Shown: piece after piece, positions 1-38,253 of the stretch
Layout: every line of letters starts with the position of its first letter
Numbering within the stretch: the stretch's first letter is position 1
DNA from: Candidatus Thalassarchaeaceae archaeon
GTDB lineage: Archaea; Thermoplasmatota; Poseidoniia; Poseidoniales; Thalassarchaeaceae
DNA length: 38,253 nucleotides
Assembly (NCBI GenBank): GCA_029250665.1
Contig: JAQXEV010000121.1
Coordinates: forward strand, 1-38,253
Reading direction: 5' to 3'
The notes under the pieces: generated by a model
The model's database searches: none
What the model was told of the DNA's origin: nothing
Seen by the model: the letters and a program-made list of their open reading frames with translations, nothing else
Made by a program: the position numbers and the translations under genes

Positions 1-95
1 AACCAATTCTGCTGCATTCCCACCGAGTGACTGCTCGGTAGTGAATTCCCTACCCTTTGATTCAGATTCTAGGTCTGCCCGAGAGAGGAAAATAA

Positions 96-172
96 TGGTG
101 GGCGATACAGGATTCGAACCCATGTCCTAGCGTCCGAAGCGCCAGATGATATCCAGACTACACCAATCGCCC
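96..172 (-). tRNA. tRNA-Arg (anticodon UCG), CCA encoded
   Basis: Read on the minus strand, a complete 74-nt cloverleaf is followed by an encoded CCA (96-98). The acceptor stem GGGCGAT pairs with ATCGCCC. The seven-base anticodon loop is CTTCGGA, giving anticodon UCG, which reads CGA. The T-loop is TTCGAAT. The anticodon stem pairs fully with one G-U. The D-stem is short and starts with GTGT. There is no intron. A T-rich stretch follows the CCA and could act as terminator. An AT-rich block near 194-204 sits at about the right distance upstream to be a TATA box. I see no supportable gene in bases 1-95, only a 6-bp inverted repeat at 22-39. Confidence 0.95.
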
Positions 173-198
173 AGCCGCTGACGACAGCCCACACAATT

Positions 199-1437
199 TC
201 AATGCGACGGGTGAGCGACAACCACTAATCGAGCCAATGAGCGATGGACCTTGACCGGCGCTGTAAGCACTACACGCCAACCACGCTCGAGCATGTGATC
301 TACAATCTTCGACCACGGTTTACCCATAACCAGTGGGTCGGATAATTCATCAGAATCCTCACTGAAAATCGCTGGGTCGGTTGGTAAAAGCGTGCATAGA
401 GAGCCTGCATCGTCGATTGTTAGAGCGGCGGAGCAAGCCTTGAGGAAGAGTTCGTAGCCGTCCTCTGATTTCCATGCATTGCGCCCATATGGGGGGTCAA
501 AAGCGAAGATAGAACCACTGACTCTACCCCAGGCATCGGGAGTAAATTCAACGCCTATTTCTTGCACGTCCCAAGTCGTCTCATACTTCCCACAGAGTTC
601 CTCTGACGCCCACTCCAGATTCTGTTTTGTGCCCGCGACCATGCGCGGGTCGAGATCGCTTGCGAGTACTGAGAGATCCGCTAGCATCGCCTCGATGGCG
701 ATTCCACCCGTGCCACAGAATGGGTCGATGACGGTGGTCGGTTCACTGTCGGTGCGGTGACCTAGTGAGATTAGGAGGCGGGCAAGGCGCGGTTCGAGCG
801 ATACTGGTTGGAAGAAGGGGCGTTCCGTCGGTTGACGACCACCCCATCCTACGCGATTCCAATCAGTGGAGCGCAGACCCCAGACTACTGCAGGGGGTGA
901 ATTCGCTAGAGGGTCTGGGTGGTTTGAGGGGTCTTCTGGACCAGCGAGAATCACGACTATCTCGTTCTCTGGAGATTCAAGGTCGACTGTGTGTTTGTTG
1001 TCCGCAATTAGGCGACCTGCTGCTTGAGCTATTGCAGACTTCGAGAAGCCTGCTAACCCCGTTCCAAGACTTCTCGGGCGAATCGCGAATGTGCCTTCTG
1101 GCAGGTGAGTAGTGGCCCATTCAGCGATTTTTCCAGCCAGATTCGCAGGCTCCAAAGGTGCGCTACTCTGCCCGTGGAGGAGAACATCGTCGAGTAATGC
1201 TGCTCTGGCCAATCTGATTGGTAAATTCGAGTTTTCTGATTCGGTGACGACGATGCGTGGATGGACGAAGCCGACTGGGCCTACGAGAGCCTCGGCTTCG
1301 GATCGAAACAGGGTTGAATGCCACCCGCTTCCAATCAAGGTCAATCTGCCGACCGATGCCTCGACTGACCCGCTCAACACGATTCCTCCATCGCTCCCGC
1401 GTTCGACTTCAACCCTAAAGGCCTCGACGCCTAGCAC
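199..1437 (-). CDS. tRNA (guanine(10)-N2)-methyltransferase, THUMP family
   Basis: Probable archaeal TrmG10/Trm11-type enzyme, which mono- or dimethylates G10 of tRNA using S-adenosylmethionine. An N-terminal THUMP-like RNA-binding region (about residues 70-175) is followed by a class I methyltransferase fold. The SAM-binding motif DPFCGTGG is at 239-246 and the catalytic DPPYG motif of N2-guanine and N6-adenine methylases at 314-318. A basic/hydrophobic block around 208-226 matches the segment that links the domains in this family. The start is GTG, since no ATG lies near the expected N-terminus. The gene is divergent from fen with a 50-bp gap and ends 27 bp from the tRNA-Arg gene. Another THUMP-family RNA methylase is possible, but the DPPYG motif and domain order favour this call. 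Confidence 0.85.
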   Translation of the reverse strand: MLGVEAFRVEVERGSDGGIVLSGSVEASVGRLTLIGSGWHSTLFRSEAEALVGPVGFVHPRIVVTESENSNLPIRLARAALLDDVLLHGQSSAPLEPANLAGKIAEWATTHLPEGTFAIRPRSLGTGLAGFSKSAIAQAAGRLIADNKHTVDLESPENEIVVILAGPEDPSNHPDPLANSPPAVVWGLRSTDWNRVGWGGRQPTERPFFQPVSLEPRLARLLISLGHRTDSEPTTVIDPFCGTGGIAIEAMLADLSVLASDLDPRMVAGTKQNLEWASEELCGKYETTWDVQEIGVEFTPDAWGRVSGSIFAFDPPYGRNAWKSEDGYELFLKACSAALTIDDAGSLCTLLPTDPAIFSEDSDELSDPLVMGKPWSKIVDHMLERGWRVVLTAPVKVHRSLARLVVVAHPSH

Positions 1438-1487
1438 AGGCCTGCACGCGCCGGCGGCGGGTGTATCGGATAGGTGGAGGAGTCGTT

Positions 1488-2495
1488 ATGGGCTGTAATC
1501 TGAGAGACTTAGCAACCGCGCATCCACTTGAGATGAGCGAATTAGCCGGCCAGCGAGTCGCGGTCGATGTCTTCCTCAATGCCTACCAATTCATCACCAG
1601 CCTAGTTGGCCAAGATGGCAAGCCTTTGTCCTTCAATGGACGTCCTGTGGCTCACCTGATGGGTTTCCTAGATCGGGCTTCCTGGATGCTCGAACAGGGG
1701 ATTGAACCAGTCTTCATTTTTGATGGACGCCCGCACGACCTCAAACTCGATACTTTGGCTGGCCGCAAAGAGCGTAAAGTGGATGCTACCTCCAAGTGGG
1801 AGGCGGCCGTCGAGATCGGTGACATGGCGCTAGCCAAGAAACTCGGTCCGCAGACGGCTGAATACACCCGCGATATGGTCGCCGAAACCAAGCGATTGTT
1901 CGACTGTCTCGGCCTCGTTTGGGTCGAAGCCCCGATGGAAGCAGAAGGTGCAGGCGCTGTGCGTTGTGCCAATGGTGAGGTCGCAGCAGTAGCCAGTCAG
2001 GATTGGGACACGTTGCTATACGGCTCGCCAGTTATGATTCGTAATCTGACGAGCCACGGCCGACGTAAGTTCGGCCGACTAGTAACAGCCGAGAAAGTCG
2101 TCCTGCAGGAATTGCTCGACGAGCACGAAATATCCCGCGAACAGCTCGTCGACCTCGCAATTATGATTGGTACAGATTTCCATCCCGGAATCCGCGGAAT
2201 TGGCCCTAAGACGGGTCTCAAACTGATTCGGGAGCACATTACGATGGAGGCTGTTGCCGAAGTCAAAGAATTCGAGATGCCCGAGAACATCGAAACCATT
2301 CGAGGGCTCTTCCTCAATCATCCGATTCATCCTGAACCACTAGCACACGCCACGCGCGCAAATGAGACCGCCTTGCGCGAATTTCTGCAAGGCGAGTGCG
2401 GCTTCTCAAATCGTCGACTCGAACGAGCACTCGATCGGCTTGCCGCAGCCAATCACCTGAAATCTGACAATCAACCAACTCTATTCGATTTTTGA
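1488..2495 (+). CDS. fen: Flap endonuclease 1 (FEN-1)
   Basis: Structure-specific nuclease that removes 5' flaps during Okazaki fragment maturation and base excision repair. At 335 residues it has the family length. The metal-binding acids are visible: D27, D79 (FDGRP), E151 and E153 (EAEG), D172 and D174 (SQDWD), and D230 (GTDFHPG). A helix-hairpin-helix follows (GIRGIGPKTG, about 234-243). The C-terminus ends in QPTLFDF (329-335), a PCNA-interacting PIP box. I start at ATG 1488 because the protein then begins MGCNL as in the family and a GGTGGAGG Shine-Dalgarno lies seven bases upstream. A GTG nine codons earlier is also in frame but has no support. Confidence 0.97.
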   Translation: MGCNLRDLATAHPLEMSELAGQRVAVDVFLNAYQFITSLVGQDGKPLSFNGRPVAHLMGFLDRASWMLEQGIEPVFIFDGRPHDLKLDTLAGRKERKVDATSKWEAAVEIGDMALAKKLGPQTAEYTRDMVAETKRLFDCLGLVWVEAPMEAEGAGAVRCANGEVAAVASQDWDTLLYGSPVMIRNLTSHGRRKFGRLVTAEKVVLQELLDEHEISREQLVDLAIMIGTDFHPGIRGIGPKTGLKLIREHITMEAVAEVKEFEMPENIETIRGLFLNHPIHPEPLAHATRANETALREFLQGECGFSNRRLERALDRLAAANHLKSDNQPTLFDF

Positions 2496-2518
2496 TTAGA
2501 GAAAGATGGGGCGGTTCA

Positions 2519-2542
2519 CCCAGGGACTGAATCGCCCCTGGG
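2519..2542. other. Inverted repeat between convergent genes
   Basis: CCCAGGG (2519-2525) and CCCTGGG (2536-2542) form a 7-bp stem with a 10-nt loop between the 3' ends of fen and the convergent repeat protein. There is no adjacent T-run, so a terminator role is only a guess. Confidence 0.3.
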
Positions 2543-2604
2543 GAACCTGTCACCGCGAATCAACGGACCGCGGGCCTGAGCAGTAATCGACCTGCGTTAC
2601 TGTA

Positions 2605-4311
2605 TCACAGTAAGCTGCCGTCGTCTTCTTCCTCATCGAGGATTCCGTCGGCGTCATCGTCGTCATCGAGATGGTCTTCAATACCGTCATTGTCGTGGTC
2701 GAATTGACCTGTCAATGGGTTGCCATCATTCTGCTCGAACCAGTCGGAAAGTCCGTCGTTGTCGTCATCGGTGTCAGTCCTGTCAGTTAGACCATCGTTG
2801 TCGTGGTCGTACCTCCAGAGACCGATCGCGCCGTCGACCTCATCGACATCTAGGATGTCGTCGTTGTCGTCGTCGGGATCAACACCGTCATTCAGACCGT
2901 CGTTGTCGTGATCGCGTGAGTAATCCTCACCGTTCGGTCCAACGTCGTTCCAATTGTCGATGCCGTCATTGTCGATGTCGAAATCGATGTTATCGCGGAC
3001 GCCATCATTGTCGTGATCGTAGATGTCCGAGTTAGGGTCGCCGTCATTGACTTCCTCGCGGTCGTCGATTCCGTCGCCGTCATCGTCATCATCCTCAGCG
3101 TCATTGATGCCATCGTTGTCGTGGTCCTCAGGGAATTCATCCACATTGTCTGGGATGCCGTCCTGGTCATCATCGAAGTCCAGGTCGTCTGGGATACCAT
3201 CGCCATCGTTGTCGTTCTCGCCGTTCTGGTCTTGGTTGTCGAGCTGCTGGCTTTGCTGTTGGTCGGACTGCTGGCCCTGCTGACCCTGGTTATTATCCTG
3301 GGTCTGGCCTTGCTGCTGCTGGTTCTGTCCATTCTGGTTGTTACCGTTCTGGTCCTGCCCTTCCTGGTCGCCCTGCTGGCCGGATTGTTCTCCGCCCTGC
3401 TGCTGTCCTTGGCCGTTGTCTTGCTGGTTGGATTGTTCTCCACCCTCTTGACCGCTGCCTTGCTGACCGTCCTGACCGGACTGAGAGCCCTGGTCCTGAC
3501 CGTTGCCTTGCTGGCCGCCTTGACCTTGGCCTTGGTCGCCTTGACCTTGACCTTGGTCACCTTGACCTTGGCCTTGACCCTGGCCTTGACCTTGGCCTTG
3601 ACCTTGGCCTTGACCCTGGCCTTGACCTTGGCCTTGACCTTGGCCTTGACCTTGGCCTTGACCTTGGCCTTGACCTTGTCCTTGACCCTGACCTTGACCT
3701 TGACCTTGGCCTTGACCTTGGCCTTGACCTTGGCCTTGACCTTGGCCTTGACCTTGTCCTTGACCCTGGCCTTGACCTTGGCCTTGACCTTCGCCTTCTT
3801 GCTCGGAGTCTCCACCGCCGTCAGATCCGCCGTCGCCGGCTCCTTCTCCGTTGTCACCATAATCTGGATCGTACGCATCAGGGATACCGTCGCCATCCGA
3901 ATCCGACATCGATCCGTTGTTAGGATCGTTCGGGAACGGATCGCTGGCGTCATTCTGCCCGTCACCATCGGTGTCAGCCGAGTTGGGGTTAGTTCCAGAC
4001 GCGTACTCCTGAGAGTTCGTCAATCCGTCACCGTCAGGGTCCGCGTTAGCGTCACTGGCGGAATTCGGATCTAGTCCGTATCCAACTTCCCAACCGTCCG
4101 GCAGACCGTCGTTATCGGTGTCGGGGTTAGTGGGGTCCGTGCCTTCAGCTGTCTCCTCTGCGTTTGTCAGGCCGTCTCCGTCCCAATCGGCTCCTCCGTC
4201 GGAGGGGTCGAGTGGATCGGATCCATCGGCTTGTACACCGACGGAACCAGCCATCAACACTAGGAGCAGCGCAATCAGCATGCTCGTATTCTTTGTTTTC
4301 TGTATTTTCAT
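2605..4311 (-). CDS. Secreted Asp-rich (thrombospondin type 3-like) repeat protein with long Gly-Gln tract
   Basis: A 568-residue exported protein. Residues 1-27 form a signal peptide: basic start MKIQKTK, then a hydrophobic core. Mature repeats of the form DxDxDGxxD/N, as in calcium-binding thrombospondin type 3 modules, occupy about 30-165. An almost pure Gly-Gln tract spans about 174-257, then a Gln/Asn/Gly-rich stretch to about 365, then more Asp-rich repeats to the end. No C-terminal membrane anchor is visible. Calcium binding and a cell-surface or matrix role follow from the repeat type; the exact function is unknown. I start at ATG 4311 rather than an in-frame site 27 codons earlier, because the signal peptide begins there. 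The tract creates spurious open frames on both strands. Confidence 0.85.
   Translation of the reverse strand: MKIQKTKNTSMLIALLLVLMAGSVGVQADGSDPLDPSDGGADWDGDGLTNAEETAEGTDPTNPDTDNDGLPDGWEVGYGLDPNSASDANADPDGDGLTNSQEYASGTNPNSADTDGDGQNDASDPFPNDPNNGSMSDSDGDGIPDAYDPDYGDNGEGAGDGGSDGGGDSEQEGEGQGQGQGQGQGQGQGQGQGQGQGQGQGQGQGQGQGQGQGQGQGQGQGQGQGQGQGQGQGQGQGQGQGQGQGQGQGQGDQGQGQGDQGQGQGGQQGNGQDQGSQSGQDGQQGSGQEGGEQSNQQDNGQGQQQGGEQSGQQGDQEGQDQNGNNQNGQNQQQQGQTQDNNQGQQGQQSDQQQSQQLDNQDQNGENDNDGDGIPDDLDFDDDQDGIPDNVDEFPEDHDNDGINDAEDDDDDGDGIDDREEVNDGDPNSDIYDHDNDGVRDNIDFDIDNDGIDNWNDVGPNGEDYSRDHDNDGLNDGVDPDDDNDDILDVDEVDGAIGLWRYDHDNDGLTDRTDTDDDNDGLSDWFEQNDGNPLTGQFDHDNDGIEDHLDDDDDADGILDEEEDDGSLL
3556..3792 (-). repeat. 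12-bp tandem repeat encoding (Gly-Gln)n
   Basis: A minisatellite of the unit GGCCAAGGTCAA (minus strand) with a few synonymous variants (GGCCAGGGTCAA, GGACAAGGTCAA), repeated roughly twenty times without a frame break. Every substitution I see among units is silent, so the dipeptide is kept while the DNA has drifted. Length change in whole units would preserve the frame. Confidence 0.9.
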
Positions 4312-4339
4312 TTCTTTTTCACTTCCAAAAATAAGTTCA

Positions 4340-4356
4340 GAGAACCCGCCGTTCTC
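4340..4356 (-). promoter_or_regulatory. Inverted repeat GAGAAC-N5-GTTCTC in 5' leader
   Basis: Perfect 6-bp stem with a five-base loop, about 30 bp upstream of the repeat-protein start. It could be an mRNA hairpin or a dimeric regulator site. It differs by one base per arm from the GGGAAC palindrome at 4557-4573. Confidence 0.4.
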
Positions 4357-4433
4357 TCTTTCCAGCGAATGCTCGCGCTCATCCTCGCGCAAGACGATTC
4401 GTCCGGGAGTGAAGGATGCTGATTGGGAGCCTA

Positions 4434-4444
4434 CTGAATATACT
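4434..4444 (-). promoter_or_regulatory. Candidate TATA box for the repeat-protein gene
   Basis: On the minus strand this reads AGTATATTC, a good archaeal TATA-like octamer. Transcription would begin near 4410 and give a leader of about 100 nt that carries the 4340-4356 hairpin. Confidence 0.4.
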
Positions 4445-4556
4445 GTCCACGACCGATGAAAACGCTGTATTGCGCTCCATTTGCGGTTATTGTGGATCTG
4501 CTGTATTATTTCGTCTGCTCCTCCTCTTTACGCATCCAATCTCACGGGCTTTCATA

Positions 4557-4573
4557 GGGAACCCACTGTTCCC
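4557..4573. promoter_or_regulatory. Palindrome GGGAAC-N5-GTTCCC
   Basis: Perfect 6-bp inverted repeat with a five-base spacer, upstream of the probable promoter of the repeat-protein gene. The same half-sites recur at 4609-4630. Confidence 0.4.
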
Positions 4574-4608
4574 TCTGAATTACGAGCGACTGCTGGTCTA
4601 TTTCAACA

Positions 4609-4630
4609 GTTCCCGAGTGTGATCGGGAAC
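4609..4630. promoter_or_regulatory. 8-bp inverted repeat GTTCCCGA-N6-TCGGGAAC
   Basis: A perfect stem with a six-base loop, sharing the GTTCCC/GGGAAC core with the neighbouring palindrome. It lies just beyond the T-run after the zinc-finger membrane gene, so it may help termination or be a protein-binding site. Confidence 0.45.
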
Positions 4631-4641
4631 GAAATTGACTG

Positions 4642-4647
4642 AAAAAA
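4642..4647 (-). terminator. Oligo-T terminator after the pab gene cluster
   Basis: Six consecutive T on the minus strand, 16 nt past the stop of the small membrane protein gene. Archaeal RNA polymerase terminates at such runs. Confidence 0.45.
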
Positions 4648-4662
4648 CGGATTTTACACAAT

Positions 4663-5025
4663 TCAGGGAGTCAGGGAGGCAAGCTCGGCCTGGAACTTCG
4701 TAGAAGTGAGGAAGTGAAGAACTGGAGTTGCAAGCGTTCCAAGGACGAGCGCTCCAAGTAGAATATTCGACCACAACTCGATTCCGGTGCCGAAGGTTAG
4801 GAAAAGCAACCATCCTGCACCAAGGAAAGCCCATGGTCTGTAGCGGCGAGCGAAGAGAGCCGAGCGGGACTTGACTAGCTCATCGGAGTAAAGCGAAGTG
4901 GTTTCACCTTCAGCGAGCATATCGTTCTCTGTGGCACAACGGACACAGACCTGATAGCGAGGGCCATTACCACTGACGAACTGAGAGTTCGGGTAGTTCT
5001 GAGTGCACATGCGACAGACTGGCAT
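4663..5025 (-). CDS. Small zinc-finger membrane protein, unknown function
   Basis: A 120-residue protein not matched to a named family. Two CxxC pairs near the N-terminus (C4/C7 and C27/C30) can form one zinc site on the cytoplasmic side. After a basic stretch (about 52-63) come two hydrophobic helices, about 65-80 and 85-105. It starts with ATG 33 bp after the pabAB stop on the same strand, so it is probably the last gene of that transcript. No catalytic motif is visible. A role in pABA or folate metabolism cannot be inferred from position alone. Confidence 0.7.
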   Translation of the reverse strand: MPVCRMCTQNYPNSQFVSGNGPRYQVCVRCATENDMLAEGETTSLYSDELVKSRSALFARRYRPWAFLGAGWLLFLTFGTGIELWSNILLGALVLGTLATPVLHFLTSTKFQAELASLTP

Positions 5026-5058
5026 GGTCGTTCGTTCACGCCACCCATCGTTGCTCCT

Positions 5059-7347
5059 TCAACGCTGCGGTTGCTCGGCTTGCTCGTGCTTGCTGGTTGC
5101 GCCGCCGGAGGTGCGAGGTGTTGCTTGAGTCATGAGGAATGATTCGAGGAGTCCTTGGCCGTCTGGGCTGCCGACAGATTCTGGGTGGAACTGGACTCCG
5201 TCGATTGGCAGGCTCGGATGAGTGATCCCCATGACGAGAGAGCCTGAGGCGTCCCAAGCATTCACCTTCAATTGGGATTTATTTTCGGTTTTAGAGGAGT
5301 CTGGTTGTTCGAGGACGAGAGAATTGTAGCGCATTAGAACGGCATCCTCGGGCGTATTATGGTAGAGGGCGGAGCCATCGTGGCGGATTTTTGAGGGTAC
5401 GCCATGGACGGCTCCGAGTGGAGATTCGATGAGATTCCATCCTGCTGCTCGGCCGAGGGCTTGGTGTCCAAGACACCAGCCGAGCAAAGGAATCGGCGAG
5501 TTAGGATTGAGGCGCGCATCGAGGGCTCGGCGGGCTAGTTCCATGCTTCGTGGTGATGCCTCTGGTCTAGACGGTCCTGGACCGAGAATGATATGAGTCG
5601 GGCGATGGGTGGTGAGCCAATCATCGACTGTGGCTTCTGGATCTGTATCTTTGGCAGGTCGTCCTTCGACGATTGTTACTTTGGCACCAAGTCGGTGGAG
5701 TGACTCGGCAATATTGTTGGTGAATGAATCGAGATTGTCAACGAGCAGAACGTGGGCTTGGTTCGTCTTCGGCTCGGGTTCTAATTCGCTAGGACGAATT
5801 CTTCCGAGGACACCTTCTACCTCCGGCATCGGTAAGATTCCAACTTCGCGCTCAGGTAATTCTTCACTGCTGAATCCAGTTCGGAAGCCCCATGTTGCTT
5901 CTGTGACTGCTGCTGCCTTCCAGCGGGCTTCCTCGACCTCGGCGGCGGGGCTAGAATCGATGACCACTCCGCCGCCGGCCTGAACCGTAGCATACCAATT
6001 ATCCGGACCACTGCGAGCCTCCATAGTACGGATTAGAATGTTCCAATCGGCCTGACCAGCACTTTGATTGAGGTGGCCTATCGAGCCAGTCCAAGCGCTT
6101 CGAGGCGCTTGTTCCAACTCGTCGATTGCTGCCATTGTCACAACCTTTGGGCAGCCGGTGATTGAGCCTCCTGGGAAAAGAGCTGAGAGCGCCTCGCCTG
6201 CGCTGGTCGCCGAACTAAGTTGACCTTCTACGCCTGAAACGAGGTGCTGAACATTGGCCAGAGCCTCGATGCGGCAATCCGTCCAATGCACCGAACCAGC
6301 CTCGCAAACAGAGGACAAATCGTGGCGTTCAAGATCGACTAGCATGAGATGCTCGGCCATCTCCTTGGGTGAGGTGGCGAGTTCGGTACGCAGCGCAAGA
6401 TCGGTTTCATCGCTGGCTCCTCGCGCGCGCGTGCCCTTGATTGGCCTCGTCGAAACGATACCCGAATCGAGTCTGAGTAATCTCTCGGGAGAGGCCGAAG
6501 CGACCGCCCAACCGTGGTCAGCGACATTCATCCAAGAGGCAAAAGGAGCAGGGTTCGAACGCGTCATCCGCAGGAAAGCATCCCATGGCTGACCATGCAT
6601 CTCTGATTGCCAGCGGCGGCCGTAATTCACCTGATACAGATGACCGCCGCGAATCGAGTCGCGAATCTTTTCGACCTTGCGAGCGTGTTCAGAATCACTC
6701 TCACTCTCAGGGACTCGCGACTCGGGTCTACCTGGAATCTCAACAGGAGCAAGAACGGGTAACTCCTCATTCAGCCAATCATGTCCTTCGAGCGCAATCA
6801 ATCGCAATTGCCCACTCTCACGCTCGTCCACCCACCAAGCATCACAGCGCCATAGTACACCCAGTAAAGTTCCGGGCTCGGGGGTATGAGCAAGTCGAAC
6901 CGAGTTCGACCAACGGCCGAGGTCATAGCCGAGCAATCCAGCGAATCCACCAGGCGTGACCGGAATCGAGGAAGCCTCGGATTCCTGAACAATCACCTCA
7001 TGTTCAGAAATGATGCTCAATGCCTCATCGAGGCTCGCTGGTCGAGTCTCCTCCTCACTTATCCAGCGGCCATTAACCATCCGCTGGCGAACCAAAACTA
7101 GGGGAGGAGGGGACCCTAAAATCACCCCTCCGGCAAGGGCCGAGCCGTCACTGTGCTCAACTCCCCACGGCTCGAAAAACAGGAATCTAAGACTATCTAA
7201 CGCAGGTAACATCGAGTGCCCAGATAGATCGGTCACCGGACCCCCCGAGTGCAGAAGGAGTTCGTCTTGGTTGCGAGGTCTGTGAGCCAAAATTCGCAGA
7301 AGAGTATCGCTTTGTGGCGCAGTAAATTGACGAGTTACGAACTTCAA
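5059..7347 (-). CDS. pabAB: Fused aminodeoxychorismate synthase (PabB-PabA)
   Basis: Makes 4-amino-4-deoxychorismate from chorismate and glutamine, the first step to p-aminobenzoate. Residues 1 to about 490 are the chorismate-binding component; the glutamine amidotransferase domain occupies about 530-745, with nucleophile C625 (GWCLGHQ) and H721/E723 (FHPES). RPIKGT has lysine at 304, the residue typical of PabB; anthranilate synthase usually has alanine there. FPGGSITGCPK is also PabB-like. This argues against TrpEG. The start is TTG at 7347, overlapping the pabC stop as TTGA, with a GAGGTGGGAG ribosome site just upstream, so translation is probably coupled. Fused PabAB proteins are better known from bacteria and eukaryotes, so transfer is possible. 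Confidence 0.88.
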   Translation of the reverse strand: MKFVTRQFTAPQSDTLLRILAHRPRNQDELLLHSGGPVTDLSGHSMLPALDSLRFLFFEPWGVEHSDGSALAGGVILGSPPPLVLVRQRMVNGRWISEEETRPASLDEALSIISEHEVIVQESEASSIPVTPGGFAGLLGYDLGRWSNSVRLAHTPEPGTLLGVLWRCDAWWVDERESGQLRLIALEGHDWLNEELPVLAPVEIPGRPESRVPESESDSEHARKVEKIRDSIRGGHLYQVNYGRRWQSEMHGQPWDAFLRMTRSNPAPFASWMNVADHGWAVASASPERLLRLDSGIVSTRPIKGTRARGASDETDLALRTELATSPKEMAEHLMLVDLERHDLSSVCEAGSVHWTDCRIEALANVQHLVSGVEGQLSSATSAGEALSALFPGGSITGCPKVVTMAAIDELEQAPRSAWTGSIGHLNQSAGQADWNILIRTMEARSGPDNWYATVQAGGGVVIDSSPAAEVEEARWKAAAVTEATWGFRTGFSSEELPEREVGILPMPEVEGVLGRIRPSELEPEPKTNQAHVLLVDNLDSFTNNIAESLHRLGAKVTIVEGRPAKDTDPEATVDDWLTTHRPTHIILGPGPSRPEASPRSMELARRALDARLNPNSPIPLLGWCLGHQALGRAAGWNLIESPLGAVHGVPSKIRHDGSALYHNTPEDAVLMRYNSLVLEQPDSSKTENKSQLKVNAWDASGSLVMGITHPSLPIDGVQFHPESVGSPDGQGLLESFLMTQATPRTSGGATSKHEQAEQPQR

Positions 7348-8123
7348 ACTCCCACCTCATCACGGCTCAGCCAAGCGTTTTCAACCCGCTCAACCCAAGT
7401 TGCATGCGCAGCCTCAAAGAGTCTCCCACGAGCCTTACCAATCACTCTTCCATCTATGCTGGCGAGTGCTTGAACACCCATTCCACTACCTAGCACTATC
7501 ATTTCCGAGGCACGTAGAATCAACGGCAGAGTTAGTCTCGCCTCCCGGACGGGAATTCCAGCCGCCTCGACTCCTTCCCTAATCTGAACGAGAGTGATCG
7601 AATCTAGAGCCCCTTGACTTGGCTTAGGGTGGTAAGCGACGCCGTCAGCGTCGAGTAGAACTGGCATACAGCGATCACCATCGACAAGGCAATCATCGTC
7701 GAAAAGCAGCGCCATGTCGGCTCCGTGTGCAACTGCAGCCTTGCGCGCGTCGATGTAAGGCTGCCAATCCCCGTGTTTAGTGCCGCGAACCGCACCGGAC
7801 CATGTTGGTGCAGCGAGACTGATGGCACTCATTCGTTCCGGCCAAGGCATATTCAATCGAGGCACGATGTTAACCTCGCCACTCGGAGATATTCCAATCA
7901 TTACGAGGAAGGGTGCCTGGTTGGAGCCAACCGTTGGCTCACCCGGAATTTCGGCCTCAGCCAGTGCATCGAATATTCTGCCCTCGATGCCCTCTGGAAG
8001 CGCGATACCTAGTCTGCGAGCGTGGCGGTGTAGGCGGGCAAAGTGGAGGTCTGGCGCCATCAGGCGTTCGCCACCATCCCAACCGAGGGTGGTGAATACC
8101 TCAGAGGCTGGGTCGCCGGTCAT
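7344..8123 (-). CDS. pabC: Aminodeoxychorismate lyase-like class IV aminotransferase (PabC)
   Basis: A fold-type IV PLP enzyme of 259 residues, expected to split 4-amino-4-deoxychorismate into p-aminobenzoate and pyruvate. K116 in GTKHGDW fits the PLP lysine, followed by the family pattern of a conserved Tyr/Ala/Gly segment (YIDARKAAVAHGAD). The usual E-x-x-x-N element after the next strand reads DGDRCMP here, so the common glutamate is replaced by aspartate. The 4-bp overlap with pabAB supports the assignment. The start is ATG with GAGGT close upstream. A branched-chain or D-amino acid aminotransferase is the alternative on fold alone; the operon context decides. Confidence 0.82.
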   Translation of the reverse strand: MTGDPASEVFTTLGWDGGERLMAPDLHFARLHRHARRLGIALPEGIEGRIFDALAEAEIPGEPTVGSNQAPFLVMIGISPSGEVNIVPRLNMPWPERMSAISLAAPTWSGAVRGTKHGDWQPYIDARKAAVAHGADMALLFDDDCLVDGDRCMPVLLDADGVAYHPKPSQGALDSITLVQIREGVEAAGIPVREARLTLPLILRASEMIVLGSGMGVQALASIDGRVIGKARGRLFEAAHATWVERVENAWLSRDEVGV

Positions 8124-8167
8124 GGACCTCGATTGGCAAAGAGGGCTTCAATCCGATGCAAGTGGAA

Positions 8168-11100
8168 TCAGAGCATATCGTCAAGGAAGGAAGTATCTAG
8201 ATCTTCGTCCTCGTCGAGTTCGTCGACCATATTTCCGAGATCATCGAGATCATCGGCCAAATCGTCGAGATCTTCCAAATCGAAATCTTCATCGTCGCCG
8301 CCGAGCAATTCGTCCATAACGCCAGTGTCTGGAGTTGGCGCTGGGCCGAGATCCTCTTCGATTGCTGCCCCAGCGCTAGCTGCTGTAGCAGTGTAATCAC
8401 TTCCGCCGGAGTCGGATGTAGATCCGTCCTTGCGTCGAGCACTCGAGACTAAGCCCTCGTCTATCTCCAAATCATCCATTCCGAAGTCCTCGTCGCCGGT
8501 GAGACCAGCAGCCTCACGCTCAATTTGCTCTTCCAACTCAACCTCGAGCGCGCCCATCTCCCACGGAGCCGGTGCGGAATCTTCTCGCGGCTTGATGAAC
8601 AATAGAGCACCAATAAGAAGCATGACAACAGAGAAAGCCGCTACGATGACATTCATTTCGCCAGCGAGGATTCTGTCAACCCACGACTCTCCAGCCTGAT
8701 CATCACCCGGTTGGTTCGTTCCGAAGGATGATTCCTCCCAAGGTAGAACCTCTGTTGGGTCTGCGTGATATGTGTGGACCTGCCCATTCCAAGTGACAAT
8801 TTCAATCCAGTAAGTAGCCTCGCGGTCCACTGGATCTCCGTCAAATTCGTTGAGAATTAGAATGGTGTCACGCATTCCGGCCTTAACCAAGGTGGCATTA
8901 CGGGTATCGTCGAAGGGTTCGGCGCTGACGTAGGCGTAGTAACTACCGTACATCGGATCTTCCACATTATCCCAATTCACTTCGATCAACGATCCCGCGG
9001 CATTCCAATTCGCTCGCATTCCGCTAACATCTGGGCACTCTGGGCATGGGTCTGCTGAGAGTTCGTCGGACAACTCAATCCAAGCGCTTGCAAGGTTGTC
9101 TGTCCAGGCATTTCCAGATGAATCGACGGCCACTATCGCGACGTAGATTCTACGATTCGGTACAAGCGGAGTAGCCTCATCCTCTCCGTGGGCAGAGAAC
9201 TCGGTTAGCAATACGGGGAGGTGTTGTTCGCGGTCGATTACTAAGGCAGGTTGGAGGTCATCGATTCTATCTAGCAGAACTGGAGTATCGATTACTGCAT
9301 AAATCCAGTATTCGGCGATGTCCGAGGCGTCGCTTTCGATGAATTCTACGAACATTGCGTCGCCGGCATCGCCGGGTCGATCACTGAGTACTGGTGGTTG
9401 CAAGCGATCGGGTGGAGAAATGTCTCCACGATTGTCAATCGGCGTTACTAGGACCATGTGATCTGAGAGCCCTGAAAGGTGCACGTTGCCGCTGACATCA
9501 TGAATGGTCACGGTGACGTAGAGTGGAATCATTGATTCGATTTGGCGGACTTCGAGGGTGTCGAGCGAATTGCCGTAAAGCGCTCGCTCGGCGGTGAATT
9601 CAAGTTGGAAATTAGCTCCAAATTGGCGCTGATCGATAGTGATAAGTCCACATGAATATGTCATTCCTTCGCAGGATTCCCAAAGCGCTGTTACATTCAC
9701 CAGCGGATATTCTGAAACCCATACTGTGTAGAATGAGAAATCCTCCGCTGCCGATCTATTCCAACGAATGTCGATGGCGGTTCCGTCATCGTCCGAGTGG
9801 TCCCAAGCGTTGAGTCCAGTAACTCGATCTGGAGCTGAACCAGGACCTCCAAGATTCGCCATCGGCGTCGCGTCCACGATGTACACATTGTCGACGTCAC
9901 CATTCCCCCAATCATCGAAGGCTACGATGCCTATCCAGTAGACTGTGTCATCGATGAGACCACTCTCTCCCAAAGAGTCGATGATTATCGAAGTGGTCTC
10001 GCAATCAACGGTGAAATCTGAGACTGGCCAACCATCGACCGTCGAGGGCGGGCTCCATCCAGAGGCAGGGAGCGCGTAAACCGCGTAGTAGGTACAGTCC
10101 TCCTCGGTATTAGCGTCCCAACTGACATTGATCCTGCCACCCTCGTCATCAGGCACATCTGTAGCGGTGGTTCCAGTTATTGGCGCGGGAGGAATACCAT
10201 CGTCGAGGCCACCAGCGGTTACAACCGGCCCGATGATGGTGGCGTTATCGATTGCAAACTGCCCTGCCTCATCGACACAGACCGCTGCGAACCAGTAGGG
10301 CACTCCGCCCTCTAGTTGCAGCACGGTAGTATTGCCCGTGCTCCAATGGAAGTCGAAAGGATCGGTGAGACCTATTGCGCTGGTAATTTCCTGTTGTACA
10401 GCCCATATTCGTGTTCGGTCTGGGTCGAGCTCTGTGCAAGCAGCCCATTCCAGAACCAAGGTTCCTGCGGCGCCCCCAGATACCGGTGTGGCGCTGAACC
10501 ACTCGGGTGCTGCAGGAACTTCGTCAGTCGGCGTGACATTCAGTGGATAGGTCATAGGCACGCCAAGCGAACCATCTGCGTATTCGATGACAATCGCTGC
10601 GCGGTACTGTCTATCATCACGCAGCGCCTCAGTCACTCCGGCGTTATCCGCCTGTGTAACCGTCGCATTGGTGTGCGACCAGAAGCTGGAGCGGATGTAG
10701 GTTGAGAAATCCTGCAAATTTCGCTGCTCTGGTTCCCATAGAGGATCGGCCGTGGAATCCCAGACATACAAGCGATACGCGTGCCAAGCTGCATCCTCAG
10801 CCGGTAGCCAAGAGGCCTCGATGACGCCTCCGCCATCATTCGGTCTATCCTCGAGGCCGACGATTACAGTCGGAACTTCCACGCGCTCCCAATCATAGGT
10901 GAGCCTAACTTGGATTGCACCGTCTTGTGGTGTCTGTAATTGCACGTGAAGGTAAGCCGAAGAGGATCCTGGGCCAACGGTCGAGATTGCTGATTGGAAG
11001 GCCTGTTGTATACCGCCATTCGAGGCTGCCAGATCCCACGTTCCTGTGTAATTGAGTGCCGATGACCGCGCCCAGACCCACGACCCGCCTTGTGGCGCGG

Positions 11101-14100
11101 TCATCGTCATCGCGCCCACATGCATCGGTAAGCCACCAGGGGCTGCGATGTCAGAGGTCTGTGGAATCTCTATTGGATCATCAGGAGTGACGAGAATCGT
11201 CGACATTCCTGGATGAGTCGTGTCGGTGATATCCCACGTTCGCCCGCCGTAAAGAACCGTCAGTGGGTCAGCTCGCCGTTGATGTTCACGGGACTTTTCC
11301 TGTAGACTTACAACCGGATCGTAGACGTGCAAACCATCGTTACCGACCGCATAAAAGCCGCTGAAGTCGACGTATCCACCCTGCAATCCAGTCGCTATCT
11401 GGCTGGTAATGACATTGTGGTTTCCATCAACATCGACAACGTTGAGCCCACGTGGACTCATCACCACAATATTCTGTCCATCACTGTGCATTTGGAATGG
11501 AGGCCATGAGAGAAGAGAGCGTTGCCCGACCCCGGTTTCCATGTTCATTTGTGAGCCATTCCAATGAACTAGAGGGGCTACGTCAGTAGCGATGTGAACG
11601 CCCCAATCATCGGTTGCAATTGCCCTGACATCATTGCTCGGAATCATGTCGATATTGTAACTTCCATTTTCCATGTCCGTCATCAAATCCCAAGCTGCTA
11701 CACCGGGGCGTGTAGGTCCCTGACCATTGTGTGAGATGAAAATCGCCGCGTCGTGATAGATGGTGGTATTGGTGCCATCAGGATTCTGCACGACGCGAGA
11801 AACCGGTCCGGCATCGACGATTCCACTGACTGTATTACCCATCAGACCGTCGTTGAATCCAAGCGTGTTGAGGACTGTGAGGTTCGTCTGATGTAGGACC
11901 GTCAAGCCCGCAGCACCGCCAGCGAGGACCGAACCTCCACCTTGAATCGTCTCGTTTAGGGCATGGAGATGGGTGATAATCGGCGAGGGAAGACCATCGA
12001 TAGTGGTGATTGGGTCATCCCAATCGTCACGCGTAGTGTTGTACATCCCGATTCCACCGTGTGTGGCTATCATGATGTGATCGCCGTATTCGATGAAATC
12101 ACGCACGAGATTGCTCGGCAGACCTGCGAGCAAGCTGCCGTGCCCCCATTGATTACTGGCGATGTTGTAGGTCTGGAAGCCGGCGGCTGACCCTTGATTA
12201 CCCATCAAGCCGACAAATATCGTGCCATTCTCTAGGATCATACCATCCATCTGGGAGTGCAGCGCCGGTGGAGTAGAAGTGATTCGGCGCTGTTGCAAAT
12301 CAATCGCTTTGAGACCTCGGCCGGCGGTTGTAACCCAGAGAGTCTCGCCGTCGAGCATCATGTCGTTGACAACATCATTTTGGAAATTATAGCCGAATTC
12401 CCAGCGAACCGAGCCATTTGCAAGAATCTCACCTTGGAGAATGGAAGAGCCGTAGTAGGAATTGACATTGAGAGCAGAAGTTACCCAGACGTGAGTGCTA
12501 TTGGAGATTATCTCCACGACTCGCCCACTGGAAAGGCCAGCGAGTTCATCGAAGCCACTGGCGATGAGACCGGAGTTGTCGAGACGGTCGACGCGGTTCA
12601 TTCCCGTCGTCTGCCCCGAACGACCGATAGCGTAGACGATTTGTCCTGAGTTGGATGGTGCGCGGTCTATCGAGCAACCGTCCATGCCTGGATCGAGCAC
12701 CTGACCATTGGCTGTGGCGGTGCCGGATGTAACGATGCGTGAGATGCCGCCTTCGCCATCGTACTGATGCCCAGCGAGAAGCACGTTATTCTCGTGAAGC
12801 ATCCCTCCAGGGAAGATTCGGTCCTCGCCGATTCCGTCAGCGGCTGTGAGAGTTGAGAGGTAGGTGTCAGTATTGTAGTTGAAGCGATCGAAGCCGATGC
12901 CTTCTGTGTCGAATCCGATGTAGAATATGCGATTGGGTTCATCGCAAGCCATTGCTCGTGGATCGCTATCAGAGAGCCCCGAAGTGCCCGATGTCATTGC
13001 ACTAATCCACTCATTGGACAATTGGTCGTTATCGTGGTCGGCCAAGTCATAGCGCGCGACTCCACCCTGATTACCCCACCAGAATCGAGCTCCGATCGCA
13101 ACATGGACGATGTCGTCGCAGAGTTTGATATCAGCGGGGTATCCGTCTGGGATGTCTCCGGTACCTAGATTCCAAGAGGACCAGTTTCCGTCGGTCCCAT
13201 TCTTACGCATAATCTGAGAATTTGAATTCCAACCACTCGACTCCATCGACCCAAGCCATAGATCGTCGTCGATGATGGCCATTGTGTAGAACTCCTCTTC
13301 GGAATCTGATGGTAGTCCGTCACCAGGAGTCCAAGAGTCGAGCCAAGTCGCATTGACAGGATCCCAACGCAATATTCCGTTCATGCTGGCGAAGAGATAT
13401 TCTCCTTCGAACTCTTCCATTCCTCGAATCGGCCCTTCGATGTCGGTCCACTCGTTTAGAAGTGTCATGGAGTCGGCATTGAATCGACGGATGATGTGGT
13501 CGCCGTATGCAACCCAGAGTTCGCAGGATGTGGCATTCATCGGGAAGCATTCACCAAGGAATCGAGCATTGACACGGAGAACATTGCCGATTGTCGGCAA
13601 ATCCTCTTCCCATGTCTCATTGGTCATATTCCAGCGGACGATGGTTCCATCTCCGTCATTCCAGTACTGTGTTGGTCGAACTCCGACCCAGAGTTGTTCT
13701 CCGACCGTTCCTATTCCGTAAACGACACCGCTCCATCCAGCTTGAGCCCCCGCGTCGATTGTGGTCAGGCTGGAGTTAGATGAGATTTCGATGCGATAGA
13801 TTTCATCGCTCTGACCCCACCATCCATTCGCCCTCTGGAGCGAATAATGCAAAATTCCGTCGTGGATTATGATGTCAGCTGGGGGAGAGTTTGAGAGGGT
13901 TGGTCCATCAGTATTTGAACCGCGATTCCAAGAGATCAAGACATCATCATTGACGACGTCGATTAGGGTCAGTCCGAAATCTCCACCGGCCCACATCGTA
14001 CCTGATTCATTGCCTAGAACCAATGCGGTGACATCATCGTCATCGATGTATCCCTGAGTTCCGTCCCAAGTCGTCAGCCACTCATTATTCGTCAGATCAT

Positions 14101-16756
14101 AGCGGGCGATTCCAGTGTTCTCGAAGCCCAGATAGAGTATATCATTGATTTTCACCGTTCGCGAGCGTTGAGTGTCATCACCGGCAGTCCAAGTCTCAAT
14201 GACCGAGAAATTGTCCATGTTCACTATGCCAGCGCCCGAGTTCCCTCCCGTATAGGCGCGATCGGGAGCGAGCATTTCGATGGTGTATACGAAGCGGCTT
14301 TCCAAACCGTCCTGAGAGCTAACACAATCTTGGAATTGATATTGCCAATCCCACTTACAGGCTCCACGGTTGGTTCCAGCGTACATTCCGTCACCATCAC
14401 TCGTGACATCGTAGAAAACCGAAGGCCGATTCCACCAAGATCCACTACTAGTCATCGTCGTCCAAGTATTACCATCATATCGCGAAAAGGCTCCTTCTGT
14501 TCCTACGAGAAGCCCACCGTAATCATCCATCTCGAGAGATAGAACATCGTCGTCTGGCAGGGTATTTGTGTCCTGAGTCCAATGCTCAGAGATATCTCCA
14601 GTCAGCCTATCGACAACGAGAATTCCAAATTCGTATAGACCAATGTAAACAACCCCACCGTCAACCGCCACAGGGGTGGCATCGAGGTCATCAGCGCCGA
14701 GTGATTGCCATGAGCCGATGATTGTCGAGGTCGAGAGTTCGATACGCATCACGCCCGCGTCTGGAGTCGCGATGTAGGCGATTCCGTAGCGCGTCGCCAC
14801 CGAGTTCACGAAGTCGGAATCGAGGCCATCAGAAGTCGTCAGGGTGTCGATCAGAGTCATTTGATTGGTGTCGATGATAGAAATCCCGGATTCGCTGTGG
14901 CCAACTACGAGATAGCCAGTTGAGGTATCGAAAGCGAGTGAGGAGACTTGGTTTGAACTCAGTCCGGATACCGTACCAATGTAGGAGCCATCGGTATTAT
15001 CGAGGCGTAGCACACCAGCATTCGTTGTTCCAACCCAAACCTTGTCGTTACCATCCTGAATGATTGAGATAATCTGCCCAGGGCTACTGACGTAATCCCT
15101 GATGTCAATAGGTGACTTCCAAATCTGGTCCGATTCGTCAAAGCGATCGATGATCTTGTTACCGCCAATCCATATTTCTCCCCTCTCTCCATCCTCGATG
15201 TGAGATACTACCGTCATCCCGTCGGTAGATGGGCTGCTAACCAAAGTCAGGGTGCCGGCAAGCGTCTCGCCAACCAACATGCCGAGCGTACCCGAACCAT
15301 CGCTGAATAATGCGGTCGAGGATGTAGGGCCGCGACCAGCGTGCGCCGGCCATGGAATCGCCATCGCCCCATTTTCATACAGACCGAGGTCGGTCAGTTG
15401 AGTCTGAGAGCGGAAGATGAGCGAATTTGTGTCGTAGGCGTGTACCACCGCGCCCGCGAGAATGTGTAGCCAACCTTCGGTGACCGACAATCCGTGAACT
15501 TGGTTTGAAGAGAGCCAATTGCTCGTCGACCAAGTCGCCAACCAAGATTGAGAGGCGATATCACGACGGTTGACTCCAGAGTCATAAGTGGCGATAAGGA
15601 GATGATTGCCAACGAGTTCTAAGTCGGTGATGAAGTTGGAAGAAAGGAAGTTCTGGGTATTCCACACCGTGTGTGAATCGATTGTTACAGAGACACTCCC
15701 TGAGGCTGAACTCGTAGTGTAATCAAGAAGGTGGACTCCAGCGGTGTTCGTGGCGATATAGACTCTATCGCCGACGATTAGAATGTCAGATGGTGTCTCG
15801 ATATTCTGAGTCTGACAATAATCGTACTCTGTCCAATCACTGGCACCCATCGTTCTGTAATGCGCAGTGCAGTATCCAGCAGCCCAAATGGTTCCATAAT
15901 CATCAACGGCAATAGCATGGATTCCCGATTCATCCGAGCCATCGCCAATCAACAAATCTGGAAGTTTCGATGAATCTGATAAGCTACGGGAAAGTACTGA
16001 GCCATTTTCTGTGCCAATCAACAACCTGCCGCCATCTTCGTCGATTGTCAGCGACCTGCCCATAACTCCGACTTCGATATCGACGATTGGTTTCTGAGCC
16101 CGAGCGTCGAGATGGAGCAAGTCGTCATCAAGAAGAATGTACAACCGACCATCGACCGGATTAACTGCGCTATCATGGATCTCGACATCCTGCACCGAAA
16201 ACGAAATCTTCGGGTCGGCAGGTCGCAACGCCTCGATCACCATGTCTGTCAAAGAAACACCTGCAGGTAATTCCCACGATGCATCAGAGATTGAATTGGG
16301 ACGCAAATGAGTATCTAAAGTCCCATTGAGAACGGTCGGAGGATTATTCTCCATCTCATCCTGTCGACCAAGATCGCCGTTTCCTCGCCAGTCGAGGATC
16401 GGCGTTTGAGTATCCATCAATGTCAGTTGAGGCTCAGTTGCCCAATAGCCAGCTGAGCCATTGACTGAAATCTCGAATGTCAAATTCGAGATTTCAGCTC
16501 CGGGTGCAAACGGCAGAAACAAATCGCTGTAAGCATAGGTTCCATTCGCCGGATCCGCTCCCGTCGCTACAAGATCGACCCAACCGGTATCATTACTCCC
16601 CGAGGCGCCCCAAGCAGTCTGGATAACCTGCCTCGAATCATACTCAGAACCCAGTTCTTCCGCCCCAGAATAGACGGTCCAGGGTAGCATTACCATCAGT
16701 GCGGCGAGTAGCAGAGCAGACCTCCGCTTTCTCGACAACTCCTGACGAAAAGACAT
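8168..16756 (-). CDS. Giant cell-surface protein: beta-propeller repeats, FN3-like domains, one membrane anchor, acidic tail
   Basis: A protein of 2,862 residues, likely displayed outside the cell. A signal peptide (Arg/Lys-rich start, then a hydrophobic helix, about 1-32) is followed by about 1,900 residues with dozens of repeats of the type W/V-x-G-T/G-x-x-G-x-x-x-x-D, as in two-component-regulator-type beta-propellers. Six FN3-like modules begin near 1960, 2080, 2190, 2310, 2450 and 2570. One transmembrane helix (about 2700-2720) ends in KPRE. The last 140 residues are cytoplasmic and extremely Asp/Glu-rich, without an enzyme domain. Start: ATG 16756; GTG 16762 is two codons earlier. A TATA-like stretch 27-38 bp upstream suggests leaderless transcription. 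Adhesion or polysaccharide capture is possible; the ligand is unknown. Confidence 0.88.
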   Translation of the reverse strand: MSFRQELSRKRRSALLLAALMVMLPWTVYSGAEELGSEYDSRQVIQTAWGASGSNDTGWVDLVATGADPANGTYAYSDLFLPFAPGAEISNLTFEISVNGSAGYWATEPQLTLMDTQTPILDWRGNGDLGRQDEMENNPPTVLNGTLDTHLRPNSISDASWELPAGVSLTDMVIEALRPADPKISFSVQDVEIHDSAVNPVDGRLYILLDDDLLHLDARAQKPIVDIEVGVMGRSLTIDEDGGRLLIGTENGSVLSRSLSDSSKLPDLLIGDGSDESGIHAIAVDDYGTIWAAGYCTAHYRTMGASDWTEYDYCQTQNIETPSDILIVGDRVYIATNTAGVHLLDYTTSSASGSVSVTIDSHTVWNTQNFLSSNFITDLELVGNHLLIATYDSGVNRRDIASQSWLATWSTSNWLSSNQVHGLSVTEGWLHILAGAVVHAYDTNSLIFRSQTQLTDLGLYENGAMAIPWPAHAGRGPTSSTALFSDGSGTLGMLVGETLAGTLTLVSSPSTDGMTVVSHIEDGERGEIWIGGNKIIDRFDESDQIWKSPIDIRDYVSSPGQIISIIQDGNDKVWVGTTNAGVLRLDNTDGSYIGTVSGLSSNQVSSLAFDTSTGYLVVGHSESGISIIDTNQMTLIDTLTTSDGLDSDFVNSVATRYGIAYIATPDAGVMRIELSTSTIIGSWQSLGADDLDATPVAVDGGVVYIGLYEFGILVVDRLTGDISEHWTQDTNTLPDDDVLSLEMDDYGGLLVGTEGAFSRYDGNTWTTMTSSGSWWNRPSVFYDVTSDGDGMYAGTNRGACKWDWQYQFQDCVSSQDGLESRFVYTIEMLAPDRAYTGGNSGAGIVNMDNFSVIETWTAGDDTQRSRTVKINDILYLGFENTGIARYDLTNNEWLTTWDGTQGYIDDDDVTALVLGNESGTMWAGGDFGLTLIDVVNDDVLISWNRGSNTDGPTLSNSPPADIIIHDGILHYSLQRANGWWGQSDEIYRIEISSNSSLTTIDAGAQAGWSGVVYGIGTVGEQLWVGVRPTQYWNDGDGTIVRWNMTNETWEEDLPTIGNVLRVNARFLGECFPMNATSCELWVAYGDHIIRRFNADSMTLLNEWTDIEGPIRGMEEFEGEYLFASMNGILRWDPVNATWLDSWTPGDGLPSDSEEEFYTMAIIDDDLWLGSMESSGWNSNSQIMRKNGTDGNWSSWNLGTGDIPDGYPADIKLCDDIVHVAIGARFWWGNQGGVARYDLADHDNDQLSNEWISAMTSGTSGLSDSDPRAMACDEPNRIFYIGFDTEGIGFDRFNYNTDTYLSTLTAADGIGEDRIFPGGMLHENNVLLAGHQYDGEGGISRIVTSGTATANGQVLDPGMDGCSIDRAPSNSGQIVYAIGRSGQTTGMNRVDRLDNSGLIASGFDELAGLSSGRVVEIISNSTHVWVTSALNVNSYYGSSILQGEILANGSVRWEFGYNFQNDVVNDMMLDGETLWVTTAGRGLKAIDLQQRRITSTPPALHSQMDGMILENGTIFVGLMGNQGSAAGFQTYNIASNQWGHGSLLAGLPSNLVRDFIEYGDHIMIATHGGIGMYNTTRDDWDDPITTIDGLPSPIITHLHALNETIQGGGSVLAGGAAGLTVLHQTNLTVLNTLGFNDGLMGNTVSGIVDAGPVSRVVQNPDGTNTTIYHDAAIFISHNGQGPTRPGVAAWDLMTDMENGSYNIDMIPSNDVRAIATDDWGVHIATDVAPLVHWNGSQMNMETGVGQRSLLSWPPFQMHSDGQNIVVMSPRGLNVVDVDGNHNVITSQIATGLQGGYVDFSGFYAVGNDGLHVYDPVVSLQEKSREHQRRADPLTVLYGGRTWDITDTTHPGMSTILVTPDDPIEIPQTSDIAAPGGLPMHVGAMTMTAPQGGSWVWARSSALNYTGTWDLAASNGGIQQAFQSAISTVGPGSSSAYLHVQLQTPQDGAIQVRLTYDWERVEVPTVIVGLEDRPNDGGGVIEASWLPAEDAAWHAYRLYVWDSTADPLWEPEQRNLQDFSTYIRSSFWSHTNATVTQADNAGVTEALRDDRQYRAAIVIEYADGSLGVPMTYPLNVTPTDEVPAAPEWFSATPVSGGAAGTLVLEWAACTELDPDRTRIWAVQQEITSAIGLTDPFDFHWSTGNTTVLQLEGGVPYWFAAVCVDEAGQFAIDNATIIGPVVTAGGLDDGIPPAPITGTTATDVPDDEGGRINVSWDANTEEDCTYYAVYALPASGWSPPSTVDGWPVSDFTVDCETTSIIIDSLGESGLIDDTVYWIGIVAFDDWGNGDVDNVYIVDATPMANLGGPGSAPDRVTGLNAWDHSDDDGTAIDIRWNRSAAEDFSFYTVWVSEYPLVNVTALWESCEGMTYSCGLITIDQRQFGANFQLEFTAERALYGNSLDTLEVRQIESMIPLYVTVTIHDVSGNVHLSGLSDHMVLVTPIDNRGDISPPDRLQPPVLSDRPGDAGDAMFVEFIESDASDIAEYWIYAVIDTPVLLDRIDDLQPALVIDREQHLPVLLTEFSAHGEDEATPLVPNRRIYVAIVAVDSSGNAWTDNLASAWIELSDELSADPCPECPDVSGMRANWNAAGSLIEVNWDNVEDPMYGSYYAYVSAEPFDDTRNATLVKAGMRDTILILNEFDGDPVDREATYWIEIVTWNGQVHTYHADPTEVLPWEESSFGTNQPGDDQAGESWVDRILAGEMNVIVAAFSVVMLLIGALLFIKPREDSAPAPWEMGALEVELEEQIEREAAGLTGDEDFGMDDLEIDEGLVSSARRKDGSTSDSGGSDYTATAASAGAAIEEDLGPAPTPDTGVMDELLGGDDEDFDLEDLDDLADDLDDLGNMVDELDEDEDLDTSFLDDML

Positions 16757-16782
16757 GGGCACGAACTACTGGCCTACTTGTT

Positions 16783-16794
16783 CCCATTATGAAA
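16783..16794 (-). promoter_or_regulatory. Candidate TATA box of the giant surface protein gene
   Basis: CCTTTCATAATG on the minus strand lies about 27-38 bp before the ATG, the spacing expected for an archaeal leaderless transcript. Confidence 0.4.
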
Positions 16795-16822
16795 GGCATG
16801 GGTTGGTGATTTTGTTTTGCGT

Positions 16823-16841
16823 CTCCCTCTATAGGAGGGAG
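16823..16841. promoter_or_regulatory. Palindrome CTCCCTC-TATAG-GAGGGAG in divergent promoter region
   Basis: A 7-bp perfect inverted repeat in the 189-bp gap between the giant surface protein gene and maeB. It lies upstream of both likely promoters and could be an operator for either gene. Confidence 0.4.
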
Positions 16842-16945
16842 GGGCAAGATGGAGAAGCGCTGACCTGCGGGCCGATAACTATCTCGAATTCAGGAGGATA
16901 GCATCAAAGAGGAGGGGGTGGCCCGAAAAACCTCGAGGGTTTGGC

Positions 16946-19228
16946 ATGGATGAGGAACGTCTGCGCAAGGAAGCTCTCGATTACCATGCAGCTGCGCCTG
17001 CTGGGAAGATCCGCGTCGAACCGACAAAACCTCACGGAACTGCTCGTGAATTGTCCTTGGCTTACTCTCCGGGCGTCGCCTATCCATGTGAGGAAATTGC
17101 GGCGAATCCCGATGACGCTTACAAGTACACTTCGAAGGGTAATTTGGTGGCCGTCATCAGCAATGGCACCGCTGTTCTTGGCTTGGGCGATATCGGTGCC
17201 CTTGCTGGCAAACCTGTGATGGAAGGAAAGGGGCTGTTGTTCAAGGCATTCGCTGATATCGATGTGTTTGATATCGAGGTTGACCGAACTGATATCGATG
17301 AGTTCGTTGAGGCTGTCAAAGCGATTGCTCCGACCTTTGGTGGAATCAACCTCGAGGACATCAAGGCGCCTGAGTGCTTTGAGATCGAGCGTAGGCTGGT
17401 TTCTGAGCTCGATATTCCTGTGATGCATGACGATCAACATGGTACTGCGATTATCTCAGGTGCTGCGCTGATCAATGCACTAGAGATTGTTGAGAAAGAG
17501 GCTTCAGCAGTCAAGGTAGTGATTTCTGGCGCTGGGGCAAGTGCGATCTCGTGTGCTACGCATTATCTGCGCCTCGGTGTTTCTCCGGAGAATTTACTGA
17601 TGTGTGATTCAAAGGGGATTTTGACTAAGTCGCGCGATTCTGCTGGTGAATTGAACGAGTACAAGGCAAATTTCGCGCGCGATGTTCCTGATGGTGGATT
17701 GGCAGAGGCTATGGTCGGTGCTGATGTCTTCTTGGGATTGTCACGTGGCGGATTGGTCTCTGGCGAGATGGTTGCGAGCATGGCTGAGCGCCCGCTGATC
17801 TTTGCTCTTGCAAATCCAGATCCTGAGATTCTTCCTTCTGAGGTTATGGCTGTGCGCGATGATGCGATTACTGCGACTGGACGCTCTGATTTCGCCAACC
17901 AAATCAACAATGTTCTCGGATTCCCATACATCTTCCGCGGTGCTCTCGATGTGCGCGCTACTGAGATCACTGAAGGAATGAAGATGGCAGCGACAAAGGC
18001 TCTCGCAGAATTGGCGAAGGAGCCGGTTCCCGACGATGTCGCTGCGGCTTACGGGGGCGAGCAGATGCAGTTCGGCCCAGAATATCTGATTCCCAAACCA
18101 TTCGATGCCCGCGTTCTCATCTGGGAGGCGAGCGCTGTTGCTGAGGCGGCAGTTAACGAAGGTGTGGCTCGCGTCGGAGCAGATGAATTCAACGTTGAGA
18201 AGTACCGTGAGACACTTGAGGCTCGACTGGGATTGACTCGCTCGATTATGCGTAATGTCATCAATCGAGCTAAGCGGGATAGAAAGCGAATCGTCTTCTC
18301 AGAGGGAGATGAACCGACTATCATCAAGGCGGCGGCACAATGTATCGCTGAGGGCATCTGTGATCCAATCCTACTCGGGCACCCCGAACGTATCGAGGCG
18401 GTGAAAGAGGAGCACGGACTGAACTTCGAATGTGAGACTATCGATGTTCGATACGACCCTCGTAGGCGTGGTGATTATGCCGATGAATTCCACAAGTTAC
18501 GCGGACGCAAGGGAGTCACGCGCCGCGACGCTGTTAGCCTGCTCAAGTCGCCAAATTATTTCGGACCGATGATGGTGCACTGCGGCGATGCTGACGGTTA
18601 TCTCGGTGGCATCGCCCACCAATATCCAGACATCGTCAAGCCGTGTCTGCAAACCATCGGACCCGACCCCTCTGCACATCGTATCGTTGGACTCTACATG
18701 ATGACCGTCAATGGTCAATTGATGTTCATCGCCGATGCGACAATCAATATCTATCCTGATTCGCGCACACTCGCTGAAATCGCTGTGCAAACCGCGCGGG
18801 TCGCGCGCCGGTTCGGAGTCAAACCGAAGGTAGCGATGCTCTCCTTCTCTAATTTCGGCACCTCGGGCGAATTACGAACTGACCGCATCGAGGAAGCAAT
18901 CTCGATGGCCCGTGAAATGGATGGTGATTTGATCATCGACGGGCCGATGCAGGCGGATACCGCACTAGTCCCTGACCGCCAGAAGGAATTCCCATTCATG
19001 GAATTCGAAGGCTCGGCCAATGTTCTCGTCTGCCCTAATCTCGCTTCCGCGAATATAGCATACAAATTGCTTCAGAGAATCGCTGGAGCTGAGATGACTG
19101 GGCCAATTCTCGAAGGGCTTGCAAAGCCGGCGCACGTGCTGCAGCGCGGTGACTCGGTGCGCCAGGTGGTTCACATGGCTGCGATTACGGCCGTTGACGC
19201 GCAGCGACACGCTCAGCAGCGACTGTGA
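16946..19228 (+). CDS. maeB: NADP-dependent malic enzyme with C-terminal phosphotransacetylase-like domain
   Basis: Oxidatively decarboxylates malate to pyruvate with NADP, giving NADPH. Its 760 residues match the bacterial MaeB type. The malic domain carries SPGVAYP with Y40, K95, the metal acids E137/D138 (NLEDI) and D162/D163 (HDDQHGTA), and a Rossmann motif ISGAGASA (193-200). From about 430 on, the protein is a phosphate acetyltransferase-like domain, which in this family senses acetyl-CoA and has no known catalysis. The start is ATG 16946 with GAGGG six bases upstream, inside a small hairpin (16928-16942). A TATA-like ATAACTATC lies near 16875. With pckA nearby it joins the malate-pyruvate-oxaloacetate-PEP node. 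The architecture is mainly bacterial, so transfer is likely. Confidence 0.95.
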
Positions 19229-19294
19229 TATCGCTTCACTGTAACGAATCTCTGGGTAATTCTCAGAGTGAAAAACAGAAAGTCATGTAGAACT

Positions 19295-20245
19295 TTAATT
19301 TCTGTAAATTCGTTCTTTCAGGTCGTTGTGATAATGCCGTCCGACCTCTGACCCTCGTCGCTCAATCCACTCGCTGAAGCGAATGGTTCCGAGTGGTTCC
19401 TCATCTGAAGCGACTAGCCCGCGCATCAACCCCTTGATTTCAGCGCGGGTGACTACCATATCCCGCATGAATAGCCCCATGACTTGCCCCCCCATCCAAG
19501 CAAGAAGTGGGGGCATGGGCACAATCAGACGGCGAACCCCCATGCTTTTGGCAATGAGCCGAACGAAGTCGCGGTAGGGATAGGTCTCGGGGCCTGTCGC
19601 ATCGCGCGTGATGTTTTCTTCTCCCGCGCCTAAATCGATTGAAATCCGCGCGACATCACGAACATGAACTGGTTGAATAGGATATTTCCCAAAGCCAAAT
19701 GTCCCGAAAATTGGTATGTATCTCAGCATCCAAGCGATGTTGTTTACGAGTACGTTGCGTCCGCCTCCAAACAAGACCGTCGGGCGCACTATAGCGTAGG
19801 AATGGCCCGATTCTCGCAGTATTCTTTCGCTCTCAACCTTGCCGCGAAAGTAGGACCATCCTGGTGCTTGGTCTGGGTGTGCTACACTGAAATGGACAAT
19901 CCGACGAACACCAGCCTCTGCTGCTGCCTCAAACATCTTCGCACAATTCCTCACCGCGATATCGTGATCGAATTTTCTTCCTTCGTGATTGTACCTTACC
20001 CAGTATGTATTGTACAGTACATCCGCTCCGCGAAGCGACTCAACGAGAGCTTCACGGTCATCAAAATCTAGCGAATGAACCTCAACGGCCCCATCGAATG
20101 GGTCGTCCCTGCCCACCGCATTTGTCAGTGTTCGGACGCGTTTACCTTCCGCCAACAATTGGTGAGCAATCCATCTACCAGTATAGCCGAATGCTCCAGT
20201 GACAACGTGTAATTCGCCAGCCTCTGGTGTTGAACCATCGCTCAT
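19295..20245 (-). CDS. Atypical short-chain dehydrogenase/epimerase-like NAD(P)-binding protein
   Basis: A 316-residue extended or atypical SDR protein. The N-terminal TGAFGYTG (16-23) is the GxxGxxG dinucleotide-binding loop, and a YFRGK element near 133-137 matches the YxxxK catalytic pair. The middle resembles NmrA and complex I NDUFA9-type proteins (IVRPTVLFGGG, HVRDVA). The substrate cannot be told: sugar epimerisation, redox sensing and quinone-related roles are all known in relatives. It converges on maeB with a 66-bp gap. Start: ATG 20245, with an AT-rich stretch about 27 bp upstream that suggests a leaderless transcript. Confidence 0.75.
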   Translation of the reverse strand: MSDGSTPEAGELHVVTGAFGYTGRWIAHQLLAEGKRVRTLTNAVGRDDPFDGAVEVHSLDFDDREALVESLRGADVLYNTYWVRYNHEGRKFDHDIAVRNCAKMFEAAAEAGVRRIVHFSVAHPDQAPGWSYFRGKVESERILRESGHSYAIVRPTVLFGGGRNVLVNNIAWMLRYIPIFGTFGFGKYPIQPVHVRDVARISIDLGAGEENITRDATGPETYPYRDFVRLIAKSMGVRRLIVPMPPLLAWMGGQVMGLFMRDMVVTRAEIKGLMRGLVASDEEPLGTIRFSEWIERRGSEVGRHYHNDLKERIYRN

Positions 20246-20310
20246 GAATCACCGATTTTGCGCGACTCTGAAATAGGCTTCGACGGCAGTACTTCTTACT
20301 GGATTAGAAT

Positions 20311-20327
20311 CTCGCAATCACTGCGAG
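20311..20327 (-). terminator. Stem-loop directly after pckA stop
   Basis: CTCGCA-N5-TGCGAG forms a perfect 6-bp stem two bases past the pckA stop codon. No long T-run follows. It may protect the 3' end or help termination. Confidence 0.4.
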
Positions 20328-20329
20328 TC

Positions 20330-21979
20330 TCACTCTATGACTTGAGGAGCAGCGGCAAGAACCTCGGCTGAACAACCGGATTCGTATTGTTCAAAATTCT
20401 CGATGAACATTTGAGCCAACAAATTCGCCACATTATCGTAACGAGTCTTGTCGGTCCAAGTCTCGCGGGGTTGCAATATCTCGCTCGGAACACCCTCACA
20501 CTCGGTTGGAACAGAAAATCCGAAGCGTTCATCCCGAACGAAGACAACATCATCGAGATCGCCGCGCAATGCAGCGTTCAGAAGCGCGCGCGTCCAACGT
20601 ATCTTGATTCGGCTGGACTCGCCGTAACCGCCGGCGACCCAGCCGGTATTGATTAGCCAGCAATTCGCATCCTGCTCACTGATCTTCTTCGATAGCAAGT
20701 CAGCGTACATGCTTGGGTGACGCGGCATGAATGGCGCGCCGAAACACGTCGAGAAGGTCGCTTGAGGTTCTGTTACGCCAATCTCGGTACCAGCGACCTT
20801 CGCTGTATATCCTGACATGAAGTGGTATGCTGCCTGTTCTGGCGTTAGGCGGGACAACGGAGGTAGGACGCCGAAAGCATCGCAGGTTAGGAAAACAACA
20901 TTCTTTGGATGACCTGAAGTAGAATCCTCTGTGCGATTCTCAATCGCTTCAATAGGATACGAACCACGCGTATTCTGAGTCAAAGTTCCATTATCGAAGT
21001 CTGGTACTCCAGAGGCATCTAGAATGACATTCTCAAGGATCGTCCCCGGCATCCTCGTCGTAGCGAAAATCTCAGGCTCGTCTTCCTCGGACAGTCCGAT
21101 GAGCTTGGCATAGCAACCGCCTTCGAAGTTGAACACTCCATCATCGGACCACCCATGCTCATCGTCTCCAACCAAAGCCCTGTCAGGGTCAGCCGAGAGT
21201 GTTGTCTTGCCAGTCCCTGAGAGTCCGAAGAAGAGTGCTGCGTCGGTGCCGTCTGTGTTGGCTGAGCAGTGCATCGGCATGATTCCCTGACCTGGAAGAA
21301 TATGATTCATGATAGTGAAAATTGCCTTCTTAATCTCGCCCGCATAGTGAGTCCCACCAATGATTACCAGACCTCGGTCGAGAGCTAGAATGACGAAGAC
21401 CTCCGAGTTTGTTCCATCGGTCTTCGGGTCCGCGCACAGCTCAGGCGCATGTAGAATCGTGTATTGTGGAACGTGCTCGGTGAGGTCAGCTGGATCGCTA
21501 CGAACGAACATATTGTGATAGAAGGCGGCGTGCCATGCCTTTTCGGTAACCAATCGCACTGGCATGGAATAATTTGAATCAGCGCCGCAATGAGCATCCT
21601 TGACGAAAAGTTCGCCAGCCGCATCCAAGTGGGCTCTGACCTTCTCCAGTAGCCCTTCGAAGACATTGCGGCTGGTCGGCTTGTTCACCTTACCCCACCA
21701 AACATGGTCGGCTAGACCCGGCTCATCGACGATGAATCGGTCGTTCGGTGAGCGTCCTGTGCGCTCGCCGGTAGTCGCGAGCAAGACATTGTGCGCGGTG
21801 AGCTGTGCTTCACCGCGCTCAACAGAGCGCTCATGGAGCTCGCTGGAAGAGAGATTCCAATGTACTGCGCCGCTGGGATCGAGACCGTGAGAAGCCAGCG
21901 TGGTCGCGAAGGAGACCGGAGTGGACGAGCGGGAGGTGCTCTCCATGGCGACCGACGCTGACAATTGGCTTTCAACCAT
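20330..21979 (-). CDS. pckA: Phosphoenolpyruvate carboxykinase (ATP)
   Basis: Converts oxaloacetate and ATP to PEP, ADP and CO2, the entry step of gluconeogenesis. The kinase P-loop FGLSGTGKTTLS is present near residues 250-261. The downstream DDEHGW element binds metal, RTEDSTSGHPKN fits the adenine-binding side, and TGRSPNDRF is the typical oxaloacetate-site strand near the N-terminus. These distinguish the ATP enzyme from the unrelated GTP type common in animals. The start is uncertain: ATG 21979 has a TATA-like TTTAGG about 33 bp upstream, ATG 21946 gives 538 residues (close to the family's 540), and ATG 22030 would leave only 27 bp to the divergent frame. Confidence 0.95.
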   Translation of the reverse strand: MVESQLSASVAMESTSRSSTPVSFATTLASHGLDPSGAVHWNLSSSELHERSVERGEAQLTAHNVLLATTGERTGRSPNDRFIVDEPGLADHVWWGKVNKPTSRNVFEGLLEKVRAHLDAAGELFVKDAHCGADSNYSMPVRLVTEKAWHAAFYHNMFVRSDPADLTEHVPQYTILHAPELCADPKTDGTNSEVFVILALDRGLVIIGGTHYAGEIKKAIFTIMNHILPGQGIMPMHCSANTDGTDAALFFGLSGTGKTTLSADPDRALVGDDEHGWSDDGVFNFEGGCYAKLIGLSEEDEPEIFATTRMPGTILENVILDASGVPDFDNGTLTQNTRGSYPIEAIENRTEDSTSGHPKNVVFLTCDAFGVLPPLSRLTPEQAAYHFMSGYTAKVAGTEIGVTEPQATFSTCFGAPFMPRHPSMYADLLSKKISEQDANCWLINTGWVAGGYGESSRIKIRWTRALLNAALRGDLDDVVFVRDERFGFSVPTECEGVPSEILQPRETWTDKTRYDNVANLLAQMFIENFEQYESGCSAEVLAAAPQVIE

Positions 21980-22141
21980 TACGGATGATTGCCAACGCGA
22001 ATCTTCGCCTAAACTCGTGTTCGCGCGCATACATCGTTTCGACTTGGCCCGACGGGGATGCGGTTATCGCCGGATGCCGTGCCTGTCGCGCGCGTGAGTG
22101 ATGAGAAAGACGACCGCGTGATTCGCGAGCGTCGCTTCAAG

Positions 22142-25100
22142 ATGGGGGGTAACATCGACATCGGCGATCTAGGATTGGAAGACATTCTAGCCGATGCCGC
22201 CAATCAGGAATCAACCTCTCCGAACTCCGACTCAAAGCCCGAAATCGATGAAGCTCTCGGTGATGTATTCGATCCATTCGCCGAAACGACGGGAACCGAA
22301 GCGGGAGCTATTCAGGCCGACGGAAGTGTACTCTCGGCTCCCGAGGATGATATCGTTACCTCGATGGCGAAAGAGGGCGAACGTCGAGTTAATTGGTCGC
22401 TAATGGTAGCGATGATCTTCGTTTTCAGCGCACTAAGCGTCGTCGCTGGAACCGCTTTCCCGCCGTTCATCTCTCTGATTTTGCTCTTGGCGCTCGCCGC
22501 CATTGGCTTCACACTCGGCGAGCGCTGGGTAAGCAATCCAGACTTGCATCTGCTGGGAGTTTCGTGGGTCATCATTTCGATGAAGGTGCTCTACGGACTT
22601 GCAATAGAGTTGAATCGTTGGGAATTAGCTGGAATTTTCCCGATTTCTGTTGAAGTCCTCGCTGTCCTATTGATTCTCCTCGTCGCTCTCAACGTCTTCG
22701 TCGCTTACCGCCACGATCACGATGCGATTGCGGCCCAAGCCACGTTGGTTCTGTTGGCGATTGGCTCAACGGCGGGCTCGATTGGAGGAGAGATAGGAGT
22801 CGCTGTGATGATTCTCATCGCAACGCTACTGCTCCACGGACTCGCCTTACACCGAGGCTCTGGCAACTTGGCAGCACTCGGTGTCGCAGCCTCTAACCTA
22901 TGGATTGGAATGCACGCCGTCACCAACGGGTTCACCGCTGGCTCTCTGGTCATCGAACCCCTCGACACACCACTGATTCTTTTCTTGCTCCTAATGGTAA
23001 TCACTGGTCTAAACGCAGCGATGGCAGCGCGCTTCGCGCGCGAAGATAATTGGTTTTCTCAAGGCTTCAAAGCGGCTGGCTTGGGCCGGCCGGGGCTTTG
23101 GGGGGTATCGATTTCTCTTGGAATGGTTGGAGCCCTCATGGCAGTCGCTTCCAGCCGAGAGGACTCCGGCTTCGCGCTCGGAATGGTGACATTCCTCGCC
23201 GGCGCCTTCGGCGGCTCTTATCTCGTCGTGCGAGGGGTAGAGAAGCTCAGGGTGGCCATTCCTTTATTGGCGGGTGGAGTGGTGTTCTCACTGCTTCTCA
23301 TCTTTGGAGATTTGACTGAATCAATCTCGCTTTTCGACCGCTACGAAACTTTCACTATCTTTGCTACGATTCTTACTGGATTCGTGATGCTGCGTGACCA
23401 AAGTCGCGTCACTGACCGCATTCTTTGGGTAGGATCAGTCGGTGTTCTAGTGCTCGTGGTTATTCTGATACCTGCCGAGTCTAAGGCCGCTGGCGGCGAC
23501 GGTGGATTGGCTCTCCTAGCTTTGCTGACGACGCTTCACATCGGAACGGCCGTGCTCGCTGTGATACGCAAAGCTCCCTCGCTCGCGGGCGCTACAGTTC
23601 TGCTGCCGTGGGCTTGGGTATTGTTGCAGGAAATTGTCGTTGAGGCGATTCGAACCGTGATGATAGCAAATGGGTGGTCCGACCCTGGCAATTTGATTGA
23701 ACTCGCTCCGACTCCATTCGCCGTCTATCTTGTAATCTCGGTCGGACTGATGCTCATCGTCAATCTGCAGATGGGGGCGACTGGGGTCAATCTGGCAGCA
23801 GGCTTCCTCGGAATCACCGAAATCTCAGCTTCGATTCGTGATTCCGGCGCTCTGCAATTATGGTCTATGGGACTCTGGTTACCGATGATCACAATCATCG
23901 TCATGGCACATGCTGGAGGATTCACCGCCCTCACTCTGCTCGTAGTTGTCGGGGCAGTGTCTGCCGCCCATCTCGGGGCTGAATTCACTGGACAGAGGCT
24001 GGGAGGCGCGGTAGCGCTGCTGGCGATTATCGCTGTCAGCGCTGCGATGCTTGGGTGGAAACACGGGCTTGACGAGATGTGGGTGATTCTGATACTGATT
24101 GCAACTGGATCAATTCTCTATCGTGGAAAGCCCGATGACGAGCCTCGATTCACCAATGGAATCGCTCTGATGTCATTGCCACTACTAATCGCCATCTCAA
24201 CCAATGAGCCGGCGAGAATCCTTGAGGCAACCGACTCGATTCCTGACCTCGATATTTCTCTCACAGCAGTTGCCAGCACCGGTGCGGTGATGGCGATTTA
24301 CCTCCCGCGCGCGGAAAAGATGGAAAAGTTGCTCAAGCCAGCGGCAGCAGCACTCTGGTTGCTGGTAATCACCATCGGCCTCTCAGTGCAATTGAACAAT
24401 GAAACAGCAACCATGGCTGGGCTAGGCCTTTTCGCACTCAGTTCGCTATGGTTAGTTGCGCGCGGAGAGATTCGCGCTGAACTGAAATCGATTACCCAGC
24501 GCGACGAGCGCTTGGCATTGGTAGGCCGCGATGCTGAAGTCATGCTCAGTGGAGGTGCGGGGCAAATCGAAGGATATGACCCGCGGCGTGCTGAACTCGA
24601 AGCCAAGCGAAAGAAGCGACGTGATCTCGCAGCAGCAGACGATGATGCTGATCTCTACACAACCGATGTTTCTCACCGACCGACGATTGTACTTCTCGTC
24701 CTCGTTCTCATCCTCGGTGCGGCAATCGTTTGGGGAATGCTGTTCGCTTCCTCCCCAATCATCCTCCTAATCGCCGGAGTTTTCGCAACACTGCTCGTCA
24801 CCATTGCTCGTCTAAGGACGAAACAACTCGAGCTCGACTTACCAACTGTGCTCGGTATGGAGATGCCGATTGCCTACGCGATTATTGGATTGATCATCGC
24901 CCTCGTCGCCGGTCATATCGGCCCCGGTGGAAGTAATGCACAATTGCTCGATATGGCTGTCGTGACAATTCTCATTCTCCAATTCGTCATTATCTCTCTT
25001 TACCGACAGGACAACCTTCTCGACCGAATCCCCATCGCTCTCGATTGGTTTGTCTTACCTTTGGTTCTCGGAAGATTGCTCGGGGCGGTGATGGTCGAGT

Positions 25101-25852
25101 CGCTTCCCGCCCCGTTCACCGTCGATCCATTCGACGGTGATTTCATCGAATGGCAGATTCCTTGGCTTCTCCTCGAAACCCTCCTCATCTTCACAATCAT
25201 CATTGATGCAATGATCGACACTCGCAGGACGAGCGTCGGTCGAAAGTCACACCAATCCAGCTTGGGTCGAGGAATGCGAACCCTCGCAATCGTCATGATT
25301 TCATGGGGACCAGCCGCAGTCCTCGCAGTAGCCAACGCTGTTTCGTTGGGGCGCAGACACCGTCAGGTCGAAGGTGTCGGATTAGCAATCCTCTGCGCCC
25401 CGTTAGCCCTGTTTTCTCTCAGTAACATATTACCCGTAATCGGAGAGAATCTCGATTGGATCATACTTGCAGGAGGAGTGGTGATGTTGGTTCTGGTCGG
25501 AGCGGCGGTACCGATGCGCAACGGTCACTGGACGATGATGGCGGCTGTCGATGGCCATATTCTGCTGTTTGCTGGCCTTCTCGCTGTCAATGAAGCGATG
25601 TTCTATCCAATTGCACTCTTTGCCATGTCGACAACCCTGTGGGTCGTCGGAATCCTCCACCTACGCCGGATTCTACGCGTTTGGGGATTGGCCGATTTGG
25701 CGTTGGGAAGCGGAGTGGCCTTGCTGATGCTGGGGGCATCGGGCAGCATCAACGCCGGCGGCCTATTCTTGCTGCTCGCGGTCATCGGTGCTGAACTCGC
25801 TCTCGTCACTTGGTTGGGGCAACGCAACGAGGAAGCGCTACTCAGAGACTGA
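22142..25852 (+). CDS. Very large multi-pass membrane protein, unknown function
   Basis: I do not recognise the family. From ATG 22142 the protein has 1,236 residues. About 85 are polar and acidic at the N-terminus. They are followed by several dozen hydrophobic stretches of 18-22 residues, arranged almost without loops. One long charged cytoplasmic segment (about 775-850, with KRKKRR) divides a larger N-terminal from a smaller C-terminal membrane half. No transporter signature, ATP-binding site or glycosyltransferase motif is visible. Helices are rich in Ala, Leu, Ile and Gly with few charged residues, which suggests a structural or sensing protein more than a pump. In-frame starts at ATG 22058 and GTG 22094 are possible; none has a Shine-Dalgarno. 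Confidence 0.75.
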   Translation: MGGNIDIGDLGLEDILADAANQESTSPNSDSKPEIDEALGDVFDPFAETTGTEAGAIQADGSVLSAPEDDIVTSMAKEGERRVNWSLMVAMIFVFSALSVVAGTAFPPFISLILLLALAAIGFTLGERWVSNPDLHLLGVSWVIISMKVLYGLAIELNRWELAGIFPISVEVLAVLLILLVALNVFVAYRHDHDAIAAQATLVLLAIGSTAGSIGGEIGVAVMILIATLLLHGLALHRGSGNLAALGVAASNLWIGMHAVTNGFTAGSLVIEPLDTPLILFLLLMVITGLNAAMAARFAREDNWFSQGFKAAGLGRPGLWGVSISLGMVGALMAVASSREDSGFALGMVTFLAGAFGGSYLVVRGVEKLRVAIPLLAGGVVFSLLLIFGDLTESISLFDRYETFTIFATILTGFVMLRDQSRVTDRILWVGSVGVLVLVVILIPAESKAAGGDGGLALLALLTTLHIGTAVLAVIRKAPSLAGATVLLPWAWVLLQEIVVEAIRTVMIANGWSDPGNLIELAPTPFAVYLVISVGLMLIVNLQMGATGVNLAAGFLGITEISASIRDSGALQLWSMGLWLPMITIIVMAHAGGFTALTLLVVVGAVSAAHLGAEFTGQRLGGAVALLAIIAVSAAMLGWKHGLDEMWVILILIATGSILYRGKPDDEPRFTNGIALMSLPLLIAISTNEPARILEATDSIPDLDISLTAVASTGAVMAIYLPRAEKMEKLLKPAAAALWLLVITIGLSVQLNNETATMAGLGLFALSSLWLVARGEIRAELKSITQRDERLALVGRDAEVMLSGGAGQIEGYDPRRAELEAKRKKRRDLAAADDDADLYTTDVSHRPTIVLLVLVLILGAAIVWGMLFASSPIILLIAGVFATLLVTIARLRTKQLELDLPTVLGMEMPIAYAIIGLIIALVAGHIGPGGSNAQLLDMAVVTILILQFVIISLYRQDNLLDRIPIALDWFVLPLVLGRLLGAVMVESLPAPFTVDPFDGDFIEWQIPWLLLETLLIFTIIIDAMIDTRRTSVGRKSHQSSLGRGMRTLAIVMISWGPAAVLAVANAVSLGRRHRQVEGVGLAILCAPLALFSLSNILPVIGENLDWIILAGGVVMLVLVGAAVPMRNGHWTMMAAVDGHILLFAGLLAVNEAMFYPIALFAMSTTLWVVGILHLRRILRVWGLADLALGSGVALLMLGASGSINAGGLFLLLAVIGAELALVTWLGQRNEEALLRD

Positions 25853-25955
25853 CGGCTAGTGGCGAATGTGCCCCATCGTGTGATTAGTTGTTTAATCGGC
25901 CCTCATTGATACGTTTTCAGAGTGGACTGAGGAATAACGGCGCATACCAAGTTTG

Positions 25956-26939
25956 ATGACGGGCGGGTGTGGGAACAGCACCGTGTCAGGCAGTTGGATA
26001 TCGGACACCCCTGATGAGGTGGAGCACCCAACCGTGCCACTCGGAATCAATGAAATGGCGATTCCGCGCGCCGCGATATTGCTTTCTTTGGCCACCGCGG
26101 CGCTACTAATCATCTCAACAATTGTCGTCGGATACAGCGTCTATGACTTCGCCAAAAATAATGAAGATGCGTTCTCAGTGACCGATAAGGACCTACTGAA
26201 GGATGAAAATGAGCGCTGGTACTGGGAGATCGATCTACTGTTCGATACCTGCGACTCACGTCTTGGAGAATGGGATTGGCCAGATGTGCTTGCTGACCAA
26301 GATGATGTATTTCTCTATCCAGGAGAACTGCGTTGTGATTGGGAGCATCAGGGCGATGGGGACCGAGCCAGCGTTGTAATCTACAATCGAGGAGATCAGA
26401 CGCTCGACCTCGTGCTTGAAATCGCTGGAGGCGAGGTCGTCTTCGCGTCAGAAGGTGATAGCGATTTGACGCTCGATCCTATCGAACCCAATGGCACTGT
26501 AATCGTTGAGATTGAATTGGAAAGTGAGGTTACCGAGCACGACATCACCATCGAGGCCTCTCACCTGCGAGTTCCTGAGGCCGAAGTCCTGCTCGACGTC
26601 CATATTTTCGAGGGAACCGAAGCACGTGAAATTCACGCCAGTGACGGAGATAGTCTCGCGGTCCACTACAAGGTGTGGGACGCCGATACGAATGAGCTGC
26701 TGGATGAAGGTGACCTCGTCGTTACAGCGGGAGATGATTCGAATTACATCAAGGGATTCGGTTGGTCGGCGATTGGACTCGATATCGATGAGGATCGAGG
26801 ACTGATTCCAGGCATCGATACCGGGACTACCCACACAACTTTGCTACCGCCACCAATTGCTTACGGAAATAGCGATGGGCACGAACTTGAAGAGTCGTGG
26901 CTGCGCTTTGAGTTGAAGGTCGATAGAGCGACCATTTGA
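25956..26939 (+). CDS. Membrane-anchored FKBP-like peptidyl-prolyl isomerase
   Basis: A 327-residue protein with one transmembrane helix (about 33-53) and most of its mass outside the cell if the N-terminus is inside. A middle beta-rich region (about 120-215) contains two or three cysteines. The last 105 residues resemble FKBP: GDSLAVHYKVW, then a short loop, GLIPGIDTG in place of the usual V/I-x-G-W/F-D/E, and LLPPPIAYG matching the common IPPELAYG. Several active-site aromatic residues of classical FKBPs are missing, so it may be a weak isomerase or a pure chaperone. It follows the membrane protein gene by about 100 bp. TTG 25953 directly precedes the chosen ATG. Confidence 0.65.
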   Translation: MTGGCGNSTVSGSWISDTPDEVEHPTVPLGINEMAIPRAAILLSLATAALLIISTIVVGYSVYDFAKNNEDAFSVTDKDLLKDENERWYWEIDLLFDTCDSRLGEWDWPDVLADQDDVFLYPGELRCDWEHQGDGDRASVVIYNRGDQTLDLVLEIAGGEVVFASEGDSDLTLDPIEPNGTVIVEIELESEVTEHDITIEASHLRVPEAEVLLDVHIFEGTEAREIHASDGDSLAVHYKVWDADTNELLDEGDLVVTAGDDSNYIKGFGWSAIGLDIDEDRGLIPGIDTGTTHTTLLPPPIAYGNSDGHELEESWLRFELKVDRATI

Positions 26940-26988
26940 GACCACCAGCGCGCGAAAAGGACTTGACCTCGACAAGGGAGCGGAAACC

Positions 26989-28293
26989 ATGAACGAGGAG
27001 CCAACCCACTTCGCTCTTCGACCCTCAGATGAGCTTGTCAAGCGCGCTTCCAATGTCATTAAGGCCAATTCTGCACGCAAGGGAGAGCCCGCCTTTCACA
27101 TGACTGAGGATGTGCGCAGGCTCTCCACTCCGTGGTCGGTCGCACAGGTGCGGGCAACGCAAATTGAAGCGACAGATTTGCCCGCTGGAGTGATTCTCGA
27201 CGCGGCCGCAGGCAGCGGAGTGCAATTGGTAGCATTGACCGCTGGCCTAAAGCGACCGGGATTGGCAATCGAACTCGACCCGAATATCGGCCTCTTATGT
27301 GCGGCAAATATGCACTCGGCCGGAGAGTCTGGAGATCTTCAGAGATCAATGGACCGCGTACTGGTCGGCGACGGAACTGATGCCGAGAATGCTATCGTCG
27401 CCTATTGGAATAGTCTGCGAGAGGCTGGAACGAGGGCACACCCACCAATCGGTATGCTACATCTGGACCCAGCTCGCCCTCGAGACGCTCAAAGACATGA
27501 AATCGATGAGATGCAACCAGCGATTGGACCATTGATGAAAGCCTGGTCCAAACATCTCGAGATAGGGCCACGCGGACCAGCGGTTCTGCTGGATCTTTCA
27601 CCAAGACTCAATGAGGACCAACGAGCCCTCGTCGATGCCACTATCGAGACCACCTTCCCCGGTATCACACGAACTTGGGAATACCTCAGCCAAGGAGGTG
27701 GTAGAATCGACCGGCTCTCAGTCTGGATAGGATCCCTATCATCCAAAGCCCCATCCCGATGTGTCAGAATGGGCCGAAAGAAAATCATGGCAACAATCGA
27801 GGGCAAGATTGCCGAATCCGAAGAGGTCCCGATGAGTACTCCTCCTCCATTCGGCGCCCACCTGACAATTGTCGATCCAGCCCTCGTTCAATCAGGGCTG
27901 CAAGAGTCCTGGCTCGAGCGAGCCCTACCTGAAGGCGCCGGACACTCATGGCTACGCCTCGATGGTCGGCGCCCACTTCTCATCACCACAGATCGACTAA
28001 CCAACGATGAGGAAATCGACGCCTTTGTTCTAGCCAGCGGCGAGATTGTCCAGCATAGACTCACGCCTCCTGAGTTGCACACCATCGAGCAGACGGCGGC
28101 AGCGGCGGCTCGCAACGGAGTTGGAAAGATTACCTTGCGCTGCAGCCTCGACCCCGACCTTCACCCAACCCTCCAGCGCAGGCTCGACAAAGCGATGAAG
28201 GAATTCGATGGAGCGAACGGATTCATGGTCGACCTAGACCTTGAGCGAGGCAGTGGTAGTCACACGCTCTACATCGTCTGCAAGCATGCTTGA
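26989..28293 (+). CDS. Class I SAM-dependent methyltransferase with THUMP-like C-terminal domain
   Basis: 434 residues. Motif I is LDAAAGSGVQ (70-79) and the acidic end of strand 2 is AIELDPN (93-99). The catalytic-loop position reads LHLDPARP (158-165), similar to the DPARR signature of the THUMP-like methyltransferase family. The C-terminal 150 residues fit the THUMP-like domain of that family. An RNA substrate is likely by analogy but not shown. ATG 26989 has GGGAG about eight bases upstream. It follows the FKBP-like gene with a 49-bp gap and may share its transcript. The next gene is rps13, 175 bp downstream with its own leader. Confidence 0.75.
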   Translation: MNEEPTHFALRPSDELVKRASNVIKANSARKGEPAFHMTEDVRRLSTPWSVAQVRATQIEATDLPAGVILDAAAGSGVQLVALTAGLKRPGLAIELDPNIGLLCAANMHSAGESGDLQRSMDRVLVGDGTDAENAIVAYWNSLREAGTRAHPPIGMLHLDPARPRDAQRHEIDEMQPAIGPLMKAWSKHLEIGPRGPAVLLDLSPRLNEDQRALVDATIETTFPGITRTWEYLSQGGGRIDRLSVWIGSLSSKAPSRCVRMGRKKIMATIEGKIAESEEVPMSTPPPFGAHLTIVDPALVQSGLQESWLERALPEGAGHSWLRLDGRRPLLITTDRLTNDEEIDAFVLASGEIVQHRLTPPELHTIEQTAAAAARNGVGKITLRCSLDPDLHPTLQRRLDKAMKEFDGANGFMVDLDLERGSGSHTLYIVCKHA

Positions 28294-28367
28294 AAAATCG
28301 CAAAAATTCACCGTTAGAAGGGAAAATACCCGTTTCTGGGTCATCTAGGTAAATTATCACTTCTTCA

Positions 28368-28465
28368 CGCCCCGTAGGGGCGGCCGTCTCCTTCAAATAT
28401 GGAGGGCAGGTCGGCGGGATGCCCTTTGAGGGCCATTGGGCAACCAATGAACACGGGGGAACCGT
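28368..28465 (+). promoter_or_regulatory. Structured 5' leader of the rps13 operon
   Basis: Four hairpins precede the rps13 ATG (28469): CGCCCC-GTA-GGGGCG (28368-28382), GCCCT-TTG-AGGGC (28421-28433), CATTGG-GCAA-CCAATG (28434-28449, a GNRA tetraloop) and ACGG-GGGAA-CCGT (28453-28465). The last three are nearly contiguous. The fourth contains the only purine-rich ribosome-binding candidate, GGGGGA. AT-rich blocks at about 28350-28358 and 28394-28401 are possible TATA boxes. The layout suggests translational autoregulation by a ribosomal protein of the operon. Confidence 0.55.
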
Positions 28466-28468
28466 ACT

Positions 28469-28936
28469 ATGGCAAAAGTGAATGAAGCAGAACTAGGAGA
28501 GGATTTCTCCTACATCCTGAGGCTCGCCGACTCTGACATCGATGGTCTTCGACCGATTGCGCAAGGCCTGACTTCCATCCCGGGAGTCGGAAAGCGATCG
28601 GCCGGACAGATTTGCCGCATGGCAGGTATCGATGGCAGCAAGCTCGGCGGACATCTGTCCGATGAGGAACAGAACGGGATTCGAACTACAATTGACGAAT
28701 ACGCGTTGAACGTGCCTTGGTGGCTCGTCAACAGACAGCGCGATCTGCAGTCCAATGAGGATGCACACATCATCGGAACCGAGGTCAAATTGACCCGCAA
28801 CGACGATGTTGCACGCTTGGCTGCGATCAAGACCTACCGCGGAATGCGCCACCGCAGCGGCCACAAGGTCCGCGGACAGCGCCTGCGCAGTAACGGTCGC
28901 AGCGGCAGCACACTCGGTGTGCAGAGGAAGAAGTGA
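28469..28936 (+). CDS. rps13: 30S ribosomal protein S13 (uS13)
   Basis: A 155-residue archaeal/eukaryotic-type S13, located in the head of the small subunit at the contact with the large subunit and P-site tRNA. The helix-two-turn-helix block (GLTSIPGVGKRSAGQIC, about 33-49) and the basic C-terminal tail with RGMRHRSGHKVRGQRLRS (about 128-145) are clear. It is longer than bacterial S13 because of the middle insertion typical of archaea. It opens the S13-S4-S11-RpoD cluster; the stop is nine bases before rps4. Confidence 0.97.
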   Translation: MAKVNEAELGEDFSYILRLADSDIDGLRPIAQGLTSIPGVGKRSAGQICRMAGIDGSKLGGHLSDEEQNGIRTTIDEYALNVPWWLVNRQRDLQSNEDAHIIGTEVKLTRNDDVARLAAIKTYRGMRHRSGHKVRGQRLRSNGRSGSTLGVQRKK

Positions 28937-28945
28937 GGTGATTAG

Positions 28946-29638
28946 ATGGGCCATCCAAAGTTTGCAAGACCAAAGACACAGACACCCGCGCACCCGTGGA
29001 AGGCTGCTCGAATTGAGGAAGAGCACGCTCTCAAGGAGCAGTTCGGCCTCAAGCGAGTCGGTGGTATGCGAGAAATTTGGCGAGAGAAGTCAGCTCTTCG
29101 CCGCCACCGAAACCAAGCGATGAAACTCATCGGGCGAGTCGACTCCTCTGAGGGGCACTTCGCTCGCGAGAAGACAGACCTAGTGACCGCTATGGTCCGC
29201 AAGGGTCTGCTCGCGGAAGGATCTAGCATCGACGATGTTCTACAGATTACAGTCGAGCACATGCTCTCCCGTCGTCTTCAGTCAGTTGTCTACTACCGCG
29301 GCCTCGCGCCATCCATGCGCGCTGCTCGAAACATGATCGTTCACGGTCATATCTCAATCGGTGAACAACGCATGACCGTGCCTGGATACAAGATTCTGCG
29401 CGCAGAGGAAGATAATCTCCAGTACAGCGCAACTTCGCCTTATCTCAACGATAACCATCCATTCCGTGTCGAGATGGAGCAACTCCGCATCACACGTCAG
29501 AGTGAAGATGAGGAAATTGAGGAGGTCGGAGGCGTACGCGCCACGACCGATAACGACGAATTCGTCCAGCAGATCAAGGCCGAGGCGGAGAAAGCTCCAA
29601 CCGTCGAGGATACAATTCCAGAAGGAGGTGATGAGTGA
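28946..29638 (+). CDS. rps4: 30S ribosomal protein S4 (uS4)
   Basis: A 230-residue primary-binding protein of the small subunit. It has the archaeal N-terminus (MGHPKFARPKTQTPAHPW) and an S4 RNA-binding domain at about 106-165 (MLSRRLQSVVYYRGLAPSMRA, then a VHGHISIGEQ hairpin). The last 45 residues form a Glu/Asp-rich extension unlike the core and probably disordered. ATG 28946 has GAGGTGAT upstream. The stop TGA overlaps the rps11 ATG by one base. Confidence 0.97.
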   Translation: MGHPKFARPKTQTPAHPWKAARIEEEHALKEQFGLKRVGGMREIWREKSALRRHRNQAMKLIGRVDSSEGHFAREKTDLVTAMVRKGLLAEGSSIDDVLQITVEHMLSRRLQSVVYYRGLAPSMRAARNMIVHGHISIGEQRMTVPGYKILRAEEDNLQYSATSPYLNDNHPFRVEMEQLRITRQSEDEEIEEVGGVRATTDNDEFVQQIKAEAEKAPTVEDTIPEGGDE

Positions 29639-30018
29639 TGGGTCACAAGGCGATTCTACACATTTTCAGCACCTACAACAATGTGCTGATCACCGCAACT
29701 GATCTCACCGGAGCCGAAACTCTGGCGAAGGTCTCCGGCGGACAGGTCACCAAGAAGGGCAGCGATGCCGGCGGCCAATTCGCAGCAACCCGCGCCGCCG
29801 AGCGCATCGCTGAGATGCTCTCAGAGAAAGAATTCGACCAAGTCATCGTGAAGTATCGCGGTGCCGGTGGAAACCGCTCCCATAGTGCTCCTGGCGCCAC
29901 TGCGGCAATCCGTGCTCTGACTCGTGCAGGCGTACAGATTACCCGCATCGAGGACGTCACTCCCATCCCTACAGATGGGACCAAGAAGAAGGGCGGACGA
30001 AGGGGCCGCAGGGTCTGA
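29638..30018 (+). CDS. rps11: 30S ribosomal protein S11 (uS11)
   Basis: A 126-residue platform protein of the small subunit. Motifs include HIFSTYNNVLITATDLTG (about 8-25), GGQFAATRAAE and the glycine-rich GAGGNRSHSAPG loop. It ends in the basic KKKGGRRGRRV tail. ATG 29638 shares its A with the rps4 stop and has a near-perfect GGAGGTGATG ribosome site. A GTG one codon earlier is also in frame but less well placed. Confidence 0.97.
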   Translation: MGHKAILHIFSTYNNVLITATDLTGAETLAKVSGGQVTKKGSDAGGQFAATRAAERIAEMLSEKEFDQVIVKYRGAGGNRSHSAPGATAAIRALTRAGVQITRIEDVTPIPTDGTKKKGGRRGRRV

Positions 30019-30028
30019 GGTGATTGAA

Positions 30029-31018
30029 ATGGTAAAGATGGAAGTAATCGAAGAAGGGCCAGAGAATATCAAAATCTTGCTCAAGGACAGCGACCGCGCT
30101 TTTGCAAATGCTCTGCGCCGAACTCTCATGTCAGATACACCAAAGATGGCCATCGAGGTCGTCCGATTCCAGATGGGATCATTCGACCTCTGCCTATCGT
30201 GCAGCCACCTGAATCCAGCAGCCGCAGCTCGTGAATCCGCGGGTGGAACTGGTTGTAATCAGTGTGAGAAGAAGTTGGAGAAGGAAGGAGTGGACTTCAC
30301 CGTTTGGGAAACTAACGGCTCTCTCCCCGACGAAATGATTGCTCAGCGCCTCGCAATGGTGCCAATCCCAACCAACCACGAGCAATTCCACTATCAGGAA
30401 ACTTGCCCTAACTGCAAGGATCTCGTCCCCGAAGACCGAGGTTGCCCTTCCTGCAATATGATTTACACTTGCAAGGCATTCGGCAGCCCTGAGGGAATTA
30501 CCGTCACCGCTGGCGACATGATCTATCTCGGTGACGAGAGCCTTGAGATTCCTGAGCACTACCGATCGATTCCGATTACCAAACTGTACAAGGGACAAAT
30601 GCTTGAGTTCTACGCCACCGCAGTGATGGGGCGCGGCAGCCAGCATGCGAAGTGGTCACCCGTTTGTGGCGTCAGCTTCATGCCACGCCAGATCGGTGTT
30701 CTCAACAACAAGAGCAAGGCCAAGATTCTGTGGGGACTCGACCTCACTATTACGGCCAAGGATTTCGACAAAGACGGACGCCTCGAGGATTTTGCCAAGG
30801 TTGAGACCCTCATCAAGGAACTCTACCACGTTGGCGATGGAACTGAGAAGACGGGTGATTTCAAGGAAGCTATCACCATCGAGGAAGTTCCTGGAGATTA
30901 CGTATTCAGCTTCGAGACAGATGGCTCGATGGATCCACAGACAGCGCTGAAGATGGCTTCTGCTTCTCTCTCGGCGACTTTCAATTCACTCGGCGAGGAC
31001 CTCGCTGCGGCCCTCTGA
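30029..31018 (+). CDS. rpoD: DNA-directed RNA polymerase subunit D with extra four-cysteine insertion
   Basis: The archaeal counterpart of bacterial alpha and eukaryotic Rpb3/AC40; it pairs with subunit L to nucleate polymerase assembly. It has 329 residues. The dimerisation domain is recognisable on both sides of an insert: FANALRRTLMSD (25-36) and SLPDEMIAQRLAMVPIPT (98-115). Between them, about residues 50-95, lies an insertion with C55/C58 and C76/C79, able to bind zinc. A second cysteine cluster (126, 129, 139, 142, 148) is at the usual domain 2 metal site. The ferredoxin-like iron-sulphur domain 3 of some archaea is not seen. ATG 30029 has GAGGTG six bases upstream, eleven bases after rps11. 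Confidence 0.93.
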   Translation: MVKMEVIEEGPENIKILLKDSDRAFANALRRTLMSDTPKMAIEVVRFQMGSFDLCLSCSHLNPAAAARESAGGTGCNQCEKKLEKEGVDFTVWETNGSLPDEMIAQRLAMVPIPTNHEQFHYQETCPNCKDLVPEDRGCPSCNMIYTCKAFGSPEGITVTAGDMIYLGDESLEIPEHYRSIPITKLYKGQMLEFYATAVMGRGSQHAKWSPVCGVSFMPRQIGVLNNKSKAKILWGLDLTITAKDFDKDGRLEDFAKVETLIKELYHVGDGTEKTGDFKEAITIEEVPGDYVFSFETDGSMDPQTALKMASASLSATFNSLGEDLAAAL

Positions 31019-31034
31019 AGCCGGCGCAGGCTTC
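31017..31034 (+). other. Stem-loop on the rpoD stop codon
   Basis: GAAGCC-GGCGCA-GGCTTC, a perfect 6-bp stem that starts inside the rpoD stop codon, in the 42-bp gap before pantoate kinase. It could reduce read-through to the kinase gene. Confidence 0.4.
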
Positions 31035-31060
31035 TTGCATCGCCTCGGAGATGAGGTTGC

Positions 31061-32035
31061 ATGGCAACGGTGCTCGGCCGAGGGACCTGCGGCGGTCACG
31101 TGACGCTGCTATTCACAGTCGAGGACCTCGATGATGACCCAATTCGACAGGGCAGCCGCGGAGCTGGCTTGTGTTTAGAAGATGGCTCAGAGGCTGTTGC
31201 TCGTGGTGAATCGGGAGACTATTCATTGCGCGTGAGATTTCTCGACGGCGACGGTGATACGCGGATGTTTCAGCAGGTCCTCGACTTGCTAAAGGCCGAA
31301 ATCACCGAATTTAGCGAGATGAGTTGGGATATTTCCATTCGCAATCACTTGCCATCCTCGCAGGGATTCGGTATGTCAGCTGCAGGCGCCGTGGCGGCTG
31401 CCGCTGCTTTTCAGAGAGCTTTGGGGCTACCACATGAGGAGAGTTTGCGCCGTTCGTATATGATCGCACACAAGATCGAGCGAGCTAATTCAACTGGACT
31501 TGGAGATGTCACTGCGCTCGCAGCCGGTGGTGTCGAGCGACGACTCGTACCCGGTTCACCATACTATGGAGAAAAACTGGATAATGGCCCAGGCCGAGCT
31601 GAAGGTTGGAGTGAAGGAACACCAGTGGTTCTCGCATGGCGCTCAAGCCCGGGCCGACATACGTCTGAATACATCAATAATCCAGATTGGAAACGATTGA
31701 TTAGCGAGGCGGGTAAGACTCAGATGGATTTCCTTTCTGAGGGAGAATGGGACGTCTCTCGCTGGAAGGAATTACTAGATTCAGCAGAGGCATTCGCAAG
31801 TGATTCCCGCCTAATCAACGATGCAGCTCGCGCAACCCTCCTTGAGTCCGGAAAGAATGCCAGTGAGCGCGCCGGTCTCGCAGCACAGACAGCGGTTCTA
31901 TTGTGCATGCTCGGCGAGAGTATTGCCATTGTACCTCGTGATGTAACTGGCTCACAGCAACTCGAATCGCTGCTCGCGGAACTCGAAAAAGAAGGCCTCG
32001 AATCGACCCTCACCAGAATCGGCCAAACAGCCTGA
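31061..32035 (+). CDS. Pantoate kinase (GHMP family)
   Basis: Phosphorylates pantoate in the archaeal route to coenzyme A, where phosphopantothenate synthetase acts next. It has 324 residues. GSRGAG (31-36) and the ATP-binding loop LPSSQGFGMSAAGA (97-110) match pantoate kinases more closely than mevalonate or homoserine kinases. TGLGDVTAL (about 145-153) is the third conserved block. ATG 31061 has GAGG four bases upstream. It is the last gene of the ribosomal cluster and shares its 3' end with a 13-bp palindrome. The gene product assignment rests on motifs only. Confidence 0.82.
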   Translation: MATVLGRGTCGGHVTLLFTVEDLDDDPIRQGSRGAGLCLEDGSEAVARGESGDYSLRVRFLDGDGDTRMFQQVLDLLKAEITEFSEMSWDISIRNHLPSSQGFGMSAAGAVAAAAAFQRALGLPHEESLRRSYMIAHKIERANSTGLGDVTALAAGGVERRLVPGSPYYGEKLDNGPGRAEGWSEGTPVVLAWRSSPGRHTSEYINNPDWKRLISEAGKTQMDFLSEGEWDVSRWKELLDSAEAFASDSRLINDAARATLLESGKNASERAGLAAQTAVLLCMLGESIAIVPRDVTGSQQLESLLAELEKEGLESTLTRIGQTA

Positions 32036-32060
32036 TTACCAACAAGAGTTGGTAATCAGG
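32031..32060. terminator. Bidirectional 13-bp stem-loop holding two stop codons
   Basis: CCTGATTACCAAC-AAGA-GTTGGTAATCAGG is a perfect 13-bp inverted repeat with a 4-nt loop. The left arm contains the stop of pantoate kinase (32033-32035). The right arm contains, on the minus strand, the stop of the CDIN1-like gene (32056-32058). It is symmetric and suits termination or 3'-end protection in both directions. Confidence 0.75.
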
Positions 32061-33243
32061 AGTGGTGTCCACCGGACCGCTTCTTGTGAAATTCATCGAG
32101 CGGAGTCAAATCCAACGGGCTAGCATCCAGCAAAATTGCACCATTCAACTTCAATGACTCAGTGAAGCCATGACGATAGACAATTGCTCCCTGTCCATAC
32201 TCGTTGACATAACGGTCGACCTGCTTCTGAGTTTTCTTGCGCGGGAATCGTAAATCAGCACCAAAGAAATGCTTGGCATCAATCCAAGCGCAAGGCACAC
32301 CATTGATTCGAACATCATCGATAAGAAGAAGATCGGGAGTAACCACTGCTCGACCTTCTGATTGCTTTTGCTCCTTGAGCAATTCCTCTTGGCGGCGAAA
32401 GCGTATGTCGAGGAAGTCGAAGTGGGCGCAGAGAATGTCCTCAAACACCTCAGCAGCAGTCTGCGTCTCGCTTTGGTTCACTGAACTAACCTTGTCAGCC
32501 TCCTCAGCCTTGGCGAACTCCTGCTGGTCCCGCTCGCTCATGCGAGTCGGATTCTTCAACGTCTCCTTGATACGATTTTTTGCCCACCCTCGGCCGGTCA
32601 AAATCGCACGGAACGTATTGACCGGAGGGGCATCAAAGCGCTTTGCCAAAGTGAGAACTCCTTCGCCGTTTTCGTAGCGGCGACGGAGCTGATTTGCATT
32701 TCGCATCAGGCGTCCATGGGAATGAACTGATTTCTCCTGATTCAACGCACCGCGAAGCGATAGAGCTTGTTCAATGGTAATTGGAAAGTCCTCTATTTCA
32801 CTTCTAATTTCATTGACCCGTTGCTCTGGAAGAAAACCAAATTCGCCGGGTTGGCAAACGATTTCACCAACCTGTTTTTGGATCTTCTTCGGCACTGCGT
32901 TAGTCATCCATCGGAGAGGCTTTTCTTCTGGAGGGGGGTCAATATTGGCAGGCAGTCCCATTGGAGGAGGGGACTGCTTGAAGCGGGAGAGCGCACGCTC
33001 GACTGCTTCGGGATCTCCTTCGGACCACGGTCGCAGTTTTGCTCCGTTGGTCGACTTCTTGCGCGACCGTCGCCTCCTGCGGCGGTCGCCGCCTTCCTTA
33101 TTTTCACTCAACGCGATGAGCCACCGGCCGGCCGCCCATGAACCCTCGCGCGACAAGTAGAGTAATTGACGAACGGAATGTATCGCAAGAAGAGGTAATG
33201 GTGGTCGCTGAATCTCAAATGTCACGCTTGCGATTACGGGCAT
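32056..33243 (-). CDS. TPD-domain nuclease, homologue of CDIN1/C15orf41
   Basis: About 395 residues. Near 300 it has VVTPDLLL, then WIDAKHFFG (about 320-328), the two signatures of the TPD family. That family has a PD-(D/E)XK-like nuclease fold and includes human CDIN1, the codanin-1 partner mutated in congenital dyserythropoietic anaemia. Upstream (about 170-265) is a helix-turn-helix-like region with LAKRFDAPPVNTFRAIL, also present in the family. The N-terminal 120 residues are specific to this protein: an Arg/Lys-rich run (DRRRRRRSRKK) and a Pro-rich linker. It overlaps the end of the DCC gene, so the start is unsure (ATG 33243; GTG 33264 also in frame). DNA or RNA substrate unknown. Confidence 0.78.
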   Translation of the reverse strand: MPVIASVTFEIQRPPLPLLAIHSVRQLLYLSREGSWAAGRWLIALSENKEGGDRRRRRRSRKKSTNGAKLRPWSEGDPEAVERALSRFKQSPPPMGLPANIDPPPEEKPLRWMTNAVPKKIQKQVGEIVCQPGEFGFLPEQRVNEIRSEIEDFPITIEQALSLRGALNQEKSVHSHGRLMRNANQLRRRYENGEGVLTLAKRFDAPPVNTFRAILTGRGWAKNRIKETLKNPTRMSERDQQEFAKAEEADKVSSVNQSETQTAAEVFEDILCAHFDFLDIRFRRQEELLKEQKQSEGRAVVTPDLLLIDDVRINGVPCAWIDAKHFFGADLRFPRKKTQKQVDRYVNEYGQGAIVYRHGFTESLKLNGAILLDASPLDLTPLDEFHKKRSGGHHS

Positions 33244-33568
33244 AGATGTCGTAGGCTGCGTCACGGAATGGGCGCGGAATCAACCAGATAATGGCTCCCA
33301 ACCGGTATAGGGGCGGGAGTTGAAGAAGAATTTGGATGACTGCTGAGGAGCGGGCGAACCAGCGGCCGGATTCATCGATTAAGAAGACCGAATCAAGGTC
33401 GGCGAGTGCTGGAGGACGCTCCAGTATGAGGGCCTCTCCCTCAGGTGTCTCCTGCGCGATAATGGAGATGCGACCCGCCTTATCGCGCTTGCCGATGAAT
33501 GCCGCCCAGCCAGTGCAAACCGGACAGAATCCATCGATTAAAACGATTGATTGAGAGCCTGTAGGCAC
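33215..33568 (-). CDS. DCC-family thiol-disulphide oxidoreductase-like protein (DUF393)
   Basis: A 117-residue protein with DGFCPVC (12-18) near the N-terminus, the DxxCxxC motif that names the DCC family, and the family's C-terminal Tyr-x-x-x-x-Arg-N-R block (YDIYARNRKR). The fold is predicted to be thioredoxin-like; the biological substrate is not known for the family. I choose GTG 33568 because GGTGG lies nine bases upstream; an in-frame TTG at 33577 is weaker. It sits between leuS and the CDIN1-like gene, overlapping the latter, so the three genes form one minus-strand operon. Confidence 0.8.
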   Translation of the reverse strand: MPTGSQSIVLIDGFCPVCTGWAAFIGKRDKAGRISIIAQETPEGEALILERPPALADLDSVFLIDESGRWFARSSAVIQILLQLPPLYRLGAIIWLIPRPFRDAAYDIYARNRKRDI

Positions 33569-33587
33569 TAGAATCAACCACCATAAA

Positions 33588-36473
33588 TCATACGAATGCG
33601 ATACCTGGTTCGAGAGGGAAAGCTACCCTTGCCTTGCCACCGACATCCGCACCCTCACCAACCGGGTAAGCAACGACCGATTCGACGTCGAGAGCGGCAG
33701 CGATGAAATCTGCTGCCGCATTGATTACATCGCTCTCAGCCAAGCCGCTCATCACCAATTGCCTCTCACCGTCCGACCAGGTGTGAATCCTGCCTCTACG
33801 CTTCTTCGAGCCCATCGACAAGGCCATCCATGTCTGGAAAATCTCACCTCGCAGAGCCTCCTGAGCAAAAATCGGCAGCGACTTGAGATGATCCTGCCCC
33901 TGCCGCTTGAAATCGAATTCACTAGCAGCCAAGCCGACCGCTTCTCGAGCCAACTCGCCCTTCCAAGCTGCAGCAGTCTGAATCACAACTCCAGTAATTG
34001 GGGCATCAGAGTGGCGCTCGGCTAACCCACGTAGATTGCGGCCAGACTCGATCACCCCGCGCAAGTAAGCCTCGCGCGCGAGCACAGCAACATCAGCGGT
34101 AGTATCACCAGCCAAGTCGGATGAAGAAGAGTCGAATTCCATATCATGACTCGCGAGCATCTCATCCATCCCAAGCTCAGCCCAGAATTCCTCTGCAATG
34201 TGAGGTGTGGCCGGAGCCAACATTGGAGCCCAGCCGGCCAAGAATCGCCGCGCAGTGGCCCTATCAGCCCCGCCGCGGCGCAAATACCACTGCCAATCAG
34301 CAAGCATCTCGAAATGGCTCGTCATAACTCCCTCACGCAGGCTGACATCCTCCATACAAGCGTGCCATCGCGCCTGATTCACTCGCAGGCGAGCCAGCAA
34401 CCATCCATCCATAGGACCTGGAGCATCTTCTAACGCATTACCGGCATTGAAGGCGTCAATTATCGAACAGAGTTGTTTGTAATTTGCCAAAACTGCGTTG
34501 TCTGACCAGTCCATACCAGCCTCCGGATTCGCTCCAAAGAGAATGAAAAGACGCACCGTATCAGCTCCGAATTTTTCTATCATTTCGCCCGGACTTACCG
34601 TGTTACCGAGACTCTTGCTCATCTTCGCCGAACGCGAACTCAAACCTGCTCCACACGTCGGGCAATCGCCTCCAAAATTCTCGATGTGGTATTCCGTATT
34701 GCATTCAGAACAGAAAGGAGCGGGCGCGTTGAGCATGCCTTGGCAGACTAAGCGCCCGAAAGGCTCGCCGACCGTATTCATGCCGAGGTCGCGAGTCGCC
34801 TTGGTGAAGAAGCGGGCATACAGGAGATGCATGACGGCGTGCTCGATTCCTCCAATGTAGAGATCCACGCCGCCGTCTAGCCAGTAATCGACCGCTGCAC
34901 GGTCGAAAGGCTGCGCGTTGTTTGCAGAATCTGCGAAGCGCAGGAAATACCAAGATGAATCGTAGAAAGTGTCCATCGTATCGGTCTCCCGTCGAGCGGG
35001 ACCGTTGCACTGCGGACATGTTGCGGAGAGGAAGGATTCGCTAGCCGCAAGGGGATTGCCGCTCTCCTCCCAACTGAAAGTAACATCGAGAGGTAATTCG
35101 ACTGGGAGTTGTTCGTAAGGTACTGGCACAACTCCACACGCCTCACAGTGAAGCATTGGAATCGGCGTGCCCCAGAAGCGCTGTCGGCTTAGCAGCCAAT
35201 CTTTGAGCCGGTACTGAACGGTGCCTTGTCCGGCTCCCTCTGCCTCCAGCGCAGAAATCACCGCGGCCTTCGCTTCGTCACCAAACATCCCATCAAACTC
35301 AGCCCGTGTCGAATTGACCATCCAACCCAGACCGTCGAAAACGGGATTCTCCTCAACACCCTCGCCACCCTCTCGTCGAGACAAAACTGGCTTCACCGGA
35401 ATTCCATATTTCTTGGCAAAGTCGTAATCGCGCTGATCGTGCCCTGGCACAGCCATCACAGCCCCAGTTCCGTAACTGGCGACAACAAAGTTGCCAGCGT
35501 AGATTGGAACCTCTTCTCCGGTCAGCGGATTGATCGCGGAGCGACCGAGCGGAACACCCTTCTTTTCCTTCAGCATGTTGATTCGCTCGAACTCGGAAAG
35601 CTTGGCGCACTCATCAGCAAGAGTGCGCCATCCAGCCTCATACTCAGTCCCAGCAACAAGCGGCTCACAGAGCGGATGCTCGGGTGAGAGAGTTACAAAA
35701 GTCACGCCAAAAATCGTGTCGGGGCGTGTTGTAAACGCCCCAATAATAGCGTCCTCACCATTGACTTCGCCGGCAACAGGAAACTCGATTTGAGCGCCAT
35801 GAGAACGCCCAATCCAGTTCCGCTGCATCGCTTTCACATTCTCAGGGAACTCGATGTGGTCCAATTCATCGAGCAACTCATCGGCGTACTCGGTCATGCG
35901 TAGGAACCACTGAGCCATGTCCTTCTGAACGACCTCGAGACCACATCGCCAGCAGCGATTATTCTTCACCTGCTCATTGGCAAGTACGGTATCACAATCG
36001 TCGCACCAATTGACTGGAGCGAAGCGTCTCTCAACCAACCCAGCCTCATTGAAACGGAGGAAAAGTTCCTGATTCCAGTGATAATACTCAGGCGTCGACG
36101 TAGCGAAAGTCCTCCGCCAATCATACGAATATCCCATCCTTTCCTGATCAGCACGAATCATCACGATGTTACGCTCCGTCACGGAGTGCGGATGTCCGCC
36201 TTCCTTCTTCGCGGCATTTTCGGCTGGCATCCCGAAGGAATCGTAACCCATCGGATAGAGGACATTCTTGCCCATCAGACGTTGGAAGCGAGCCATGGCA
36301 TCGCCAATGGAGTAGTTGCGTACGTGACCCATGTGCATGTAGCCGGAGGGGTAAGGGAACATTTCGAGGCAGTAGAACTTCGGACGCGAATCATCGACTT
36401 CGGCTTCAAAGAAGCGCGCCTCTTGCCAGCGTGACTGCCAGCGCGTCTCGATATCTTGTGAATCGTATGCCAT
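33588..36473 (-). CDS. leuS: Leucyl-tRNA synthetase, bacterial type
   Basis: Charges tRNA-Leu. From ATG 36473 it has 961 residues. The class I signatures are HMGH (47-50) and KMSKS (about 615-619). PYPSGYMHMGHVRNYSIGD, CWRCGLEVVQKDMAQWF and GGIEHAVMHLLYARFF are all bacterial-type sequences; archaeal LeuRS has a different architecture. The editing domain (about 220-410) is present. Just before KMSKS lies a small zinc-ribbon-like insert, CSEC and CPTC about 18 residues apart. ATG 36476 is one codon upstream; GGGGTGAAG serves as ribosome site. In-frame TTG starts further upstream lie in the structured leader and are unlikely. Acquisition from bacteria is the probable origin. Confidence 0.96.
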   Translation of the reverse strand: MAYDSQDIETRWQSRWQEARFFEAEVDDSRPKFYCLEMFPYPSGYMHMGHVRNYSIGDAMARFQRLMGKNVLYPMGYDSFGMPAENAAKKEGGHPHSVTERNIVMIRADQERMGYSYDWRRTFATSTPEYYHWNQELFLRFNEAGLVERRFAPVNWCDDCDTVLANEQVKNNRCWRCGLEVVQKDMAQWFLRMTEYADELLDELDHIEFPENVKAMQRNWIGRSHGAQIEFPVAGEVNGEDAIIGAFTTRPDTIFGVTFVTLSPEHPLCEPLVAGTEYEAGWRTLADECAKLSEFERINMLKEKKGVPLGRSAINPLTGEEVPIYAGNFVVASYGTGAVMAVPGHDQRDYDFAKKYGIPVKPVLSRREGGEGVEENPVFDGLGWMVNSTRAEFDGMFGDEAKAAVISALEAEGAGQGTVQYRLKDWLLSRQRFWGTPIPMLHCEACGVVPVPYEQLPVELPLDVTFSWEESGNPLAASESFLSATCPQCNGPARRETDTMDTFYDSSWYFLRFADSANNAQPFDRAAVDYWLDGGVDLYIGGIEHAVMHLLYARFFTKATRDLGMNTVGEPFGRLVCQGMLNAPAPFCSECNTEYHIENFGGDCPTCGAGLSSRSAKMSKSLGNTVSPGEMIEKFGADTVRLFILFGANPEAGMDWSDNAVLANYKQLCSIIDAFNAGNALEDAPGPMDGWLLARLRVNQARWHACMEDVSLREGVMTSHFEMLADWQWYLRRGGADRATARRFLAGWAPMLAPATPHIAEEFWAELGMDEMLASHDMEFDSSSSDLAGDTTADVAVLAREAYLRGVIESGRNLRGLAERHSDAPITGVVIQTAAAWKGELAREAVGLAASEFDFKRQGQDHLKSLPIFAQEALRGEIFQTWMALSMGSKKRRGRIHTWSDGERQLVMSGLAESDVINAAADFIAAALDVESVVAYPVGEGADVGGKARVAFPLEPGIAFV

Positions 36474-36482
36474 CATCTTCAC

Positions 36483-36660
36483 CCCATTCAAAATGGGAGC
36501 CCTCTCAGGCTCCCAAGCTAAGCAGCAGGCCGAGCGAATCGCCCGCCGCGAAGGTTGGTGAAGCAGGCATTCGCGCCATGCGCGAGCGTCATGCCACCTC
36601 GCTTTCAATGCACCCCCGAGAAAATGAGGAAATTCCGACGGTTGGCAGCAATTCGATCCT
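36483..36660 (-). promoter_or_regulatory. Structured leader of leuS with alternative hairpins
   Basis: Roughly 180 nt of transcribed leader. From 5' to 3' on the minus strand it holds a compound hairpin (36566-36595: outer GGCAT/ATGCC, inner TCGCGC-CAT-GCGCGA), an 8-bp hairpin TGGGAGCC-N6-GGCTCCCA (36494-36515), and a 6-bp hairpin CCCATT-TTG-AATGGG (36483-36497). The last two overlap and cannot form together. The final one buries the GGGG of the ribosome site. This is the layout of an on/off translational switch. The controlling signal is unknown. Confidence 0.5.
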
Positions 36661-36678
36661 TAATTTTGAAATTTTTTG

Positions 36679-36692
36679 GATATTATACCTTA
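36679..36692 (-). promoter_or_regulatory. Probable leuS TATA box
   Basis: AAGGTATAATATCC on the minus strand, inside a long AT-rich segment. Transcription would start near 36655 and include the full structured leader. Confidence 0.6.
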
Positions 36693-36871
36693 ATTTCCCC
36701 TCAGGAACGCCTAAGTGTTAAATAAGAGAGATGAAAATTAACAAAACACTGAGAGTGAGAATGGTGATTAAGCACAAAATAACAAGGAGGGATCGATTTC
36801 GCCCGAGTAGATTCTTCCTCTGTTTCGGAATCTGACTCTGCTTGGTCTGAATCATTCGACCAAGATAAATT
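36693..36871. other. AT-rich spacer at the edge of the terminal island
   Basis: No supported gene. TTAAATAAG (36718-36726) is a possible plus-strand TATA box. A 34-codon basic frame (36731-36835) follows but lacks a ribosome site. A strong Shine-Dalgarno AAGGAGG (36784-36790) has no start codon at a proper distance. An inverted repeat CGACCAA-GATAAA-TTGGTCG (36857-36876) has its right arm in the tRNA acceptor. These look like remnants of broken genes. Confidence 0.5.
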
Positions 36872-36948
36872 GGTCGTATGGTGTAATAGGATTAGCATAG
36901 TTGTCTGCGAAGCTTCAGATTCCGGTTCGAATCCGGATACGACCACCA
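36872..36948 (+). tRNA. tRNA-Arg-like gene (anticodon GCG by position), weak anticodon stem
   Basis: A 74-nt cloverleaf with encoded CCA (36946-36948). Acceptor GGTCGTA pairs with TACGACC, the T-arm TCCGG-TTCGAAT-CCGGA is perfect, and the D-arm starts GTGT with GG in the loop. By length the anticodon loop is CTGCGAA, giving GCG, which would read CGC. The stem around it, GTTGT against GCTTC, has two T-T mismatches and one wobble. It may be a decayed or element-borne tRNA, or one with a non-standard fold. It lies 28 bp before the GNAT gene. Confidence 0.7.
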
Positions 36949-36976
36949 TTTATACAATACAAAAGGAGATATGAAA

Positions 36977-37402
36977 ATGCAACAACAAACACATGAGAGA
37001 AAGCAAGTAAACGAGAGTAAGCCACCTGCAGTGACGCACAGAGAGTGGTTCTCCCCAGTTGGCTCCAAACCAGGCTGGTTCAACTTCACGAAGTTCTTTC
37101 CTTACGCTATTTGCAGAGTGATACCCGACGGAGACGACATCGAGATCCACAATGTTAGCGTGATAAATCCCGAGATGAGGAGGCAGGGAATAGGAACTAA
37201 AATGATTCGACACATTAGGGAGGCCTTTCCGCATCACCACATATGGGCGGACACATGGAACCACTCTCGGCCGTTCTGGAAGGCGATGGTGAAAGCAGGA
37301 TTTGTTGACTCTATTGAGAATGAATATAGTTGGCCTTGTCATGATACAAATTGCGAAACCTGTCATCCGACAAGAGTTACTGGAAGGAGGCGAAGACTAT
37401 GA
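36977..37402 (+). CDS. GNAT-fold acetyltransferase-like protein with Cys/His tail
   Basis: A 141-residue protein. Residues about 58-112 match the acetyl-CoA-binding part of GNAT enzymes: a beta strand VSVINPEMR, the pyrophosphate loop RRQGIGTKM (68-76), then an aromatic-rich segment FWKAMVKAGFV. The tail has C121-H-x3-C126-x2-C129-H130, a possible zinc site, and ends in RRRR. The substrate is unknown. ATG 36977 is eight bases from AAGGAG; ATG 36971 is too close. Ten of thirteen arginine codons are AGA or AGG, unlike the ribosomal genes here. Its stop overlaps the next gene's start as ATGA. Confidence 0.75.
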   Translation: MQQQTHERKQVNESKPPAVTHREWFSPVGSKPGWFNFTKFFPYAICRVIPDGDDIEIHNVSVINPEMRRQGIGTKMIRHIREAFPHHHIWADTWNHSRPFWKAMVKAGFVDSIENEYSWPCHDTNCETCHPTRVTGRRRRL

Positions 37403-38118
37403 GCGACGAGGCCTACAACCCTGTGGAACACATCGATTGGGAATTGGTAGACAAGGACCACACCTTTGAGTGGTTAGTTCATCTCTGCGAAGTTTTCAAC
37501 AGGAATGAGGAAACAGACGATTGGGCTATTTGGCCAGAGGATTTTTTGTGGCACCCACATCAAATTTCTATACCAGAGGAACACAGACAGATGTGGTTGA
37601 ATGTAATTTTCCTCATATTCAATAAACATGAGATAACCATCTCTGGCAATAAAATATCAGTGATTGGAAAGTTTGGCTCAGAATTCAAGTTTGAAATGAT
37701 GCCAGACCTCTCTGACTGGGTTGGAATTGAGCATCCACAAGGAGCCAACTGCATTCCTGAGCAGATGGGCTTAGATGACGGGAGTTACATCCCAGACGGT
37801 TTCGAGTTGTGCTGGGATTGTCCCGAGGGTATCCCCACGCCTGTCGGCCTTTACAGCCTGATTATAGCGCTACTCGACGAGACCAAGGCTTGGGAGTACC
37901 TGCTCTCTTGGCGTTTTGTCGAGTGCTGGATATGCCGTGATAACCGCCCCATGCAAAGGCAAGAATTCGAGCGTGTAGGATGGATGTACAGCGACGAGGA
38001 ATCATCTGCCATCCCCGCTTATTCAAGGATTCTGGGCTCGCTCGACAAACGTCCGCGGTCCCCCGGCCCTTACTACTGCTGTTGGTGGTGCGGGCCCAAC
38101 GCCCCTGATCATCATTGA
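37399..38118 (+). CDS. Trp- and CxxC-rich hypothetical protein
   Basis: I do not recognise this 239-residue protein. It is acidic and unusually rich in tryptophan. Three CxxC pairs (C138/C141, C176/C179, C228/C231), all with a Trp next to or inside the pair, lie in the C-terminal half and could bind zinc. No membrane helix or signal peptide is evident. ATG 37399 overlaps the GNAT stop and has GGAGG eight bases upstream; an in-frame start 16 codons earlier is less likely. Tight overlap suggests the two proteins are made together and may interact. Confidence 0.7.
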   Translation: MSDEAYNPVEHIDWELVDKDHTFEWLVHLCEVFNRNEETDDWAIWPEDFLWHPHQISIPEEHRQMWLNVIFLIFNKHEITISGNKISVIGKFGSEFKFEMMPDLSDWVGIEHPQGANCIPEQMGLDDGSYIPDGFELCWDCPEGIPTPVGLYSLIIALLDETKAWEYLLSWRFVECWICRDNRPMQRQEFERVGWMYSDEESSAIPAYSRILGSLDKRPRSPGPYYCCWWCGPNAPDHH

Positions 38119-38147
38119 AAGACAAACGCAATGGTCGCGTTTCTTTC
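38117..38147 (+). terminator. Stem-loop terminator of the island operon
   Basis: GAAAG-AC-AAACGC, a seven-base loop, then GCGTTT-CTTTC: an 11-bp stem with a 2-nt bulge, beginning inside the stop codon of the preceding gene. The distal arm is T-rich. Confidence 0.5.
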
Positions 38148-38192
38148 GTCCAATCGCGCAAAATTTGAATCCAATAACCAACTGTGCATCGC

Positions 38193-38253
38193 ATGGAGTC
38201 ATCGGAGCGAGTCCGAACCTTCCTTCGGAACTTATGGGGGGAGATAGACAATA
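38193..38253 (+). CDS. Possible start of a gene cut by the window end
   Basis: An open frame from ATG 38193 to the window end (MESSERVRTF...). An AT-rich block AAAATTTGAAT about 25-35 bp upstream could be a TATA box for a leaderless transcript. Too short to identify. Confidence 0.3.
   Translation, partial: MESSERVRTFLRNLWGEIDN

What the first reader, a model, noticed from the sequence alone, without database searches (positions are those of the whole stretch)
36693..38253. Foreign island with tRNA-like gene and a two-gene overlapping operon
Seen: AT-richer DNA, AGA/AGG-biased arginine codons and more ATA codons, strong bacterial-style Shine-Dalgarno sites, an orphan AAGGAGG site, and two overlapping genes ending in a hairpin terminator. 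Neither protein belongs to a known pathway of the neighbouring genes. tRNA genes are common integration sites. It may be the edge of a virus- or plasmid-derived element continuing past the window.
Basis: partly seen in the sequence, partly recalled or inferred. Interest (0 to 1): 0.55.

Follow-up and report, generated by a model that had tools for sequence, protein, structure and literature searches.

The report
tRNA-led operon avoiding CGN arginine codons
The end of this marine-archaeal contig holds part of a gene set in which extra arginine tRNAs sit in front of genes that almost never use the codons those tRNAs read, which suggests a system that interferes with the reading of those codons while sparing itself.

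Summary
The window (G000:C35, order Poseidoniales) ends in a truncated copy of a cassette. In relatives it usually runs tRNA-Arg(UCG or ACG), tRNA-Arg(GCG), sometimes GNAT, one to three copies of an unknown gene (G2), a papain/C39-like gene and a methyltransferase-fold gene. The C39-like marker is in 71 of 318 Poseidoniales genomes. Of 69 loci with upstream sequence, 67 have such a tRNA-Arg just in front; the two exceptions show only a C39-like gene. The tRNAs are additional to the host's own.

Cassette genes avoid CGN, the codons the tRNAs read: 60 of 2631 arginine codons, and 0 of 866 at conserved arginine columns. Flanking genes average about 70% CGN. Cassette GC3 follows the host (r = 0.86), so donor composition does not explain this.

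But the tRNA does not look like an integration site, and no viral relative was found. The window copy is atypical: 9 of 23 arginine codons are CGN. Best explanation: a self-exempting module acting on CGN-decoding tRNA-Arg; the mechanism is inferred.

The parts
36872..36948 (+). tRNA-Arg(GCG) with encoded CCA. Acceptor and T stems are fully paired; the anticodon stem (GTTGT/GCTTC) has two U.U mismatches, a recurrent feature of the family
36971..37402 (+). GNAT-family acetyltransferase gene (143 aa from 36971; ATG at 36977 suits the Shine-Dalgarno site better); 10 of 13 Arg codons are AGR
   Evidence: Pfam PF00583 25.8 bits, cut-off 20.7; alignment A4 with 16 cassette relatives, 31-55% identity; profile matches RibT and other acetyltransferases in PDB; codons
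37399..38118 (+). G2b gene, 239 aa, function unknown, C-terminal Cys-rich probable zinc ribbon; 4-nt overlap with the GNAT gene; 4 of 10 Arg codons AGR
   Evidence: no Pfam or PHROG; relatives L117:6534-7229 (31%) and L044:12662-13357 (26%); no PDB fold match at E <= 0.001
38117..38147 (+). hairpin after the second gene, terminator doubtful
   Evidence: z -1.12; not flagged
33588..36476 (-). leuS, left host flank of the cassette (start at 36476)
   Evidence: orthologue in 12 of 17 congeners; cassette absent beside it in 11 of 11 with sequence
96..172 (-). the host's own tRNA-Arg(UCG), unrelated to the cassette (54 positions identical in a global alignment with the 74-nt cassette tRNA)

Best explanation
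The window ends in a truncated copy of a Poseidoniales accessory cassette: one or two dedicated tRNA-Arg genes that read CGN, followed closely by genes that use AGA/AGG almost only. Shown: the largely fixed order, the tRNAs being extra and distinct from the host's, and the avoidance of CGN codons that composition does not explain. Inferred: an activity of the cassette (the C39-like cysteine enzyme, the methyltransferase-like protein, G2 and, where present, GNAT) removes, modifies or occupies the NCG-anticodon tRNA-Arg pool, when triggered, so that CGN-rich host or viral mRNAs stall. The cassette mRNAs, nearly free of CGN, are still translated, and the cassette's own divergent tRNAs act as replacement, decoy or dedicated substrate. 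That would make it a defence-like or toxin/antidote-like module that exempts itself by codon choice. The window copy (one tRNA, 9 of 23 arginine codons CGN, no C39-like gene found in the held genome) looks derived or relaxed.
For: A tRNA-Arg reading CGN in front in 67 of 69 loci with upstream sequence; the gap to the first gene is at most 100 nt in 61 of 67. CGT, CGA, CGC and CGG are the four most depleted of 59 synonymous codons over 47 loci (log2 odds -4.0, -4.0, -3.2, -1.8; next CTC -0.6), and NCG codons are not depleted, so it is not CpG avoidance. Pooled 60 CGN of 2631 Arg codons without the window, the two C39-only loci and the ZN family. Conserved Arg columns: 0 CGN of 866 while AGA and AGG interchange in 17 of 18 columns; conserved Leu columns of the C39-like and P5 families use TTR and CTN freely. 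AGR at least 0.9 in 122 of 177 cassette ORFs against 1 of 282 flank ORFs. GC3 tracks the host, r = 0.86, while AGR stays 0.82-1.0 in 51 loci. Control: the two C39-only loci have 19 of 28 CGN. Host-type tRNA-Arg(UCG) and (GCG) both remain in G000 and, by pattern, in 5 of 6 cassette-bearing relatives searched. In the cassette GCG tRNA the anticodon stem and loop flanks are the most divergent regions measured, while acceptor and T stems stay paired in 47 of 49. C39-like Gln39, Cys44 and His135 are invariant in 18 of 18. Methyltransferase fold of P5.
Against: No nuclease or known toxin was recognised: PADLOC gave only one weak hit for 8 proteins (E 0.059) and G2 has no fold match. No gene but the tRNA is in nearly every locus: GNAT was found in 28 of 73, G2 in 68, P5 in 59, though many contigs are cut. 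The two GNAT relatives scanned did not pass Pfam. No expression or biochemical data exist. Of 7 flank genes scanned, 5 are housekeeping-type and 2 unknown, none a defence gene. The window's own genes break the rule. The cassette tRNAs keep the anticodon and, nearly always, A20, so they may simply be working decoders; the UCG set's most divergent stem is also the anticodon stem. Rows are related, so counts are not independent events.
Confidence: 0.42

Rival explanations
1. Arginyl-tRNA-dependent biosynthesis: the cassette tRNAs are dedicated Arg donors for a transferase that makes or modifies a peptide or protein; the methyltransferase-like and C39-like proteins tailor or process it. Cassette genes avoid CGN because the pathway drains that tRNA pool.
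For: Enzyme-like set (GNAT, C39-like, methyltransferase fold). The tRNAs keep A20 in nearly all rows, the NCG anticodon, and A or G at 73 in 111 of 113, with the 1-72 pair and anticodon stem drifting in the GCG set; these are, from recall, the ArgRS identity positions.
Against: No carrier peptide or synthetase-like gene was recognised; the GNAT is in only 28 of 73 loci; I recall no such pathway that encodes its own tRNA.
Confidence: 0.2
2. The operon is tuned to be translated when arginine or CGN isoacceptor charging is low, and its tRNAs merely boost supply; it is a starvation-response operon.
For: CGN avoidance with CGN-reading tRNAs in front. Codon choice robust to starvation is an established idea (recalled).
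Against: Avoidance is near-total rather than graded, and no arginine-metabolism gene was recognised among the cassette genes scanned.
Confidence: 0.12
3. The tRNAs themselves are the effectors: mischarged, poorly decoding or otherwise aberrant CGN readers that corrupt CGN translation, while cassette genes avoid the damage.
For: GCG tRNAs have at least one anticodon-stem mismatch in 23 of 49 or 17 of 32 unique rows, non-U33 in 3 of 49 (L136, L146, L152) and variable position 38; 1-72 pairs are A-U 17, U-A 15, C-G 9, G-C 6 of 49; 8 tRNAs bear ACG, unusual for archaea (recalled).
Against: The UCG/ACG tRNAs look canonical (61 of 64 with perfect anticodon stems). ArgRS identity positions are kept. 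Constitutive expression would harm a CGN-using host.
Confidence: 0.1
4. One reading: edge of an integrated virus or plasmid with donor codon usage, integrated at a tRNA gene.
For: Lower GC and AGR bias; absent at this site in 11 of 11 congeners with sequence there.
Against: In relatives GC3 follows the host but Arg codons do not. The tRNAs are extras. No att-like repeat in 37 of 37. No relatives in the viral scans or, for the C39-like protein, in phages and plasmids. Mostly vertical tree.
Confidence: 0.05

Closest known systems
Phage-borne tRNAs proposed to counter anticodon nucleases (VapC, PrrC, colicin D/E5), PMC10264068 (abstract and outline seen)
   Same: Extra tRNAs on accessory DNA whose anticodon-loop region diverges; link to depletion of specific tRNAs (colicin D as the tRNA-Arg case is recalled)
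   Different: Here the tRNAs head a chromosomal archaeal operon, and the operon's own genes avoid the matching codons; no phage relatives found
Mycobacterial MazF toxin that targets tRNA-Lys and reprogrammes the proteome by codon, PMC7033543 (search listing: title and start of abstract)
   Same: Codon-dependent translation interference; that messages lacking the codon escape is recalled
   Different: No MazF-like gene recognised; arginine CGN rather than lysine; tRNAs encoded in the module
GNAT toxins of the TacT type (recalled)
   Same: A small GNAT gene in an accessory operon, with aminoacyl-tRNA as possible substrate
   Different: GNAT in only 28 of 73 loci; no antitoxin-like partner recognised
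CreTA, CRISPR-repressed RNA toxin that sequesters a tRNA, PMC8501985 (search listing: title and start of abstract)
   Same: Archaeal and bacterial module acting through a tRNA; the rare tRNA-Arg case is from recall
   Different: No small RNA or CRISPR part was looked for or seen here; the cassette tRNAs read CGN, not AGA

Membership tests
tRNA-integrated mobile element | repeat of the tRNA 3' end at the far side of the element | tested here: not met
   no exact repeat of 14 nt or more from the last 30 nt in 37 of 37 loci with at least 4 kb downstream; the window itself cannot be tested past its end
tRNA-integrated mobile element | the tRNA is the host's own gene used as attachment site | tested here: not met
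   host-type tRNA-Arg(UCG) and (GCG) exist elsewhere in G000 and in 5 of 6 cassette-bearing relatives searched by pattern (G036 showed only GCG)
tRNA-integrated mobile element | integrase gene in the element | tested here: inconclusive
   cassette genes scanned have no integrase Pfam hit; only 7 flank genes were scanned; the window contig ends
known anti-phage defence systems in PADLOC 2.0.0 | match to a PADLOC model | tested here: not met
   8 proteins, one weak hit (CorA-like, E 0.059)
GNAT acetyltransferase family | Pfam GNAT domain above gathering score | tested here: met
   PF00583 25.8 bits, cut-off 20.7 (window protein). Two relatives did not reach it
TacT-type toxin-antitoxin | adjacent antitoxin gene | tested here: inconclusive
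   no antitoxin-like Pfam hit among the neighbours scanned; a new antitoxin type is not excluded
Peptidase C39-like | Pfam C39_2 above gathering score | tested here: not met
   12.8 bits, cut-off 24 (one member scanned)
papain/C39-like enzyme | invariant Gln, Cys and His of the active-site pattern | tested here: met
   Q39, C44 and H135 invariant in 18 rows; their assignment as catalytic is by recall, and no structure was predicted
class I SAM methyltransferase | fold | tested here: inconclusive
   model pTM 0.84; the 44 Foldseek matches at E <= 0.001 are methyltransferases by title or recall, but TM-scores to the query are 0.14-0.20 and best Z is 8.4 over residues 19-236, which the tool calls middling
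class I SAM methyltransferase | SAM binding and activity | not testable with these tools
   no GxGxG motif was seen by eye in A3
CreTA | CRISPR-regulated RNA toxin sequestering a tRNA | not tested
   no small-RNA toxin or CRISPR search was made here

The most novel reading that the evidence does not exclude
A codon-partitioned translational-interference system in archaea: a stable operon carries its own CGN-reading tRNA-Arg genes, possibly as effectors or decoys, disables or rewrites CGN decoding in the rest of the cell or in an invading virus, and exempts itself because its genes have been kept nearly free of CGN codons across Poseidoniales.
Probability: 0.3. Interest if true: 0.92.

Novelty: categorically new. 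Interest (0 to 1): 0.74.

Why it matters
Something has kept one codon box out of an operon whose leading tRNA genes read exactly that box, across genera whose GC content differs widely. That points to a conflict over decoding. If confirmed, it would be a kind of defence or conflict module for uncultured marine archaea, and a clean test case for codon choice as self-immunity. It also gives a search rule, accessory operons with tRNA genes and avoidance of the matching codons, that can be run on any genome.

Tried and rejected
Virus or plasmid origin: IMG/VR scans with GNAT, G2b, the C39-like protein and alignments A2 (C39-like), A3 (P5), A4 (GNAT) found no relatives; phages and plasmids none for the C39-like protein, the only one tried. 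Foldseek of P5 against BFVD gave low-TM hits, the named ones mostly methyltransferases.

Decay of the window tRNA as the cause of its mismatched anticodon stem: rejected as sole cause, since 23 of 49 cassette GCG tRNAs have at least one such mismatch (17 of 32 unique rows). One row (L118) is mis-parsed and was left in those counts; it accounts for the row with 3 anticodon-stem mismatches and poor acceptor and T stems, and probably for one of the three non-U33 rows. A direct recount gives non-U33 in 3 of 49 rows.

CpG avoidance: rejected, NCG codons are not depleted; C|G across codon junctions is 0.87 of expectation in cassettes, not compared with flanks. Donor composition: rejected by GC3.

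The far side of the insertion in G000: contig C38 ends in a thioredoxin-like lipoprotein gene (named by eye) followed by the gene that follows leuS in congeners, with no tRNA and no convincing cassette sequence; one short weak match to an ORF of L170 (E 0.002) was not followed. That it adjoins C35 is likely but not shown.

G2 structure: pLDDT 67, no match at E <= 0.001. Sequence searches of PDB with A1-A3 gave only weak hits; the best, Rpo13 for A1 at E 0.007, was not followed. A4 matched acetyltransferases.

Rows left out of counts: the window and the two C39-only loci (L116, L120) from pooled cassette codon counts and; the ZN family, because its ORF calls often run into other frames (pooled AGR 0.81); 12 ORFs inside cassettes that match no family (mean AGR 0.37), many probably not genes. 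Searches used less strictly trimmed ORFs and give the same picture (mean AGR 0.92, 0.90). In one search the one locus not higher than its flank was L116, whose downstream side is cut by the contig end. ARAGORN missed at least one second tRNA (L046), seen by pattern.

Paper searches listed nothing on such a cassette in the rows shown; one paper was opened (PMC10264068, abstract and outline).

After the filing check I recounted. Changed: 67 of 67 became 67 of 69, 'fixed order' became 'largely fixed', and P5's fold went to inconclusive. The corrected report was first sent in a wrong format and is sent again here.

Full report
What is there. The window is contig C35 of a 1.48 Mb genome in 126 contigs, 91% complete, and the contig stops at the window's end. 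Its order is Poseidoniales: a same-order contig, G046:C9 of 98,063 bases, has the length of CASIAW010000009.1, titled Candidatus Poseidoniaceae archaeon. Right of leuS lie tRNA-Arg(GCG) with CCA, a GNAT gene and an unknown Cys-rich gene, G2b, overlapping by 4 nt, then 135 bases. GC, AGR and ATA biases are real. The terminator is not above chance and the orphan Shine-Dalgarno site carries no weight.

Locus. Of 17 congeners, 12 give the leuS orthologue. In the 11 with sequence upstream of it there is no tRNA within 1500 nt and no cassette gene, and the same gene follows by eye, metallo-beta-lactamase-like by Pfam in the copy tested. So the island is an insertion here. None of the 17 congeners (57-93% complete) has a match to either protein.

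Relatives. The first 8 loci in other genera all held tRNA-Arg genes. A C39-like protein that follows G2 in most of those loci served as marker: 71 of 318 genomes of the order, one match each, some of them fragments at contig ends, and 32 of 389 in a phylum sample, all 32 of the same order. With G039 and the window this gives 73 loci. The usual order is tRNA-Arg(UCG/ACG), tRNA-Arg(GCG), GNAT (28 of 73), G2 (68, one to three copies), small ZN gene (41), C39-like (68), P5 (59), S93 (11); many contigs are cut. Exceptions: GNAT follows G2 in L047, L160, L161 and L163, and in L117 and L044 a G2b copy comes after the C39-like gene. In the window G2b follows GNAT directly, so no C39-like gene lies between them. 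Of the 73 loci, 67 have a CGN-reading tRNA-Arg upstream, at most 100 nt from the first gene in 61; 4 begin within 132 nt of a contig end; 2 (L116, L120) have upstream sequence, no such tRNA and no other cassette gene. Neighbours mostly differ between genera and are often shared within one (6 of 6 in g14), though g12 and g13 share some on both sides. The C39-like tree needs 11 changes for 11 genus groups, minimum 10: mostly vertical descent with losses; g15, g4 and g12 are not single groups.

tRNAs are cargo. All 113 tRNA-Arg genes found on the cassette strand read CGN: 56 UCG, 8 ACG, 49 GCG. G000 has its own tRNA-Arg UCG, GCG, UCU and CCU. A pattern search in 12 genomes found host-type UCG and GCG genes in 5 of 6 cassette-bearing relatives (G020, G037, G043, G046, G047); G036 showed only GCG. 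No repeat of the tRNA 3' end was found downstream in 37 of 37 loci. Seven flank genes gave no integrase: five housekeeping-type, two without Pfam hit. Parsing the tRNAs: UCG/ACG have perfect acceptor stems in 64 of 64 and anticodon stems in 61 of 64. GCG keep acceptor and T stems in 47 of 49 each, with compensatory change even at pair 1-72, but have an anticodon-stem mismatch in 23 of 49, the window's among them. Among unique rows (32 GCG, 33 UCG/ACG) the anticodon stem (0.56) and loop flanks (0.51) are the most divergent regions measured in the GCG set, against 0.35 and 0.25 in the UCG/ACG set, where the anticodon stem is also highest.

Codon avoidance. Cassette genes use AGA/AGG for arginine whatever the host does. 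The four CGN codons are the four most depleted of 59 codons across 47 loci. The trimmed count is 60 CGN of 2631, or 51 of 1978 in the 51 loci with measurable flanks. In G043, where flanking genes are 4% AGR, GNAT, C39-like and G2b genes are 27 of 27 AGR. At conserved Arg columns of the C39-like, P5 and GNAT families 0 of 866 codons are CGN although AGA and AGG interchange in 17 of 18 columns; conserved Leu columns of the first two use both codon boxes freely (G2 has no conserved Arg column). Fourfold GC3 follows the host with r = 0.86. Per ORF, AGR is at least 0.9 in 122 of 177 cassette ORFs and 1 of 282 flank ORFs. The two C39-only loci are 19 of 28 CGN. Caveats: ORFs are mechanical with trimmed starts, rows are related, and AGR to CGN needs a transversion while the Leu comparison is a transition.

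Proteins. The window GNAT passes Pfam; two relatives do not. The C39-like protein is below Pfam's cut-off but keeps Q39, C44 and H135 in 18 of 18 rows. P5 models well (pLDDT 84, pTM 0.84) and its best PDB matches are methyltransferases, at low TM and middling Z. G2 stays unknown. PADLOC finds nothing convincing for 8 proteins.

Interpretation. tRNAs that read CGN and genes that avoid CGN, kept together, imply that CGN decoding is at stake when the cassette acts. I favour a self-exempting module that disables or occupies NCG-anticodon tRNA-Arg, for defence or as a toxin/antidote pair. An Arg-tRNA-dependent pathway, a starvation-tuned operon or tRNAs acting as effectors are not excluded. The window copy has one tRNA and 9 of 23 CGN, and no C39-like gene was found in the held genome, so it is truncated or relaxed; the functional argument rests on its relatives.

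Noticed in passing
window 36477-36640, minus strand: The 5' leader of leuS looks strongly conserved by eye in congeners (L181-L188) and ends in a terminator-like hairpin with a T run just before leuS (36494-36515); the folded part (36488-36620) has z -2.06 and there is no Rfam match. Candidate regulatory leader.
   Followed up: partly
L045, L124, L130, L131, L143, L154, L164, L165: Eight cassette tRNA-Arg genes have anticodon ACG, unusual for archaea (recalled); which codons they read is open.
   Followed up: no
L048:4660-5730, L050:13726-14832 and others: A T5orf172 (GIY-YIG-like) gene, Pfam-tested in these two, lies on the opposite strand just after the cassette in several g12 and g13 genomes; its arginine codons are not AGR-only (for example 0.10 in L048, 0.52 in L050).
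   Followed up: partly
G000:C38 end (L199): Probable right flank of the insertion: a small thioredoxin-like lipoprotein gene (by eye), then the gene that follows leuS in congeners.
   Followed up: partly
L116 (G028): A C39-like gene without cassette tRNAs lies about 300-350 nt from a tRNA-Arg(GCG) of different sequence on the other strand.
   Followed up: no
G020:C6:476-516: A further UCG-type tRNA-Arg match outside the cassette and unlike the host UCG gene.
   Followed up: no
window 2605-4392, minus strand: Long acidic ORF with a run of Gly-Gln repeats between Asp-rich repeats; strong AT skew there.
   Followed up: no
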